From: Aureibaculum sp. 2308TA14-22
GTDB taxonomy: Bacteria; Bacteroidota; Bacteroidia; Flavobacteriales; Flavobacteriaceae
Direction of reading: 5' to 3'
Assembly: GCF_040538665.1 (NCBI RefSeq)
Contig: NZ_JBEWXT010000001.1
Span: 1,266,501 to 1,330,500 of the forward strand
DNA: 64,000 bases
The notes beneath the pieces were generated by a model, which worked only from the letters and a program-made list of their open reading frames with translations, was not told the origin of the DNA and did not search any database. Both the position numbers and the translations under genes were made by a program. This document shows, one piece after another, positions 1-64,000 of the stretch; within the stretch, counting starts at the first letter, position 1, and each line of letters starts with the position of its first letter.

Positions 1-50
1 GTTAATGCGATTGCGATAAGGAAAATAAAAGCAATTTGAATTTTTCTCAT
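1..50 (-). CDS. 5' fragment of a secreted or membrane protein gene
   Basis: Only the first 16 codons are inside the window. Read on the minus strand from the ATG at 50, they encode a basic residue pair followed by a hydrophobic stretch (MRKIQIAFIFLIAIAL), which looks like the start of a signal peptide or membrane anchor. The ATG overlaps the TGA stop of the upstream RNA methyltransferase gene in an ATGA arrangement, so the two are probably translationally coupled. From memory, flavobacterial genomes often carry an outer-membrane assembly (TamL/BamA-like) gene here, but nothing in this fragment proves that. Confidence 0.5.
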   Translation of the reverse strand, partial: MRKIQIAFIFLIAIAL

Positions 51-835
51 AAAAAATTACGTTGTCTTTTCGCTTCAAAAATAAGAATTGCAGCGGAAAC
101 AGAAACATTTAATGAATCTATTTGCCCTTGCATTGGTATTATAATATTTTGAGTAGAATTCTTTAGCCATTCTTCGCTCAACCCAGTTGCTTCTGTACCT
201 ACAACTATGGCAGATTTTTTAGTATAATCTAATGCTTGATATTGTTTTGAGGCAGTTAAAGCCGCACAATAAATGTTAATGTTATGCTGTTTAAGGAACT
301 TAATAATTTCAGAAGTTGAACCTGTAGCAATTTGATTGGTAAAAACACACCCGACACTAGATCTGATAATATTGGGATTGTAAATATCCGTCTTAGGATT
401 AGCAATCAAAACAGCATCAACATTGGCGGCATCTGCAGTTCGCAATAATGCTCCTATGTTTCCTGGCTTTTCGGGAGCTTCTGCAACTAAAATTAAAGGG
501 TTTATTGATTTTATATTTAACGATTGCAAATCAAAATTTTTACTTTCTGCAATGGCAATTATGCCTTCAGTAGAGTCACGTTGGGCAATTTTTTGATAAA
601 CTTGCTTACTTATTTTGATTATTTCAGTTTGATAGCTTTCGAGATTATCATAGTCATAAATTTCATCACAATACAAAACTTGTAGCAATTGATAATTTCC
701 TTTTATTGCTAATGAAATTTCACGTTTGCCTTCAATAACAAAGTGTCCCGTATTTTTTCTAACACGGGACTTATTTTGTAATTGTAAAATTTCTTTTATA
801 AAGCTATTATGTACGCTAGTAATTTCTTTGTGCAA
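47..835 (-). CDS. TrmH/SpoU-family RNA 2'-O-methyltransferase
   Basis: This protein of 262 residues is a predicted S-adenosylmethionine-dependent ribose methyltransferase of the SPOUT superfamily, acting on rRNA or tRNA in the cytoplasm. An N-terminal substrate-binding domain covers about residues 1-95. The three SpoU motifs are visible: motif 1 with the N-x-G-x-x-x-R signature (NIGALLRTADA, about 126-136), motif 2 (VVGTEATGLS, 211-220) and motif 3 (IPMQGQIDSLNVSVSAA, about 233-249). These residues form the trefoil-knot cofactor site. Length is normal for the family. It lies 36 bases downstream of an amidohydrolase gene and overlaps the next gene by ATGA. The exact RNA target cannot be read from sequence. 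Confidence 0.93.
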   Translation of the reverse strand: MHKEITSVHNSFIKEILQLQNKSRVRKNTGHFVIEGKREISLAIKGNYQLLQVLYCDEIYDYDNLESYQTEIIKISKQVYQKIAQRDSTEGIIAIAESKNFDLQSLNIKSINPLILVAEAPEKPGNIGALLRTADAANVDAVLIANPKTDIYNPNIIRSSVGCVFTNQIATGSTSEIIKFLKQHNINIYCAALTASKQYQALDYTKKSAIVVGTEATGLSEEWLKNSTQNIIIPMQGQIDSLNVSVSAAILIFEAKRQRNFL

Positions 836-853
836 TTTTTACTGTTTTACCAA

Positions 854-867
854 GTGAGTATACTCAC
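854..867. repeat. 14-bp perfect palindrome between genes
   Basis: The sequence gtgagtatactcac is its own reverse complement. It sits in the 36-bp gap between the amidohydrolase stop (872) and the RNA methyltransferase start (835). It could be an operator or a weak hairpin. There is no T-run after it on the minus strand, so a classical terminator is unlikely. Confidence 0.35.
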
Positions 868-871
868 CTTT

Positions 872-2167
872 CTATTTGGAATATTTCTTACTATACCGTT
901 TCCACAATTCTGTTTGATGCGTTTCTAAACTAACCATTCTGCCATCGATAAAAGCATGTGTAAGTTGATTGGTACGCATATCTAATGCATCGCCCTCACT
1001 GATAAACAAGGTGGCACTTTTGCCTACCTCCAATGTGCCATAATCAGCATCAATACCTAATATTTTAGCTGTATTACTAGTTATTAACTGTAGTGCTTTT
1101 TCTTTATCGAGTCCTTGGCCTACAACTTGTCCCGCATAAAAGGGTAGATTCCTATTGTTCATTCTTTCCATTCGACCTGTGCCTTCAAGTCCTACTAAAA
1201 TTCCCGCATCGGTCAATAATTTAGGGAGCTTATAAGGCAAATCGTAATCATCATCATTATTATCCGGCAAACTCTGGGTACGTTGAATCAAAACAGGAAT
1301 ATTGTGCTTTTTTAAAATAGCAATGGTTTTATTAGCTTGATAGCCACCAACCAATACTACATGTTTAACGCCCATTTCTTTAGCAAAAGTAATACCATCG
1401 GTAATTTCACGAGCATCATCAGCATTAATGTATAGTTTTTTTGAGCCGTCAAACAAACCTAAAGTGGCTTCATAAGGTAAGTTTTTAGGTGATTTACTTC
1501 CTAACGTATACGTTTTAGCTCCTAATAAAAACTGCTTGATTTCATCAACTTGCTTTCCGTAATTTTTATTTGGTTTTATACCTGGATCTTCACCCAACCA
1601 CCATCTTCCTCTAGAAAAACTGCTAGGCCAATTCAAATGAATACCATCATCAATTTTAACAGCAGCATCTTCCCAATTCCAGGCATCTAATTGTACTATG
1701 GAAGATGTGCCAGAAATTCTACCACCTGTAGGTGCAACCTGAGCTAATAATATACCGTTCGGACGCATGCTTTCTACTACTTTAGATTCAGCGTTATAAG
1801 CAATTAAACTACGCACATGGGGAATGATACCACCAATTTCAGCTTGGTCAACCGATGCTTTAACCGCATCAATTTCCCCTAATCCCAATGTAGAATTAGG
1901 TACAATAAAACCTGGATACACATGCTTACCTTTGGCATCAATAATTTTACCGTTAATATTACTTGTAGTAGCTTTTTCAATTGTAGTGATCTTACCATTT
2001 TCAAAAGTAATTACACTATTTTCAATCACTTCACCATTGCCTATGTGTGACGTTGCACCTACTATGGTAATGGTTTCAGATTGAGCATCTGCTGGTGTTT
2101 GTTGTGCCGTTAGTTGAATCGTACATACTAATAACAGACTTAATACTATATTTTTTATAATTTTCAT
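872..2167 (-). CDS. secreted amidohydrolase-family protein, metal site degenerate
   Basis: I chose the ATG at 2167 (431 aa) because it begins a clean signal peptide (MKIIKNIVLSLLLVCTIQLTAQ). An upstream in-frame ATG at 2200 would put 11 polar residues before it and overlap the preceding gene. The protein has the amidohydrolase layout: a beta-sandwich N-terminal segment, a TIM barrel, and the C-terminal return (LEVGKSATLFI). The segment that normally reads GFID-x-H-x-H is GFIVPNSTLG (residues 87-96), so the metal-binding His-x-His pair is missing. It is probably exported, starts 11 bases after the larger amidohydrolase gene, and is likely cotranscribed with it. It may be an inactive partner or use a non-standard site. 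Confidence 0.85.
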   Translation of the reverse strand: MKIIKNIVLSLLLVCTIQLTAQQTPADAQSETITIVGATSHIGNGEVIENSVITFENGKITTIEKATTSNINGKIIDAKGKHVYPGFIVPNSTLGLGEIDAVKASVDQAEIGGIIPHVRSLIAYNAESKVVESMRPNGILLAQVAPTGGRISGTSSIVQLDAWNWEDAAVKIDDGIHLNWPSSFSRGRWWLGEDPGIKPNKNYGKQVDEIKQFLLGAKTYTLGSKSPKNLPYEATLGLFDGSKKLYINADDAREITDGITFAKEMGVKHVVLVGGYQANKTIAILKKHNIPVLIQRTQSLPDNNDDDYDLPYKLPKLLTDAGILVGLEGTGRMERMNNRNLPFYAGQVVGQGLDKEKALQLITSNTAKILGIDADYGTLEVGKSATLFISEGDALDMRTNQLTHAFIDGRMVSLETHQTELWKRYSKKYSK

Positions 2168-2178
2168 TGTATGAGGTT

Positions 2179-5157
2179 TTAGTGGTTGATGGTATCGCAA
2201 TGCAACTCTTTTTTTACATTCTTTTTTGGTGCTTGTGTTGGTGCTCCACCATTTTTTTCTTGCAACATCATTGCAATAAGTTTATTTCGTTCTTTTTTGA
2301 TGGCTTTTCGTTGTCGATTGTCCAGTTCTAAATCAAAATAGACTTTACCCTCAATAATGGTTTTTTCAGCTTTAGCATATACAGAAAGAGGATGGTCTGT
2401 CCATAACACCACATCGGCATCTTTACCCACTTTAATACTGCCAACTCGATCATCTATGTGTAATAATTTTGCAGGATTTAAAGTCACAAATTTCCAAGCT
2501 TCTTCTTCAGAAACACCGCCATATTTCACGGTTTTACCCGCTTCTTGGTTTAAACGTCTGGACATTTCTCTATCATCCGAATTGATAGCAGTAACTACAC
2601 CAGCGTTATGCATAATGGCAGCATTATAAGGAATGGCATCATTAACTTCATACTTATATGCCCACCAATCTGAAAAAGTAGAACCGCCAACACCATGTTC
2701 CTTCATTTTATCGGCTAATTTATAGCCTTCCAAAATATGCGTAAAGGTGTTGATGTTAAAATTAAACTTTTCAGCAACTTTCATTAACATATTAATTTCG
2801 CTTTGCACATAAGAGTGAGCCGTAATAAAGCGTTCCTTGTTCAAAATTTCTGCCAACACTTCCATTTCAATATCCTTTCTATGCGGTTTGCCACTTTTTT
2901 TAAGAGCATCATATTCTTTCGCTCTTTGGAAATAATCCGTTACCATTTGTTCAACACCCATTCTCGATTGTGGGAACCTACTTGTAGTTGTTGGATATCT
3001 GGATTGTTTTACATTTTCGCCTAATGCGAACTTTATAAATTTTGGAGAATTTGTATAAATCATATCGTCACCAATTTCTCCCCACTTTAACTTAACTATG
3101 GCCGACCTTCCACCAATTGGATTAGCAGAACCGTGTAAGATTTGCATTGTGGTTACACCACCACCCAAGTTCCTGTAAATATTAATGTCTTCACTATCAA
3201 TAGTGTCTTCCATATTAACTTCAGCAGTAGAATTATGCCCTGCCTCATTACTACTAGCTGCTGCAACATGTGTATGCTCATCTACAATTCCTGCCGTTAA
3301 ATGTTTCCCAGTAGCGTCAACTACTTTGGCTGATACAGAAGATAAATTAGTGCCTATTTTTGCAATTTTTCCATTTTTTAATAATACATCTGTATTTTTA
3401 AGAATGCCTTCGTTCTCATTAGTCCACACCGTTGCATTTTTAAATAAAATGGTCTCAGTTTTTGGTTTTTCAGAAAACCCATAACCAACATTAGGATAAG
3501 TTAAAGGCATTACATCAAAAATGGGTTTTTCTTTTTTATCTTCTTTCTTTTTGTCTGTTGATGGTTTTTTTGTAGCTGACCAATTTACTGTATTACCATT
3601 GGCCATATGAGCTTCTCCCATTAGGTTATCGGTATCGGCATTTACTCTGGCGTTTAGTCGATGTACATCTTCTTTATCCATAATAATTAATCCTAACCAA
3701 TCATTGGCGTAGGTAACACTAGTTTTTAACTTGGTACTATCTTTTTTAATAGACGCTTTGGGTTTTTCAGCATCACCAGAAAAAGTAAGGTCATACGTTT
3801 TTCCATCTAAATTTAAGGCATATGAGCCTGACAAATCTTTAACAGAACTATCCTTTATCACGTTTCTTGTTCCTTGCACCCAATTCTCGTACAATTTAGT
3901 TTTTGGGTCGAAAATATCACCATCCGTAATTAAAAAGTTGGCTTGTTTACCCTTATTCAAAGTGCCTATTAGATTTGTTTTTCCTAATATCTGAGCAGGT
4001 ACAGTTGTAAGTGCTTCTAAGGCTTTTGTTTTGTCCAGACCATATTGTATCGCTTTCTGCAAGTTTTTATGAAAACTTTTTACTGATTTTAAACTATGCG
4101 TAGTTAATGAAAATGGGACATTGTTTTTTGATAACACGCTTAGGTTTGTTGGAGCTTGATTCCAATACCGCATATCCTCTAAATTGATATGATCTGCTTG
4201 AAAGGGATTGGCAACATCATAAGCCTTGGGAAAATTTACAGGTATTATAAATGTGGCATTGGTTTTCTTAATTTCATCTATGAGTTGGTACTCATTGCCT
4301 TGTCCTACAATGGTATATTGTATTCCATATTGGTCACCAACTTTATCTGCTCTCAACGCATTGACTTTGCTTCCAGCATAAAATATTTGTTTTAGATTTT
4401 TATTTTTGTTGAAGGCTTCTAAGGTTAAATCTTTGGTATCAACGTTTCCCTTTGCATACCAATCAGCATCTAAATATAATTGTCGTAATAATGCCATTGC
4501 ACCCATTAATGAAGTAGGATAAACTTGCCTTGAAGCACTACTCTTGTTAAAAGACAAATATTGTGCAGAATTTACGTCTAATAACCGATGGGAATCCGAA
4601 CCTTCGGAATTTAAGGCAACCAAGATACCATTACCCCGTACAATACCATCTTGTACATGTGTGTTTACAACACCAAATCCGGCATTACGAAGCCCTTCAG
4701 CTTTTTTAGAATCAAACTTAAAAGCGTTTAATGCATTGGTTTCCGCTCTAATATGCTCGTTCCAATAATACCCTTTGCGTTTGGTATCGTACTGTGGTGG
4801 TTGCCCAAAACTACCTCGTTGTGGTGTGGGTTTTGCCACTCCAAAATCAGAATAGGCATCTATAAAAGAGGGGTAAATACTTTTTCCTTTTAAGTCAATT
4901 TTAATTGTGTTTTTAGGGATAGTAATGTTGGAGCCAACATTGCTTACTTTTCCGTCTTTAATTAATAGCGTACCTTTTTTAATGGTCTGAGTGGGGCTTA
5001 CAATTATAGTGGCATTTGTAAATGCAGTATAATTGGTGTTTTTGGTTTTTACACCATTGTTTTTAGGGAAATATTCTTGAGCAGAAATGGTCGTAAAACT
5101 TAAGAAAGTGATACATAAGAATACCCTAAACTGTAGTGCGATGTTTGGTAGTTTCAT
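2179..5157 (-). CDS. large secreted protein with tandem amidohydrolase domains
   Basis: The 992-residue product has a signal peptide (cleavage near SAQ, residue 27) and two amidohydrolase-like halves. In the N-terminal half (about 40-440) the metal motif position reads SFIDAYSDFG (97-106), without histidines. A linker rich in Lys and Asp (about 530-560) follows. The C-terminal half (about 580-975) has an intact GIVDEHTH (623-630), further histidines (ITAHSY, FTHILE) and an Asp in INSDD, consistent with a metal-dependent hydrolase. It probably hydrolyses an imide, amide or peptide-like substrate outside the cytoplasm; the actual substrate is unknown. It leads an operon with the smaller amidohydrolase downstream. 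The length is about twice that of ordinary family members because of the duplication. Confidence 0.9.
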   Translation of the reverse strand: MKLPNIALQFRVFLCITFLSFTTISAQEYFPKNNGVKTKNTNYTAFTNATIIVSPTQTIKKGTLLIKDGKVSNVGSNITIPKNTIKIDLKGKSIYPSFIDAYSDFGVAKPTPQRGSFGQPPQYDTKRKGYYWNEHIRAETNALNAFKFDSKKAEGLRNAGFGVVNTHVQDGIVRGNGILVALNSEGSDSHRLLDVNSAQYLSFNKSSASRQVYPTSLMGAMALLRQLYLDADWYAKGNVDTKDLTLEAFNKNKNLKQIFYAGSKVNALRADKVGDQYGIQYTIVGQGNEYQLIDEIKKTNATFIIPVNFPKAYDVANPFQADHINLEDMRYWNQAPTNLSVLSKNNVPFSLTTHSLKSVKSFHKNLQKAIQYGLDKTKALEALTTVPAQILGKTNLIGTLNKGKQANFLITDGDIFDPKTKLYENWVQGTRNVIKDSSVKDLSGSYALNLDGKTYDLTFSGDAEKPKASIKKDSTKLKTSVTYANDWLGLIIMDKEDVHRLNARVNADTDNLMGEAHMANGNTVNWSATKKPSTDKKKEDKKEKPIFDVMPLTYPNVGYGFSEKPKTETILFKNATVWTNENEGILKNTDVLLKNGKIAKIGTNLSSVSAKVVDATGKHLTAGIVDEHTHVAAASSNEAGHNSTAEVNMEDTIDSEDINIYRNLGGGVTTMQILHGSANPIGGRSAIVKLKWGEIGDDMIYTNSPKFIKFALGENVKQSRYPTTTSRFPQSRMGVEQMVTDYFQRAKEYDALKKSGKPHRKDIEMEVLAEILNKERFITAHSYVQSEINMLMKVAEKFNFNINTFTHILEGYKLADKMKEHGVGGSTFSDWWAYKYEVNDAIPYNAAIMHNAGVVTAINSDDREMSRRLNQEAGKTVKYGGVSEEEAWKFVTLNPAKLLHIDDRVGSIKVGKDADVVLWTDHPLSVYAKAEKTIIEGKVYFDLELDNRQRKAIKKERNKLIAMMLQEKNGGAPTQAPKKNVKKELHCDTINH

Positions 5158-5186
5158 TCGTTAATTTATTTTTAATTGTAAAAATC

Positions 5187-5194
5187 TAAAATTA
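5187..5194 (-). promoter_or_regulatory. candidate -7 element upstream of the amidohydrolase operon
   Basis: On the minus strand the sequence is TAATTTTA, one mismatch from the Bacteroidota consensus TAnnTTTG. It lies 30 bases before the ATG. The flanking TTCC just upstream matches two other candidate promoters in this window (12580 and 38450). Confidence 0.35.
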
Positions 5195-5244
5195 AGGAAT
5201 ATAAATCTAAGTAGAAGATGAAATTTCAAATTTTAATTAACAAG

Positions 5245-6318
5245 CTATATTCCATATTTTTTGTCGTAGGCAATTAGTAAATCAACCATTCTGCTATACG
5301 ATTTCATACCTTCTTTTTGTTGATTTGCTTTCAAGTAGCCATCGTAAAAGATTTTAAAAAATGGTTCTAATTTATTTTGGTAAGACATCCAAAATTCTTC
5401 TGATTCTTTGATGTTTTTTAACACGCCTTTCGGAATTCTATCAATGTATTCATTTGCTAGTTTTTCATCCATATAATACAAACCTGCTATGGAAAACCGA
5501 AGTGCTTTTATATATGCGGAATATTTAAAATAGTAATCATTACTTTTTGAAGCGGCTAAAAAGCCTATAAAGTTGGCTTCATTTTCAAACCCTATTCCCA
5601 ATTGGTGTGCAACTTCATGGCAACTTATTGCTGGTAAAGTAACTTTTGGAACTTTACTATTTACCTGTGCTTCTCCAAAAATTGGATTCAAATATCCTGA
5701 AAATCCCATATAGCTCAATGGCAAACTGAATAATGATTTTTTTAACGACGCGGTTTTGTAATTGTATTCTGGATAACTCTTAGCAAAATTGGCATATACC
5801 GATTTCGTTTTTTCTAAAATTTCATTGTTAGAATATGGAACTAACACAGCTATGGAATCATTTTCAACCAATTGATTTTGTGTATATTTTAAATTGTCAA
5901 TTAACTTTTTAGTTAAGGTATCTAAATCTTCAACTGTATATGGTTTTTGCTCTAATTGTAAGTTTGTGTACAAAGAGTTTCGGTAATAATTTAACCCCCA
6001 AAGTATATGAAAGAGAAAGTAAAATATGGATAAGTAAGCACCTAATTTAAAAAGTTGTTGTTTGGTTTTCCTGAATTTGGTTTTAATCCACTTTACAATT
6101 CCAATGAGTAAAAATAATCCCAGCAAAAAATAAAAAATATCGCCAACGGAAAAAGGAACCCAACCAAAAATGAACCTAAAAATTTTGGAAATTAATGGAT
6201 AAATACCATTGGAATAATAACGCTCTACACTATTTGGGAAATAGGAAATGAGCTTTACTAAAAGTATTTGTACAGGTAATAATAGGCTAAGTATTTGATA
6301 TTGGGTTAGTTTCTTCAT
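5245..6318 (-). CDS. DUF3810-family membrane metalloprotein
   Basis: This 357-residue protein has hydrophobic segments at about 8-27, 60-77 and 92-110, then a soluble domain. That domain contains a zinc-protease-like HEVAH (234-238) followed by a Glu-rich ENEAN (245-249), the arrangement expected of a gluzincin-type site. The combination matches DUF3810, a family common in Bacteroidota. A membrane-bound metallopeptidase is the likely activity, but no substrate is known. It is transcribed divergently from dnaB and appears monocistronic. A TATTTTTG element only a few bases before the ATG suggests a very short or absent leader. Confidence 0.85.
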   Translation of the reverse strand: MKKLTQYQILSLLLPVQILLVKLISYFPNSVERYYSNGIYPLISKIFRFIFGWVPFSVGDIFYFLLGLFLLIGIVKWIKTKFRKTKQQLFKLGAYLSIFYFLFHILWGLNYYRNSLYTNLQLEQKPYTVEDLDTLTKKLIDNLKYTQNQLVENDSIAVLVPYSNNEILEKTKSVYANFAKSYPEYNYKTASLKKSLFSLPLSYMGFSGYLNPIFGEAQVNSKVPKVTLPAISCHEVAHQLGIGFENEANFIGFLAASKSNDYYFKYSAYIKALRFSIAGLYYMDEKLANEYIDRIPKGVLKNIKESEEFWMSYQNKLEPFFKIFYDGYLKANQQKEGMKSYSRMVDLLIAYDKKYGI

Positions 6319-6322
6319 TAGT

Positions 6323-6330
6323 CAAAAATA
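6323..6330 (-). promoter_or_regulatory. candidate -7 element for the DUF3810 gene
   Basis: Minus-strand TATTTTTG matches TAnnTTTG exactly. It ends five bases before the ATG at 6318, so the transcript would start at or next to the start codon. I see no clear -33 element. Confidence 0.4.
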
Positions 6331-6433
6331 CTTAAAAAAATAGAGTGTAAAACTTATTAACAAAAATATGACTTGTTAACAGTTTCTGTTCAAATATAAT
6401 TGTATTTTAGGATAAAATTGATAAAGAAAAAAT

Positions 6434-6441
6434 TACTTTTG
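6434..6441 (+). promoter_or_regulatory. candidate -7 element for dnaB (possible leaderless mRNA)
   Basis: TACTTTTG matches the Bacteroidota consensus TAnnTTTG and ends five bases before the dnaB ATG at 6447. With the usual spacing, transcription would begin at the start codon. No convincing -33 TTTG was found. Confidence 0.4.
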
Positions 6442-6446
6442 TTCCA

Positions 6447-7964
6447 ATGGAAAATTTACGACCTGTAAGCACAAAAAGACCCAATAAGGGCACTCTAATT
6501 AACTTAGAAAAAGGCAAATTGCCACCACAAGCTGTTGATCTTGAAGAAGCTGTGTTGGGAGCAATGATGATTGATAAAAAAGGTGTTGATGATGTTATTG
6601 ACATTTTGCATGCCGATGCATTCTATAAACAAGCACATCAGCTTATTTTTGATGCCATGTTTAGGTTGTTCAACGAATCTGAACCGATAGATTTATTGAC
6701 CGTTGCCAGTCAATTAAAAAAGGACGGACAGCTTGAAAGTGTTGGCGGGGATTTTTATTTGGTAGGCCTAACACAAAAAGTAGCTTCTTCAGCTCATATT
6801 GAGTTCCATGCACGTATTATTATCCAAAAATATATTCAACGACGTTTAATAAGCATTTCTAGTGAGATTATTGATGAAGCGTATGACGAAACTTCTGATG
6901 TTTTTGATTTATTAGATTCTGCTGAGACCAAATTATTTGAAGTTACTCAAGGTAATTTGAAAAAAAGTTCAGAAGCTGCTGAAGGTTTAGTTTCACAAGC
7001 ACTTAAAAAAATTGAAGAAATTTCCAATAAAGAGGGTATGAGTGGTATCGCATCTGGGTTTACCAAATTAGATGCGTTGACTTCTGGTTGGCAACCTTCG
7101 GATTTGGTAATTTTGGCCGCTAGACCAGGTATGGGTAAAACAGCATTTGTAATGTCCATGGCAAAAAATGTAGCCATAGATTTTGATACACCCGTAGCTA
7201 TATTTTCGTTGGAAATGAGTTCCGTTCAATTAATTACAAGAATGATTTCGAGTGAAACAGGAATATCATCAGGTAAATTAAGAAAAGGCGATTTACAGCC
7301 TCATGAATGGGAACAACTGAACGTAAAAGTTAAAAATCTTTCTAAAGCACCTATATTTATTGACGATACGCCATCGTTATCTATTTTTGATTTACGTGCA
7401 AAAGCAAGACGTTTGGCTTCACAACATGGTGTTAAAATTATTATTATTGACTACTTACAATTAATGACCGCTGGTTCGGTAAACAAAGGTGGCGGAAATA
7501 GAGAGCAAGAAATTTCTACCATTTCTAGAAACTTAAAAGCACTGGCTAAAGAATTGAGCATACCAGTAATTGCTTTATCCCAATTGTCGCGTGCAGTAGA
7601 AACACGTGGAGGAAGTAAGCGTCCATTGTTATCTGACTTACGTGAATCTGGAGCTATTGAACAAGATGCGGATATAGTTTCGTTTATTTATAGACCCGAG
7701 TATTACGGGCAAACGGAATGGGATGACGAAGAACGTAGCCCATGTGAGGGACAAGCAGAATTTATTGTAGCCAAACACAGAAACGGTGGTTTAGAAAATA
7801 TCCGATTAAAATTTACTGGGCATTTGGCAGAATTCTCTGATCTGGAAGAATCTTTTTCAAGTGAATTTCAATCTAAAATGAACGATTTTATAACACCACA
7901 AAATCCAAATGATGCTTTTGACAATATCCCTCAAAATGATGATGATGGGGATGTGCCGTTTTAG
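6447..7964 (+). CDS. dnaB: replicative DNA helicase DnaB
   Basis: This is the hexameric 5'-3' helicase that unwinds the chromosome at the replication fork and binds primase. The N-terminal domain (about 25-130, beginning LPPQAVDLEEAVLGA) precedes a RecA-like motor domain. Walker A is ARPGMGKTAF (about 225-234), the Walker B region is IIIIDYLQLM (331-340), and the DnaB-specific SQLSRAVETR follows at about 378-387. At 505 residues it has normal length and no intein. The C-terminus is Asp-rich. It is flanked by unrelated genes on the opposite strand, so it is probably transcribed alone. Confidence 0.98.
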   Translation: MENLRPVSTKRPNKGTLINLEKGKLPPQAVDLEEAVLGAMMIDKKGVDDVIDILHADAFYKQAHQLIFDAMFRLFNESEPIDLLTVASQLKKDGQLESVGGDFYLVGLTQKVASSAHIEFHARIIIQKYIQRRLISISSEIIDEAYDETSDVFDLLDSAETKLFEVTQGNLKKSSEAAEGLVSQALKKIEEISNKEGMSGIASGFTKLDALTSGWQPSDLVILAARPGMGKTAFVMSMAKNVAIDFDTPVAIFSLEMSSVQLITRMISSETGISSGKLRKGDLQPHEWEQLNVKVKNLSKAPIFIDDTPSLSIFDLRAKARRLASQHGVKIIIIDYLQLMTAGSVNKGGGNREQEISTISRNLKALAKELSIPVIALSQLSRAVETRGGSKRPLLSDLRESGAIEQDADIVSFIYRPEYYGQTEWDDEERSPCEGQAEFIVAKHRNGGLENIRLKFTGHLAEFSDLEESFSSEFQSKMNDFITPQNPNDAFDNIPQNDDDGDVPF

Positions 7965-7998
7965 ACGCTAAATATTACACTTGAGATTTTAAAAGAAT

Positions 7999-10086
7999 TT
8001 AATCTGTTATTTTTTCTACTTTATTAAGCAACTCTTCATCCAATTTCTTTAAAAAGAGCATCTCCGCATAAAATTGCCAGTCAAATGAAATACTCTGATT
8101 TGCCAAATGCACATGGTGGTCTTGGTCTAAAATGTAATCATCTGGTTTGGTCAGAATACGTGTTTTTCCATAAACCATTTCAAATTCATTTCTCAAGGGT
8201 TTAAAATCATCTTTTAATTTTCTCAAATTATTTATGGCATCTGATTCTTCTTTTTTGTCCGTTGCATTGTCATATTCTTTTAAAACAATAAGCAATCTTG
8301 AGGTGTATTGTGTCAGTTTGTTTACCTGTTCATAAACTTCAAGCGTATATATATTGCGGTTGGCTTTTGATTTTAGGGTTTCTATTTTTTCGGCAATAGA
8401 ATCGTTTAGAGTGATCATTTTTTCAGCTTTTGTCAAACGTTCCTTATGTCTTTTGCTCCATTCTCCTTTTTTATTGGAGTCTGGCAAATCGATAACATCT
8501 TTATCAATTGCATTTTCGCTACTCATTAAATAATTCCGTCTATTTCCATTTAATAATGCATTTTTCCAAAAAGCAACGGGTAGTTCTAAACTGTCTATAA
8601 AAGCAAACTCAGGGTCGGAAACTTGATGCGAAAATTCCCTATGCCGGTAAGCGGATTTTAGCTCCTCATTATTTCTTTTCTCACCAGCCCAAGTATATTC
8701 AGAAAATGTAATAATACCACGCATGTACAATTCAAAATGCGGAGAGTCATCATCCCAAAGGGTCAATAACAACCCCCTAAGGTTATTGTCTATGGACGAA
8801 AGGGCAAAAGACTTGATGTTATCCATATTACTTTCTTCCTGCGGCATCAATACCCATCTGGTCTGTCCGGCCGTGGCTCCCAAAACTTCCATGTCATGTT
8901 TTTGAAACCATTCCATGGCTTTGGCATTACCTAACGCTTGTGGTTTGCTATAGTTCCATCGCATATAAATACAATTTTTAGGGAAAAGGTCCAAAAATTC
9001 TACAAGCTTATGCTCATTTTTTGCCCAGATACTATCCACTTCTTTTTGATTAAGTTCTAGATTGAACATTGGCTGATATACATTGGCGATTTTTAAGGGC
9101 ATATCGTCCCAAAAAATAGGAATTCGATTATGCTCTTCGGCAAACTTTGAAACTTTGTTGAGCCACATCAATTGTAATTCTAGCGAAGATTTACCACTAT
9201 TCCTGCCCGAAGTATGTACTTCGTCACCCCCAACATGCAAATATTTTCCATGCGGTGTGGCTTCCATAGCATCGAGATATAGATCAAATTGAACTTCGTA
9301 AGTTTCGGGGTCTAGTGGATTAAAGGCCCAATCATTTGTTGGATCATCACGTAAATGTTTGTACTTATCGTGTTTTAAAATAAATGAAGCATGCCCCAAT
9401 CCTTGAACCAACGGACTAATTTCGATATGGCGTTCTTTGGCATAATCAGATAATTTTTGCCATTCTTCAATACTCAAGGCATCAGCGGAAGCTACCTCAG
9501 GTTGCCGTTCGTACTTTAATTTATCTTCTAGCTCTACTATAATGCCGTTTACCTTATAACTGGCCAATTTATCTATCAGTTGGTAATAATATTCTGTTTT
9601 TTCTAAGTGGTGCTTTATGTCCAAATGGATTGAACGATAGGAGAGTAAGGGGTAGTCCTCAATGGTGCATTCGGGCAGATATACATTTTGTTCTTTAGCA
9701 TCTTGAAGCAATTGTTCTAAGGTTTTAAAACCATAAAACAAACCTGCTTTGTCTTTGGCGTTAATAAATATTTTCTTTTTGGCTATGGTCATTTTATAAC
9801 CCTGGTCGGCTAGTGAGAGTGTACTATCAATAGCATAAATAATAGTTGCTCCTTCAGGTTTTTCACTAACCGTAATTTTTGCTAATAAATTGTCCAATAC
9901 AGGGAGTTCAGTATCTATTGCAAAACAAGATTTTACATCATTATATTTTAACGAGCTATTGCCTTTAATTTCAAAATCTTGAGGTGATGGGAGTAATTTA
10001 AAATCTCCTAATTTTTCGTCTGAAGATTGACAGGAGGAAATTGTTAAGAAAACTAAACAACAGAAAAGGTTTTGCAGGTTTGTCAT
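7999..10086 (-). CDS. glycoside hydrolase family 20 beta-N-acetylhexosaminidase lipoprotein
   Basis: The 695-residue product starts with a lipoprotein signal (lipobox ISSC, lipidated Cys19), so it is probably anchored in the periplasm or at the cell surface. Next come a GH20b-type N-terminal domain (about 30-150) and a GH20 barrel. The barrel contains the catalytic Asp-Glu pair in HVGGDEVH (D288-E289), where Asp orients the substrate acetamido group and Glu is the acid/base. The last 190 residues or so are helical and charged, and I cannot assign them. The enzyme should release terminal GlcNAc or GalNAc from glycans or chitooligosaccharides. It converges with dnaB and is divergent from the next gene. 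Confidence 0.92.
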   Translation of the reverse strand: MTNLQNLFCCLVFLTISSCQSSDEKLGDFKLLPSPQDFEIKGNSSLKYNDVKSCFAIDTELPVLDNLLAKITVSEKPEGATIIYAIDSTLSLADQGYKMTIAKKKIFINAKDKAGLFYGFKTLEQLLQDAKEQNVYLPECTIEDYPLLSYRSIHLDIKHHLEKTEYYYQLIDKLASYKVNGIIVELEDKLKYERQPEVASADALSIEEWQKLSDYAKERHIEISPLVQGLGHASFILKHDKYKHLRDDPTNDWAFNPLDPETYEVQFDLYLDAMEATPHGKYLHVGGDEVHTSGRNSGKSSLELQLMWLNKVSKFAEEHNRIPIFWDDMPLKIANVYQPMFNLELNQKEVDSIWAKNEHKLVEFLDLFPKNCIYMRWNYSKPQALGNAKAMEWFQKHDMEVLGATAGQTRWVLMPQEESNMDNIKSFALSSIDNNLRGLLLTLWDDDSPHFELYMRGIITFSEYTWAGEKRNNEELKSAYRHREFSHQVSDPEFAFIDSLELPVAFWKNALLNGNRRNYLMSSENAIDKDVIDLPDSNKKGEWSKRHKERLTKAEKMITLNDSIAEKIETLKSKANRNIYTLEVYEQVNKLTQYTSRLLIVLKEYDNATDKKEESDAINNLRKLKDDFKPLRNEFEMVYGKTRILTKPDDYILDQDHHVHLANQSISFDWQFYAEMLFLKKLDEELLNKVEKITD

Positions 10087-10162
10087 AGTTGAAAATATTG
10101 ATTACGCAATTTATTACAATTTTATTAACTCGAAGTCCTATTCAAGTTAATTTTAATAATCG

Positions 10163-10170
10163 TAAATTTG
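10163..10170 (+). promoter_or_regulatory. -7 promoter element upstream of the ThuA-like gene
   Basis: TAAATTTG matches TAnnTTTG exactly. It lies 22 bases before the proposed TTG start at 10193, which supports that start. Confidence 0.5.
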
Positions 10171-10192
10171 GTCATTCTTAAATTATTGACTT

Positions 10193-11461
10193 TTGAGTTT
10201 TAAATTAAAACATATTGTTTGTGCCGTAGTAGTATTATTGAGTCAAATGGCTTTTGCTTCATTTATCTTAATACCTATGGATGATGTTAGTCAAGAAAAT
10301 CACTTAAAGGCCTACGGTATTACCTATTTTTCCTTACAAAAAGGGAACGATGTAAAATGGTTATTGAATTACAAAGGTGGTTCGTTTTTGTTGGAAGATC
10401 ATCAAGAGTTTAGGAATGAGTGTAAAATAAGAGGTGTTTCTTATGAGGTTATATCTGATACTGAAGCCATGCAAATATTGGAACTAATTGCAAGTCCCTC
10501 ACAAAATATGGAAGCTGTAACGTTGGAAAAAGCACCTAAAATTGCGGTGTATTCACCTAAAGATAAAATGCCTTGGGATGATGCCGTAACAATGGTTTTG
10601 AATTATGCTGAAATTCCTTACGACGTTGTTTATGATGAAGAAGTATTAGGTGATGAATTGATTAAATACGAATGGTTGCATTTGCATCACGAAGATTTTA
10701 CTGGGCAATATGGTAAATTCTATGGATCGTACCGTGCAGCTCCTTGGTATATAGAAGGTAAAGCTTATGCTGAAAAATTGGCCACAAAGTTAGGGTACGA
10801 TAAAGTGTCTGAACAAAAATTAGCAGTAGCTTTAGGAATACGTGATTTTGTTATTGGTGGAGGTTTTATGTTTGCCATGTGTTCGGCAACCGATAGTTTT
10901 GATATTGCTCTAGCTGCTGAAGGTGTTGATATAGCTGAAGCTATGTTCGATGGTGACCCTTCAGAACCTAATTATCAAGATAAAATTGATTTTGAAAAAA
11001 CCTTTGCTTTTACCGATTTTAGATTGGTGCGAAGCCCAACCGAATATGAATTTTCATCAATCGATATGACCCGAAAACGATATATTCAGCGTACCGAAGA
11101 TTACTTTTCATTACAAGAATATTCCGCCAAATGGGATCCTGTTCCTACAATGCTTACGCAGAATCATACTTTATTGGTAAAAGGTTTTATGGGGCAAACT
11201 ACAAGTTATGACCGAGCCAATGTAAAATCTACTGTGTTGGTTATGGGTGAAAACAAGGTAAATGACGAAGCCAAATACATTCATGGTGTAAAAGGTAAAG
11301 GCATGTGGACCTTCTATGGCGGTCATGACCCTGAAGATTATACGCATAGGGTAGGAGATCCTAAAACGGAATTAGATTTACACCCAAATTCTCCTGGATA
11401 TCGACTGATTTTAAACAATGTATTGTTTCCTGCGGCTAAGAAAAAGAAGCAAAAGACTTGA
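10193..11461 (+). CDS. secreted ThuA/GATase-like protein (often labelled asparagine synthetase B)
   Basis: This protein of 422 residues begins at a TTG codon. The start is supported by the signal peptide it completes (cleavage after AFA, about residue 22) and by a promoter element 22 bases upstream. As I recall, related Bacteroidota proteins are often named asparagine synthetase B. I see neither the N-terminal catalytic Cys of that family nor the SGGxDS pyrophosphate loop. Instead a Cys follows a Gly-rich strand (IGGGFMFAMC, Cys220) and a late His lies in FYGGHDPED (His378), as in class I glutamine-amidotransferase-like or ThuA-like folds. Function is therefore unknown, probably periplasmic. 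Its stop abuts the convergent gcvT stop with no spacer. Confidence 0.85.
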   Translation: MSFKLKHIVCAVVVLLSQMAFASFILIPMDDVSQENHLKAYGITYFSLQKGNDVKWLLNYKGGSFLLEDHQEFRNECKIRGVSYEVISDTEAMQILELIASPSQNMEAVTLEKAPKIAVYSPKDKMPWDDAVTMVLNYAEIPYDVVYDEEVLGDELIKYEWLHLHHEDFTGQYGKFYGSYRAAPWYIEGKAYAEKLATKLGYDKVSEQKLAVALGIRDFVIGGGFMFAMCSATDSFDIALAAEGVDIAEAMFDGDPSEPNYQDKIDFEKTFAFTDFRLVRSPTEYEFSSIDMTRKRYIQRTEDYFSLQEYSAKWDPVPTMLTQNHTLLVKGFMGQTTSYDRANVKSTVLVMGENKVNDEAKYIHGVKGKGMWTFYGGHDPEDYTHRVGDPKTELDLHPNSPGYRLILNNVLFPAAKKKKQKT

Positions 11462-12547
11462 TTAAGAAGCCTTGTAAAAAGGTAATTTAACTACTGTTGC
11501 CGGAACAGCATTTTTTCTTATTTGAATGTTAATTTTGCTTCCAGCGGTTGCAAAAACAGCAGGAACATATCCTAACCCTATACCTTTTTTAAGCGAAGGG
11601 CTCATAGTTCCAGAAGTTACTACACCAATTTTTTTTCCATTACCATCAACAATATCATAATCTTGTCTAGGAATACCTCGGTCATCCAATTCAAAACCAA
11701 CTAGTTTGCGTTCTAAACCTCTTTCTTTTTGTTTTTTCAAATTTTCAGAATTTACAAAATCTTTGGTGAATTTGGTTATCCAACCCAAACCGGCTTCCAA
11801 AGGCGAAGTACTATCATCTATATCATTTCCGTACAAACAGAAACCCATTTCTAGACGTAAGGTATCTCTGGCCGCTAACCCGATAGGTTTGATGCCATAA
11901 TCTGCACCCGCTTCCAACACTTTATTCCAAATTTGTTCAACTTCAGAGTTTTTGCAATAAATTTCAAACCCACCAGAACCTGTATAACCAGTGGCTGAAA
12001 TTATTACGTGTTCAATTTCTGCAAAATCAGCAACTTCAAACGTATAGTACTTCATATTTTCCAAATCCACCGAAGTCAATGATTGCATCGCTTTTGCCGC
12101 TTTTGGTCCTTGAATAGCCAACAAAGAGAAATCTTCAGATAAATTTCGCATATCTGCATTCATCGTATTGTGTTTACTAATCCATTCCCAATCTTTATCA
12201 ATATTTGATGCGTTTACCACCAAAAGAAACTTTTCTCCATTTAATCTATAAATAATTAAATCGTCAACAATACCACCTTTTTCATTCGGGAAACAACTAT
12301 ATTGTGCCTGACCATCTACCAGCTTTGAAGCGTCATTAGAACACATTTTTTGAATTAACGTCAATGCGTTTGGCCCCGTAATTAAAAATTCACCCATATG
12401 CGAAACATCAAAAACACCAACACCATTTCTAACGGTTTCATGCTCTACGTTAATTCCCTCATATTGAACGGGCATATTGTAACCTGCAAAAGGAACTAGT
12501 TTGGCTCCAAGAGCTTCGTGAATGTGAGTTAAGGCAGTATTTTTCAT
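11462..12547 (-). CDS. gcvT: glycine cleavage system T protein (aminomethyltransferase)
   Basis: GcvT transfers the methylene group from aminomethylated lipoyl-H-protein to tetrahydrofolate, releasing ammonia, in the cytoplasmic glycine cleavage complex. The 361-residue length and overall pattern fit the family: an N-terminal [13 protein letters not shown] segment, the folate-binding region around [10 protein letters not shown] and [22 protein letters not shown] in the middle, and a C-terminal [17 protein letters not shown] barrel motif. The other glycine-cleavage genes are not adjacent, which is normal in this phylum. A canonical -7 element lies about 33 bases upstream. Confidence 0.97.
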
Positions 12548-12579
12548 AATAAAGATGAATTATAAATAAATTCGTCCCG

Positions 12580-12587
12580 CAAAATTA
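12580..12587 (-). promoter_or_regulatory. -7 promoter element for gcvT
   Basis: Minus-strand TAATTTTG matches TAnnTTTG. The 14-base context at 12579-12592 is identical to that at 38449-38462, upstream of the methyltransferase gene. Confidence 0.55.
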
Positions 12588-12686
12588 AGGATTAATTATG
12601 GGGTAAAAAAGATTTTAATTCGTCATAAGCTTGAATTATTGTTGTACGAATTTGAATCTAAATTGTTTGATAAAGTAATTATAACA

Positions 12687-12721
12687 AAAAAGGTTCATTT
12701 AATTGTTAAATGAACCTTTTT
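12687..12721 (-). terminator. intrinsic terminator of the 141-aa protein gene
   Basis: A perfect 16-bp inverted repeat (arms 12687-12702 and 12706-12721, loop ttg) starts 15 bases after the stop codon. On the minus strand the stem ends in a run of T. The stem core is GGTTCATTTAA. The A/T tracts at both ends would also allow function on the other strand. Confidence 0.85.
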
Positions 12722-12735
12722 ACTTGAGGTTTTTG

Positions 12736-13161
12736 TCAGACTATGGTAAACGTCCTGCTAACTACATCAACGTTACTGCCCGATGGCAATTTGGCTTTAA
12801 CATTTTTAAAAGTAAATGTATCTCCCTTCTTTAAATCCTTTAAATGTGAAAGAATTTTACTATTTAAGGTGTCGGTATCCTCTTTTACGGTTATGGTTTT
12901 ACCCGTAGCTTTAATATGAATTGTAAATTGGGTAATTTTAGAGCCTTTGGCACATCCTTCAACTCCCAGTTTATAATTATCTTCAATTTCTTGTTTTGAT
13001 ATGTCACCACCAAATTTACCCGCAATTGTCAAATAGGCTCCACCTGTTTTATCAAAAGGTGCTACTTTTGAAGTTAAATTACTACTGTTGAGTATTGCAG
13101 GAACAAAAAATGTTAATGTCAGAATGGTTAATACAGATACAATTTTTTTTAGATTTTTCAT
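12736..13161 (-). CDS. small secreted protein resembling the GldM C-terminal domain
   Basis: This 141-residue protein has a signal peptide (hydrophobic core about 7-24) and one small domain. The domain begins GGAYLTIAGKFGG and ends LKKGDTFTFKNVKAK...SRTFTIV. That resembles, by eye, the last beta-rich domain of GldM, the gliding and type IX secretion motor protein, where a KGD-x-x-x-F-x-x-I-x-A motif precedes the final strand. No transmembrane helix other than the signal is present, and there are no gld genes nearby, so it is a stand-alone copy. Its role is unknown; I infer an extracytoplasmic location. A strong terminator follows it. Confidence 0.75.
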   Translation of the reverse strand: MKNLKKIVSVLTILTLTFFVPAILNSSNLTSKVAPFDKTGGAYLTIAGKFGGDISKQEIEDNYKLGVEGCAKGSKITQFTIHIKATGKTITVKEDTDTLNSKILSHLKDLKKGDTFTFKNVKAKLPSGSNVDVVSRTFTIV

Positions 13162-13271
13162 GATATAAAATTTTAGTTAAACAAATAGTTAAAGCCGAAA
13201 TTAGCAACTACTTTAAATAGAATTTTGAAAAATAGACCAACGATGCTATTTAATATAGTAACGGCTATAAT

Positions 13272-13321
13272 ACCTTAAAAGGTTGATTGTCGTCGAAGGA
13301 CAATAATTGCTATATGCAATT
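13272..13321. repeat. cluster of three short inverted repeats before the LytS-type kinase gene
   Basis: Within the 226-bp gap before 13388 there are three adjacent dyads: acctt/aaggt (13272-13283), attgtc/gacaat (13286-13304, 7-base loop) and aattgc/gcaatt (13305-13321, 5-base loop). They could be operators or a leader structure. I found no convincing -7 element in this gap. Confidence 0.35.
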
Positions 13322-13387
13322 AATCAGTTTGTCTATTAACTTTTGGAAAATGCCAATTAATTCAGATATTTATCTAAAATACGATCA

Positions 13388-14428
13388 ATGCACAAAACAG
13401 GATTTACTGTAAAAAAAATCATATCTCATTTGCTATTTTGGTTGTTGTATTTGGCTTCGGAATATTTAGCCAACCTACCACATCTTGATGGTGTTGAACA
13501 TTTTAGAACCTTAAGGTCATTGGTAATTTCATTACCTATTGTAATGGTACCAACATATTTTATGTTGTTTTATGCTATTCCCAAATTGCTAAAGAAAAAT
13601 AAAATAGTTGTCTTTATTTTAGTTTGCATAAGTATTGCTATTGCCATATTATTTGCCCGTGTGGAATGGTTGGAAATTGTCAATTATTTGAATTCAGGAT
13701 ATGTAGGTGAAATGCCTATGACAAAGGTTGTTAAAAACGCAATTAGGGACTATGCTATTATCGCCCTTGCTATCTGTATTTATATAATTTCTGATTGGAG
13801 AATACAAGCTAAGGTCAATGAGCAACTTATCATTGCAAAGGCAAAATCAGATTTAGAAATATTAAAGAGGCAACTGCACCCTCACTTTTTATTTAATACA
13901 CTTAACAATATTTATAGCTTATCCGTAAATGATTCTGAACAAACCTCACAAAGTATCTTAAAATTATCTAATTTGCTGGAATATTTGGTGTATCAATCTG
14001 GTGAAAAAGAAGTCATTCTTAAAGATGAGATCGAGTTGATGGAAAATTATATCACATTAGAAAAATTGCGTTATGACAAGAGTCTATCTGTAGAATTTGA
14101 TATAGATGATGTTCGTAATATAAAAACACCGCCCTTGCTTTTATTACCTTTTATTGAGAACTGCTTTAAACATGGAGGTAAAAATAAAAAAGGAATTTTT
14201 TGGATAACTGTTAAAATAAAATTATTGAACAGTACCCTTTTAATAACATTTAAAAATAGTAAATCACTAAAAAAACAAGTGCCTGAAAAAAACTCAGGGA
14301 TGGGTTTACAGAATGTAAAAGAAAGACTAGAACTTTTATTTAAAGAACGTTATACATTAGAAATAGAAGATGCCGTAAACTATTATGAAGCTAAATTACT
14401 CCTAAATTTAAATAAAGATGATATATAA
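13388..14428 (+). CDS. LytS/YehU-type sensor histidine kinase
   Basis: This 346-residue kinase has four hydrophobic segments (about 13-30, 43-63, 73-90 and 118-136) and a short coiled linker. A His_kinase domain follows, with the motif LHPHFLFNTLNN; phospho-acceptor His166 is the second His. A HATPase-like segment follows (PPLLLLPFIENCFKHG, then GMGLQNVKERL). It is expected to sense a membrane or envelope signal and phosphorylate the response regulator encoded next, whose start codon overlaps its 3' end by 11 bases. The signal is unknown and there is no separate sensor domain. Confidence 0.94.
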   Translation: MHKTGFTVKKIISHLLFWLLYLASEYLANLPHLDGVEHFRTLRSLVISLPIVMVPTYFMLFYAIPKLLKKNKIVVFILVCISIAIAILFARVEWLEIVNYLNSGYVGEMPMTKVVKNAIRDYAIIALAICIYIISDWRIQAKVNEQLIIAKAKSDLEILKRQLHPHFLFNTLNNIYSLSVNDSEQTSQSILKLSNLLEYLVYQSGEKEVILKDEIELMENYITLEKLRYDKSLSVEFDIDDVRNIKTPPLLLLPFIENCFKHGGKNKKGIFWITVKIKLLNSTLLITFKNSKSLKKQVPEKNSGMGLQNVKERLELLFKERYTLEIEDAVNYYEAKLLLNLNKDDI

Positions 14429-15122
14429 CTGTTTTATCGTTGATGACGAGCCTTTGGCAATAGACGTGATTGCCAACTATTTGGATAAACTCCCTAATTT
14501 CAAGGTGGTTGGTGCTTACACTGAACCAGTCGAAGCATTTATGAAAATAAAAGACAAAAGCATTAATCTTTTGTTTATAGATATACAAATGCCTGATCTA
14601 AATGGTTTAGAGTTTGTTAAAGCATTAAAAGATAGACCAGAAATAATTGTAACGACTGCGTTTAGAGAGTTTGCGGTTCAGGGTTTTGATTTGAGTATTT
14701 TAGATTATTTGGTAAAACCGATTCCGTTTGAGCGGTTTTTGCAATCTATTGATAAGTTTTTGGATAAGAAAAGAGGACAAGCTGATTCGGTAAAAGAAAA
14801 TACCAATGATTTTATAATGGTACGTTCAGAGAGAAAATTCATAAAAATAAATTTACAAGATATTTTATATGTTGAAGGGTTAAAAGATTATGTAAAAATT
14901 GTTCTTCTAGATAAAAGTGTATTGACAAAACAATCTATTGGTAATTTTGAAAAATTATTAAATAAAAATTACTTTTTCAGAATTCATAAATCATATATAG
15001 CAGCTATTGATAAGATTACGGCATATACAAATAACGATGTTGAAATTCTAAAATATGAACTGCCTATTGGTAGAGCATATAAAAAGAAATTTATTGAATT
15101 CATGAATTCGTCGAAAACTTAA
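14418..15122 (+). CDS. LytTR-family response regulator
   Basis: The 234-residue protein has a receiver domain (1-120) with acidic residues D9-D10, phospho-acceptor Asp55 in LLFIDIQMPD and Lys100 in DYLVKP. A LytTR DNA-binding domain follows (about 130-230, with ILYVEGLKDYVKI and FFRIHKSYI). It should bind direct repeats upstream of its target genes when phosphorylated by the adjacent kinase. Its stop overlaps the convergent thrC stop by four bases. Targets cannot be determined here; the inverted repeats upstream of the operon are one possibility for autoregulation. Confidence 0.95.
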   Translation: MIYNCFIVDDEPLAIDVIANYLDKLPNFKVVGAYTEPVEAFMKIKDKSINLLFIDIQMPDLNGLEFVKALKDRPEIIVTTAFREFAVQGFDLSILDYLVKPIPFERFLQSIDKFLDKKRGQADSVKENTNDFIMVRSERKFIKINLQDILYVEGLKDYVKIVLLDKSVLTKQSIGNFEKLLNKNYFFRIHKSYIAAIDKITAYTNNDVEILKYELPIGRAYKKKFIEFMNSSKT

Positions 15123-16408
15123 TCGAGTAAAAAAGATTTTAGCTCATCATAAGTTTTGATAAATGTTGCTTTTTTCGTGTTATCAATGACAGCTTTTATT
15201 TGCGGAGGATAATCTATGGTTTTTCCAATTACGGGCTCAACTACATCTAAAAATTTTACAGGATGTGCCGTCTCCAAAAAGATGCCATAGGCATCGTTTG
15301 GTAATGAATATTTTTTAAGTCCAAGATAGCCTACTGCTCCATGTGGGTCTGCAATATAGTTGCAATTTTTATAGAGGTGCAGCATGGCTCTTTTAGTCTC
15401 TTGGTCGGTAAAAGAATAGGAGAGAAGGTCTTTTTTTAACGTTTCCAAATCATCATTATATATTTTTTGAATCCTGATAAAGTTACTTGGGTCACCAACA
15501 TCCATAGCATTCGATATGGTTTGATGTGATGGTTTTGGATCGTATTCTCCAGTTTTCAAGTAGTTGGGAACAACGTCATTGATATTAGTTGAAGCAATAA
15601 ATTGATGAATTGGCAAACCTAGTTTTTTTGCCATCATCCCCGCACAAATATTTCCAAAATTTCCACTAGGTACTGAAAAAAAAAGTTTCTTGTTCTTATT
15701 TTTTAACTGTTTGTAAGCAAAAAAGAAATAGAATAATTGCGGTAACCAACGTGCTACGTTTATTGAATTGGCCGATGTTAATTGTTTTGTATCAGTAATT
15801 GAAGTATCCAAAAATGCCCTTTTTACCATAGCTTGACAATCGTCAAAAGTGCCATCAACCTCTAAGGCAGAAATATTTTGCTCTAAAGTAGTTAATTGTT
15901 TTTCTTGGACTTCACTAACCTTTTTACTAGGATATAAAATCACAACCTTTACATTTTCAACCCCTAAAAAACCACTCGCCACAGCACCACCCGTATCTCC
16001 CGATGTAGCTACTAAAACGGTTACTTCTTTATCACTATTTCTATTCAAATATCCTAGGCAACGAGCCATAAACCTGGCTCCAACATCTTTAAATGCCATA
16101 GTTGGGCCATGAAATAATTCTAGCGTTTTAATATTCTCTTCTATATCAACCAAAGGAAAATCAAAACAAAGCGTATCTGTAATAATTTCTCTTAAAACGG
16201 TATCAGGAATTTCATCTCCAACAAATTGCCGAATGGCTTTAAAAGCAATTTCCCCATTAGAATATTGATCTACATTGTCAATAATATCCTTTTCTAATGG
16301 AATGATTTTCTCAGGAAAGTAAAGCCCTTTGTCTTCAGCCAATCCTTTGATTACGGCATCTTTAAATGAGACCTCTTTTGCGTTGTTGTTTAAGCTGTAA
16401 TATTTCAA
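15119..16408 (-). CDS. thrC: threonine synthase
   Basis: ThrC converts O-phospho-homoserine to threonine with pyridoxal phosphate. The 429-residue sequence has the family N-terminus (MKYYSLNN...VSFKDAVIKGLAEDKGLYFPE), the PLP lysine K107 in GPTMAFKDVGARF, the phosphate-binding ATSGDTGGAVASG loop and a late GAVGYLGL segment. Length is normal for the long form found in Bacteroidota. It is the last gene of a four-gene minus-strand run, 17 bases after rsmD. The other threonine pathway genes are not in the window. Confidence 0.97.
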   Translation of the reverse strand: MKYYSLNNNAKEVSFKDAVIKGLAEDKGLYFPEKIIPLEKDIIDNVDQYSNGEIAFKAIRQFVGDEIPDTVLREIITDTLCFDFPLVDIEENIKTLELFHGPTMAFKDVGARFMARCLGYLNRNSDKEVTVLVATSGDTGGAVASGFLGVENVKVVILYPSKKVSEVQEKQLTTLEQNISALEVDGTFDDCQAMVKRAFLDTSITDTKQLTSANSINVARWLPQLFYFFFAYKQLKNKNKKLFFSVPSGNFGNICAGMMAKKLGLPIHQFIASTNINDVVPNYLKTGEYDPKPSHQTISNAMDVGDPSNFIRIQKIYNDDLETLKKDLLSYSFTDQETKRAMLHLYKNCNYIADPHGAVGYLGLKKYSLPNDAYGIFLETAHPVKFLDVVEPVIGKTIDYPPQIKAVIDNTKKATFIKTYDELKSFLLD

Positions 16409-16425
16409 TGGATATTAAGTATTAA

Positions 16426-16962
16426 TTAATTGTCAAAAAAACTAAACATACTACTACCATATTTTTTTGAATAGCTAAAATTTGGTAAGTCTGAAATATC
16501 TGTATGTTTAGAATGCTCTATGATTAGTAAACCATCCTCATTTATCATTCTATTTTCAATAACTAAAGATATAATTTTTTCTAATTGCTCTTTTGCAAAA
16601 CTATAGGGCGGATCAGCAAAAATAATATCAAAAGTCATTTTATTATTAGCCAGATAACTAAAAACATCACTTTTTAATGCTCTAATATTAAGCTGAAGTT
16701 CATCAGCTGTTTTTTGAACAAATTGCACCGAACTATAATGATTATCAACACTTGTTACCGTTTTTGCTCCGCGAGAAGAAAATTCTAAGCTAATGCTACC
16801 AATACCAGCAAAAAGATCTAATACGGACAATTCATCAAAATAATAATTGTTGTTTATAATGTTAAAAAGTGCTTCTTTAGCAAAATCTGTAGTTGGTCTT
16901 GCAGGCAACTTTTTTGGAGCTGTAATTCTTTTGCCTTTATGCTTTCCTGAAATAATTCGCAT
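16426..16962 (-). CDS. rsmD: 16S rRNA (guanine966-N2)-methyltransferase RsmD
   Basis: RsmD methylates G966 of 16S rRNA on the small subunit. The 178-residue protein begins MRIISGKHKGKRI, which is typical of the family. It has the SAM-binding VLDLFAGIGSISLE (about 47-60) and the catalytic DPPY (117-120). It lies between the DUF3822 gene and thrC, each 17 bases away, as part of one operon. No unusual feature is seen. Confidence 0.95.
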   Translation of the reverse strand: MRIISGKHKGKRITAPKKLPARPTTDFAKEALFNIINNNYYFDELSVLDLFAGIGSISLEFSSRGAKTVTSVDNHYSSVQFVQKTADELQLNIRALKSDVFSYLANNKMTFDIIFADPPYSFAKEQLEKIISLVIENRMINEDGLLIIEHSKHTDISDLPNFSYSKKYGSSMFSFFDN

Positions 16963-16979
16963 AATACTTAGTAAACTAA

Positions 16980-17831
16980 TTAGTATTGATTTAATATAGA
17001 ATAATAAGTACGTTTATCGGTTTCGGTAAAAACTGGGTCAAAACTATATTTTGATCTGTTCTCAAGCAGGCTTACATTTCTGATGTACTTATATGCAATT
17101 TTAAATAAAGAATCTTCTTTTTCGACATGACCAAAAAATATAAATTCAAACTTTTCAGGATTCAATTTTAATTGTTCTGCAGTGAATAAAACATAATAGA
17201 TAAAATCCTCTTTGGTTGAGAACTTAAATGTATTGTAAAACTGTAATTTTTTGTTAGCAATAACTATCAATTCAAAATGACCATCAGCAACATGAGCAAA
17301 TACCTTAGGCACTAAACTGTACTTGTAAATTGATAATAGGTTCTCTATTAAAACAATTGAATTGTGCTTATATTCAAAATGATTGTATTGATCTATTAAG
17401 AAATTATTGATATTAACAAAAGGAATAAAAATACTGATAATGTCCAGATTTTTTATTTCATCAAAAACCAAATAATCTTGAGGGTATACTTTAGTGTTGA
17501 ATCTTACATATTCTTGAAGCTTATCTTCATTAAATAGAGGTTTTGGTACTAATGTAAACAAATCGTTTACATGGGTTACGTTAACAGAGCTGTACTTTTG
17601 TTTCAGCAACTCTTCATTTCCAAATATTGAAGAGATATTTGCTATTAAACGTTGCGGGGAGTTATTAGGCTCATTAAAAACATAATCACTTAAAGCTATA
17701 AAATTATTATTTTCTTTGTCCAGAACACAAAAAGAAAATCCACCCAAACTGAATTGGATGGATAAATGATTGTTCTCTAGATGATTAACATCTAAACTAT
17801 TCGTTTTTAGCTTTTTCTTCTGCTGTATCAT
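16980..17831 (-). CDS. DUF3822-family protein
   Basis: I chose the ATG at 17831 (283 aa), which gives a start MIQQKKKLKT and a 35-base overlap with the upstream gene; an in-frame ATG at 17864 would increase that overlap. The protein has an actin-like/ASKHA feel (alternating strands such as LSIQFSLGGFSFCVLD and YKHNSIVLIENLLSIYK), in keeping with DUF3822. This is a Bacteroidota family that, as I recall, is usually found next to rsmD. No catalytic motif or membrane segment is visible. Function is unknown. Confidence 0.8.
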   Translation of the reverse strand: MIQQKKKLKTNSLDVNHLENNHLSIQFSLGGFSFCVLDKENNNFIALSDYVFNEPNNSPQRLIANISSIFGNEELLKQKYSSVNVTHVNDLFTLVPKPLFNEDKLQEYVRFNTKVYPQDYLVFDEIKNLDIISIFIPFVNINNFLIDQYNHFEYKHNSIVLIENLLSIYKYSLVPKVFAHVADGHFELIVIANKKLQFYNTFKFSTKEDFIYYVLFTAEQLKLNPEKFEFIFFGHVEKEDSLFKIAYKYIRNVSLLENRSKYSFDPVFTETDKRTYYSILNQY

Positions 17832-18528
17832 ATGAAGGTGGCCAGTTACCACTTGTTTTAACATCTTCTAAAGAACCTACAGAAATATACTCACCTCTCA
17901 CATCAACACCTCCTAAAGCTTCTTTTTCTTGTCTTATTAAAGATTTGTCCATACCCTGAAGTACAACAGCTTTATCTACTTTTGCTATAAATACAGGAGC
18001 TTTAACTCCTTGTACTTTTTCTACATAATTGGTTTCTAAATCAAATTCCGCATCTGTACCCGGTACTTTAAACATGTTTTTGTAGTCTTTTCCAGCAAAA
18101 TCTGCACGTACATCTTTAAACCCAATGGTATCAACAACTCTTTTTTCCACATCAATAGTAAGTGCACCTCTTTGCTCTTGGACTACGATGTTTTTCGTTT
18201 CTGTAATGGCAAACTTCGCGGTATCGATAAATTTAATGAGGTTTGCTTTATTTGCAGTAAAATCACCAGTTACTTCTCTGTGAGCCAATTCTGCATCACG
18301 TATCATCTTTAAGTTTTCAATTACAGGAGAGTACCTACTTACCTTTTCTTTATTAAATTCTATAGGCCCCATAATTGCTTTATAGATACTATATCCTAAA
18401 AAAGCAATAAGCAACCATAGTAAAATAGAAATTACAGGTCTTACTCCTTTGGGGATTTTATTTACAATTAAATAAGCGAGCAGTCCCACTACTACGATTG
18501 AGGCTAGGATGATTAGAATTGTGTTCAT
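17797..18528 (-). CDS. conserved membrane-anchored protein of unknown function
   Basis: This 243-residue protein has two N-terminal transmembrane segments (about 3-23 and 30-50) and then a soluble, mostly extracytoplasmic or cytoplasmic domain rich in charged residues. I recognise no enzymatic motif. It is the first gene of the operon with the DUF3822 gene, rsmD and thrC, with a clear -7 element 34 bases upstream. Its 3' end overlaps the next gene by 35 bases. Confidence 0.8.
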   Translation of the reverse strand: MNTILIILASIVVVGLLAYLIVNKIPKGVRPVISILLWLLIAFLGYSIYKAIMGPIEFNKEKVSRYSPVIENLKMIRDAELAHREVTGDFTANKANLIKFIDTAKFAITETKNIVVQEQRGALTIDVEKRVVDTIGFKDVRADFAGKDYKNMFKVPGTDAEFDLETNYVEKVQGVKAPVFIAKVDKAVVLQGMDKSLIRQEKEALGGVDVRGEYISVGSLEDVKTSGNWPPSYDTAEEKAKNE

Positions 18529-18562
18529 CTTTTAATAAATTTGATTTTTAATGGTTATACAG

Positions 18563-18570
18563 CAAATCTA
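18563..18570 (-). promoter_or_regulatory. -7 promoter element for the 243-aa protein/rsmD/thrC operon
   Basis: Minus-strand TAGATTTG matches TAnnTTTG and lies 34 bases before the ATG at 18528. It forms a divergent pair with the element at 18614. Confidence 0.5.
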
Positions 18571-18613
18571 CAAAAAAAAATTAAAGTTAAAACTTTTATG
18601 CTAAATCTATTTG

Positions 18614-18621
18614 TACCTTTG
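18614..18621 (+). promoter_or_regulatory. -7 promoter element for the RecD-like helicase gene
   Basis: TACCTTTG matches TAnnTTTG and lies 21 bases before the ATG at 18643. Confidence 0.55.
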
Positions 18622-18642
18622 GCTAATTCGTATTAAGACTTA

Positions 18643-20070
18643 ATGATTTCAAACCCTAAAGACTTTTATAAGAGACTTAAAAGTAAATTTCCATTTACGC
18701 CAACATCAACTCAAGATAATTTACTATTCAAATTATCCACTTACATTTATAATAAAGATAAAAACACAGTTTTTATATTAAAAGGATTTGCAGGTACTGG
18801 TAAAACTACTGTTATGAGTACTTTAGTAAATAATCTTTTGAGCGTTGGTATGAAATCGGTTTTATTAGCACCAACGGGTAGAGCTGCCAAAGTTATTTCA
18901 AATTATTCTGGTAAAAAGGCGTTTACAATTCATAAAAAAATCTATCACCCACGTAAATCTAAAAATGGAGGTGTGGCCTTTACATTACAGCAAAATAAGC
19001 ATACCAATACACTATTTATTGTTGATGAGGCCTCAATGATACCTGACAATACGGGTAATACAAAATTCGCTGACCAAGCTTCACTTTTGGACGATTTAAT
19101 GTCCTATGTTTATTCTGGTAAAAATTGCAAGATGGTCTTTGTTGGTGATACTGCTCAACTACCGCCTGTAAAATTGGAATTGAGTCCAGCTTTAAAAGCA
19201 GAAACTTTTGAGATAAATTATCATAAGCAAGTTATTGAAATTGAATTGAATGAGGTTATGCGTCAGCACCAAGATTCTGGTATTTTAGTTAATGCAACTA
19301 AAATTAGAGCGTTATTTCATGATGGTATTTATGATAATTTCAAGTTTAATTTGAGCTTTCCAGATATTATCCGTTTGACGGAGGGCTATGACATTCAAGA
19401 TGCTATTACCGATGCTTATGATAGCAATGGAGTAGAGGATACCGCTTTTATTGTTCGCTCTAACAAACGTGCTAATCAATACAATCAGCAAATTAGGAGT
19501 GCCATTCGAGGACAGGAAAATGAAATTGCTGCTGGAGATTATGTGATGGTGGTAAAAAATAACTATTTTTGGCTAGAGGATGATGCCGATGCAGGGTTTA
19601 TAGCTAATGGCGATATCTGTGAAATCTTGCGTATTTTTAAATGGATAGATTTATACGGGTTTAGATTTGCAGAGGTAAACCTAAGAATGATAGATTATCC
19701 AGATCAAAAGCCTTTTGAAACGGTTGTACTGTTGGACACCTTGTCAAGTGAAAGCCCTTCGTTGACCTACGAAGAATCTAACCGACTATATCAAGAGGTA
19801 TCTAAGGATTATGAAGAAGAAAAGTCAAAGTACAAAAGATTGCAAATGGTTAAGAACAATAGTTACTTTAACGCCCTACAAATAAAGTTCTCTTATGCCA
19901 TGACCTGTCATAAATCGCAGGGCGGGCAATGGAACACGGTTTTTGTTGAACAACCTTATTTACCCGATGGGACTAGTTTAGCTTATTTTAGATGGCTATA
20001 TACAGCCGTAACTAGAGCACAAGAAAAATTATATTTAATAGGATTTAAAGATGAATATTTTGAAGAATAA
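18643..20070 (+). CDS. RecD-like superfamily 1 DNA helicase
   Basis: This 475-residue ATPase has Walker A GFAGTGKTT (48-56), motif Ia LLAPTGRAAKV, Walker B LFIVDEASM (about 124-132), a motif III-like VGDTAQLPPV and a late AMTCHKSQGGQW with a C-terminal TAVTRAQEKLYLIG. These are SF1B (RecD/Dda) motifs. It lacks the long N-terminal region of RecD2 and is not beside recB or recC, so it is a stand-alone helicase probably acting on DNA ends, forks or R-loops. The next gene starts 20 bases before its stop. Confidence 0.93.
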   Translation: MISNPKDFYKRLKSKFPFTPTSTQDNLLFKLSTYIYNKDKNTVFILKGFAGTGKTTVMSTLVNNLLSVGMKSVLLAPTGRAAKVISNYSGKKAFTIHKKIYHPRKSKNGGVAFTLQQNKHTNTLFIVDEASMIPDNTGNTKFADQASLLDDLMSYVYSGKNCKMVFVGDTAQLPPVKLELSPALKAETFEINYHKQVIEIELNEVMRQHQDSGILVNATKIRALFHDGIYDNFKFNLSFPDIIRLTEGYDIQDAITDAYDSNGVEDTAFIVRSNKRANQYNQQIRSAIRGQENEIAAGDYVMVVKNNYFWLEDDADAGFIANGDICEILRIFKWIDLYGFRFAEVNLRMIDYPDQKPFETVVLLDTLSSESPSLTYEESNRLYQEVSKDYEEEKSKYKRLQMVKNNSYFNALQIKFSYAMTCHKSQGGQWNTVFVEQPYLPDGTSLAYFRWLYTAVTRAQEKLYLIGFKDEYFEE

Positions 20071-21340
20071 ACTTTACGTAATAGTAGTTAAGATATTAAT
20101 TATCAGCTTTCTATTATCTTCTTGTGGAACTACATATCTACTGAAGAACGATTTAAAGAAACACAATGAGTCTTCTGATTTTTTTAAAGGGTTTGTACTG
20201 TACAATCCGGCTACAAAAAAGCAATTGGTAAACCATAATGGAGCAAAATATTTTACACCAGCTTCTAATACAAAGATCTACACCTTTTATGCTGCATACC
20301 GAACGTTTAAGGATTCCGTAAAAAGTTTGGCATATTATAAATCACAAGACTCATTAGTAATAAAAGGTACGGCAGATCCATCTCTTTTATATGATGATTT
20401 TGAAAGTTCCAAAGTGCTTAATTTTTTAAAAAAGGCAGAAGACAGTGTTTATATGGTAGATGCAAAAATTGACGGTCCTGCATTTGGTGCTGGTTGGGCT
20501 TGGGGAGATTATCCGTATTATTACCAGCCCGAAATGAGTCTTTTTCCCATTTACGGCAATATGTTGACCTATAAATGGGATATTGGGGAAATTAAAAGTT
20601 ATCCAACCTATTTAAAAAATAAAATCAAACCTTTGGATTCCATCAGGTTACGACGAGATTTAAGAACTAATCAATTTTATATAGAAAAAAATAGTCAACG
20701 CACTTATGATGTACCATTTATAACTTCTAACCAACTTACGGCAGATCTTTTAAGCGATACAATCGGTAAAAAAATAAAGCTGATTTCTCCAAAAACAACG
20801 CACAATTTTAATTATATCTATGGGCAACGATATGATAGCCTCTATAAACAATTGCTGACCATTAGCGATAATTTTATTGCGGAACAGTTGATGTTGCAGG
20901 TAGGCAAAGCAGTTTCCGATAAATACAGTACATATGAAGGTATAAAATATGCCAAAGAAAATTATTTACAGGATTTGCCCCATGAGGTGCGATGGGCGGA
21001 TGGTTCAGGCTTATCTAGATACAACCAGTTTACTCCTGAAAACACGGTCAAATTATTGGAAAAAATGTACAACGAAATACCAAAGCAAAAACTGTTGAAC
21101 TACTTTCCAGTTGGTGGAAAATCGGGAACGATAAAAAACTGGTATGCCAATAACGGCAAACCTTTTGTCTATGCAAAAACGGGAACGCTGAATGCTGTAT
21201 CGAGCCTAAGCGGCTATCTTATAACCAAAAAAGGCACATTTCTGATCTTTAGCTATATGAACAACCATTATTCGGGGCCTTCCAGTGCGGTTAAAAAAGA
21301 AATGGAGAAGACGCTAATGAAAGTTTATAATTTGTATTAG
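20051..21340 (+). CDS. dacB: PBP4-type D-alanyl-D-alanine carboxypeptidase/endopeptidase (S13)
   Basis: The 429-residue product has a lipoprotein signal (lipobox LSSC, Cys25), so it is an envelope lipoprotein acting on peptidoglycan in the periplasm. The three penicillin-binding motifs are present: S72-x-x-K75 in TPASNTKIY, S272-D-N in TISDNFIAEQ, and K376-T-G in AKTGTLN. The layout matches peptidase family S13 and it should cleave terminal D-Ala or cross-links. It overlaps the helicase gene by 20 bases and is followed immediately by the acyltransferase gene, so the three are probably cotranscribed. Confidence 0.93.
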   Translation: MNILKNKLYVIVVKILIISFLLSSCGTTYLLKNDLKKHNESSDFFKGFVLYNPATKKQLVNHNGAKYFTPASNTKIYTFYAAYRTFKDSVKSLAYYKSQDSLVIKGTADPSLLYDDFESSKVLNFLKKAEDSVYMVDAKIDGPAFGAGWAWGDYPYYYQPEMSLFPIYGNMLTYKWDIGEIKSYPTYLKNKIKPLDSIRLRRDLRTNQFYIEKNSQRTYDVPFITSNQLTADLLSDTIGKKIKLISPKTTHNFNYIYGQRYDSLYKQLLTISDNFIAEQLMLQVGKAVSDKYSTYEGIKYAKENYLQDLPHEVRWADGSGLSRYNQFTPENTVKLLEKMYNEIPKQKLLNYFPVGGKSGTIKNWYANNGKPFVYAKTGTLNAVSSLSGYLITKKGTFLIFSYMNNHYSGPSSAVKKEMEKTLMKVYNLY

Positions 21341-21895
21341 ATGAAAAAATTAATCGCCCAGTTTGTACTGTTCATTTTTGGTTGGAAATCTTCATATGTC
21401 TCTGATTTTAAAGTGAATAAATGCGTAATGTTGGGTGCACCGCATACTTCCAATTGGGATATATTATTTGGTCTGGCCATTTACTGGAAAGCCAATATTA
21501 AGGCTAAATTTTTTATAAAAGATTTTTATACCAAAGGAGTACACGGATTTTTCTTTAGATGGTTGGGCGGTATTGGTGTTGATAGAAAAAAAAGTACAAA
21601 CATGGTAGATTATGCAGTGCAACTCTTTAATACAAGTGAAAAGTTGGCTCTTGGTGTACCCGCAGAAGGAACTAGAGACCGAGTGGATAGATGGAAAACA
21701 GGGTTTTATCACATTGCTACTAAAGCCAATGTACCTGTATGTTTATGCTTTGCCGACTATAAACAGAAAATTGCAGGTGTAGGCAAAATCATAAATTTAT
21801 CTGGCGATTTTGAAAAAGATATGACTATAATACAAGATTTTTATAAAGATAAAACGGCTAAATACCCCGAAAAATACAATAAGAAGATATATTGA
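21341..21895 (+). CDS. 1-acylglycerol-3-phosphate acyltransferase-like (PlsC family)
   Basis: This short 184-residue membrane-associated acyltransferase has the H-x4-D catalytic motif (APHTSNWD) and a second block with PAEGTRDR, corresponding to the EGTR motif of glycerolipid acyltransferases. It is shorter than typical PlsC proteins (around 240 residues) and may use another lipid acceptor. The gene starts directly after the dacB stop, suggesting coexpression. Its own stop abuts the convergent miaA stop. Confidence 0.88.
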   Translation: MKKLIAQFVLFIFGWKSSYVSDFKVNKCVMLGAPHTSNWDILFGLAIYWKANIKAKFFIKDFYTKGVHGFFFRWLGGIGVDRKKSTNMVDYAVQLFNTSEKLALGVPAEGTRDRVDRWKTGFYHIATKANVPVCLCFADYKQKIAGVGKIINLSGDFEKDMTIIQDFYKDKTAKYPEKYNKKIY

Positions 21896-22804
21896 TTATA
21901 CAATTAACCGATTAATCGATTCAACAATGACCTCAGGTTTTTCAATATAATCAAACCATTTAATTTCATCATCTTTTCTGTACCAAGTCAACTGTCTTTT
22001 GGCAAACCTTCGTGTATTTTTTTTGATTTCTTCAATTGCATTTTCTAGTGAATATTCTCCTTGTAAATAACAAAATAATTCTTTGTAACCAACTGTTTGT
22101 AGGGCATTTAAGTCTTTGTGTCTAAATAGATTTTTAGCTTCTGAAAGCAGGCCATTTTTAATCATTAGATCAACTCTACGATTAATTCTATTATAAATAA
22201 TTTCCCTATCTGCTGTTAAACCGATTTTTATGGGAATAAAATTTCTTTTTACCATATTTTTTGTTTGAAATGTTGAAAATGGTTTGCCTGTACCCACGCA
22301 AATTTCCAATGCTCTGATAAGCCGTTGGTGATTGTCTAGATCAATATTTTGATAGGTTTCAGTATCCAGCTCCTTAAGTTGTGTCTGAAGTGAAGCGATT
22401 CCATTTTCCTTTAGTTGTAATTTTAAATCTTTTCTAATTTGTGGGTCAACCTTGGGGAAATCATCCAATCCATAAAGCACCGCATTAGTATACAAACCAC
22501 TGCCACCAGCCATAACAACAACTTTATATTTTTCGAACAATTTGTCTAATTTTATGATAGCATCTTTTTCAAAATGCCCAACGCTATATTCATCATGAAT
22601 GGAAATATGCTGAATAAAATGATGCTTTACCGCTTGTAATTCCGATTGACTGGGTACTGCGGTACCAATATTCATTTCTTTATAGAATTGACGAGAATCT
22701 GAAGAAAGTATTTCGGTATTAAAATATTTAGCAATAGCAATACTCAATGCTGTTTTACCGATAGCTGTAGGACCGATTATTGTTATTAAATAATTAGTCA
22801 TCAT
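21896..22804 (-). CDS. miaA: tRNA dimethylallyltransferase
   Basis: MiaA transfers a dimethylallyl group to N6 of A37 in tRNAs that read codons starting with U. The 302-residue sequence has the P-loop GPTAIGKTA (11-19), the substrate motif SSDSRQFYKEMNIGTA, and a late TVGYKELFCYLQG with RRFAKRQLTWYRK, all characteristic. The gene overlaps the upstream ion-channel gene by 11 bases and is last in a minus-strand run. Confidence 0.97.
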   Translation of the reverse strand: MMTNYLITIIGPTAIGKTALSIAIAKYFNTEILSSDSRQFYKEMNIGTAVPSQSELQAVKHHFIQHISIHDEYSVGHFEKDAIIKLDKLFEKYKVVVMAGGSGLYTNAVLYGLDDFPKVDPQIRKDLKLQLKENGIASLQTQLKELDTETYQNIDLDNHQRLIRALEICVGTGKPFSTFQTKNMVKRNFIPIKIGLTADREIIYNRINRRVDLMIKNGLLSEAKNLFRHKDLNALQTVGYKELFCYLQGEYSLENAIEEIKKNTRRFAKRQLTWYRKDDEIKWFDYIEKPEVIVESINRLIV

Positions 22805-23636
22805 TTAGGTTATTACCGCATATTCTGCAATAATCTGCATCGTTTCTCATGATGTCTGATCCGCAAGCTTTACAAGAACGGCCTTTATCATGATGTTCAG
22901 GTTTTGAATGGGCGGCAGTATATTCCGCTGAAACAATCCCAGTAGGTACTGCAATAATGCCATAACCTATAATCATAATAATGGTAGCAATAAACTGACC
23001 CAAAGGGGTTTGTGGTGAAATGTCTCCGTAACCAACAGTAGTTAGTGTTACAATGGTCCAATATATACTTTGTGGAATGCTCTTAAAACCATGCTCAGGT
23101 CCTTCTACTAGATACATAACCGTACCAAGAATAACTGATATAATTAAAACCGCGAAAACGAATACAAAAATCTTCGCTCTACTGGCCCTAAGAGCCTTCA
23201 TTAAATTATTAGATTCTCCTAAGAATCTTACCAATTTTAAAATTCTAAACACCCTTAGTAGTCGCAACGCTCTAAATGCAGCAAAGTATTGCGATCCGGC
23301 AAAGAAAAAGGATAAATATTTTGGTATTGTAGAAAGTAAATCAATAACACCATAAAAACTAAAAATATATTTTTTTGGCTTTTTAACACAGATTATTCTT
23401 AAAATATATTCAATGGTAAAAATTATGGTAACAACCCATTCGGAAATATTAAAGAAATCATGATATTTTAAATCATACCCTTTAACACTTTCTAGCATTA
23501 CAATAATGATACTGTAAAGAATTACTATTAGTAATACCACATCAAACAATCTGCCAGCGGGTGTATGTGTGCCGTAGATTATCTCGTGCAATGTAGCACG
23601 CCAATGTCTGCTATGTTTTTCGTTTTGATCAGCCAA
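22794..23636 (-). CDS. voltage-gated potassium channel with C-terminal zinc ribbon
   Basis: This 280-residue channel has the 6-TM layout of Kv-like prokaryotic channels. Segments S1-S3 lie in about 33-110, and an arginine-repeat S4 in about 121-138 (FRALRLLRVFRILKL). S5 covers about 157-176. The pore helix leads to the potassium selectivity filter TVGYGD (200-205) and S6 is about 211-236. The C-terminus is unusual: four cysteines in two pairs (C255/C258 and C270/C273) suggest a small zinc ribbon in the cytoplasm. It probably conducts potassium in response to membrane potential. It shares an operon with miaA by overlap. Confidence 0.94.
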   Translation of the reverse strand: MADQNEKHSRHWRATLHEIIYGTHTPAGRLFDVVLLIVILYSIIIVMLESVKGYDLKYHDFFNISEWVVTIIFTIEYILRIICVKKPKKYIFSFYGVIDLLSTIPKYLSFFFAGSQYFAAFRALRLLRVFRILKLVRFLGESNNLMKALRASRAKIFVFVFAVLIISVILGTVMYLVEGPEHGFKSIPQSIYWTIVTLTTVGYGDISPQTPLGQFIATIIMIIGYGIIAVPTGIVSAEYTAAHSKPEHHDKGRSCKACGSDIMRNDADYCRICGNNLNDD

Positions 23637-23644
23637 AATTGGGT

Positions 23645-25597
23645 TTATATTTTTTCTAAAGTTATCAAAGAATTTTGAGTTTTGATAATTTGAGTATAAA
23701 ATTCTTTTAGATATGGATATTCTTGTGGTAAATAATAGCTTTTACCTATGGCAAATTTATAAATCATTTTTAATACACTTTCTTTTTGTTGAATCTTAAA
23801 AACATAAATTCCACCACCATCTGGTAATTTAAACCCAGCATCTTTAGGCAAGGATTTTACCGTATAACCTTCGGGTATTTTTAAGTTTAGTGTATAGGTA
23901 AATGATCTGGAATAACCAAAATCTATTGGATACGTTCTTTCCTTTAATTGAAAAGGGTTTTTGGAAATTCTTGACAGAATAAAAGGATTTATTAGCATTA
24001 GGTTTTGGTTCAAGTTACTTTCAATGGTAATTTCAAACTCTTCTTTTAAATTCTTTTCTAATTCATCTAAATTAAAGTTTTGGTATTTATTCACAATTAT
24101 TTTATCGTCATTTTCAATTTCTTCTAAATAATCATCTTCTGAAGATTCTTTTATTTTTTCTCTTTGGTTTAAAGCTCTATAACCCGAATACATTTTTTTA
24201 ATGGTACCGTTAAGGTTTCCATCCTCATCAATTTCTAAATCCATTGACATCATTTCCCTGTTGTTATTATCAGGTAATATATCCATCCAATAACTTCCTT
24301 TTTTAAAGTTCATTACTCTACCATATGAATTCAGAGTATTAAAAGGTAACTTACCAAATGGCATGAGTTTGTTTGTGGCATCCAACAAATAGCTTTGACC
24401 GTCTATATTCAATTTTGCAATAGCATAATTAAAATCGGTCATTACGGGATATAGCTTGGTTGGTAGTCCATTATTTCTAGTTGATAGCAATACTATTTCA
24501 GTATCGAACCCAGCAGCATTTAAGGCATTGATTAATGCTATGTTTATTTCTGTAGAATTACCAATTTTGTTAGAAAAAGCATCTTTTACATCTACTTCGC
24601 TAAATAATCTTGTTTTGCTATTCCATGTAAAATGATTTTTTATAAAACTATAAACTTTTTTAGCCTTGTTCAAATCATTAGCTCCAGATAAATATTGTTC
24701 TGGTAGTTGTTTCTCAAGGTAATCAACTTTTCTAAGTTGTCGCCCTACACTTTTCTCTCCTTTAAATTCTTTATCTACACTTTTCCATGTTTCAGTAAAT
24801 CTTTTATTAATTCCATTAAAACCCTTGTATTCAGAAAGTTCAAATTTTATGGCCGATAGATAGTTTCCTTTAGAAGTCATATAATCTTCTTCAATAAAAG
24901 CAGGAATATATTCCATGGCATATATAAGTTCCTCGCAATCTGCCTCACCAGCAATACCTGAAATGGAAAAACACCTTTTCTTTATTTTCGATTCGTTTAT
25001 GGATAATCTTTGAAAACCTTTTAATCTTCTATTGTAAACATAGTTACCAGGAATTAGGGCATGGAATTCACTTTTAATTTTTGGAATTTCTCCTTGAAAT
25101 TCCCAACCTTGAAAATTAAATTTGAAAGGAGATTCTAAGGTGTATTCATATTCTATGATGCTATTCTCTTTTAAATTAGGCATAGTAAACTTAACCTCAG
25201 ACCAATTATCGCTTATCTTTTCAGTAAAAATATTATCTTTCGATAAATAGATTTTTTGCAAACCGTTATGGGTAATAGCTTTTATATCTTTTACTTTTTC
25301 ACTTGAATTTTTGTTATTGTAAATAGGAATTTCAATTGTAGCAATATCAAAAGCTTCCTTATTGAATATTTTTATTTTTGCATAATATTTAGTGCTTATG
25401 ATTATTGAATTATGAGTTTGCTTAAATGTAGTTTTACCTTTTTCATATATAAATACAGCATTAGCGGTAGAATCTCTTTCATAAACTTTTAGATTATAAT
25501 CTTGTTGCGAAATTCTTCCAAAGGTATAGGTGCTTTTTTCTTGCGATAGCCCCATAAAACCAACACAAAGTAGAAGTGCTAGAATAAAATGCTTCAT
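23645..25597 (-). CDS. DUF3857 transglutaminase-like protein with degenerate active site
   Basis: I chose the ATG at 25597 (650 aa) because it begins a signal peptide (MKHFILALLLCVGFMGLSQ). The protein has an N-terminal DUF3857 beta domain (about 40-200), a transglutaminase-like core (about 290-410), and a C-terminal beta region. In the core, the position of the catalytic Cys reads GNSTEIN (346-352, Ser348), and the usual His position reads FNYAI (about 389-393), while LLDATN keeps the Asp. The site therefore looks inactive, so a binding or structural role in the envelope is more likely than catalysis. It follows the exonuclease gene by 10 bases. Confidence 0.85.
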   Translation of the reverse strand: MKHFILALLLCVGFMGLSQEKSTYTFGRISQQDYNLKVYERDSTANAVFIYEKGKTTFKQTHNSIIISTKYYAKIKIFNKEAFDIATIEIPIYNNKNSSEKVKDIKAITHNGLQKIYLSKDNIFTEKISDNWSEVKFTMPNLKENSIIEYEYTLESPFKFNFQGWEFQGEIPKIKSEFHALIPGNYVYNRRLKGFQRLSINESKIKKRCFSISGIAGEADCEELIYAMEYIPAFIEEDYMTSKGNYLSAIKFELSEYKGFNGINKRFTETWKSVDKEFKGEKSVGRQLRKVDYLEKQLPEQYLSGANDLNKAKKVYSFIKNHFTWNSKTRLFSEVDVKDAFSNKIGNSTEINIALINALNAAGFDTEIVLLSTRNNGLPTKLYPVMTDFNYAIAKLNIDGQSYLLDATNKLMPFGKLPFNTLNSYGRVMNFKKGSYWMDILPDNNNREMMSMDLEIDEDGNLNGTIKKMYSGYRALNQREKIKESSEDDYLEEIENDDKIIVNKYQNFNLDELEKNLKEEFEITIESNLNQNLMLINPFILSRISKNPFQLKERTYPIDFGYSRSFTYTLNLKIPEGYTVKSLPKDAGFKLPDGGGIYVFKIQQKESVLKMIYKFAIGKSYYLPQEYPYLKEFYTQIIKTQNSLITLEKI

Positions 25598-25607
25598 ATA
25601 GGATACC

Positions 25608-26969
25608 TTATAGGTCAATTATTTTTTTTACTTTATTTCTGCGTAAATAACTTTTTATAATGTGTTGTACATCTCTGTTATTTTCCATTGATGTAATTAA
25701 CGTTTTTAATACTTCAATAGTATTAATTTGGTAGTTCAAATTATAAAACGCAATACCTTTAAAAACACCATTTTCAATTAAAATAGCACTATGTTCATCA
25801 TATTCACGGCCTTTGTCTATGATTACTATGTTTTTATTTTCAAAGCTGTGTTTGTCGACGACTTGCTTAACACGGTGATTGTAATCTTCTACTGATTCTT
25901 CTAGCATACATGCTCCATTACATGCTTTGATGGTATAATTAAAACAACTGCTTTTTGTATCATAAAGGCCTGTTAATTTTTGACACAGCTTGTATTCCTC
26001 TGTTATTTTAAACAAATTACTTTTTGCACTCTGTCTGTTGGCAAATGTCGTTATCGGGCTTTTTCTGCCATCAACTTTATCAATTTTCAGGTTTAGATAC
26101 CCTTTTTCATCTACAAAACTATATAAGGCATGGGTAAAGATAGTTCTTCGTAATGCTCGGTTATAAATTGGTTTATTGCGTTTGATTTCTTCACTTTCTT
26201 TAAGTAAAGCCACCAATTCGCTACCTGTAATTTCATAGGTGATGGTGGCTACTTGAGCCTGTATTTTTTTTGATTTATGGCTGGTATTTGTAAAATGCTG
26301 ATTTATTCGTTTTTTTATATTTTTACTTTTACCGATGTAAATGATTTCGCCATCTACACGATGCATATAATAAACACCTGTTTTTGTAGGCAAGCCTTCA
26401 ACAATATCAATTAATTTTGGGTCTAATTGTAGTTTAGGTTCGTTTCTAACTGTGCTTTTAATAATTTCTTTCTCAATATCTTTGTCTAGTAATAGTTGAA
26501 AAAGTTTTGTAGTTGCAATAGCATCGCCATTTGCTCTATGCCTATCCGTTACCGGGATGCCGAGCGTTCTGCATAGTTTTCCTAGTTTGTATGAATCTAG
26601 GTCTGGAATTAATTTTTTACTTAGTTCAACTGTACATAAAGATTCGCGTTCGTATTCAAAACCCAAACGTTTAAATTCTGTACGTAAAATTCTATAATCA
26701 AATTTGGAATTATGTGCGACGATAATACAATTGTCCGTAATTTCAATAATACGTTTTGCAACCTCGTAAAATTTTGGGGCATTCCGTAACATTTGATTAT
26801 TAATGCCCGTTAAATTGACCACAAAAGGTTGAATGCTACGTTCGGGATTTACCAAACTGATAAAGCTGTCAACAATTTGATGTCCGTCAAATTTATGAAT
26901 GGCAATTTCGGTAATACCCTCTTCATTGTATTTACCACCAGTAGTTTCTATGTCAACAACCGCGTACAA
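25608..26969 (-). CDS. DEDDh exonuclease fused to a GIY-YIG (UvrC-like) domain
   Basis: The 453-residue protein joins two nuclease domains. Residues 1-160 are a DnaQ-like 3'-5' exonuclease with D6-x-E8 (VDIETTG), H86-N-x-x-F-D91 and H144-x4-D149. Residues about 195-280 are a GIY-YIG domain (GVYYM, YIGKS, Arg221 and a late Glu in KESEEIKRNKPIYN). The C-terminal 170 residues include a Cys-rich stretch (SSCFNYTIKACNGACM). The UvrB-binding and RNase H-like parts of UvrC are not recognisable. It is probably a DNA repair nuclease related to the Cho and epsilon-UvrC type fusions. It begins next to the M28 peptidase stop. Confidence 0.9.
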   Translation of the reverse strand: MYAVVDIETTGGKYNEEGITEIAIHKFDGHQIVDSFISLVNPERSIQPFVVNLTGINNQMLRNAPKFYEVAKRIIEITDNCIIVAHNSKFDYRILRTEFKRLGFEYERESLCTVELSKKLIPDLDSYKLGKLCRTLGIPVTDRHRANGDAIATTKLFQLLLDKDIEKEIIKSTVRNEPKLQLDPKLIDIVEGLPTKTGVYYMHRVDGEIIYIGKSKNIKKRINQHFTNTSHKSKKIQAQVATITYEITGSELVALLKESEEIKRNKPIYNRALRRTIFTHALYSFVDEKGYLNLKIDKVDGRKSPITTFANRQSAKSNLFKITEEYKLCQKLTGLYDTKSSCFNYTIKACNGACMLEESVEDYNHRVKQVVDKHSFENKNIVIIDKGREYDEHSAILIENGVFKGIAFYNLNYQINTIEVLKTLITSMENNRDVQHIIKSYLRRNKVKKIIDL

Positions 26970-28055
26970 TTAGTCTTTATCTACTTCTAGTCTTTTATTT
27001 CGGTTGGCAATTTCCCAAGCGGTGTGAAACACCAATTGAGCTCTTTTTTGAAGTAAATCATACCTGATTTTGTCAGCGGTATCCGTATGCATATGATAAT
27101 CTTTGTGTACACCATTAAAATAAAAGATAATAGGAATATTATTTTTGGCAAAATTATAGTGATCAGACCTATAATAGAACCTGTTAGGATCGTTTTCATC
27201 ATTATACGTATAGTCCAGCTCCAGGTTGATGTATTTCTTATTAACGGCCTCAGAAAGCTCATGAAGTTCAGTACTTAATTTGTCCGCACCTATCAAATAT
27301 ACAAATTCAGGATTTTCAGTATGTTTTTTATCAACTCTGCCCACCATATCTATATTTAAATTAGCAACGGTGTTCTCTAGAGGAAATATAGGATTTTCAG
27401 TGTAATATTTAGAGCCGTAAAGCCCAATTTCCTCTCCAGTAACATGTAAAAATACAATAGAACGCTTGGGTCCGTTGCCTTCTTTTACCGCTTTTTGAAA
27501 AGTTTTTGCAATTTCTAATATAGCTGTGTTTCCGGATGCATCGTCATCGGCACCATTGTAAATCTTTCCTCTTTTTATGCCTACGTGATCGTAATGAGCG
27601 GACAGCACAATATATTCATCTGGTTTTTCAGAGCCTTTAATATAAGCAACTACATTTTCAGAATCATTTTTAGCACTTCCTTTAAAATAAGAAGCAGGAA
27701 TGGACTGTAAATAATTACCGTCGGTATTGGCTGCCGGTATACCAAGTTCTTTGTAGTAATTTGCAATGTAGGCTGCAGCTTTTTTTTGGCCTTCTTCGCC
27801 GGTAAACCTTCCTTCAAACTCATCAGATGCCAGAGTGTACAATACTTTCTTTAAATCTTCTTGGGTGATGGTTTCGGCATAATTCTTTGCGAAATCACTT
27901 ATTAAATTGATTTCAGAGGGTTTTTTAACTTTGTTTTTTACAGGATCAATACTTGTGATTCTTTCGGTGGTTGTGGATTCGGAATTTGAACTCGTTTGTG
28001 AAGCTCCGCAAGAAAGTATTAGCGAAAAAACAATGGTAATAAAACTAATCTTCAT
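26970..28055 (-). CDS. M28-family aminopeptidase lipoprotein
   Basis: The chosen start at 28055 (361 aa) gives a lipoprotein signal (lipobox LSCG, about Cys16); the longer form from 28085 would overlap the promoter element. Residues numbered from this start show the M28 zinc-peptidase motifs: AHYDHVG (His154), DDDASGN (Asp171 region), GEEIGL (Glu208-Glu209) and NIDMVGR (Asp236). The zinc-binding His in the last part is probably in YRSDHYNF. It should remove N-terminal residues from peptides in the periplasm or at the cell surface. It is the first gene of a run toward miaA. Confidence 0.93.
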   Translation of the reverse strand: MKISFITIVFSLILSCGASQTSSNSESTTTERITSIDPVKNKVKKPSEINLISDFAKNYAETITQEDLKKVLYTLASDEFEGRFTGEEGQKKAAAYIANYYKELGIPAANTDGNYLQSIPASYFKGSAKNDSENVVAYIKGSEKPDEYIVLSAHYDHVGIKRGKIYNGADDDASGNTAILEIAKTFQKAVKEGNGPKRSIVFLHVTGEEIGLYGSKYYTENPIFPLENTVANLNIDMVGRVDKKHTENPEFVYLIGADKLSTELHELSEAVNKKYINLELDYTYNDENDPNRFYYRSDHYNFAKNNIPIIFYFNGVHKDYHMHTDTADKIRYDLLQKRAQLVFHTAWEIANRNKRLEVDKD

Positions 28056-28082
28056 ACAACAGTTTGTTAAAAAATTAAAAAT

Positions 28083-28090
28083 CAAATGTA
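28083..28090 (-). promoter_or_regulatory. -7 promoter element for the M28 peptidase run
   Basis: Minus-strand TACATTTG matches TAnnTTTG and lies 27 bases before the chosen ATG at 28055. The same octamer precedes the substrate-binding lipoprotein gene at 31067. Confidence 0.5.
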
Positions 28091-28095
28091 ATTAA

Positions 28096-28923
28096 TTAAT
28101 CAGTATTAATTACGAATTGTTTAGATTTCACATCAAATGTTACTAAATCAGAGGTGAATAAAGAGGAAACGCTTCCGTTAGCAATCAAATTTTCAGTTTT
28201 ACCAGAAATGATACCGTTATCGTTCATCAACCATAATTCGTCTGCTAATAGTAAACCCAACTGAATTTCATGTGAAGAGATTAAAATGGTCTTTTGATGT
28301 TGTTTGCTAAGTGTTTTTAATAATTTATAAATCTCAACCTTGTTCTGAATATCTAAATGAGCTGTGGGTTCATCTAAAATTATAATGTCTGTATTCTGAG
28401 CCAATGTTCTTGCAATCATTACTTTTTGCAATTGCCCATCACTTAATTCATTATATTTTTTATGGGCAATTTCCTCAATATGTGTCTGTGTAATAGCAAT
28501 ATCTATATGATTTTTATCAATATCAGTTAAACTACCAATCCAATTGGTATAAGGCTGTCTGCCCAGAGCAATGAGTTCATAAACTGTTAAGTTGCTTTCT
28601 GGAATTTTTTCCGTCAGCACTAAACTCATTTTTTTTGCTAGATCAATATTTTCAATAGCTTCTAACTCTCGTTCTTCAATAAAGATATCTCCTTCTAATT
28701 TAGGCTGCACCTTAGTTAACGTTCTTAGTAATGTTGACTTTCCAACACCATTTTTACCAAGTAAACAAGTAAATTGACCCCTCGCTAAGCAGATATTAAT
28801 TTTGTCAGCTACAGAATGTAGCTGCTTTTTGTTTTGATAACCAATTTTTAAGTTAATCGTTTTAATGATATTATGTGAATTTTTATCTATCAATAGGTGT
28901 TTCTTTTTCTGATGAGCAACCAA
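28096..28923 (-). CDS. ABC importer ATP-binding protein (iron-siderophore/cobalamin type)
   Basis: This cytoplasmic ATPase of 275 residues powers the importer encoded with the two upstream genes. It has Walker A GKNGVGKST (56-64), the ABC signature LSDGQ (160-164) and Walker B IIILDEPTAHLD (about 180-191). The sequence is of the FecE/BtuD class. An N-terminal extension of about 20 residues before the ABC domain is slightly long. The gene overlaps the permease gene by 34 bases. Confidence 0.94.
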   Translation of the reverse strand: MVAHQKKKHLLIDKNSHNIIKTINLKIGYQNKKQLHSVADKINICLARGQFTCLLGKNGVGKSTLLRTLTKVQPKLEGDIFIEERELEAIENIDLAKKMSLVLTEKIPESNLTVYELIALGRQPYTNWIGSLTDIDKNHIDIAITQTHIEEIAHKKYNELSDGQLQKVMIARTLAQNTDIIILDEPTAHLDIQNKVEIYKLLKTLSKQHQKTILISSHEIQLGLLLADELWLMNDNGIISGKTENLIANGSVSSLFTSDLVTFDVKSKQFVINTD

Positions 28924-29918
28924 ATTACGACAGGAGCTCCAAATAATGAAGTTATGGCGTTAATAGGTAGTAAATATTCGCTGTTGGGCAATTGAGCAAT
29001 AGTATCACTTATCAACATTACAATCGCACCTAAAATTGCTACTGCTGGTAAAATAATTTTATGGTCAGATGTTTTTATAATCAATTTTGCCAAATGTGGA
29101 ACTGCTAACCCAACAAAAGCAATAGGCCCAGAAAAAGCTGTAATTACACCAGTTAACAATCCTGTTACTATCATGGTTACATTACGAGTTTTCTTCAGGT
29201 TTACACCCAAACTCACAGCATAATTTTCACCTAATAATAAGCTGTTTAAGGGCTTAATGATGCTTGTTACAATGATCAAGCTCAACATGGTTACTGTAAA
29301 AAGAATAAGTATCTCATTCCAAGCTAAACTTCCTAAACTTCCAAAAGTCCAAAATACATATCGTTGCAAACTTTCGGCACTACTAAAATAAGCTAAAATA
29401 CTAATGATAGCAGCTGTAAAGCTCCCGAACATCAATCCAATAATAAGGATTGACATTGTGTTTTTAATATTTTTGGCAACCAACATTACAATAGCTAAGA
29501 CTAAAAATGCACCTAAACTTGCGGCAAAAGCAATACTTAAATTTGAAATAGACAATGTTGCCGAAGCACCTACAAATGCTGATGTACCCAGTATTAGCAA
29601 TGCAACGCCTAAGCTGGCTCCAGAACTTACACCTAAAACGAAAGGGCCTGCAAGCGGATTTCTAAACAAAGTTTGCATTAATAAACCACAAATAGACAGA
29701 CCTGAACCTACTAATATAGCCGTGATGGCTTTGGGTAATCGAAAATCAAGCACAATATTTTGCCAAGATTCTTTAATAGTTTCATTGCCAAAAAGTGCCT
29801 TTATGATATCTTTTACTGGGATATCAACTGAACCTAAACTTAGATTTACCAAAAAGGCTAACAATAGCAAACCAAAAAACAGTAAAAACTTTAGCGAATA
29901 TGTATTGTTGATCTTCAA
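28890..29918 (-). CDS. FecCD/BtuC-type ABC importer permease
   Basis: This 342-residue integral membrane protein has about nine or ten hydrophobic segments. It shows FecCD-family landmarks such as DFRLPKAITAILVGSGLSICGLLMQ, GPFVLGVSSGASLG, and a late GPIAFVGLAVPH that contacts the ATPase. It forms the inner-membrane pore for ferric siderophores, heme or cobalamin. It starts with an ATGA overlap (29915-29918) with the substrate-binding protein gene. No TonB-dependent receptor is nearby, so the substrate cannot be fixed. Confidence 0.95.
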   Translation of the reverse strand: MKINNTYSLKFLLFFGLLLLAFLVNLSLGSVDIPVKDIIKALFGNETIKESWQNIVLDFRLPKAITAILVGSGLSICGLLMQTLFRNPLAGPFVLGVSSGASLGVALLILGTSAFVGASATLSISNLSIAFAASLGAFLVLAIVMLVAKNIKNTMSILIIGLMFGSFTAAIISILAYFSSAESLQRYVFWTFGSLGSLAWNEILILFTVTMLSLIIVTSIIKPLNSLLLGENYAVSLGVNLKKTRNVTMIVTGLLTGVITAFSGPIAFVGLAVPHLAKLIIKTSDHKIILPAVAILGAIVMLISDTIAQLPNSEYLLPINAITSLFGAPVVIWLLIRKRNTY

Positions 29919-31048
29919 TTTAATTGTTGCAAGTAAAATGGTTTATAGTCGGTAAGTAATTCAGGATGTGTAACTTTTATGATGTCTTTTAATACAATGT
30001 GTGGCTGTATTGGAGCAAGTTCGTAGTACAAAGCACCACCAGTTTCTCCTTTTTTTTGTGTGAAAGAAAAAATATTTTTGGTTGCAAAAGCATCAAATTT
30101 AGAGTAGTGTTCATTAGCATTTTCTAATTGTTCTAAACTATTATAATGTCCTGGTGCAATCCAAAAATCGGCATGCTGACCCTTGTCATAAACAGATTCA
30201 AAACTCAATGACAAACTACCTTTACCTTTGGTATCTGACCATAAATAATCGGTATTGGCATCTTTTAAAAATTTTGCCACAAAACTTTCCCCAGCAGGTA
30301 GGTTCCATACATCTTTAAATAATACCCCAGATAAAACTGTAGGTTTTGAGGCAGCGTTTTTAGCTATCAAAACTGCGTCGTTATATTCCTTTTCAATAGT
30401 ATCAAAAATACGAACTGCTGCTGCTTCCTTATCAAAAAATAGGGCAAAAAATTTAATCCATTCCGCCCTTCCCAAAGGGGTTTCTTCTAACCAATCACCA
30501 TTTAAAACCACTGGAATCCCAGCTTTTTCAATAGTATTAAACATTTTGTTGTTGTTACGCATTGAAAAGCCTACTAATAGTTCAGGTGCTATATCCAATA
30601 AAATTTCTGTATTGATGCTTTCTTCGTTCCCTAATTCTCTAATTAGTTTTTTATCAATTCTTGATCGAGTTTTAAATGAGGAAATATATTTTAAATGAGG
30701 AAACCCAACCAAAGTATGCTCAGCTTCCAATAATTCTAGCATAGGAATATGTGTAGTAGATGTAACCACCAATTTTTCAATAGGTATTCTGATAATTTTT
30801 TTATTTTTTAGACTGTCGGGAATACTTTGATCTTTAGGAAAAACTATATATTCCAATGCCTGTTCAGCATTGGGGTAAGGTGATTTAATTATTAGTTTTT
30901 TATAACTACTAAATATTTGTATATCAAAGCCTTTAGCGTATTTTATTGAAGTGTTAGTATTATTGGAGTTAATAGATTTTTTTCCTTGGTTGCACCCAAT
31001 AAAAAAAAACATTATGAAGAGAATTAATAATGATTTAAAAAGTTTCAT
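29915..31048 (-). CDS. ABC importer substrate-binding lipoprotein
   Basis: I chose the start at 31048 (377 aa). It begins a lipoprotein signal (lipobox FIGC, Cys19), and a -7 element overlaps the upstream in-frame ATG at 31069. The rest fits a class III periplasmic binding protein with two lobes, of the kind that binds siderophore or cobalamin (HIPMLELLEAEHTLVGFP and later GETGGALYYELAPIQPH). It is tethered to the inner membrane in the periplasm, or exposed at the surface, and hands substrate to the permease. It leads the three-gene importer operon. Confidence 0.92.
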   Translation of the reverse strand: MKLFKSLLILFIMFFFIGCNQGKKSINSNNTNTSIKYAKGFDIQIFSSYKKLIIKSPYPNAEQALEYIVFPKDQSIPDSLKNKKIIRIPIEKLVVTSTTHIPMLELLEAEHTLVGFPHLKYISSFKTRSRIDKKLIRELGNEESINTEILLDIAPELLVGFSMRNNNKMFNTIEKAGIPVVLNGDWLEETPLGRAEWIKFFALFFDKEAAAVRIFDTIEKEYNDAVLIAKNAASKPTVLSGVLFKDVWNLPAGESFVAKFLKDANTDYLWSDTKGKGSLSLSFESVYDKGQHADFWIAPGHYNSLEQLENANEHYSKFDAFATKNIFSFTQKKGETGGALYYELAPIQPHIVLKDIIKVTHPELLTDYKPFYLQQLN

Positions 31049-31066
31049 TTGTAGTTTTTCTAATGA

Positions 31067-31074
31067 CAAATGTA
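31067..31074 (-). promoter_or_regulatory. -7 promoter element for the ABC importer operon
   Basis: Minus-strand TACATTTG matches TAnnTTTG and lies 18 bases before the ATG at 31048. I saw no Fur-type inverted repeat in the short gap. Confidence 0.5.
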
Positions 31075-31080
31075 TTCATT

Positions 31081-32466
31081 TTAATACACAATTGTGTCAT
31101 TGGCAATGGTTGGAAGTTTATAATTTCCATAATCAATTGTAACCTTACCATTGTTCAAACTTTTTACAGCATCCGATTCAACATTAGTATTAAAGAGATA
31201 CACTTTTTCTAAACTTTTAAAATCTGCTAAATCATTTAAATAATTACTATTGAATTCTGTATGAGTTAGATTAATTGATTTTAAATGCTCTAAGCTGGAT
31301 AATTTGTTGAGCGTTGCTCCCGTAATTTTTGTATTGTCCAATTTTAAAACGGTTAAATGTTTTAGAGTAGTCAATTTCTCAATAATGGCATCTGTTATTT
31401 GAGTGTTCCCCAAATCCAATACGGCAATTTGATTACTGATTTTTGATATAGTTTCAAAATCTTTATCAGTAAAATCAGGTTTATTGATGCAAGTTACACT
31501 TAGAAAGCTAGTGATTTTGCTAAGTTTTTCAATATGTACGCCTATATTTTCAATTTCAATAATATCCTCACTGGAAACTGCAGGAACCTCAATATCAGGA
31601 TAGGTATTATTTAAAATTTTTGGGAAAAATGATAAAAATAGATTTTTGTCCAATTGCAGTTCCTTTATTGTTTTTTCTGTCGGATTTCCAATTTGTATCC
31701 ACTTCTCTATTAGTTTTATTTCATCTTTAGTAAGTTGTGTTTTATCTTTTGGCGGCATTCTGTCATCATCATCTTCGGGTAAAACCAATCGTCTGTGTAA
31801 TTCGCTCTTTTCAGTATTGTTAGAAACAATAACCTCCCCGTTTTCGCCACCCAATAGAATAGCATCAAAGGTATTAAGAGCTAAGTCTCCTTTAGATTTT
31901 TTGGGATTATGACAACTTACACACTTATTATTGATTATGGGATGAATAACGTCTTCATAAAGTTCTTTTTCTTGCCAGTTTTCTTCAGTTAATGCTATTT
32001 TTTTCTCTTCAAAAATTTCAAATCCTAATGCTTTTTTGATTGTGTTAGGCAATGGTTCAACCAAATAATCTTCACCATGCGTTATACTGCCTCCTAAATG
32101 CCCTGTATAGGAAATCAAAAAAAGCATTACTACGACGGTCGGCTTTAGTGGCAGTTTTTTAAAATTTGATTTATTTTTTAAACGAAAATAAACCACAAAA
32201 CAAAAAATAGCGGTGATAATTCCAAACCATAAATGCCATTTAATTGAATCGTAGCTATAGCCTTCTGATTGATAACCTAAGTATCCAGTTAGGCAAGCTA
32301 ATGCAGCGGTAATTCCTCCCAAAAGAAAAATTAGAGGAATTACATTTTTAAATTCTGCTTTTTTTCTGTCCAAATAATAGAGTAGAAGTCCAAGTATTAT
32401 AAAACCTATGGGCAAATGCACTATAACGGGATGCAACCTACCAAGCAATTGTGTTAAAACTTCCAT
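31081..32466 (-). CDS. membrane cytochrome-like protein with leucine-rich repeats
   Basis: I chose the ATG at 32466 (461 aa), which overlaps the upstream stop as TAATG. The N-terminus has about five membrane segments (about 10-31, 41-62, 78-95 and 108-120) with conserved histidines (H12, H17, H78, H123, H130), like DUF2231-type proteins. Then comes a PSCyt1-type heme motif C172-V-S-C175-H176, in a context ending DDRMPPKDKTQL. The last 110 residues or so hold four to five leucine-rich repeats (for example LAVLDLGNTQIT and LTVLKLDNTKIT). It is probably a periplasm-facing electron-transfer or scaffold protein for the oxidoreductases of the same operon. Confidence 0.88.
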   Translation of the reverse strand: MEVLTQLLGRLHPVIVHLPIGFIILGLLLYYLDRKKAEFKNVIPLIFLLGGITAALACLTGYLGYQSEGYSYDSIKWHLWFGIITAIFCFVVYFRLKNKSNFKKLPLKPTVVVMLFLISYTGHLGGSITHGEDYLVEPLPNTIKKALGFEIFEEKKIALTEENWQEKELYEDVIHPIINNKCVSCHNPKKSKGDLALNTFDAILLGGENGEVIVSNNTEKSELHRRLVLPEDDDDRMPPKDKTQLTKDEIKLIEKWIQIGNPTEKTIKELQLDKNLFLSFFPKILNNTYPDIEVPAVSSEDIIEIENIGVHIEKLSKITSFLSVTCINKPDFTDKDFETISKISNQIAVLDLGNTQITDAIIEKLTTLKHLTVLKLDNTKITGATLNKLSSLEHLKSINLTHTEFNSNYLNDLADFKSLEKVYLFNTNVESDAVKSLNNGKVTIDYGNYKLPTIANDTIVY

Positions 32467-33344
32467 TATTCTGTTTGCATTCTTTTTTTTATGGCGTTCA
32501 TAATATATACATTGACTTTCCATTGATTGGCAACGGGAACTCTAGTATATGGTAAGGTTTGCATATAATCTGCGGGTCCAAATTCTGTGGTAATAGTAAA
32601 GGATTTGTTACTATTTTTCCAACGCTTTTTTATCACTTTCTCCCAGATGTCTAGATGCCTGTCAACTGCTTTTTTCCATTCAGGAGCTTCAGGATCATTT
32701 ACCTGCGGCCCTTCGGCATAGCCCACTCTGGCATGTATATGATTGGTTTTATCAATAACCTTTTCCAATTCTTTATCTTGATTTTGTAATAAAGACTCGT
32801 GTACCACCATCCAATGGCTAATATCCAATGTTAGTTTTAACTCGGGGATTTTTTCTAAATAGTTATTGGTATCGGGTAAATTATAACTAAACCGTCCCCG
32901 ATGTGTTTCATGATAAATTGGGATATTATGTTTTTTACTTATGCTATTAGAAGCATCAATAATAGCTTTATTTTGCTCAAAGGTAAAAAAATCATTACCA
33001 GTATGGCAATTAATAGCAACTGGATTCCAAGCAATAATTTTTTCTAAATTTGATGTAAACTTAGCTAAACCTTCTTTAAAAGGTAACGACCTATTAGTGC
33101 CATTTAAAAATATAACTGCTAAATTGTGTTTTTCTAAAGCAGTCTTCAATTCATCTTGATTTTTTTTATCATTAGGAAACCAAACTTCAATACCATCATA
33201 ACCAGATGATTTTGCCCTTTCGCAAAAAGCATCCCAGGATAAGGTATTGCCCCAATTGGTTTGGAAAAACAAGAGCTTTTCTTGAGCAACTAACTGCAAT
33301 GAAAAAATGAATAGTACAACTGAGAGTAATTTTTTTATTTGCAT
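32466..33344 (-). CDS. secreted sugar phosphate isomerase/epimerase-like TIM barrel
   Basis: This 292-residue protein has a signal peptide (cleavage after LVAQ, about 21) and an AP-endonuclease-2-like TIM barrel (xylose isomerase-like). Visible elements are DGIEVWFP near the start, NCHTGNDFF, IPIYHETHRGRFSY, LTLDISHW and ITTEFGP, which supply metal-binding His, Glu and Asp residues. It should act on a sugar or polyol outside the cytoplasm. Its stop overlaps the start of the cytochrome-like gene, and it follows the DUF1501 gene by 4 bases. Confidence 0.88.
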   Translation of the reverse strand: MQIKKLLSVVLFIFSLQLVAQEKLLFFQTNWGNTLSWDAFCERAKSSGYDGIEVWFPNDKKNQDELKTALEKHNLAVIFLNGTNRSLPFKEGLAKFTSNLEKIIAWNPVAINCHTGNDFFTFEQNKAIIDASNSISKKHNIPIYHETHRGRFSYNLPDTNNYLEKIPELKLTLDISHWMVVHESLLQNQDKELEKVIDKTNHIHARVGYAEGPQVNDPEAPEWKKAVDRHLDIWEKVIKKRWKNSNKSFTITTEFGPADYMQTLPYTRVPVANQWKVNVYIMNAIKKRMQTE

Positions 33345-33348
33345 ACTT

Positions 33349-34857
33349 TTAAGCTAGTATTTCATTAATAATGTTTCCTTCAACATCTGTTAGTCTGAAT
33401 GGTCTCCCTTGAAAATCAAATGTAAATTCTTCATGGTTAAAGCCCAATAAATGTAAAATTGTAGCGTGTACATCATGTACAGAAACTTTTCCGTTGACAG
33501 CATTAAAGCCTATCTCGTCAGTTTCACCATGTACAGCTCCATTTTTAATACCACCACCGGCCATCCACATGGTAAAGGCATCTCCGTGATGATCCCTGCC
33601 CTTAAATCCCATTTCTTTACCTTCTCTGTTTTCTTGCATAGGTGTTCTACCAAATTCACCACCCCAAACAATTAAAGTTTCGTCTAAAAGTCCCCGCTGT
33701 TTTAAATCGAGAATTAATGCGGTCATGGGTCTGTCAATATCCTTACATTTATTTCTGAGTCCTAAGTCCACTGCGGTTTGATGATTTGTACCATGACTGT
33801 CCCATCCCCAATCAAATAACTGAACAAAACGTACGCCGTCTTCCACTAACTTTCTGGCTAATAGACAATTGTTTGCAAATGATTCTTTACCCGGCTGTAC
33901 ACCATACATTTCCTTAATGTTTTCAGGTTCGTTTTCAATATTCATAACTTCGGGTACAGCAATTTGCATTCTGTAAGCCATTTCATATTGATTGATTCTA
34001 GCCAGTATTTCAGGATCACCATATTTTGAATATTCTTCTTTGTTTATGGTGTTAATAGCATCAATAGTTTCTTTTTTAAGATTTCTGGAAATTCCTTTAG
34101 GGTCTTCAATATACAACACCGGATCTCCTTTTGATCTACATTGAACACCTTGATATACCGAAGGTAAAAAACCGCTTCCCCAAACACTTTTTCCAGCACT
34201 GGGTTGTTTTCCGCCAGAGGTTAATACAACAAATCCTGGTAAATTTTGGTTCTCAGAACCCAAGCCATAAGTTACCCAAGAACCCAAACTTGGTCTTCCT
34301 AATCGTGGTCCACCCGTATGCATAAACAATTGAGCGGGTCCGTGATTGAACTGATCGGTATGGACGGCTTTTAAAAAGGCAACATCATCCACAACATTTT
34401 TAAAATGGGGTAAAAAATCAGAGACCCAGTTGCCCGATTCACCTTCTAGCTTGAAATTTGCTTGTGGCCCCAATAATTTTGGTTTCCCTCTAATAAAGGC
34501 AAATTTTTTGCCTTGAAGTAAGGAGTCTGGACATAATTGATTATGTAATTTAGCCAAGGTAGGTTTGTAATCGAACATTTCCAATTGTGACGGAGAACCT
34601 GCCATATGTAAATAAATAATAGACTTTACTTTTGGAGCGAAAGGAGGCGGTAAAGTAGCCAACGGATTTAAGTCTCTTTCAGAAAATGCGGTTGTTGTTG
34701 TATTTGTTTTTTTTGCAAATGGATCACATCCCATAAAAATAGAACTCAATGCCAAACCACCGATACCCGTAGCACATTGTTTTATAAAATGCCTACGAGT
34801 CTTCGCTTGTACATTGCGTTCAAGCTTTTCTTTTATTAATCGTTCTAGCTTATCCAT
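33349..34857 (-). CDS. DUF1501-family protein exported by Tat
   Basis: The 502-residue protein carries a twin-arginine signal (RRHFIKQCATGIGGLALSS, Arg21-Arg22) and then a sulfatase or alkaline-phosphatase-like DUF1501 domain. Landmarks are IIYLHMAGSPSQLEMFDYKP, KPKLLGP, QLFDWGWDSHG, IVWGGEFGRTP and GRDHHGDAF. Homologues are abundant in Planctomycetes and marine Bacteroidota, always paired with DUF1549/DUF1553 proteins. It is probably folded before export and acts in the periplasm; its substrate is unknown. The gene starts one base after the upstream gene. Confidence 0.92.
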   Translation of the reverse strand: MDKLERLIKEKLERNVQAKTRRHFIKQCATGIGGLALSSIFMGCDPFAKKTNTTTTAFSERDLNPLATLPPPFAPKVKSIIYLHMAGSPSQLEMFDYKPTLAKLHNQLCPDSLLQGKKFAFIRGKPKLLGPQANFKLEGESGNWVSDFLPHFKNVVDDVAFLKAVHTDQFNHGPAQLFMHTGGPRLGRPSLGSWVTYGLGSENQNLPGFVVLTSGGKQPSAGKSVWGSGFLPSVYQGVQCRSKGDPVLYIEDPKGISRNLKKETIDAINTINKEEYSKYGDPEILARINQYEMAYRMQIAVPEVMNIENEPENIKEMYGVQPGKESFANNCLLARKLVEDGVRFVQLFDWGWDSHGTNHQTAVDLGLRNKCKDIDRPMTALILDLKQRGLLDETLIVWGGEFGRTPMQENREGKEMGFKGRDHHGDAFTMWMAGGGIKNGAVHGETDEIGFNAVNGKVSVHDVHATILHLLGFNHEEFTFDFQGRPFRLTDVEGNIINEILA

Positions 34858-34858
34858 T

Positions 34859-37594
34859 TTATGCTTTAGTTAAAAATTCATCTAAATTCATAATAGCATT
34901 GGCAACCAATGTTAAGGCCGCTAAATTGGCTGACGGTTTTTCTTCTAAATGCAAAAATGATTTTATGGAATTTTCATCTTTATTAAATTCAGAAAATGCA
35001 GTTTGATATAGTTGTATTAAGGTTTCTAGTTTTTCTTCAGTAATTTCAGAATAGGTAGCTTTTTTATAACCAAAAGCAATGTTTTCTTCAATAGTATTAT
35101 CGGTTTGTTGCATTTTTTTTGCGAAATAATAAGCAGCTTCTAGATAAACAGGATCATTTAAGGTGACCAAAGCTTGTAAGGGCGTATTGGTTACCGTTCT
35201 TCTGATTGTACAAACCTCTCTACTTCCTGCATCAAAAGTCAAAAAAGAAGGGTAGGGGCTAGTGCGTTTTATATAGGTGTAAACTCCTCTACGGTACTTG
35301 TCTTCTCCGTCACTTTCTCGCCATGTTTGACCACTATATACGGTCTGCCAAACACCATCTGGCTGTGGTGGCATTACACTTGGTCCATACATTTTGTTAC
35401 TCAACAGACCAGATACAAACAATGCTTGATCGCGAATTTGCTCTGCACTTAAACGTTGTCTTGGTCCGCGAGCATAAAATTCATTTTCTGGATCTAATTG
35501 GTATTGCTCACTAGTTGTTTCAGAACTTTGTCTGTAGGTACCAGACATCACAATTTCTTTAATTAAAGATTTTATGCTCCAATTGTGTTCATTCATAAAA
35601 CGTAATGCCAACCAATCCAATAATTTTGGATGCGATGGAGGTTCAGATTGCGAACCAATATCCTCAACCGTAGAGACCAATCCTCTACCAAAAAGTTGAT
35701 GCCAAACCCTATTTACTAAAGTTCTGGCGGTTAACGGATTTTTTTTATCAACAATCCATTTAGATAATCCCAATCTGTTATTTTCCCAAGTATTGTTCCA
35801 AGCATTTAACGAAGCGGGTACGCCAGTTTCGACCGTATCTCCTTTTAAGAGCCAGTTCCCCCTTTCAAAAACCTGCGTAGTTCGTTTCATGTAATCAGGG
35901 TTTTCAATAGTAATTGGCAGGATTTCGGTATTAGTATTGAGCAATTCCAAAAAATCTGCTTCAATAGCTTTATATCCAATCTTGTTTTCGCCTGGAATGT
36001 CCGGAATAAAAGCTAACCATCGTATAAAACTTGTGTTGACTTGTTTGGCAATACCATTATTAGTGGCTTCAAAATACAGACTTACTTTTCCATCTACTTT
36101 TTTAAATGGAATTTTTCTAATACTATTACCATTGGTTTTGTTAATTTTAAATTCAGATAATATTTCTCCATTTTTATTGTCTTTTCGTATCCGCATTGTA
36201 GTTCCGTCAATACCCGACCAATAGTTTAAATACGTAAAACTCGCATTTTGCGTGTAGATGTTTTCCATTTTACAAGAACCGCCGTCCCACAAGGCAAGCC
36301 ATTTGGTATCTGCCAGTTCGCCATTGTTAAAATCTTTTGCTAAATGAGCTTGATAGATGGGTTGATTGTACAATAAGAAATTATTATAAAGCTCAGCAAG
36401 CTCTTCATTTCCATTAGTTTTAACCCAATTGATAATTTTTTCTATCTTTTGTTGTTGTTCGTCATTGTAAAACTTTAATGTGGGTTCTTCCCCAGGCGTA
36501 TCGGCATCCATAGTATTGTCAAAAAATGCCATTAGCTGATAGTATTCTTTGTGCTTAAAGGGATCGTAAGGATGGCTATGGCATTGTACACAGCCCATGG
36601 TAGTACTTTGCCAAACTTCAAAAGTAGTATTTACACGGTCAATAACGGATGCTACCCTAAATTCTTCATCTTCAGTCCCACCCTCGTCATTATTCATTGT
36701 GTTTCTATGAAAAGCTGTTGCTATTAGTTGATCTGTAGATGGTTCTGGCAATAAATCGCCTGCTAATTGTTCAATGGTAAATTGATTATAAGGCATATCA
36801 TTATTAAAGGCTTTTATAACCCAATCTCTATATTTATGCATGGTCCTGCCGTTGTCTTTTTCATAACCTTTAGAGTCGGCAAAACGAGCCATATCCAACC
36901 ACCAACTAGCCCATTTTTCACCAAAAGCAGGTTTGGCAAGTAAACTATCTACAATGGTTTCATAAGAAATAGTGCCTTTTATAAATTGTTCAACATGATT
37001 ATCTGAAGGAGGCAAACCAATAAGGTCTAAAGCCACTCTACGAGCGATGGTATTTTTCTCGGCAAAACCATTAGGTTGTAGATTTTCACTTTTTAGTTTG
37101 TTAAGAATAAAATTGTCAATGCTATTAATAGCAAATGAGTTGTTGTTGGATGAAAGTCCGGCGTTGTGCACTATATTAGGGACTTCTACTTTTTCAGGCA
37201 ATGAATAAGCCCAATGTTCTCCCCAATTAGCTCCTTCATTTATCCATTGGGTAAGCAATTCAATTTCTTTGTCCGTCAGTTTAGGTTTTTTATAAGGCAT
37301 CCTTAATTCAGGATTATCCTCATGTAATCTTTTAATCAGCTCACTACCAGAAGCATTGCCTTTGATAATAGCTGGCCTACCAGATTCCGTATTAGCAAAT
37401 GCTTCTTCTTCAAATAAAAGACTAAAACCTGCATTTTTTTTAACGCCGCCATGACAAGTAATACAGTTTTTGTTTAAAATAGGTTTTATATCTCTACTAA
37501 AATCTACTGTTTTGGTGGATTTTGAACAACTTATAAAAAAGATAACTAAAAAAGTTAATCCAACTTTTAATAATGAAGAAAGTTTCTTTAACAT
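34859..37594 (-). CDS. PSCyt1/DUF1549/DUF1553 cytochrome-like lipoprotein
   Basis: This 911-residue lipoprotein (Cys23 in FISCSK) has a PSCyt1 heme motif C44-I-T-C47-H48 near the N-terminus, a DUF1549 domain (about 155-360) that contains a second C335-V-Q-C338-H339, and a DUF1553 domain (about 610-870, with NPLTARTLVNRVWHQLFGRG and RRTVTNTPLQALVTLNDP). A carbohydrate-binding-like insert lies between them. The architecture is the classic planctomycete one. It probably moves electrons during oxidation of a polysaccharide or sugar by the operon. It is the first gene of four. Confidence 0.92.
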   Translation of the reverse strand: MLKKLSSLLKVGLTFLVIFFISCSKSTKTVDFSRDIKPILNKNCITCHGGVKKNAGFSLLFEEEAFANTESGRPAIIKGNASGSELIKRLHEDNPELRMPYKKPKLTDKEIELLTQWINEGANWGEHWAYSLPEKVEVPNIVHNAGLSSNNNSFAINSIDNFILNKLKSENLQPNGFAEKNTIARRVALDLIGLPPSDNHVEQFIKGTISYETIVDSLLAKPAFGEKWASWWLDMARFADSKGYEKDNGRTMHKYRDWVIKAFNNDMPYNQFTIEQLAGDLLPEPSTDQLIATAFHRNTMNNDEGGTEDEEFRVASVIDRVNTTFEVWQSTTMGCVQCHSHPYDPFKHKEYYQLMAFFDNTMDADTPGEEPTLKFYNDEQQQKIEKIINWVKTNGNEELAELYNNFLLYNQPIYQAHLAKDFNNGELADTKWLALWDGGSCKMENIYTQNASFTYLNYWSGIDGTTMRIRKDNKNGEILSEFKINKTNGNSIRKIPFKKVDGKVSLYFEATNNGIAKQVNTSFIRWLAFIPDIPGENKIGYKAIEADFLELLNTNTEILPITIENPDYMKRTTQVFERGNWLLKGDTVETGVPASLNAWNNTWENNRLGLSKWIVDKKNPLTARTLVNRVWHQLFGRGLVSTVEDIGSQSEPPSHPKLLDWLALRFMNEHNWSIKSLIKEIVMSGTYRQSSETTSEQYQLDPENEFYARGPRQRLSAEQIRDQALFVSGLLSNKMYGPSVMPPQPDGVWQTVYSGQTWRESDGEDKYRRGVYTYIKRTSPYPSFLTFDAGSREVCTIRRTVTNTPLQALVTLNDPVYLEAAYYFAKKMQQTDNTIEENIAFGYKKATYSEITEEKLETLIQLYQTAFSEFNKDENSIKSFLHLEEKPSANLAALTLVANAIMNLDEFLTKA

Positions 37595-37644
37595 AAAAAA
37601 TTGTATTGCATACCTACTGTGAAGCTATAAAACTACAATTTTTT
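37595..37644 (-). terminator. weak AT-rich hairpin after the methyltransferase gene
   Basis: An 11-bp perfect inverted repeat (arms 37595-37605 and 37634-37644) encloses a 28-base loop, just downstream of the stop at 37656 on the minus strand. The stem is almost all A/T and the loop is long, so termination may be inefficient. Confidence 0.3.
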
Positions 37645-37655
37645 TAGAAATGATG

Positions 37656-38432
37656 TTAAATCCTGATGATAAAATGCTCTTTTTCCTGTTCTTCTCTAAA
37701 AAAAACGATTCCCCAATAAAATGTATCTATGCTAACGGTAACTTTAGGGTGATTTTTTATGAATTGCCATGCTTCTTGCATCCCTTTGCTCCAATAAATA
37801 TCATCAAATATAAAAATAGAACCATTACTTATATGGTTTAAGCATTGCTCAAAATAATCAATCGTAGCCTGTTTTTGATGATTGCCATCAAAATAGATTA
37901 AATCAAAAGTTTGATTTTTTAAAACTTCAGATAAAGTTTCATTAAAATTACCAACAATTACATGAATATTGTTTAACTCAAATTTTTCAAAACTATCTTT
38001 AGCAATCTTGGCCGTATTTGGGCATCCCTCTAAAGTAGTAATCGTATTTTTTAGATTACCAAGACGCATTGCGGCAGTTGATATGCCCAAAGAGGTTCCA
38101 ATTTCTAAACTATTTTTTACATTAAAATAGGAAACTATTCTTCCCAATAATTTTGCTCTCTTGTTGGTGATTCCAGCATTTTTGGCAATAGCAGCAACTT
38201 TTCGTTTCTTTGGTTGTAACGATTTTGAACCCGCACCAAAATCTTCTACTGAAATAATACTATTATTTTTAAACAATGAAAGCCTGTAATTTTCTAATTT
38301 TTGATACCAATTATTATTATTTTTATCATAAAAACACTCCGTTACAAGCCTATACACAAAAGGGGAGTGTACACCATGCTGATTTGTTGATTCTTTTAAA
38401 AATTTTAAATAAGATTTAATTTGGAATAGCAT
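37656..38432 (-). CDS. class I SAM-dependent methyltransferase (O-methyltransferase-like)
   Basis: The 258-residue enzyme has the SAM-binding motif SLEIGTSLGISTAAM, a motif II-type acidic residue in TTLEGCPN, a metal-associated DLIYFDGNHQKQ and a late FDDIYWSKGMQEAW. This resembles catechol/caffeoyl-CoA O-methyltransferases. The substrate is unknown. It is divergent from the polysaccharide locus and shares a compact promoter region with it, which may mean coordinated control. Confidence 0.88.
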   Translation of the reverse strand: MLFQIKSYLKFLKESTNQHGVHSPFVYRLVTECFYDKNNNNWYQKLENYRLSLFKNNSIISVEDFGAGSKSLQPKKRKVAAIAKNAGITNKRAKLLGRIVSYFNVKNSLEIGTSLGISTAAMRLGNLKNTITTLEGCPNTAKIAKDSFEKFELNNIHVIVGNFNETLSEVLKNQTFDLIYFDGNHQKQATIDYFEQCLNHISNGSIFIFDDIYWSKGMQEAWQFIKNHPKVTVSIDTFYWGIVFFREEQEKEHFIIRI

Positions 38433-38449
38433 GTTTATATTTTAAAGTG

Positions 38450-38457
38450 CAAAATTA
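38450..38457 (-). promoter_or_regulatory. -7 promoter element for the methyltransferase gene
   Basis: Minus-strand TAATTTTG matches TAnnTTTG, 17 bases before the ATG at 38432. The surrounding 14 bases are identical to those at the gcvT promoter. Confidence 0.55.
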
Positions 38458-38479
38458 AGGATAATAGAGATTTTAAAAT

Positions 38480-38487
38480 TATATTTG
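38480..38487 (+). promoter_or_regulatory. -7 promoter element for the polysaccharide locus
   Basis: TATATTTG matches TAnnTTTG and lies 20 bases before the ATG at 38508. It starts the transcript for the whole + strand locus. No ops or JUMPstart-like sequence was found nearby. Confidence 0.55.
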
Positions 38488-38507
38488 CCGACAAGTTAAA
38501 AATTATA

Positions 38508-39299
38508 ATGTTGCGTAAAGTTTTAATAATAATAAGTTTAGGTTTACTTATAAGTTCTTGTATCCCTAAAAAAGAATTGACCTATTTTCAAGGCAACCCT
38601 TCTTCTAACAAAGAAATCTATAAAATACTAAATGAGCCTTACAAACTTCAGGTTAACGATATTCTGGATATAAAAATTAAAGCACATGATGAAACTTTGG
38701 TATCCTTGTTTAATCAATCGGAAAACCAAAATAATGGAAATAACAATCAAATTAGTTCTGAACAGTTTTATATTAATGGATATACCATTAATCGTCATGG
38801 TAATATTAGAATACCCTATGTTGGAGAATTAAATGTGTTAGGATATACGGAAAAAGAGGTGCGCGAAAAAATTGAAGTAGAATTGGGTAAGTTCTTTCAG
38901 AAGATGGATGATATATTTATTACAGTTAAATTGGCGGGAATTCGATTTACAGTCATAGGTGAAGTTGGTAATCCAGGTACATTGGCATTATTTCAAAATC
39001 AAGTAAACATAGTTGAGGCTATTGCAAATGCGGGCGATATACTTATAACTGGGAATAGAAAAAATGTACGTATTATAAGAAAACATATTGACGGAACTAA
39101 AAAACTGACCATTGATTTAACCAACGTTTCTGCTTTTAATTCGGATGCTTTTTATATCCAATCCAATGATATTATTTATGTAGAACCGCTAAAGCAAAAA
39201 TCATGGGGAACTGGTACCACTGGTGCCCAAACCTTTGCCACTTTAGTTTCAGTATTATCTTTAATCACTACTACCATCTTATTAGTTAGAAATTTGTAA
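38508..39299 (+). CDS. wza: outer-membrane polysaccharide export lipoprotein (Wza-like)
   Basis: This 263-residue protein is the predicted outer-membrane exporter that forms the channel for the finished glycan. It has a lipobox (ISSC, Cys18), an export domain (KLQVNDILDIKIKAHDE... INRHGNIRIPYVGELNVLGYTEKEVREKI), a SLBB-like segment (FTVIGEVGNPGTLAL) and a hydrophobic C-terminus (about 240-260). It is shorter than E. coli Wza and typical of Bacteroidota. The export kinase gene follows immediately. Confidence 0.93.
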   Translation: MLRKVLIIISLGLLISSCIPKKELTYFQGNPSSNKEIYKILNEPYKLQVNDILDIKIKAHDETLVSLFNQSENQNNGNNNQISSEQFYINGYTINRHGNIRIPYVGELNVLGYTEKEVREKIEVELGKFFQKMDDIFITVKLAGIRFTVIGEVGNPGTLALFQNQVNIVEAIANAGDILITGNRKNVRIIRKHIDGTKKLTIDLTNVSAFNSDAFYIQSNDIIYVEPLKQKSWGTGTTGAQTFATLVSVLSLITTTILLVRNL

Positions 39300-39305
39300 T
39301 TGAGA

Positions 39306-41750
39306 ATGAAACAACTTGACAAGTTTGATATTAACGAGTTAAAAAGCTTTGATATTAAGGAGTATATCTTCAAAGTACTTTCGCATTGGAAGCTGTTTTT
39401 AACTATATTGTTTTTAGGATTATTGGTTGCTTTTTATGTTAATATGAGAAAGCAACGTATTTACAGCTTAGATAGTATTATAACTGTCAAAGAAGAACAA
39501 AATCCGTTGTTTACTTCAAGTACCAGCTTAACATTTAATTGGGGCGGCCCAAGTGATAAAGTAGAGAATATTATAACCATTTTGCAATCACGAACCCACA
39601 ATGAAAAAGTGGTTAAAAAACTGGAATACTATATCAATTATTTAAAAGATGGTAGGTTCAGAAAAGAAGATGTTTATGGAAAAGTACCATTTTCAATTTC
39701 AATAGATTCGCTGAGCTATCAAATCTTAAATACCCCGATAAAATTAGAGTTTTTAGAAAATAAAGAAGTAATTGTTTCAGCTGATTTTGAAGATGAAGAT
39801 TTAACATTGATAAATTACCATAACAACACTAAAGAGATTTATAATACGGATAAAACCTCTTTTTCTAAAACCTTTGAAACAAATGATTTAATAAAAACTC
39901 CTTTTTCTGAATTTAAAATAATACCTAAAAGATTAACTTCTGATTTATCCAACTCAACATATTACATTCTATTTTCTGATTTTAATGCCACGGTAAAGAG
40001 TTATCAAAGCTTAAAGGTTGATAGTAAAAAGGAAGGTACTTCGATCATAGAATTGGCATTGACTGGAGCTAATAAAAAGAAAATTGAAGACTATATAAAT
40101 GCCTCGGTAGATGTTTTAAAAGAAGATCAGAAAAGGCAAAAAATTGAATATGCTACCAAAACCAAAAAATATATTGATACCGTTTTTAATGATGCAGCTC
40201 TAAATCTAAAGAAAATTGAAGAAGACCTTGGGAACTTCAAACAAAAAAGTGGTGTTTATGATTTGAGTTCTCAAGGACAAACACTCTTAGAAGGAGTTAC
40301 CGAACTGGATAAGCAACAACAAGAGGTCAACGAAAGATTAGAGTATTATGAGAGCTTAGAAAACTATATTACTACTAACGAAAACATAGGGCAAGACATT
40401 CCCGCACCATTAAATGTAGGTATTGAGGATGGAAATATTGCCAAAAACATTGTGGAGTTGGTAGAATTGTCTAAGCAAAAGAAGAGTTTGGAGCAAACGG
40501 TTACTCCCGATTATCCTCCTTTAAAAAATATTAATGATAATATTGATATTACCAGAAAAGTAGTATTAGAAAATCTCTCCAACTTAAAAAGTCAAACAAT
40601 TATCAATTTAAATAATATTAAAAGAAGGATTGGTACTTATAGTTCTAGATTAAATACATTACCCAAAAAAGAACAGGGCTTAATTAAATTTCAGCGAAAT
40701 TACAATTTAACAGCTGCTAATTACGAATATTTAAAACAAAAACAATACGAAGCTGGTACAGCCATTGCAGCAAATGTTTCAGATGTTAAAGTGTTAGATA
40801 AGGCAAAAGATGTGGGACAAGGACCAATTAGCCCAAATACAATGTTTAATTATTTGATTGGAGCTATTTTAGGTTTAGGTTTACCGTTTATTTATATTTT
40901 AATTAAAGAAGCCCTTAATAATAGAATAATTACTGTTGAAGAGATTGAAAAAGCATATAAAATTCCTGTATTAGGCGTTGTTGGTAGTGGAAAAATAAAA
41001 AGTTATTTAGCGGTTTTTGATAAACCAAAATCCTCTTTAGCTGAGTCTTTTAGAGCATTGCGATCAAACGTTCAGTTCTTGTTTAAAAAAGGAAGTAAAT
41101 CTAAGACTATAGTAGTTACCTCTTCCATAAGCGGAGAAGGTAAGACATTATGTTCTATTAATATGGCTTCTGTTTTTGCAATGAGCGATAAAAAAACCAT
41201 TTTAATCGGATTGGACTTAAGAAAACCTAAACTGCATGACGATTTTAATGTAAGCAACGAAATAGGTGTTGTTAATTATTTGATTGGTCAAAAAGAACTT
41301 GGCCAAGTTATACAAACTACTCGAATACCCAATTTAGATATTATTACTTCAGGACCTATTCCCCCAAACCCATCGGAGCTGTTGATAAGTGATCAAACAG
41401 AGGATATGATGTTGTATTTAAAAGAAAACTATGATTATATAATTATTGATACCCCTCCAGTTGGCTTAGTTGCCGATGCAATAGAGCTATTTAAGTATTC
41501 TGATGCTATCATGTATATTATCAGACAGGATTATACTCAACGGGGCATGCCTAAAATGATAGATGAAAAATACAAGAATGGAGAAGTTAAAAATATTAGT
41601 TATGTACTTAACGATTTTAAAATAAAAGACAGATATGGCTATGGCTATGGCTATGGTTATGGTTATGGTTATGGGGGTTACGGAAAGTATAATAATGGAT
41701 ATCACACAAATGAAAAGCTTCCTTGGCTGAAAAGGTTGTTTAAAAAGTAA
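39306..41750 (+). CDS. wzc: polysaccharide co-polymerase and tyrosine autokinase (Wzc-like)
   Basis: I chose the ATG at 39306 (814 aa); a TTG two codons upstream is also possible. The protein has a Wzz domain with two membrane segments (about 33-47 and 513-533) and a long coiled periplasmic region between them. A cytoplasmic BY-kinase follows, with Walker A SGEGKT (Lys613), Walker A' LIGLDLRKPKLH and Walker B IIIDTPPVGLVADA. The C-terminus ends in a tyrosine cluster with seven consecutive Tyr-Gly pairs (777-790) and further tyrosines. Phosphorylation of such tails controls chain length and export. The Wza-like gene is directly upstream. Confidence 0.94.
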   Translation: MKQLDKFDINELKSFDIKEYIFKVLSHWKLFLTILFLGLLVAFYVNMRKQRIYSLDSIITVKEEQNPLFTSSTSLTFNWGGPSDKVENIITILQSRTHNEKVVKKLEYYINYLKDGRFRKEDVYGKVPFSISIDSLSYQILNTPIKLEFLENKEVIVSADFEDEDLTLINYHNNTKEIYNTDKTSFSKTFETNDLIKTPFSEFKIIPKRLTSDLSNSTYYILFSDFNATVKSYQSLKVDSKKEGTSIIELALTGANKKKIEDYINASVDVLKEDQKRQKIEYATKTKKYIDTVFNDAALNLKKIEEDLGNFKQKSGVYDLSSQGQTLLEGVTELDKQQQEVNERLEYYESLENYITTNENIGQDIPAPLNVGIEDGNIAKNIVELVELSKQKKSLEQTVTPDYPPLKNINDNIDITRKVVLENLSNLKSQTIINLNNIKRRIGTYSSRLNTLPKKEQGLIKFQRNYNLTAANYEYLKQKQYEAGTAIAANVSDVKVLDKAKDVGQGPISPNTMFNYLIGAILGLGLPFIYILIKEALNNRIITVEEIEKAYKIPVLGVVGSGKIKSYLAVFDKPKSSLAESFRALRSNVQFLFKKGSKSKTIVVTSSISGEGKTLCSINMASVFAMSDKKTILIGLDLRKPKLHDDFNVSNEIGVVNYLIGQKELGQVIQTTRIPNLDIITSGPIPPNPSELLISDQTEDMMLYLKENYDYIIIDTPPVGLVADAIELFKYSDAIMYIIRQDYTQRGMPKMIDEKYKNGEVKNISYVLNDFKIKDRYGYGYGYGYGYGYGGYGKYNNGYHTNEKLPWLKRLFKK
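41634..41675 (+). repeat. hexanucleotide repeat tract in the kinase tail
   Basis: Seven tandem TATGGN hexamers encode seven Tyr-Gly pairs at the C-terminus of the export kinase. Each unit is two codons, so gain or loss of units would keep the reading frame. Confidence 0.85.
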
Positions 41751-41912
41751 TTTTTAACAATCATAAACGTTAGGTTTCTAAAATAAATTATAAATTGAAA
41801 TACAGGAGTACTATTTTAAAAGATTACCATGTCAGCTTAAAATAATAATTTTTAACTATTCATGCATATTGTCTTATCCTCCTTGTAATGAAAACTGAGA
41901 ATAAAAAAATAT

Positions 41913-43214
41913 ATGAGAGAAACAAAAATAGCAATTATAGGTTTAGGTTATGTGGGTTTGCCGTTAGCCGTTGAGTTTGCTAAGAAATATCAGGTAGTAG
42001 GTTTTGATATCAACAACAAAAGAATAAAAGAGCTAAGAGAGAATAATGATTTTACATTAGAAACCTCTTCAGAAGAATTGGAAGACGTAAATGTTTCTTC
42101 ATTAGGAGATTTGAAAAGTTCGGATACAGGACTTTGGCTGACGGACAAATTATCGGATATTGAATTAGCCAATTTTTATGTAGTTACTGTTCCCACTCCT
42201 GTAGATAAAAGTAATAGACCAGATTTGACACCATTATATAAAGCAAGTGAAACTGTTGGTAATGTCCTGTCTAAAGGTGATGTAGTAGTTTACGAATCTA
42301 CAGTATTCCCTGGTGCCACTGAAGACGAATGTATTCCTATTTTAGAAAAAGTGTCAGGTTTAACCTATAATGAAGACTTTTATGCAGGTTATTCTCCCGA
42401 AAGAATAAACCCAGGAGATAAATTGCACACGGTAACCAAAATCTTAAAGGTTACTTCAGGTTCAACACCAGAAATTGCCGAATATATTGATGAAGTGTAC
42501 CAATCGGTTATTGTGGCAGGAACTCACTTGGCACCTTCTATAAAGGTAGCTGAGGCTGCTAAGGTTATTGAAAACTCGCAGCGTGATATCAATATTGCAT
42601 TTGTTAATGAATTGTCAAAAATATTCCGGTTGATGGGTATAGACACTTTAGAGGTTTTAGAAGCAGCTGGAACAAAATGGAATTTTTTACCGTTTAGACC
42701 AGGATTAGTAGGTGGGCATTGTATAGGTGTTGATCCTTATTATTTAGCTCAAAAAGCGATGGAATTGGGCTACAATCCTGAAATTATATTGGCTGGTAGA
42801 AGGTTAAATGACAGTATGGGACCCTTTGTAGCTCAAGAGTCCGTTAAAATGATGATAAAAGAAGGAATACCGATTAAAGGCTCAAACGTTTTGGTATTGG
42901 GTATTACGTTTAAAGAAGATTGCCCAGATATTAGAAATTCTAGAGCTATAGACATTGTTAGAGAATTGGAATCTTTTGAAGTTAATATAGATGTTTATGA
43001 CGCTTGGGCAACTGCTGAAGAAGTAAAACACGAATATGGAATCGATTTAATTTGTAATGAAAGTGATATTAAGAAAAAATATGACGGTGTGGTTATTGCT
43101 GTTTCTCATAAAGAATTTAAAACTTTAAATATTAAAGAGTTATGTGCTGATAATCATATTATTTTTGATGTAAAAGCAACATTACCAAAAGAAAAATCAC
43201 ATAGTAGATTGTAA
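41913..43214 (+). CDS. UDP-N-acetylhexosamine or UDP-glucose 6-dehydrogenase (WbpO/TviB-like)
   Basis: This 433-residue NAD-dependent enzyme oxidises C6 of a UDP-sugar twice to give a uronic acid. The N-terminal Rossmann motif is IIGLGYVGLPLAVEFAK. The catalytic Cys270 lies in GLVGGHCIGVDPYYL, and the C-terminal NAD-domain motif is LVLGITFKEDCPDIRNS. The pattern is closest, by eye, to the WbpO/TviB/VipA group acting on UDP-GlcNAc or UDP-GalNAc, though a UDP-glucose role is not excluded. It follows a 162-bp gap in which no feature was recognised, and the epimerase gene lies nine bases downstream. Confidence 0.9.
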   Translation: MRETKIAIIGLGYVGLPLAVEFAKKYQVVGFDINNKRIKELRENNDFTLETSSEELEDVNVSSLGDLKSSDTGLWLTDKLSDIELANFYVVTVPTPVDKSNRPDLTPLYKASETVGNVLSKGDVVVYESTVFPGATEDECIPILEKVSGLTYNEDFYAGYSPERINPGDKLHTVTKILKVTSGSTPEIAEYIDEVYQSVIVAGTHLAPSIKVAEAAKVIENSQRDINIAFVNELSKIFRLMGIDTLEVLEAAGTKWNFLPFRPGLVGGHCIGVDPYYLAQKAMELGYNPEIILAGRRLNDSMGPFVAQESVKMMIKEGIPIKGSNVLVLGITFKEDCPDIRNSRAIDIVRELESFEVNIDVYDAWATAEEVKHEYGIDLICNESDIKKKYDGVVIAVSHKEFKTLNIKELCADNHIIFDVKATLPKEKSHSRL

Positions 43215-43223
43215 ATAAAATTT

Positions 43224-44264
43224 ATGGAAAAGGTACTAGTAACAGGAGCGGCGGGATTCATTGGTTACCACTTATCAAAATTACTAACTAAAAATAATTA
43301 TCAAGTTATTGGTATTGATAATATTAACGATTATTACGATCAAAATTTAAAATACGCTAGGTTAGCCGATTTAGGAATAGAAAAGTCCAAAATTTCAGAC
43401 AACAACCCTGTTGAGGGTGATATTACTTTTATAAAATTAGATTTACAAGACAAACAAAACTTATTACAACTTTTTAAAGAAGAACAGTTTGACTATGTTG
43501 TAAACTTAGCTGCACAAGCGGGTGTACGGTATTCTATAGAAAATCCGCAAACATATATTGATAATAATATCACAGGCTTTTTAAATATTTTAGAAGGATG
43601 TAGAAATTATCCGGTCAAGCATTTAGTATATGCTTCGTCTAGTTCAGTGTATGGATTGAGCGAGGAAATTCCTTTTTCCGTTGATAGTCATACTGATCAC
43701 CCCATAGCCATTTATGCTGCAAGTAAAAAAGCGAATGAAATGATGGCTCATTCTTATTCACATTTATTTGGTATTCCTAGTACCGGATTACGTTTTTTTA
43801 CTGTTTATGGACCTATGGGAAGACCCGATATGGCGTTATATCTATTTACCAAAGCGATTGTAAATGATGAGGAATTTGATGTTTACAACTATGGTGATAT
43901 GAGCAGAGACTTTACTTATGTTGCAGATATTGTAGAGAGTATAAAGAGGTTAATCCCTTTGGCACCACAAAAAAATAACCCTAATTTTGATCCTAAAAAA
44001 CCAATACCATCTTCAAGCACGGCACCGTATCAACTCTTTAATATTGGAAATAATAGCCCTGTTCAGTTGATGGACTTTGTTAGAGGAATTGAAAAATCAT
44101 TGAATAAAAAAGGTAAGATTAATTTAAAACCCATTCAACCTGGTGATGTACCCGCTACATATGCAGATGTGCAGAGCCTGTTTGATTATATTGATTTTAA
44201 ACCGGCTACACCAATACAAGTAGGAATTGATGCTTTTGTGACAAAGTATTTGGAAATGAATTAG
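43224..44264 (+). CDS. NAD-dependent UDP-uronate 4-epimerase-like SDR
   Basis: The 346-residue extended-SDR enzyme has the TGAAGFIGYHL cofactor loop (7-17), the Ser-Ser-Ser-Val-Tyr region (SSSSVYG) and the catalytic Tyr164-x3-Lys168 (YAASK). The motif IDNINDYYDQNLKYARL resembles UDP-glucuronate 4-epimerases. It would convert UDP-GlcA to UDP-GalA, or the corresponding GlcNAcA/GalNAcA pair, which fits the upstream dehydrogenase. An N-acetylhexosamine 4-epimerase role is also possible. Confidence 0.88.
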   Translation: MEKVLVTGAAGFIGYHLSKLLTKNNYQVIGIDNINDYYDQNLKYARLADLGIEKSKISDNNPVEGDITFIKLDLQDKQNLLQLFKEEQFDYVVNLAAQAGVRYSIENPQTYIDNNITGFLNILEGCRNYPVKHLVYASSSSVYGLSEEIPFSVDSHTDHPIAIYAASKKANEMMAHSYSHLFGIPSTGLRFFTVYGPMGRPDMALYLFTKAIVNDEEFDVYNYGDMSRDFTYVADIVESIKRLIPLAPQKNNPNFDPKKPIPSSSTAPYQLFNIGNNSPVQLMDFVRGIEKSLNKKGKINLKPIQPGDVPATYADVQSLFDYIDFKPATPIQVGIDAFVTKYLEMN

Positions 44265-44556
44265 GATTAAATAGTTTAATATTGTTAATATATTGTTAAT
44301 TACGTATTTGTAATTGCCCAATATTCTTTCATAATTTCAACTTTAATCATTTATCTTTATTTTTTGATAACTTTACTAACATTTTCATTTTAAAGTTGGT
44401 ATTGCTTTGATTTTCAGTAAATTATAATTATCTCAGTTCTTAACTATTAATGTGTATTGATAGTAACTGGTCTAATTTTTGTTCTTTTTTTTGGGACTTA
44501 CAGTAGCGGACCGTAAAATAGATGTTATAATTACTGATAGGGATATAAATTAACTA
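44265..44556 (+). other. 292-bp AT-rich intergenic region inside the locus
   Basis: This is the largest gap in the window. It holds a direct repeat of tattgttaat (44280-44289 and 44291-44300), an AT-only hairpin (attaaa/tttaat, 44266-44280) and a small dyad aattac/gtaatt (44298-44315). I see no clear -7 element and no ORF worth calling. It separates the export and uronate genes from the acidic-sugar module and may hold an internal promoter. Confidence 0.4.
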
Positions 44557-45609
44557 ATGAAAACAGTATCATTTTTTATTTGCAGTAATGGCTTTGGACA
44601 TTTTAAGCGATGTGCTCGAATTGCCTCTCATTTAGTCAGCCAGAATGATAAGGTAAAAATAAATTTTATTTGTCCGTCTAAACCATTGATAATTTTGGCG
44701 AAATGGAATGTTGTAACCTTTATTTTAAACCATCCAAGAATATGCATAATAGAAGGTGCTAGAAATATTGAACTATTAAAAGATGGTAAGTTTTATATAG
44801 AAAAGAACTATTTTAAAAATATAAATAATGAGATTACTAATTTATCTAATGTTATTATTTCAGACAATTTAAGTTCTATTTTGGAAATTAAGAATAATGC
44901 CATTTTAATGGGATCTTTCCTATGGTCAGAAATTTTAAAACACCAGTTTCCTAAAGACAGAAATATAGAGAAATTTCATGATAGCGAATTGGAAGTATTG
45001 AAGCGATATAATCCTGTTATGATAGGACTTAATGATATGGCGATGCCTTATGTAAAAAAATATACTGATTTTATAGGAACCTCGTGGATAGTTGATAAAA
45101 AACTAATGACGCCTAAAAGAGCTTCCGTAAAGAACATTTTGATAATGGGAGGGGGAACCGGCATAATTGATGACACCTTATTAAAAATGATTAATAAATT
45201 GCGTAAAAGTACCAATTATAGCATATTTGTTTCCAATCAATTATATAGAAATTTGGATGCAAAAAATGATAATTGTATACTTTTCGACTTTGATGAACAT
45301 AGTTTTTTAACAATTGATTTGATGATTTGCAGACCAGGAATAGGATCTTTGACAGATGCTATAACATACGGAATTCCTGTTTTTGGAATTGGAGAGCCAT
45401 CTAATTTTGAAATGGAATTTAATTTAAAGAAAATAGAAGAATTAAATTTCGGAATGGATATTTCCAATTTTAATAATGGTATAGATGAGCTTATTGAAAG
45501 TATTATTTTAAATGGTACTTATGCTTCATTTTGTAAATCGCTAGGACAAACAAATAAAAATGGAATACAAGAAATAATAGATTTCTTAACTTTAAAATAC
45601 AATTTATAA
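44557..45609 (+). CDS. MurG/GT28-like glycosyltransferase
   Basis: This 350-residue protein has the hallmark start SFFICSNGFGHFKRCARIASHL. A C-terminal acceptor/donor-binding segment (MICRPGIGSLTDAITYGIPVFGI) resembles GT-B-fold enzymes of the MurG and MJ1255-type groups. It probably transfers a nucleotide-activated sugar on the cytoplasmic side. Its gene abuts the next one without spacer, so it may belong to the acidic-sugar module and could attach the CMP-activated or UDP-uronate residue. The donor cannot be read from sequence. Confidence 0.8.
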   Translation: MKTVSFFICSNGFGHFKRCARIASHLVSQNDKVKINFICPSKPLIILAKWNVVTFILNHPRICIIEGARNIELLKDGKFYIEKNYFKNINNEITNLSNVIISDNLSSILEIKNNAILMGSFLWSEILKHQFPKDRNIEKFHDSELEVLKRYNPVMIGLNDMAMPYVKKYTDFIGTSWIVDKKLMTPKRASVKNILIMGGGTGIIDDTLLKMINKLRKSTNYSIFVSNQLYRNLDAKNDNCILFDFDEHSFLTIDLMICRPGIGSLTDAITYGIPVFGIGEPSNFEMEFNLKKIEELNFGMDISNFNNGIDELIESIILNGTYASFCKSLGQTNKNGIQEIIDFLTLKYNL

Positions 45610-47355
45610 ATGAATTATGATGTAAGCCAATATTTGATTTATGAAAATCAAACAATTAAAGATGTTTTGAAAATTTTTCAAAATACAGCAGACAGTGGTT
45701 TGCCAGCTGGAATTGCAATTTTATCGGACAAAAGTAATAAAGTCATAGGTTGCGTTACTGAAGGTGACGTAAGGAGAGGTTTAATTCAAGGTAAAAACCT
45801 AAATGATAAAATAGATGAAATTGCGGTAAAAAACCCAATTTGCTTTAATGAAAATTATTCGTATAAAGATATTATAGAAAAAATACCACAAGAATTAAGT
45901 TTACGGGGAAGAAAAAGTAAAAAGTATTTAGATAAAATCATTGTAACTAATAATGACAATGAACTGGTCAAGATTATTGGATACCATGAGTTATGGGAAC
46001 AGAAAGTGGCCACACATAGACATGTGGTCGTTTTAGGATTAGGATATGTGGGCTTAACCTTAGCCTTGGTATTGGCAGAAGAAGGCTTTTTTATAACGGG
46101 TGTGGATACGGATACTAACAAAATTAAAAAACTCAACAAAAAAGACTCTTATGTTATTGAAAAAGGACTTCCAGAAATTTTAAAGGAACAATTGGGCAAA
46201 AATTTCCATCCTTCCGTTACTATTCCAGAAGAGGGTGATGTATATGTTATCTCCGTGGGTACTCCTGTAGTGGTTGTGGGCTCAGATAAAAATCCAACAC
46301 CAATTTTAGATTTTATAGAAACTATTTCAAAAGAAGTTGGTAAAAAATTAAAGCCAGGAAATCTTGTCATTTTAAGATCAACAGTTCCTACGGGAACTTC
46401 AAGAAATGTTGTGGGACCCCTTTTAGAAAAACATTCTGGTTTAATTTGCGGTAAAGATTTTCATTTGGCTTTTGCACCTGAAAGAACTGCAGAAGGTAAA
46501 GCACTTAAAGAATTAAGAGAATTGCCACAAATTATTGGAGGTGTTAATGAAGAATCAGTAGAGTCAACTGCCGCATTGTTTAGAGAATTAACCCCGACAA
46601 TAATAAGGGTAAGTTCATTGGAAACGGCAGAAATGGCAAAATTGATTAACAATAGCTTCCGTGATCTAGTTTTTGCCTATTCAAACTACGTAACCCAAAT
46701 TGCCTCACATTTTAATATTGATATTGTTGAGATTATTAAGGCGGCAAATCAAGGATATCCTAGAGATACCGTACCTTTACCAAGCCCTGGGGTTGGCGGA
46801 CCTTGCTTAACCAAAGATCCATATATTTTTTCAACAGTAGCTGAAAAGGTATTAAACGGAAACACATCATTATTCAATGAAGGTCGCTATATCAATGAAA
46901 ACATGCACGAACATATTGCCATTAGAGTAATTAATGAATTGAAAAATCTTAAGAAAGATATAAAAAAGTGTAAAATTTTGGTATGTGGATTGGCGTTTAA
47001 GGGAAAACCCGAAACAGGCGATGTTAGAAATTCTTCGGCAGTAGAAATCTATAATTTATTGAGTAAATTGAGCACTAATATTTCAGGACATGACCCGGTT
47101 GCCTTAACCGATGAAATTAAAGAGGTTGGCGTAAACCCAATAGATTTTGAAAAAGGTATAAATGATGCCGATGTTGTTTTGTTTTTAAATAATAACGATT
47201 TTTACGAAAAGCTGAATATTTTTAACGTTGTAAGAAAAATGAACAAGAATCCGATTATTGTGGATGGTTGGAGTCTTTATCGGGCAGACGAAATTATTAG
47301 TGTTAAACCAAGTGTTTATATGAGTTTAAGCCAGATTAAAAGTTCAATAATATAG
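45610..47355 (+). CDS. CBS-domain fused to UDP-sugar 6-dehydrogenase
   Basis: The 581-residue protein begins with a CBS-domain pair (about 1-130). It includes VIGCVTEGDVRRGLIQGKN and a second unit around KIIGYHELW, and resembles the CBS module usually attached to sugar-1-phosphate nucleotidyltransferases. A complete UDP-sugar dehydrogenase follows from about 137: GLGYVGLTLALVLAEEG, a substrate region, the catalytic Cys399 in GVGGPCLTKDPY, and GLAFKGKPETGDVRNS. It resembles the UDP-ManNAc dehydrogenase group. It probably makes a second UDP-uronic acid, with activity possibly regulated by an adenine or CMP nucleotide bound to the CBS pair. Confidence 0.9.
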   Translation: MNYDVSQYLIYENQTIKDVLKIFQNTADSGLPAGIAILSDKSNKVIGCVTEGDVRRGLIQGKNLNDKIDEIAVKNPICFNENYSYKDIIEKIPQELSLRGRKSKKYLDKIIVTNNDNELVKIIGYHELWEQKVATHRHVVVLGLGYVGLTLALVLAEEGFFITGVDTDTNKIKKLNKKDSYVIEKGLPEILKEQLGKNFHPSVTIPEEGDVYVISVGTPVVVVGSDKNPTPILDFIETISKEVGKKLKPGNLVILRSTVPTGTSRNVVGPLLEKHSGLICGKDFHLAFAPERTAEGKALKELRELPQIIGGVNEESVESTAALFRELTPTIIRVSSLETAEMAKLINNSFRDLVFAYSNYVTQIASHFNIDIVEIIKAANQGYPRDTVPLPSPGVGGPCLTKDPYIFSTVAEKVLNGNTSLFNEGRYINENMHEHIAIRVINELKNLKKDIKKCKILVCGLAFKGKPETGDVRNSSAVEIYNLLSKLSTNISGHDPVALTDEIKEVGVNPIDFEKGINDADVVLFLNNNDFYEKLNIFNVVRKMNKNPIIVDGWSLYRADEIISVKPSVYMSLSQIKSSII

Positions 47356-47361
47356 TAGTTT

Positions 47362-48060
47362 ATGAAAATACTAGGTATAATACCGGCAAGAGGTGGCTCT
47401 AAAGGAGTTAAAAAAAAGAATATAAAACATTTAGGTAATAAACCACTATTGGTATATACCATTGAGGTTGCTGAGGCATCAGCATTGACGGATGTTATTG
47501 TCTCAACGGACGATGAGGAAATTGCAAAAGTGGCAAAAGAGTATGGAGGAAAAGTACCTTTTTTAAGACCTGAGGAGTTAGCAACGGATAATGCCAAGGC
47601 TATTCCCGTTATTCAACATGCATTGGTCGAAGCTGAAAAATTATACGGTAAAGAATATGATGCGGTAATGATGTTGCAACCTACAACGCCATTTAAAATC
47701 GTTGAAGATATTAACAATGCCATAGCGATTATGCAAAATTCAAATTGTGATAGCGTTATCAGTGTTGTAGATGTAGAAGGCCATCATCCAGCACGTATGA
47801 AGTTTATCGAAGATGACCGATTAATAGATCCACCGTATTGTGAAGCCTATGAAAATCAGCCAAGGCAAGAATTAGAACCTATGTATATTAGAAACGGAGC
47901 TGTTTATCTAACACGTAAAGAAATTTTAATGAATGATTCGTTTAAAGGAGAAGATTCGCGTGCGTTGATAATGCCCAATATCCGATCCGTAAATATTGAT
48001 ACCGAATTAGAATTTAAATATGCTGAATGGATTTTAAAAGAAAAGTTGATTAATGCTTAA
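47362..48060 (+). CDS. CMP-ulosonic acid synthetase (NeuA/PseF family)
   Basis: This 232-residue enzyme activates a 2-keto-3-deoxy sugar acid with CTP to give a CMP-sugar. The family start IIPARGGSKGVKKKNIK binds CTP. LQPTTPFK and EPMYIRNGAVYLTRKE are also typical of the NeuA/PseF/LegF group, as is DVIVSTDDEEIA. The length lacks any C-terminal esterase domain. It follows the CBS-dehydrogenase by six bases and overlaps the 2-hydroxyacid dehydrogenase gene by eight. Its substrate is probably the product of the NeuB-like enzyme encoded two genes later. Confidence 0.93.
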   Translation: MKILGIIPARGGSKGVKKKNIKHLGNKPLLVYTIEVAEASALTDVIVSTDDEEIAKVAKEYGGKVPFLRPEELATDNAKAIPVIQHALVEAEKLYGKEYDAVMMLQPTTPFKIVEDINNAIAIMQNSNCDSVISVVDVEGHHPARMKFIEDDRLIDPPYCEAYENQPRQELEPMYIRNGAVYLTRKEILMNDSFKGEDSRALIMPNIRSVNIDTELEFKYAEWILKEKLINA

Positions 48061-49015
48061 TATATTACATTTAGAAAAAGATTGTTATTCTCAAAGAACT
48101 TTGCAAAAAATTGAAGAGGTGGGACTTGTAAACTATTTGAATACAGAATCTCAAGTAGAATTTATAAATCATCTTGAAAATAACAAATACGATGTAATTT
48201 TTGCAAAACTGGGTTTGGCTATAAATAAGCAGGTAATAGATTTGTTACCAAGTTTAAAATGTATAGTTACACCAACTACGGGGCTCAATCATATAGATTT
48301 AAAAACGGCAGAAAAAAATAATATAGCCGTTATCAGCTTAAAAGGAGAAGTTGAGATTTTAAAAGAGGTAAGAAGTACCGCAGAGCATACATGGATGTTA
48401 TTGTTGAGCTTAATACGAAATCTACCAAGTGCCTTAGAAGACGTAAAACAAGGTGGATGGCAACGAAAGCCATTTTTGGCAGATGAACTTGACGGAAAAA
48501 CAATAGGAATTATAGGGTTTGGCAGATTAGGAAAAATTATAGCTTCTTATGCCTTGCCCTTCAACATGAAAGTATTGGCCACCGATACCGATAAAATGGC
48601 TTTTAATGACAAACCAGTACATATAAAAGAAGTGGGGTTAAAACAATTGCTTATAGAAAGTGATATTGTTAGCTTACATATTCCATCAAACGAAACCAAC
48701 AAAAATTTTCTTGATAGTGATAAATTCGAGTTAATGAAACAGGGTACGGTATTGATAAATACCGCTAGAGGTGAAGTAATAGATGAAAAAGCGTTGCTCT
48801 CGTCTTTAAAAAACAACAAGATAAAAGCCGCAGCTGTTGATGTATTAGACGACGATAGTATTTGGGAAGAAAAATCGCCCAAAAACCATGCTTTGATCCA
48901 ATATGCCCAGCAAAATTCTAATTTAATAATAACGCCACACATGGGCGGTTACGGACAAGTTTCTATAGAAAAAACTAGAGATTTTATTACAGATAAATTT
49001 ATAAATAATATTTAA
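48053..49015 (+). CDS. D-2-hydroxyacid dehydrogenase-family protein
   Basis: The 320-residue NAD-dependent enzyme has the Rossmann motif IGIIGFGRLGK (about 151-161), the catalytic Arg229 in INTARGEVID and His286 in ITPHMGGY. The position that usually holds the catalytic Glu appears to be Asp258 (AVDVLDDDS). Substrates of this family are 2-keto or 2-hydroxy acids, and ulosonic acids are 2-keto acids, so it may act on the module's sugar or on a small precursor. It is embedded between the CMP-synthetase and the NeuB-like synthase genes, overlapping the former by eight bases. Confidence 0.9.
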   Translation: MLNILHLEKDCYSQRTLQKIEEVGLVNYLNTESQVEFINHLENNKYDVIFAKLGLAINKQVIDLLPSLKCIVTPTTGLNHIDLKTAEKNNIAVISLKGEVEILKEVRSTAEHTWMLLLSLIRNLPSALEDVKQGGWQRKPFLADELDGKTIGIIGFGRLGKIIASYALPFNMKVLATDTDKMAFNDKPVHIKEVGLKQLLIESDIVSLHIPSNETNKNFLDSDKFELMKQGTVLINTARGEVIDEKALLSSLKNNKIKAAAVDVLDDDSIWEEKSPKNHALIQYAQQNSNLIITPHMGGYGQVSIEKTRDFITDKFINNI

Positions 49016-49035
49016 TTGATTTAAAAAATATTTAA

Positions 49036-49983
49036 ATGAAACCAATATTAATTGCAGAATGTTGTCAAAACCATAATGGCGACCAAGAAATATTAAAAAC
49101 AATGATTCATAAGGCTGCTGAAAATGGAGCGGATTATGTAAAAATTCAAGCGATTCGTTCAAAGGATTTAGCCTATAGAGAAAGATTTGAAGAGGGAAGT
49201 GTTGATAAAGACGGAACTATTACAACCATTAAAAGAGCCTATCAACCAGAATTAGAACGTTTGGCTAAACTAGACCTTACTTTAGAACAAGAATTATGGT
49301 TTGTTGAGGAGTGTAAAAAAGCGGGAGTTAAGCCCATGACCACCGTTTTTACACGTACAGCCATAGATGAAGTTAAAAATATGGGTTATGAAGCTATAAA
49401 AATTGCGAGTTACGATTGTGCTTCTTATCCGTTACTCGAAGATGTTAAAAAATTATGGAATAAGATTTTTGTTTCCACAGGATCTACTTATGACGATGAG
49501 ATTCAAAAAGCTGCACAAATATTAAAAGGTACTGATTTTGAATTTTTACATTGCGTAACCATTTATCCAACACCATTAGAAGAATTACATTTAAACAGAA
49601 TAAAATTTTTACAACAATTTACACCAAAAATTGGGTATAGTGATCATTCAAAGCCCGCTACTACAGATTTATGGGCATGTAAAGTAGCATTGGCATTAGG
49701 TGCAACCAATATTGAAAGACATTACACTGTTTTAGGCGTTACTGAAACAAAAGATGGTCCAGTTTCTATTACGCCACAAATGTTAAAAGAATTAAGGACT
49801 TTTGCAGATTACGACAATGAAAAACAATGGGATTTAATAAAAAGTGGGTTTCCAGAATGGGAAATGACCTTGGGTAATTCCCAAAGGCAATTATCGCATA
49901 CCGAAATATTAAACAGAGATTATTACAGAGGGCGTTTTGCCAATAAAATTGATGGAAAAACCATTTATAATTGGGAAGATTAA
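49036..49983 (+). CDS. NeuB-family ulosonate synthase without a SAF domain
   Basis: The 315-residue enzyme belongs to the sialic-acid synthase family that condenses phosphoenolpyruvate with a sugar aldehyde. Expected barrel motifs are present: AECCQNHNG (variant of the usual EIGxNHNG), VKIQAIRSKDL, IKIASYD, FVSTGSTYDDE, HCVTIYPTP, KIGYSDHSK and ERHYT. Classic NeuB proteins run to 340-350 residues with a C-terminal SAF (antifreeze-like) domain over the active site. Here the chain ends after about 20 residues (RDYYRGRFANKIDGKTIYNWED is the tail), so the SAF domain is absent. The acceptor sugar is unknown. Confidence 0.9.
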   Translation: MKPILIAECCQNHNGDQEILKTMIHKAAENGADYVKIQAIRSKDLAYRERFEEGSVDKDGTITTIKRAYQPELERLAKLDLTLEQELWFVEECKKAGVKPMTTVFTRTAIDEVKNMGYEAIKIASYDCASYPLLEDVKKLWNKIFVSTGSTYDDEIQKAAQILKGTDFEFLHCVTIYPTPLEELHLNRIKFLQQFTPKIGYSDHSKPATTDLWACKVALALGATNIERHYTVLGVTETKDGPVSITPQMLKELRTFADYDNEKQWDLIKSGFPEWEMTLGNSQRQLSHTEILNRDYYRGRFANKIDGKTIYNWED

Positions 49984-50017
49984 ATTCAGTTCAATGAATT
50001 GATGTAACGAAGTTAAA

Positions 50018-51517
50018 ATGAAAAAAGCCTTAAAAGACCTAACCAAAGATACTTTTACGTATGGTTTTGCCAGTTTCCTAGGGCAGATTATAGGCTTTTT
50101 ATTGTTACCTATTTATACAACACATCTTTCAACCAAAGACTATGGAATAATGGCTATGCTTACCTTTATTAGTCTTTTTTTTGCTCCTTTAGCCAATATG
50201 GGGGTAACCAATGCTATTTTTAGACGTTTTAATTTGCATAAAGATGAGTTTTTACAAATTAAATCACTGTCTGTTGGTAGTATTTTTGTAGTATTTACTT
50301 CCTTAGCATGGTTTATAGCCGGTTTCATGTTTTCGAAAGAACTTACATTGCTTTTGGTTGACGAAATTAAATATGAACCACTTGTTAAACTCTGCTTAGT
50401 GACCTCATTTTTTGTAAGTGTAGGGCAAATATTTACGGTGGTTTTGAGGGCACAACGTAGGGTAATGCAAATTTCCATTGTTAAAGTAATTCAATTATTG
50501 ATAACCGTTGGGTGTACTATTTATTTTGTAGTAGTGTTGTTAAAAGGAGTAGAAGGTATTATATTAGGTACTCTAATAGGTAGTGTATTTGCTTTTTTAA
50601 TTCAATACATATTATGTTTTAAATGGTTTAAGTTTAGTACAGATTTTATGGAACTCAAAGCTTTATTAAAATATGGATTACCGTTTTTACCGCATAGACT
50701 GATGGCATTTGGCTCAGGCTTTTTAAGTCAATTCTTTATTAAGGAATTTATTGGTTTGTCAGAAACAGGATTGTACAATATAGCATTGCGGTTTGCCCTG
50801 CCCTTAGCTTTTATCATTGGTTCCATACAATCTGCATGGGTACCCATAAAGTTTCAAGTACATAGAGAGGAAGGCGAAAACAGTGCTTTGATATTTAGGC
50901 AATTAATTTCGTTTTACTTTATAATACTATTATTACTATTTGCTGGGAGTATAACTTTTGGTCCTGAATTATTAAGGGTTATGACCGCCTCTGAATATCA
51001 TGCTGCGGTTTATTTAGTACCTTTTGTGTTGTTAATACCTGTGAGTCAAGGTATTTATTTTATGTTGGGTACAGGTTTTGAATTTACAGAAAACACAAAG
51101 CCAATGCCTCTTGTTAGTGGCTCTGGCTTATTGGTATTGTCAGTACTGGGTTATTTTCTGATTGATGTAGTAGGTATTTACGGGGTTGTTTTCGGATTAA
51201 TAGCATCTTGGTTAACTATGGCAATTTTAATTCGGTACTTCTCAAATCAACGCTTTTATGTACCTATCAATTTTAAACTTATTTTAAAAATAGTAATTCT
51301 GTTTTTACTACTAGTTGGTGTTATATTTTCAATTCAATCACTATCATTGATACCTAGATTATCAATTGAAAGTTTAACAATATTAGCAATATTAGCAATA
51401 TTTGTTTATTTTATTGTTTTTAATGAAGACCTAAGAACATTAAATATTCAAAAGTACCCCTTATTTAACAAACTAAATAAGTTCATACTACCCATTAGAA
51501 ATCTGGTAAAAAAATAA
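50018..51517 (+). CDS. wzx: O-unit flippase (Wzx-like, MOP superfamily)
   Basis: This 499-residue polytopic membrane protein has about 12-14 hydrophobic segments and starts with the family signature DTFTYGFASFLGQIIGFLLLPIYT. It should flip the lipid-linked repeat unit across the inner membrane. It lies 34 bases after the NeuB-like gene. Together with the polymerase gene at 59235 it marks a Wzx/Wzy-dependent pathway. Confidence 0.93.
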   Translation: MKKALKDLTKDTFTYGFASFLGQIIGFLLLPIYTTHLSTKDYGIMAMLTFISLFFAPLANMGVTNAIFRRFNLHKDEFLQIKSLSVGSIFVVFTSLAWFIAGFMFSKELTLLLVDEIKYEPLVKLCLVTSFFVSVGQIFTVVLRAQRRVMQISIVKVIQLLITVGCTIYFVVVLLKGVEGIILGTLIGSVFAFLIQYILCFKWFKFSTDFMELKALLKYGLPFLPHRLMAFGSGFLSQFFIKEFIGLSETGLYNIALRFALPLAFIIGSIQSAWVPIKFQVHREEGENSALIFRQLISFYFIILLLLFAGSITFGPELLRVMTASEYHAAVYLVPFVLLIPVSQGIYFMLGTGFEFTENTKPMPLVSGSGLLVLSVLGYFLIDVVGIYGVVFGLIASWLTMAILIRYFSNQRFYVPINFKLILKIVILFLLLVGVIFSIQSLSLIPRLSIESLTILAILAIFVYFIVFNEDLRTLNIQKYPLFNKLNKFILPIRNLVKK

Positions 51518-51525
51518 ATTATATC

Positions 51526-52089
51526 ATGAAGTTGAATTTTTTAGAAACTTTATATTGTAAATATAAATTTGGGTTAGTACCAAAATTTAGAATAAATAGA
51601 TATTTTAATCTTAAAAATATTTATACCCATCTGGCATATAAAAGTTGTGGTAAAGTGGGTAAACGTTTAAAAGTAAATGGCTTAGTTCAAGGTCTGGGTA
51701 AAAATGTAATTTTAAAAGATTATGTAAATATTAACCCAGGAGCTAGATTTTTAGGAAAAGGAAAAATTGAAATTGGGAACTATTTCCATACTGGTCAAAA
51801 GCTTACTATTATAAGCACTAATCACAACTATGATAATGCTGAAGCTATCCCTTATGATAAAGTTAAAATTCATAAACCAGTAATTATAAAAGATTTTGTT
51901 TGGTTAGGTGATAGTGTCATAATAATTCCAGGAATTACAATTGGAAAAGGTGTAATAGCGGCCGCGGGAGCAGTTATAACCAAGGATGTTCCCGACTTTG
52001 CTATCATCGGTGGTAATCCTGCAAAAGTAATTAAGTATAGAGATATTGATGCATTTAAAGATTTAGAAAGTAAAAATAAATTTTTATAA
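51526..52089 (+). CDS. hexapeptide-repeat O-acetyltransferase
   Basis: This 187-residue left-handed beta-helix acyltransferase shows hexapeptide repeats in its second half (for example GDSVIIIPGITIGKGVIAAAGAVITKD) and an active-site-type His in ISTNHNYD. The C-terminal block IIGGNPAKVIKYR is typical of the family. It probably acetylates a sugar of the repeat unit with acetyl-CoA in the cytoplasm. A second similar enzyme lies downstream, on the other side of the transferase-like gene. Confidence 0.9.
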   Translation: MKLNFLETLYCKYKFGLVPKFRINRYFNLKNIYTHLAYKSCGKVGKRLKVNGLVQGLGKNVILKDYVNINPGARFLGKGKIEIGNYFHTGQKLTIISTNHNYDNAEAIPYDKVKIHKPVIIKDFVWLGDSVIIIPGITIGKGVIAAAGAVITKDVPDFAIIGGNPAKVIKYRDIDAFKDLESKNKFL

Positions 52090-52107
52090 TACTATCTGTT
52101 TAGAACT

Positions 52108-53544
52108 ATGAGAATTGATTTACAAAATTGGATTGACCATTGCATAAACACTTTAATAGCCAATTTTAAAGATAATGATGATGCAACAATGCTCATTAAG
52201 TGTTTTGTAACCCAGTATGAACTCAATGCCCTAAGAATAATTGAAAATAAAGCTAAATTTAACGAGAATTATAATTTACATTATTACAAGCAAAAGATTA
52301 AAAATAGTGTTATAAAAAAAGAGGTGAAAGAAGTAGCGTTTTCTGGATTTGATGATAAATTGGACATATTGTTTTGGCCATTTCAAAAATCACATTTCGA
52401 TGTTCAGATAAAAATTTATAATCAATTACAAAATATCAAATTGTCAACAGCCATAGTTTCTCATAACCATCCAGTTAATAGTTTAATAAATTCTCAGATT
52501 GTAAATGGTGGTATAGTTATAAATAACTTAGACCATGTTTGGGTCGATTATAAAAAAATAGCATGTTATAAAGAATTAATCAGCTCTATAAATAACCTTC
52601 CTAATTTTGCATATAACAATAAATCAATTCGTTTTAAAACGCTTTTTTTGAGAAGTTTAAACGCTTGGTATTGGCTTTATGTACAGACCACAGCCATTTT
52701 TAACAAAATGGTAAGCACCTATAAACCAAGGGTAATATTTGTAGGAAACAGTATTTCATTAGTGGGTAATTTAATAGGTCATTTAGCCCAAAAAAAACAA
52801 ATAAAAGCATGCTGTATTATGCACGGCAGAATGAACGATTATGTGCAATTTGGCTGTTTTGATTATTTTTATGTGTTTGGTAAAAATGATAAAAACAATA
52901 TGATCAACAATGGCATTTCAGAAGAAAAAATTATAATATCTGGATCGCCTAAAATTGATGAGTTTTTAAAAACAAACAAAAATTCACCAAAAAAATCATC
53001 TAAATATGTTTTAATTGCCTTGTCAGGCTCTGGTCATTCAATAACTGAAAAGCACCATATAGCAATCTTAGAAATGATTTATCAAGTGGCCGCACAATTG
53101 GACGCTATAAATTTTAAATTCAAATTACATAGAAAAGATAAAATTGAATATTATAAAAAACTAGACACGTTAAAGAATACTTCAATTTATAAGTACGGAG
53201 ATGCTTCGGTTTCTTCAAATATTTATGATTGGATAAAAGATGCCAATATGCTAATTACCGGAGCTTCAACTACGGCGTTAGATGCAATGTTATTAAATTG
53301 TGCCGTAATAACCATTGATTTATTTGAACACTTAAAAAATGTTGATTTTATAGAACAAAACGTATCTTTGCATTCCACCAACATTGAGCAATTATTAGTT
53401 AATATTAATATTGTTTTGGAACAGGGCGAGATACTTAAAAATCATATAGAAACCATAAACGGTTTTATAAAAGGATATTATGCTCAACCCGAAGTGGGAA
53501 GCTTAACGCTAATAGAAAACCATATTAAGTCTATTTTAAAGTGA
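52108..53544 (+). CDS. putative GT-B-fold surface polysaccharide transferase
   Basis: I do not recognise this 478-residue protein with certainty. The first half is helical, and the middle contains a Rossmann-like VIFVGNSISLVGNLIGHLAQ followed by CCIMHGRMNDYVQFG. The last part has KIIISGSPKIDEFL and the motif DANMLITGASTTALDAMLL, which resembles CDP-glycerol transferases and capsule GT-B enzymes. It is probably a glycosyltransferase or phosphotransferase of the repeat unit. It overlaps the next gene by four bases (GTGA), between two acetyltransferase genes. Confidence 0.65.
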   Translation: MRIDLQNWIDHCINTLIANFKDNDDATMLIKCFVTQYELNALRIIENKAKFNENYNLHYYKQKIKNSVIKKEVKEVAFSGFDDKLDILFWPFQKSHFDVQIKIYNQLQNIKLSTAIVSHNHPVNSLINSQIVNGGIVINNLDHVWVDYKKIACYKELISSINNLPNFAYNNKSIRFKTLFLRSLNAWYWLYVQTTAIFNKMVSTYKPRVIFVGNSISLVGNLIGHLAQKKQIKACCIMHGRMNDYVQFGCFDYFYVFGKNDKNNMINNGISEEKIIISGSPKIDEFLKTNKNSPKKSSKYVLIALSGSGHSITEKHHIAILEMIYQVAAQLDAINFKFKLHRKDKIEYYKKLDTLKNTSIYKYGDASVSSNIYDWIKDANMLITGASTTALDAMLLNCAVITIDLFEHLKNVDFIEQNVSLHSTNIEQLLVNINIVLEQGEILKNHIETINGFIKGYYAQPEVGSLTLIENHIKSILK

Positions 53545-54074
53545 AAAAAAAATCATTCTTTTCAAAAATATTATGGATTATCTATAACCAGTTTAAATAT
53601 GGATATGGTGAAAAATTTAGGGTGTATTTAAAAATATTCTTTTGGAAAAGGTTTCTAAAAAATGTGGGTGCCAATTTATTTATACATCCAAGTGTCCTTA
53701 TTAGAAGGGCAGAGGGTATTTCTATTGGAGATAATGTGAACATAAATCATGGTTCGGAATTGTATGGCGGCGGCGGATTAACTATTGGTAACGGAAGTAT
53801 GATTGCCTATAATGTAATGGTTTTTACAGATTCTAGACAGTTTAAAAGCAATCAAAATTTAAAATCTTTAAAAGGAAGGGTAGCGAAACCAGTAATTATT
53901 GGCAGCGATGTTTGGATAGGTGCTGGCTCAATAATAGTACCGGGAGTTGTAATTTCTGACCATGCCATAGTAGCAGCTGGATCAGTTGTTACCAAGAACG
54001 TTAATGAGTGGGACATTGTAGCTGGCAACCCAGCAATTAAAGTTGGAAGTAGAATAGAAAATAAAATTGATTAA
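53541..54074 (+). CDS. second hexapeptide-repeat O-acetyltransferase
   Basis: The 177-residue protein starts at GTG inside the GTGA overlap with the preceding stop. It is a left-handed beta-helix acyltransferase with hexapeptide repeats (GISIGDNVNINHGSELYGGGGLTIGNGSMIAYNVM and GSDVWIGAGSIIVPGVVISDHAIVAAGSVV motif region). The end IVAGNPAIKVG is typical. It is likely to acetylate a second sugar position. It overlaps the following glycosyltransferase gene as TAATG. Confidence 0.88.
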   Translation: MKKKSFFSKILWIIYNQFKYGYGEKFRVYLKIFFWKRFLKNVGANLFIHPSVLIRRAEGISIGDNVNINHGSELYGGGGLTIGNGSMIAYNVMVFTDSRQFKSNQNLKSLKGRVAKPVIIGSDVWIGAGSIIVPGVVISDHAIVAAGSVVTKNVNEWDIVAGNPAIKVGSRIENKID

Positions 54075-54898
54075 TGAATCAAAATCAACCTTTGGTTAGT
54101 GTTATCATAACAGTTTACAATGGCATGCCCTATATTATTGATGCCATTGAACATCTACAAAATCAAACCTATACCAATATAGAAATTATAGTTGTTGATG
54201 ATGGTTCGTCAGATGAAACCAAAAAAGCAGTAGAGCAAATTTCAAAAACGGATAATAAGGTTAGATTAATCAAATCTTCTCGCATTGGTCGAGGCAAGGC
54301 TCTAAATAAAGCAATTGAAGTTTCAAAAGGCGAGTTTTTAGCGATTAATGATGCTGACGATTTTTCGCATAAAACCAGAATTCAAAAGCAAGTTGATTTT
54401 TTAGAGGCAAATCATGACTATGTATTGGTTGGTAGTAAATCTAATTTAAGAAATTTGCAGACTGGAGAAGTTACGAATCACTCAATTGAAAGACCAAGTT
54501 CTAATGTTGAAATAAGAAAATATTTTTTAAAAGGTCAACCAATTCAACATGTTTGCGTTTTAATGCGTGCCGAAGCTATCGAAAAAATTGGGGGTTATAG
54601 TGAAAAAATAAATTTTCTCTATGATAGAGATTTGTTTATTAGATTAGCATCTAATGGAGGAAAGCTACATAATTTGGATGAAATTCTTGTTGATGTAGGC
54701 CATCATCCAACTAGATTCTTTTATAATACTTTTACAGGAAAAGAAAGGATTAAGTTAGATTTTCATTATAGATTTGAAGCCGCAAAAATGCTTAACGAGC
54801 CATTTAAAACAAGGTTTAAACTTTGGTCGTTGTTACGTTGGAGTTTATTACCAGAAGGAATTAGAAAAACGATTAAAAAAATATTAAAGAGAAAATAA
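54074..54898 (+). CDS. GT2-family glycosyltransferase
   Basis: This 274-residue enzyme has the GT-A fold of family 2: PLVSVIITVYNGMPYI at the start, IIVVDDGSSDETK for nucleotide binding, an AINDADD motif in place of DxD, and an HVCVLMRAEAIEKIGGY acceptor region. It transfers a sugar from a nucleotide donor on the cytoplasmic face of the membrane. Translation is coupled to the acetyltransferase through TAATG. Confidence 0.94.
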   Translation: MNQNQPLVSVIITVYNGMPYIIDAIEHLQNQTYTNIEIIVVDDGSSDETKKAVEQISKTDNKVRLIKSSRIGRGKALNKAIEVSKGEFLAINDADDFSHKTRIQKQVDFLEANHDYVLVGSKSNLRNLQTGEVTNHSIERPSSNVEIRKYFLKGQPIQHVCVLMRAEAIEKIGGYSEKINFLYDRDLFIRLASNGGKLHNLDEILVDVGHHPTRFFYNTFTGKERIKLDFHYRFEAAKMLNEPFKTRFKLWSLLRWSLLPEGIRKTIKKILKRK

Positions 54899-54905
54899 AA
54901 TTATT

Positions 54906-56189
54906 ATGAGTAGGAATATTGTTATAGGAGCAGGGCCAGCAGGAATAGGCGTTGGGTTAAGTTTAGGAAAAGATTGTAAAATTTTAGAACGTGCAAATAC
55001 TGTTGGTGGTTTTTCAAGAAGTATTGAAATAAAAGGTGCTATTTTTGATTTTGGGGGGCACTCTTTCCACACCCCACATCCCGAAGTACGCGATTTGGTG
55101 TATAATTCGTTGGAAATGTACCAACAAACCAGAAATGCCAAATGTTTTTCTAAAGGACAGGTTATACCTTACCCTTTTCAGAAGAATTTTAGAGCATTGA
55201 ACGACCAATCCATTGTAAAAGATTGCTTAGAAGGTCTAGATAACTTACCTACTTCTGTAAATAAAAAAGATTTTGACAATTTTGAGGATTTTATTTTTAA
55301 AAGTTTTGGTCCTGGCATTTCTAAACACTTTATGTTGCCCTACAATAAAAAATTATGGGGTAGAGACCTTACGCGTATGGCTGCTGATTGGACCAGCGAA
55401 CGTGTTGCTGCACCGGAAGGGATCAAGGAAAAATTTGACTTAACGGGTGGTAAAAGAAAACCCTTACAAGCAGATACCAAAGTAGGATATCCCGCTAAAG
55501 GTGGTTTTGGAGAGATTTATAAAGCCATTGGTAAAAAATTAGATAACGTTGAATACAATACGAGCGTTACAAAAGTAGATAGTAACGCAAAAAAGGTTTA
55601 TGCTAGTGATGGTAAAAGCCATTCGTATGAAAATCTAATAAGTTCTATAGCCATTTTAGATTTTTTAAAGATGATGGACAATGTACCACAACGCATCTGG
55701 GATTTAACAGAGCGTTTAGACTATTTGTCAATGGTATTGGGCTTGGTGGTAATCAATCACCCAGTTGATACTGACATTCAGCGTTTTTATTCTGCTGAAA
55801 GAGAAATTATATCGCATAAAACCGCGATAAACCATAATTCATCCGATTATTTACGTTCCTTACCACATCATGGTATTATGATGGAAATTTCTGAAGGACC
55901 AGAAAAAACCTTGCACCGTTCAGATACAAAACAATGGATAGTTGATAGTTTACTTACCCTTGGTGCCATTAAACACCCACACGAAATTGAAGAAATTCAA
56001 ATTCAGAATGTAAAGTACTCATATCCCGTACCCACCAAAGATAGAAATGAAATTATGAAAGAAATTAAAGATTGGCTGCAAGAAAACGATATTTATACGG
56101 TAGGTAGATTTGGAGAATGGGCTTATATAAATTCTGATAAAGCTATTTTTAGAGGTCTAGAGTTAGGCAAGTATGTAGCGAGTTTATAA
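54906..56189 (+). CDS. FAD-dependent oxidoreductase/UDP-galactopyranose mutase-like
   Basis: The 427-residue flavoprotein begins with the FAD-binding VIGAGPAGIGVGLSL (GAGPAG 8-13) and an acidic ribose-binding region around LERA. A GGHSFHT motif (50-56) follows, and later a typical FAD-contacting C-terminal segment (TVGRFGEWAYINSDKAI). It resembles the UDP-galactopyranose mutase and protoporphyrinogen-oxidase-like proteins found in polysaccharide loci. It may convert a pyranose donor to the furanose form. Direct evidence for the mutase activity is lacking. Confidence 0.82.
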   Translation: MSRNIVIGAGPAGIGVGLSLGKDCKILERANTVGGFSRSIEIKGAIFDFGGHSFHTPHPEVRDLVYNSLEMYQQTRNAKCFSKGQVIPYPFQKNFRALNDQSIVKDCLEGLDNLPTSVNKKDFDNFEDFIFKSFGPGISKHFMLPYNKKLWGRDLTRMAADWTSERVAAPEGIKEKFDLTGGKRKPLQADTKVGYPAKGGFGEIYKAIGKKLDNVEYNTSVTKVDSNAKKVYASDGKSHSYENLISSIAILDFLKMMDNVPQRIWDLTERLDYLSMVLGLVVINHPVDTDIQRFYSAEREIISHKTAINHNSSDYLRSLPHHGIMMEISEGPEKTLHRSDTKQWIVDSLLTLGAIKHPHEIEEIQIQNVKYSYPVPTKDRNEIMKEIKDWLQENDIYTVGRFGEWAYINSDKAIFRGLELGKYVASL

Positions 56190-56198
56190 TTAATTTTA

Positions 56199-57356
56199 AT
56201 GGAAAATAAAAAAAAAGTTTGGATTGTTACTAATAATTTTGGTTCTGTAAAAGCAGGACCAGCTATACGTTTTTTAAGGTATGCACCTTATTTTTTAGAA
56301 AATGATTGTGATATTCGTTTCGTAACCGTTGATCGAGGTGAGGCAAATACTGAAAATGTTGAGGTAGATTTTATAATCGCAAATTCTCGAAAATCTTTTT
56401 TTAAGAAAACATATAACAAAGCGGCTAGAGAAAAACCAGATTCCATTGTATTTTTAAGTACTAACATATTCTCTACCTTGAATAATTATAGAATGAGGTT
56501 ATTAGGTATTAAGGTTATTTATGTAAATACAATGAAACTTTCTTATACACACCGTGAAAATGGGGAAAAAAGAGATTTTGCCAGAATAGCTTCTTTAAAA
56601 ATATTGAGCTATTTTTTATACAATTCGTTCTCTTATGTAGTTAACAGCACGTCGGCATTAGCAGAAAATTTAAATGTAAATAAAAGCAAACTAAGAAAAA
56701 TTTATAATGGTGTTGATACTGAAAAATATAAGCCTATACCTAATAATGAAAAAAACAAATTAAAAGATACATTAGGCTTGCCACAGAATACTCAGATTTT
56801 TTTATTTGTTGGTCTGTTTGTACAACGTAAAGGAATACTCGATTTAGTGGAAGGGTGGATTCAATATAAAAAGCAGTTTGATACAAATACAACATTATTG
56901 TTGGTAGGTAATGAAATGGAAAATGCACCAGAAAATGATTCTAATTTTGTAGAGAATTGGAATTCCCTAAAAAATAAGGCTGAAGCACATGAAAATAATT
57001 ATGATATAATCAGAAAGCCATTTGCCAAAAATGTAGATGAATTTTATAAAGTTGCCGACACTTTCGTTTTCTTATCTTATTTAGAGGGTATGCCAAATGT
57101 ATTACTAGAATCTATGTCGACTGGTTTAGCGGTTTTAACCTCACAATTTAATGGGTTTTCTGATGATTATGGTGATAGTGAAAAAGAGTTAATCATTCTA
57201 AATGACAGGAAACCTGAAACACTTATAAATTACTTTAATAAATTGTATAACAATAAGGAGTATAAGGAGAATCTTAGTACAAATGCAAGAGAACATGCCC
57301 TAAACTATTTTGCCTTAAATAAAAGTATAACTGCCTATTTAAAATTATTTTCTTAA
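56199..57356 (+). CDS. GT4-family glycosyltransferase
   Basis: This 385-residue GT-B enzyme has the C-terminal glycosyltransferase family 4 motifs IYNGVDTEKYKPIP, IFLFVGLFVQRKGILDLVEGW and the E-x7-E segment YLEGMPNVLLESMSTGLAVL that binds the nucleotide sugar. The N-terminal acceptor domain is typical of O-antigen transferases. It is the second of five predicted transferases in this half of the locus. Confidence 0.92.
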   Translation: MENKKKVWIVTNNFGSVKAGPAIRFLRYAPYFLENDCDIRFVTVDRGEANTENVEVDFIIANSRKSFFKKTYNKAAREKPDSIVFLSTNIFSTLNNYRMRLLGIKVIYVNTMKLSYTHRENGEKRDFARIASLKILSYFLYNSFSYVVNSTSALAENLNVNKSKLRKIYNGVDTEKYKPIPNNEKNKLKDTLGLPQNTQIFLFVGLFVQRKGILDLVEGWIQYKKQFDTNTTLLLVGNEMENAPENDSNFVENWNSLKNKAEAHENNYDIIRKPFAKNVDEFYKVADTFVFLSYLEGMPNVLLESMSTGLAVLTSQFNGFSDDYGDSEKELIILNDRKPETLINYFNKLYNNKEYKENLSTNAREHALNYFALNKSITAYLKLFS

Positions 57357-57359
57357 AAT

Positions 57360-59231
57360 ATGTGCGGAATTGCTGGAATTATAGATTTTAAGGAAAATGT
57401 TGAACTAACAACATTAGAAGAAATGACTAATGATATTAGTCATAGAGGATCTGACGGTAAAGGAAGTATTATAAGAAAGATAAAACATAGCTCTATTGGT
57501 TTTGGTCATAGAAGACTATCAATTATAGATTTATCACCATTAGGACATCAACCAATGTCCTTTGAGAATTACGAGATAGTATTCAATGGTGAAATATATA
57601 ATTATTCAGAAATTAAAGAAGAACTCAAAATACTAGGTCATTCTTTTGCTTCAAATTCTGACACGGAGGTAATTTTACATGCTTATGCACAGTGGAGTGA
57701 TAAATGCGTAGATAAATTTATTGGAATGTTTGCTTTTGCAATTTTAGATAAAACGGCAAACGAAGTTTTTTTAGCCAGAGATAGGGCAGGTGTAAAACCT
57801 TTATTTTACTATAAGAATGAAGATTTATTTTTATTTGGTTCTGAATTAAAGAGTTTTCATTGTCATAATAAATTTAAAAAAGAGATCAATTCAAGTGCGT
57901 TAGTACCATATATGAAATATGGATATATAACAACACCGAATACAATTTTTAAGAACACCTTTAAGTTGCCACCTGGTCATTTTCTTAAAATAAACCTTGA
58001 ATCTAAAAAAATTAAAATTAAAGAATATTGGAGTGTTTTGGATTGTTATAGAAAACCTAAACTAGATATTTCTTATGATGATGCCAAGACAAAATTACAT
58101 AATTTATTAAAATCTGCTTTTAAATATAGATTGGTATCAGATGTACCTGTTGGAATTTTTCTGAGTGGTGGAATTGACAGCTCTGCTGTTGCATCAATAC
58201 TACAGAGTGAATTAGATGAGAAAATCAACACATTCACTATTGGATTTGAAAATGAGAGTTATAATGAAGCTCCTGTTGCCAAAGAGATAGCAAGTATTTT
58301 GGGGACAAATCATACAGAAATAATATGTAGATCAGATGATGCTAAAGATTATATAGAAAGAATACCTTTTTACTATGACGAGCCATTTGCTGATTCATCA
58401 GCAATACCAACGTTATTAATAAGTAAGAAATCTGCAGTTGAAGTAAAAGTTGTGTTATCTGCTGATGCTGGAGATGAAATATTTGCTGGATATTATAAAT
58501 ATGTTGCTGGTCTTAAGTATTTAGAAAAAATTGAAATAATACCTAAATTCTTAAGATTTTTAATTTCTAAGGGTTTAACATTATTCAAGTTAAAAAGTAG
58601 AAGGATGATTTTACTAAAAAACCTATTAATTTTAGATAAAAAAAAATGGGCATCATTTATTCTACAGGGTATGAGCAGTATATTTTCTGATGATGAAATA
58701 AAGAATATCCTTATCACAACAAATACTAGTTTTGACAATTTTAAAAATACTGAATATTATAACGATTGGTTATCTACTATGCAGGCAATTGACTACCAAA
58801 CATACTTAGTTGATGATATTTTGGTTAAAGTAGATAGAGCCACCATGCATAGCTCTATAGAGGGTAGAGAACCGTTTTTGGATCATAGAATCATTGAATA
58901 TGTAGCACAATTGCCTTCAGAATATAAATATGATGGAAGAGTTTCAAAAAAAATACTAAAAGACATTGTATATGAGTATGTTCCGAAAGAATTGATAGAC
59001 CTACCGAAGTCAGGATTTTCAATTCCAATATATGATTGGTTAAGAACTGATTTAGCGTATTTAATACCGAAATATATTAATGAGAACGAAATATTGAAAC
59101 AAGGTTTGTTTAATTTAGATGAATTAAACAAAAGATTAAAATCATTCCGTCAAGGAGATAATATTTCTTCAGAGTACATCTGGCGTATTCTTGTTTTTCA
59201 AATGTGGTACAATAAATGGATGAAGATTTAA
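57360..59231 (+). CDS. glutamine-hydrolysing amidotransferase (asparagine-synthase type)
   Basis: The 623-residue enzyme has the class II glutaminase domain with N-terminal Cys2 (MCGIAGI), RGSDG and FNGEIYNY, and a synthetase domain with the pyrophosphate loop SGGIDSS (259-265). Such genes in O-antigen loci often amidate the carboxylate of a hexuronic acid rather than make free asparagine, as for WbtH in Francisella (established for the family of such genes; this assignment is inference). Two UDP-sugar dehydrogenases nearby would supply the acids. The DNA from here to about 61.7 kb looks more AT-rich than the rest. Confidence 0.92.
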   Translation: MCGIAGIIDFKENVELTTLEEMTNDISHRGSDGKGSIIRKIKHSSIGFGHRRLSIIDLSPLGHQPMSFENYEIVFNGEIYNYSEIKEELKILGHSFASNSDTEVILHAYAQWSDKCVDKFIGMFAFAILDKTANEVFLARDRAGVKPLFYYKNEDLFLFGSELKSFHCHNKFKKEINSSALVPYMKYGYITTPNTIFKNTFKLPPGHFLKINLESKKIKIKEYWSVLDCYRKPKLDISYDDAKTKLHNLLKSAFKYRLVSDVPVGIFLSGGIDSSAVASILQSELDEKINTFTIGFENESYNEAPVAKEIASILGTNHTEIICRSDDAKDYIERIPFYYDEPFADSSAIPTLLISKKSAVEVKVVLSADAGDEIFAGYYKYVAGLKYLEKIEIIPKFLRFLISKGLTLFKLKSRRMILLKNLLILDKKKWASFILQGMSSIFSDDEIKNILITTNTSFDNFKNTEYYNDWLSTMQAIDYQTYLVDDILVKVDRATMHSSIEGREPFLDHRIIEYVAQLPSEYKYDGRVSKKILKDIVYEYVPKELIDLPKSGFSIPIYDWLRTDLAYLIPKYINENEILKQGLFNLDELNKRLKSFRQGDNISSEYIWRILVFQMWYNKWMKI

Positions 59232-59234
59232 ACT

Positions 59235-60476
59235 ATGCATAAATATATTTTTTATTTATTAGTTTTTATTATAACGTCAGATATAAATGGTTTCTTGAGT
59301 AAAACTTTCGAGACGGTAGGATTTTTATCAATTTTTATTCTTTTGCTTGCAAGTTATTTATTTGTAATTGTAATTGGCAATAGATTGAGAATTTCTTCAA
59401 TGGCTAGATTTATGATATTCTTTATTTTTTTTTGGCTGATATATGGAGCTTTAATTTATTATACCAAGGGTATAGATTATGGAGACCCTATCTTTAGGAT
59501 AAGATCTTATTTGCCATCGATTTTAATATTGTACGTGTTACATGCACTTTTTTTAAATTACTTATATAATAATAGACTTGATAGTATTATTAAATTAATA
59601 ACAATTTCCTTAATATTTAATGCTTTAGCTATTGTTTTTACTAATGATAGCTCATTTTTAATTCTTACGGGGGATAGAGCTTCAGGTTTTATTGCCAGCG
59701 TAAATCAGGCCGGTTATATCGCTGTTACTGGGCAAATATTTACTTTATTTTGTTATCTAAATTACCCAAATATTAGAAATAGATACAAAATTTTATTGAT
59801 TTTATGTTATTTTTTGACTCTTAGAGCTGGCTTTATGACTTTTTCTAAAGGAGCCATAGTAAATAGTGTTATAGTATTTATAATATTTTTATTTTTTATT
59901 AATAGAAACCATTTTAAAACTTTAAAAGAAGCTATAAAATGGAAGTCAAATAAAATTATTTTCAGAATAATATTATTACTAGCTATTATAATTGGTCCTA
60001 TTTACTGGAGTTCTTTACTTCTTGAATTAACTAAAGACCAGATTGCTCGTTTAAATCAAGTTGGTATTTTATTTCTTGGACAAATAGATAGCGAAACGAC
60101 AACAGGTAGAATTGAATTAGTGGACATTGCAATCGATTTTATTCAATCAGATTCTTTTTTAGGCAGAGGCCTTGATACTTTTCACAGACTAGGTTCTGGA
60201 GAGCTACCTGGACCACATAATGAGTTTCTATTAATTTTAGGTGAAATAGGAATTATTGGATTATTATTATACATCAGTTTTTATGTGGTAGTATTATTTA
60301 ATATTTTTCGACTGGATTCTGGTCGATCAAAATTTTTAATACTGTCGCTGACCGTTGTGTTAATTCTTGATAATATGGTATCCCATAACGTGTTTTTTAA
60401 TAAGTTCGCAATCTTAATTATTGCTTTTATTTGTGCCTTTGTTCAATATAAGAAAATACCAAAAGTTACTGTATAA
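59235..60476 (+). CDS. wzy: O-antigen polymerase (Wzy-like)
   Basis: This 413-residue, very hydrophobic protein has about 10-12 predicted membrane segments. A conserved periplasmic-loop motif GPHNEFLLILGEIG (from about 326) is typical of the Wzy_C family. It polymerises flipped repeat units in the periplasm, working with the co-polymerase encoded at 39306. It starts four bases after the amidotransferase stop. The sequence is highly AT-rich, as is usual for wzy genes. Confidence 0.9.
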   Translation: MHKYIFYLLVFIITSDINGFLSKTFETVGFLSIFILLLASYLFVIVIGNRLRISSMARFMIFFIFFWLIYGALIYYTKGIDYGDPIFRIRSYLPSILILYVLHALFLNYLYNNRLDSIIKLITISLIFNALAIVFTNDSSFLILTGDRASGFIASVNQAGYIAVTGQIFTLFCYLNYPNIRNRYKILLILCYFLTLRAGFMTFSKGAIVNSVIVFIIFLFFINRNHFKTLKEAIKWKSNKIIFRIILLLAIIIGPIYWSSLLLELTKDQIARLNQVGILFLGQIDSETTTGRIELVDIAIDFIQSDSFLGRGLDTFHRLGSGELPGPHNEFLLILGEIGIIGLLLYISFYVVVLFNIFRLDSGRSKFLILSLTVVLILDNMVSHNVFFNKFAILIIAFICAFVQYKKIPKVTV

Positions 60477-60562
60477 GATATTATATTGGGCTTATATTTA
60501 TAAAGCTAAAAGTTTTTAACATTCAGAAATAATCTTAAAAAGTATAATAAAATATCATAATT

Positions 60563-61657
60563 TTGCTTGATAGTAAAAAAATTAAAAACATTTCATTTGT
60601 AGTTGGTCAACTTGGCCCAGGTGGTTTAGAACGTCAACTTTTCTTATTGTTAAATGAACTAAAAAAAGACAATATAAATATTAACTGTATTGTTTGGAAT
60701 TTTGATAGAGATGACTTTTATACAAAAGAATTTGAACAATTATTAGGTAATCATTTAATTGAACTAAAACCTACAGATTCATTTTTTAAAAAAATGTTTC
60801 AGCTTCGTAAATATGTAAAATCAATTAAACCCGATATAATAATTTCATTTTCAACATTTACTAATTTTACAACTTGGGTTAGTACTTTATTTAGAAAGCC
60901 CATTGCAATTGGTTCTGTTAGAACGTCTGGGAAAAGGTTGATTAAAGAAATTTCAATTACATCTCTGCCTAATTTGTTATTTCCTTACAGATTATTGGTC
61001 AATAGCAATATAGCAATTTCCGAACTACAAAAATATCTATTTTTTAAATATTTTAAAAAAATAACATTCATAAGAAATCACCTGAACTTAAATACTTACA
61101 AAGTAAATTGTAAATCAAAAGATTTCTTTTCTGCTTCAGTTGGAAATTTTACAGAATCCAAACGTGTAGATAGATTTGTAAAATTATTTTATGAATTAAA
61201 ATTAAAAGATGTTACTCATGTGCACAAGCATATAGGTGATGGAAATTTGCGTTCTAAAATTGAAAAGGAAAAAGATGAGAAAGAACTAAAGAATCTGCAA
61301 TTTTTAGGATATAAAGCAAATATAATTGATGTAATTTCCTCCGCAAGTGTTTTTATCCATCTTTCTGAATATGAAGGCACACCTAATGCTGTAATTGAAG
61401 CGTTGGCCATGGGAATCCCAGTTATAACAACTAATTGTGGAGATGTAAAAGATCTGGTAATTCAAGGTAAATCTGGGTATGTTGTAGAAAATTTTAACAC
61501 AATCGAAATCACTAATATATATTTAGAACTTGTAAGCAATAGAGAAAAGCTGGAAAAAATGTCGGAATTTGCAGCTAATTCTGTAGAAAAATTGGATTTA
61601 AAATATTTAAAAGAAAATTTTTATAAAAGTCTTGAAAAACTAAATATAAATTTATAA
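60563..61657 (+). CDS. GT4-family glycosyltransferase
   Basis: The 364-residue protein begins at TTG (no ATG near the conserved start SFVVGQLGPGGLERQLF). It is a GT-B enzyme with an E-x7-E segment SEYEGTPNAVIEALAMGIPVITTNCGD and preceding HKHIGDGNLRSKIEKE. It transfers a sugar from a nucleotide donor in the cytoplasm. An 86-base gap separates it from the polymerase gene. Confidence 0.88.
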   Translation: MLDSKKIKNISFVVGQLGPGGLERQLFLLLNELKKDNININCIVWNFDRDDFYTKEFEQLLGNHLIELKPTDSFFKKMFQLRKYVKSIKPDIIISFSTFTNFTTWVSTLFRKPIAIGSVRTSGKRLIKEISITSLPNLLFPYRLLVNSNIAISELQKYLFFKYFKKITFIRNHLNLNTYKVNCKSKDFFSASVGNFTESKRVDRFVKLFYELKLKDVTHVHKHIGDGNLRSKIEKEKDEKELKNLQFLGYKANIIDVISSASVFIHLSEYEGTPNAVIEALAMGIPVITTNCGDVKDLVIQGKSGYVVENFNTIEITNIYLELVSNREKLEKMSEFAANSVEKLDLKYLKENFYKSLEKLNINL

Positions 61658-61859
61658 TCACAATTTTATGCGGTATTCAAGAGAATAATTAAAGCTCAGA
61701 TTGTATTAAGTATTCATCGTTTATTGAAAAAAAAATTGATATTATAAAAAATGAGACGAAAGCTACTTTTTATTAAATTTATACAGTCAAAAATTAGAAA
61801 TAAATTATGAATTTAATTTTTTACTTTAAACATTTTTTGCATCACATTCATTAAACTTT
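61658..61859 (+). other. 202-bp AT-rich gap
   Basis: No RNA gene or clear promoter element is visible. A 19-codon ORF at 61751 (MRRKLLFIKFIQSKIRNKL) is probably chance or a remnant. Confidence 0.4.
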
Positions 61860-63074
61860 ATGGTAAAAACAATTTGGGTAATTAATCAGTTTGCGGGGAA
61901 ACAAGATTCTGGTTGGGGTGAGCGACATTACTATTTTGCTCGATATTGGGTTAAAAAAGGTTATGACGTTAATATAATTTCAGGGTCCTTTAATCATTTA
62001 TTCAAAGTCCAACCACAAGTATCTAATAAAACTTTTACCACCGAAACTATTGAAAAAAATATTACTTTTTGCTGGGTTAAGATAGCCAAATATAATCCAG
62101 AAAGTGTATTTAAACTTTGGAGCATGATGGTATTTGCCTTCAAAATTTTATTTTTATCAAAAAAAGTCTTAAACAAACCTGATGTAGTTTTAATATCATC
62201 AATGCCAATATTTTCAGTTTTACCAGCTTATCTTTTAGCTAAAAAATATAAGGCAAAATTTCTTTTTGAAGTTCGCGATTTATGGCCGCAAACACCAATA
62301 CATCTTAAAGGTTATAAAAAATGGCATCCCATTATATTATTGATGGCCTCCTTTGAAAAATTAGGATATAGAAAAGCAGAATATATCATTTCGGTATTAC
62401 CAAACTCATCAAATTATATTAATAAAATATCAAAAAAACCAGAAAAATGGGTATATATACCCAACGGTATTGATAAAAATATGGTAGGCAATGAAAGTGT
62501 TGATGTTGAGATTAAAAATCAAATACCGCCAGATAAGTTTGTTATTGGTTATGCAGGTACAATTGGATTGGCAAATGCGATGGACGATTTTATACAGGCT
62601 TCAATTTTATTAAAGAATAATGATAAAATTCATTTTGTTATGGTAGGTGATGGGTATAAGAAAGAAGATTATATAAAAAAAACGCTTGGAAATAATAACA
62701 TTACTTACATTCCAAAAATAGACAAAGCTAAAGTTCAAGATTTACTTAAATTATTTAATGTCTGTTATGTAGGGCGATTTGATTCGCCTTTATATAAACA
62801 TGGGGTTTCTTATAATAAATATTTTGATTATATGTTGGCTAAAAAACCTATTTTAGAATCTTCATCGTTTATTAAAGATCCAGTGGAACTTTCTGGATGT
62901 GGACTTATTGTAAAACCTGAAAGTGCAGAAGCAATTGTTGATGGTATTAATGAATTATATAACATGGAATACGTAGGAATAGATAAATTAGGAAATGTGG
63001 GGTATAATTATGTTATTAAACATCATAATTTTAAATTTCTAAGTGATAAATACACTCAATTATTTGAATCTTAA
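61860..63074 (+). CDS. GT4-family glycosyltransferase (WbuB-like)
   Basis: This 404-residue GT-B enzyme has the N-terminal VINQFAGKQDSGWGERHYYFARYW, typical of WbuB-type transferases. It also has FEVRDLWPQTPIH, YIPNGIDKNM and GYAGTIGLANAMDDFI in the C-terminal domain. Such enzymes often add an N-acetylhexosamine to the lipid-linked primer sugar. Its 3' end overlaps the longer reading frame of the next gene. Confidence 0.92.
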   Translation: MVKTIWVINQFAGKQDSGWGERHYYFARYWVKKGYDVNIISGSFNHLFKVQPQVSNKTFTTETIEKNITFCWVKIAKYNPESVFKLWSMMVFAFKILFLSKKVLNKPDVVLISSMPIFSVLPAYLLAKKYKAKFLFEVRDLWPQTPIHLKGYKKWHPIILLMASFEKLGYRKAEYIISVLPNSSNYINKISKKPEKWVYIPNGIDKNMVGNESVDVEIKNQIPPDKFVIGYAGTIGLANAMDDFIQASILLKNNDKIHFVMVGDGYKKEDYIKKTLGNNNITYIPKIDKAKVQDLLKLFNVCYVGRFDSPLYKHGVSYNKYFDYMLAKKPILESSSFIKDPVELSGCGLIVKPESAEAIVDGINELYNMEYVGIDKLGNVGYNYVIKHHNFKFLSDKYTQLFES

Positions 63075-63093
63075 TTACGAATTTTTTTCTTTA

Positions 63094-63999
63094 ATGTTAA
63101 ATAAACAAAGTAAAATACTATTAACGGGAGCGTCAGGATTTTTAGGAAGTTATATCTATAATTATTTAAACTCAAAATATAATGTTACTACTTTGGGACG
63201 CAGTAAAGCTTCATCTATTGTTTGTAATATCAGTGAAGCTAAGGTAAATTTAGCTGATAATTATCAAATGGTCATTCATTGTGCTGGTAAAGCCCATAGT
63301 ATCCCAAAATCAAAACAAGAAGAAAAAATATTTTATGATGTTAATCATAAAGGAACTATTAACTTATGTGAATCATTAAAACCAAAACTTCCTTCAACTT
63401 TTGTCTTTATTAGCACTATAGCAGTTTATGGTTTGGATAAAGGTAGTAATATAAGAGAAGAAGAACCTCTTAATGGTGCGACTCCTTATGCTAAAAGTAA
63501 AATAATGGCAGAGAAATTTCTGCAAGGTTGGTGTAAACAAAAAGATATAAATTTGGTTATTTTAAGGTTGCCATTGGTAGCAGGTATCAATCCAAAAGGT
63601 AATTTAGAGGCTATGATAAATGGTATTAAAAAAGGATATTATTTTAATATATCGGGTAATGATGCCAAGAAGAGTATTGTGTTAGCTGATGATGTAGCAA
63701 AATTAATACCCAATTTATACAATAAGCATGGAGTATATAATTTATCTGGTGATAGAGATTATACATTTAAACAAATTTCAGAAATTATTAGAAAGCAATT
63801 AGGTAAGAAAAGGATTATAACGTTATCCCATTTTTTGGTCAAAATTAGCTCTTATGTAGGTAATGTTATTCCCTTCTTTCCTCTTAACGGTGATACAGTT
63901 AAAAAAATGACCAGTACTCTAACGGTAAGTGCTAATAAGGCAATTTCTGAATTAAGTTGGAAGCCAAAAGCATTGGAAGATCATTTTAAAATTTCTTAA
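63094..63999 (+). CDS. NAD-dependent epimerase/dehydratase (WbpV/WbpP-region SDR)
   Basis: I chose the ATG at 63094 (301 aa), since the region before it is not conserved with the family. A longer frame starts at 63043. The protein has TGASGFLGSYIY, an HCAGKAHSIPK segment typical of this O-antigen epimerase subgroup, and the catalytic Tyr132-x3-Lys136 (PYAKSK). It likely epimerises or reduces a UDP-N-acetylhexosamine derivative. Genes of this type often lie directly before the initiating transferase gene, which would fall past the right edge. The stop is complete at 63999. Confidence 0.85.
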   Translation: MLNKQSKILLTGASGFLGSYIYNYLNSKYNVTTLGRSKASSIVCNISEAKVNLADNYQMVIHCAGKAHSIPKSKQEEKIFYDVNHKGTINLCESLKPKLPSTFVFISTIAVYGLDKGSNIREEEPLNGATPYAKSKIMAEKFLQGWCKQKDINLVILRLPLVAGINPKGNLEAMINGIKKGYYFNISGNDAKKSIVLADDVAKLIPNLYNKHGVYNLSGDRDYTFKQISEIIRKQLGKKRIITLSHFLVKISSYVGNVIPFFPLNGDTVKKMTSTLTVSANKAISELSWKPKALEDHFKIS

Positions 64000-64000
64000 C

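Follow-up and report, generated by a model that had tools for sequence, protein, structure and literature searches.

A candidate dehydrogenase-first route to nonulosaric acids at a locus encoding a SAF-less NeuB-family synthase

In the NeuC-NeuB-NeuA pathway a free sugar is released hydrolytically from a UDP-sugar, condensed with PEP by a NeuB-family enzyme and activated with CMP. The same three steps are proposed for the gene module described here. The module differs in having no NeuC; the sugar would instead come from an NDP-sugar 6-dehydrogenase (D) and another hydrolase (H), the synthase (N) is without a SAF domain and the predicted product carries a C9 carboxylate. The pseudaminic and legionaminic acid pathways share with the module a PseF-like cytidylyltransferase, a pathway enzyme that bears a related CBS domain and, as proposed for H, a hydrolase step of GT-B fold (PseG). 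Conversely, the module has no set of PseB, PseC and PseG or of LegB, LegC and LegG. Furthermore, H falls outside the PseG family, and the CBS domain is found on a sugar dehydrogenase rather than on a PtmE-type nucleotidyltransferase. The Bacteroides Kdn system (BT1713–BT1715), with its Kdn-9-P synthase acting on Man-6-P, resembles the module in needing no epimerase, in pairing a NeuB-family synthase with a manno substrate and in having a CMP-synthetase. Synthesis of Kdn from Man-6-P without an epimerase has been described for BT1714 and for Prymnesium (PMC6200933). In contrast to the Bacteroides system, the module in the window lacks a phosphatase, and a dehydrogenase and a putative hydrolase are its regular partners. 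The remaining point of comparison is AlgD, the GDP-mannose 6-dehydrogenase of alginate synthesis, a direct homologue of which replaces D at two loci (L058 and L079). For alginate, GDP-ManA is polymerised; at L058 and L079 the neighbours of the homologue are H, N and the cytidylyltransferase (C).

The window, a 64,000 bp stretch of Aureibaculum sp. 2308TA14-22 DNA, contains the module within a surface-polysaccharide locus. Five ORFs, all on the + strand, encode H (44557..45609), D (45610..47355), C (47362..48060), the D-2-hydroxyacid dehydrogenase A (48053..49015) and N (49036..49983). The gaps between them are 0, 6, −8 and 20 bp, an operon-like layout, and all five lie where the original prediction placed a run of closely spaced genes. 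Two further + strand genes are located upstream, outside the conserved module. One encodes a second dehydrogenase, which resembles the UDP-GlcNAc 6-dehydrogenase TviB (41913..43214; NF011729 583 bits, cut-off 592). The other encodes an NAD-dependent epimerase (43224..44264; PF01370) that may be its TviC-like partner. A Wzx-type flippase (50018..51517, + strand; PF13440/PF01943) is encoded on the other side of N.

N is the only PF03102 protein of the genome and belongs to the NeuB family (168 bits against a gathering score of 22.1). It misses the canonical NeuB and PseI equivalogs (162.6 against 399.65 bits and 132.5 against 340.25 bits respectively). The predicted lack of a SAF domain was borne out; a SAF-type C-terminus was present in all 27 family NeuBs used for comparison. 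The metal- and PEP-binding residues of NeuB are kept in N as E8, K36, Q38, K122, Y177, H204, E227, H229 and D240 (E25, K53, Q55, K129, Y186, H215, E234, H236 and D247 in N. meningitidis numbering). Catalytic residues are conserved both in the SAF-less N family, which forms a distinct clade in the tree, and in SAF-type NeuBs. Specific to the N family are four invariant basic residues: R48, K66, R67 and R75. In NeuB, Arg314 of the SAF domain positions the N-acetyl group of ManNAc (PMC6795526). We count the loss of SAF and the gain of these basic residues in favour of an N that would use a hexuronate, as part of an overall reading that we consider probable.

D is the predicted fusion of a CBS domain to a UDP-sugar dehydrogenase, and three UDPG_MGDP_dh domains accompany the CBS domain. 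The TIGR03026 score (336.7 against 189.8 bits) identifies a nucleotide-sugar 6-dehydrogenase. The best PDB relatives are Cap5O (186 bits) and UDP-ManNAcA dehydrogenase (184 bits), with UGDH and GMD at about 100, and we propose that D is a UDP-HexNAc (ManNAc or GlcNAc) 6-dehydrogenase. At L058 and L079, where H, N and C are paired with the GDP-mannose enzyme, the dehydrogenases score 402 and 555 bits against 1mfz; the next best scores are 222 and 249. These two loci form a single clade in the N tree (support 100/99). C contains CTP_transf_3 (PF02348) and is a PseF-like CMP-ulosonate cytidylyltransferase, scoring 154 bits with TIGR03584, under the cut-off of 205.7.

H had been described as a GT28-like transferase. 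That label was not upheld: no Pfam family matched, PF03033 and PF04101 included, and the MurG profile TIGR01133 gave 22.2 bits against a cut-off of 250. The AF2 model (pLDDT 89) had hundreds of GT-B matches, which points to a MurG/UGT-like GT-B fold of two Rossmann-like domains. The family, represented by 24 rows, has the motifs NGxGHxRR, SDN and RPGxG. Given the model, the motifs and the locus context, H is a putative NDP-hexuronate hydrolase and most likely takes part in making the precursor. Membership of the PseG family was rejected, with no TIGR03590 match for PseG in the genome and an hhalign probability of 14%. The resemblance of the H fold to glycosyltransferases and the negligible similarity to PseG are counted against a hydrolase.

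We compared 50 public loci, drawn from about a dozen phyla, and one further genome; 52 N loci were typed, many of them on metagenome assembly fragments. Carriers include marine Prochlorococcus, Saprospiraceae and many uncultured phyla. H was present in 30 N loci and a Nudix-like protein in eight, never both. The CBS-dehydrogenase fusion was detected in 33 of the 52, and in most typed loci H is directly beside D; where D has neither H nor Nudix for company, the contig ends near D. Conversely, H, Nudix, HAD and the CBS-dehydrogenase fusion were all missing from the 20 loci with ordinary, SAF-containing NeuBs that served as controls. N stays with D and with H or Nudix across phyla; A occurs in 29 of 52 loci. 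At acidimicrobial loci the order is H-C-A-N, and the CBS-dehydrogenase is found nowhere in their (incomplete) assemblies, which weighs against a general role for D.

The Nudix-like proteins, usually accompanied by a HAD phosphatase, matched no Pfam family. The RExxEE box is invariant in all eight, and their fold matches are mostly Nudix proteins, among them NUDT17, MutT and NUDT22; the low TM-scores of about 0.2–0.4 by query length and the missing Pfam match count against a Nudix assignment. When placed on the N tree, the Nudix label requires at least three changes on well-supported branches. Thus, exchange between H and Nudix has recurred.

Taken together, we think it probable that the module produces a nonulosaric acid in CMP-activated form. 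Such an acid is a nine-carbon, sialic-acid-like sugar with carboxylates at C1 and C9, for example Neu5Ac-9-oic or Kdn-9-oic acid. D would oxidise C6 of an NDP-sugar to give an NDP-hexuronate. In the window this would probably convert UDP-ManNAc to UDP-ManNAcA; at AlgD-type loci GDP-Man would become GDP-ManA. H, as a hydrolase analogous to NeuC or PseG, would free the hexuronate. At the other loci the Nudix-like hydrolase, usually with the HAD phosphatase, would do so in two steps. N would then condense the free hexuronate with PEP, after which C would activate the product with CMP so that it can be added to the surface polysaccharide. We infer all of these reactions, the sugar stereochemistry and the product from sequence and context. 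The original prediction of a non-standard ulosonate module is well supported by conservation across phyla and by the missing standard gene sets. Its premise that precursor genes are lacking is not, because H and D probably supply the precursor; they are most likely unusual precursor genes belonging to the module itself.

The same pathway logic appears in bacteria of many phyla and seems to be undescribed. Neither the module nor the terms 'nonulosaric' or 'ulosaric acid' with bacteria were found in the open-access literature searched. The chances are about even that nonulosaric acids form a class of bacterial surface sugar that is widespread but has gone unrecognised, made by a dehydrogenase-first route in which the hexuronate is released in either of two interchangeable, non-homologous ways. 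If so, a doubly charged branch would be added to the sialic acid family, and its enzymes could be used to make new analogues of sialic acid. The pathway could also be spotted in genomes wherever a SAF-less NeuB is encoded next to a CBS-dehydrogenase and a hydrolase of GT-B or Nudix type. Generic models place SAF-less synthases in the sialic acid synthase family; therefore, wrong labels may have been given in predictions and in lectin or DMB assays.

Standard precursor pathways were sought in the whole genome (99.7% complete). The best NeuC match scored 76 bits against a cut-off of 235.9. PseB had no match over its cut-off, and for legionaminic acid, where only a NeuC/LegG-type epimerase was sought, none exceeded the cut-off. 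No complete NeuC, Pse or Leg set, which would have refuted the original prediction, was found elsewhere in the genome. In the flanking DNA, a wecB-like gene disrupted by a frameshift is located about 4 kb beyond the window. At about 6–8 kb come genes for a DegT aminotransferase and for a dehydratase resembling WbpM and PseB (217 bits to PseB). No PseG or NeuC was present in the genome. An intact wecB is located elsewhere in the genome. Both WecBs are of the non-hydrolysing type and therefore yield no free ManNAc; the intact one could supply UDP-ManNAc. WecB was rejected as a conserved partner, as other N loci show no nearby homologue except NeuC-type genes.

The GT-B fold of H is also that of glycosyltransferases, and so H might add a separate UDP-uronate, made by D, to the same polysaccharide as an ordinary NulO made by N and C (Kdn from mannose or Man-6-P, or Neu5Ac from ManNAc). 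The Bacteroides and Prymnesium precedent for epimerase-free Kdn would suit such a scheme, as would the HAD phosphatase or ManC at some N loci. At one locus (L081) N is found beside a true NeuC with no dehydrogenase and, therefore, some N members may make ordinary sialic acid. For the window module we regard this scheme as doubtful. N keeps D and H across phyla, whereas other glycosyltransferases and flippases vary, and ordinary NulO loci show no association with D or H. The Nudix-like hydrolase, with or without HAD, swaps with H yet cannot stand in for a glycosyltransferase. Moreover, NeuC is absent from the genome and a HAD phosphatase from the window module. The Kdn-type route from a phosphorylated sugar, as first suggested for this locus, explains neither the dehydrogenase nor the exchange of GT-B protein for Nudix plus HAD; a dicarboxylic acid is predicted in place of Kdn.

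It is very unlikely that H is a PseG-like enzyme acting on a UDP-diamino sugar from the WbpM-like dehydratase and DegT, with N giving a legionaminic- or pseudaminic-like product. Both of those genes are nearby, and H and PseG have the motif G-x-G-H-x-x-R in common. However, H and N keep an NDP-sugar dehydrogenase as their partner at other loci, and PseG and NeuC/LegG are absent, with PseB under its cut-off. The dehydratase is also of the long membrane type, as is typical for QuiNAc/FucNAc synthesis. Also very unlikely is a Kdo-like or other ulosonate, of whatever chain length, with A providing an uncommon keto- or hydroxyacid as a partner. In its favour, the gene for A, a D-2-hydroxyacid dehydrogenase, often directly adjoins that of C, but many otherwise complete loci have no A and the PEP-binding residues of NeuB are kept in N.

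Within the nonulosaric acid pathway we propose A, a PGDH-like D-isomer enzyme (PF02826/PF00389), as a candidate optional tailoring enzyme. A is also found beside NeuC and a SAF-containing NeuB at locus L127, and so the C9 carboxylate alone cannot account for it. The attractive idea that A carries out an essential step at the C8-OH/C9-COOH end was dropped, given this locus and the many loci from which A is missing.

Transfer of the CMP-sugar may fall to the protein encoded at 52108..53544 (+ strand). This candidate transferase is weakly TIGR04396-like. Relatives were found in 20 N loci, in several of them immediately 3′ of N.

The five genes of the module were found where the original prediction placed them, all on the forward strand. 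They encode a GT-B fold (MurG/UGT-like) protein (H, 44557-45609), a CBS-fused NDP-sugar 6-dehydrogenase (D, 45610-47355), a CMP-ulosonate cytidylyltransferase (C, 47362-48060), a D-2-hydroxyacid dehydrogenase (A, 48053-49015) and a SAF-less NeuB-family synthase (N, 49036-49983). The intervening gaps are 0, 6, -8 and 20 bp. The predicted domain assignments held for the module genes, but H is just weakly MurG-like (22 bits, without a Pfam family). In this polysaccharide locus, genes for a Wzc-like protein, a TviB-like dehydrogenase and an epimerase lie upstream of the module; a Wzx flippase gene and then more glycan genes lie downstream. A weakly TIGR04396-like protein (52108-53544) has relatives in 20 N loci, several immediately 3' of N, and is a candidate transferase for the new CMP-sugar.

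It had been proposed that the module works without the usual precursor genes, unless a complete set lay elsewhere in the genome. No such set was found. At 3.57 Mb and 99.7% completeness, the genome contains N as its sole PF03102 gene. Within it, neither NeuC (best match 76 bits, cut-off 235.9) nor PseB was found over cut-off, PseG was not found, and the intact gene recovered with PF02350 (L088:4817-5899) scores as non-hydrolysing WecB (290 bits, above cut-off). The observation is confirmed. Its interpretation can be improved, since the module carries a route of its own, comprising an NDP-sugar dehydrogenase and a release enzyme. Most likely, this route supplies the precursor and the product is a nonulosaric acid, a sialic-acid-like C9 sugar with carboxylates at C1 and C9. 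No account of this kind of sugar or module turned up in the literature searched.

Approximately 4 kb beyond the window end is a second, frameshifted wecB copy (L087:4430-5510; G000:C1:1334430-1335510), divided into ORFs of 225 and 129 residues. Either a genuine pseudogene or an error in the sequence could account for this. Nearby (L087:6811-9930), a DegT aminotransferase gene is followed by one for a long WbpM/FlaA1-like dehydratase, with an MraY/WbpL-like transferase gene preceding both. These genes probably serve the sugar with which this polysaccharide is initiated.

N is rare in the window's taxonomic family, with one occurrence in 299 other genomes (G292, 52% identity; remaining matches are NeuBs at 26-37% identity), and in the window's phylum (1 of ~395 other genomes). 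A collection scan identified 50 loci with N; adding the window and locus L099 gave 52. The 50 span Bacteroidota, Myxococcota, Actinomycetota, Cyanobacteriota (Prochlorococcus), Pseudomonadota, Planctomycetota, Nitrospirota, Spirochaetota, Campylobacterota, Armatimonadota and others. Where full-length, N is short (about 313-370 residues as called) and SAF-less. The proposed search for the same gene order showed that H-D-C-A-N recurs in many Bacteroidota. A separate group, including Prochlorococcus and L099, has the order C-(A)-N-D-H, further loci have D-H-N, and a third group has HAD-D-Nudix-N-methyltransferases-C. The N-D-H module occurs in Prochlorococcus single-cell genomes (L057, L074); the predicted sugar may therefore occur on abundant marine cyanobacteria.

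We considered whether H is a hydrolase or a transferase. These are not separable by the modelled fold alone (AF2, pLDDT 89). Of the 52 loci, 30 contain H and 8 contain a Nudix-like protein, with no locus carrying the two together. In the D-bearing loci with neither (L035, L037, L040, L041, L047) the contig ends near D. None of 20 control loci with ordinary SAF-type NeuB, from the window's family, contains H, Nudix, HAD or the CBS-dehydrogenase fusion (Fisher p values, descriptive because the loci are related: H or Nudix, 4e-9; fusion, 3e-7). On the tree of N, the Nudix label requires at least 3 changes on well-supported branches. Thus, replacement between H and Nudix(+HAD) occurred more than once. 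A Nudix hydrolase with a phosphatase can release a sugar from its nucleotide, and is no substitute for a glycosyltransferase. This exchange is our main reason for reading H as a hydrolase.

The Nudix-like protein matches no Pfam or NCBIfam family. An R-E-L-F-E-E box, with G and E ahead of it, is invariant across all 8 members. Fold matches to the AF2 model (pLDDT 89) are mostly Nudix, including NUDT17, MutT and NUDT22; as TM-scores are low, we use the label 'Nudix-like'. In an Elusimicrobia genome, a 396-residue protein with no family match (L060:8809-9999) immediately precedes N, in H's place, and may be a third release enzyme.

D is nearest to Cap5O and UDP-ManNAcA dehydrogenase (186 and 184 bits, versus ~100 for UDP-glucose and GDP-mannose dehydrogenases). 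In L058 and L079, one clade on the tree of N, a GDP-mannose 6-dehydrogenase precedes H-N-C (scores to 1mfz of 402 and 555 bits, against 222 and 249 for the next best). L047 has a ManC-like gene between HAD and N. In L081, N adjoins a true NeuC, the product of which is ManNAc; this suggests that ordinary sialic acid may be the product of some N-family members. What the loci have in common is a manno-configured aldehyde, C6-oxidised in most of them. NeuB chemistry would convert ManNAcA to Neu5Ac-9-oic acid and ManA to Kdn-9-oic acid. In Acidimicrobia (L050, L052, L078), a conserved H-C-A cluster faces N beside a fixed set of unidentified genes, and the assemblies yielded no CBS-dehydrogenase, just generic relatives. 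Together with L060 and L081, these loci are weak points of the proposed reading. An ammonium transporter gene adjoins the L050 cluster; in L078, N and A are split over several frames.

Aligned with 27 SAF-type NeuBs, N retains the catalytic set E8, K36, Q38, K122, Y177, H204, E227, H229 and D240, but departs from them at positions that contact the substrate. Arg314 of the SAF domain orients the ManNAc N-acetyl group (PMC6795526). The SAF domain is absent from N, which hence has no Arg314 equivalent. T175 replaces Asn184 of N. meningitidis, and a family-specific loop contains invariant R48, K66, R67 and R75. These new basic residues would suit an extra carboxylate.

It is tempting to see the C8-C9 alpha-hydroxy acid of the predicted product as A's natural substrate. 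However, locus L127 (8054-11873) encodes NeuC, SAF-NeuB, a CMP-synthetase and a D-2-hydroxyacid dehydrogenase in a single run, with no sugar dehydrogenase; thus, the same dehydrogenase type also serves a NeuC-type pathway. Since, in addition, many N loci do not have A, we regard it as an optional tailoring enzyme.

D's CBS domain also picks up the CBS portion of CBS-nucleotidyltransferases beside control NeuBs, with matches in 15 of the 20 control loci (e.g. L117:9032-10081), one of which was examined in detail. This hints at a possible regulatory role common to the CBS domains of D and of NulO-locus nucleotidyltransferases.
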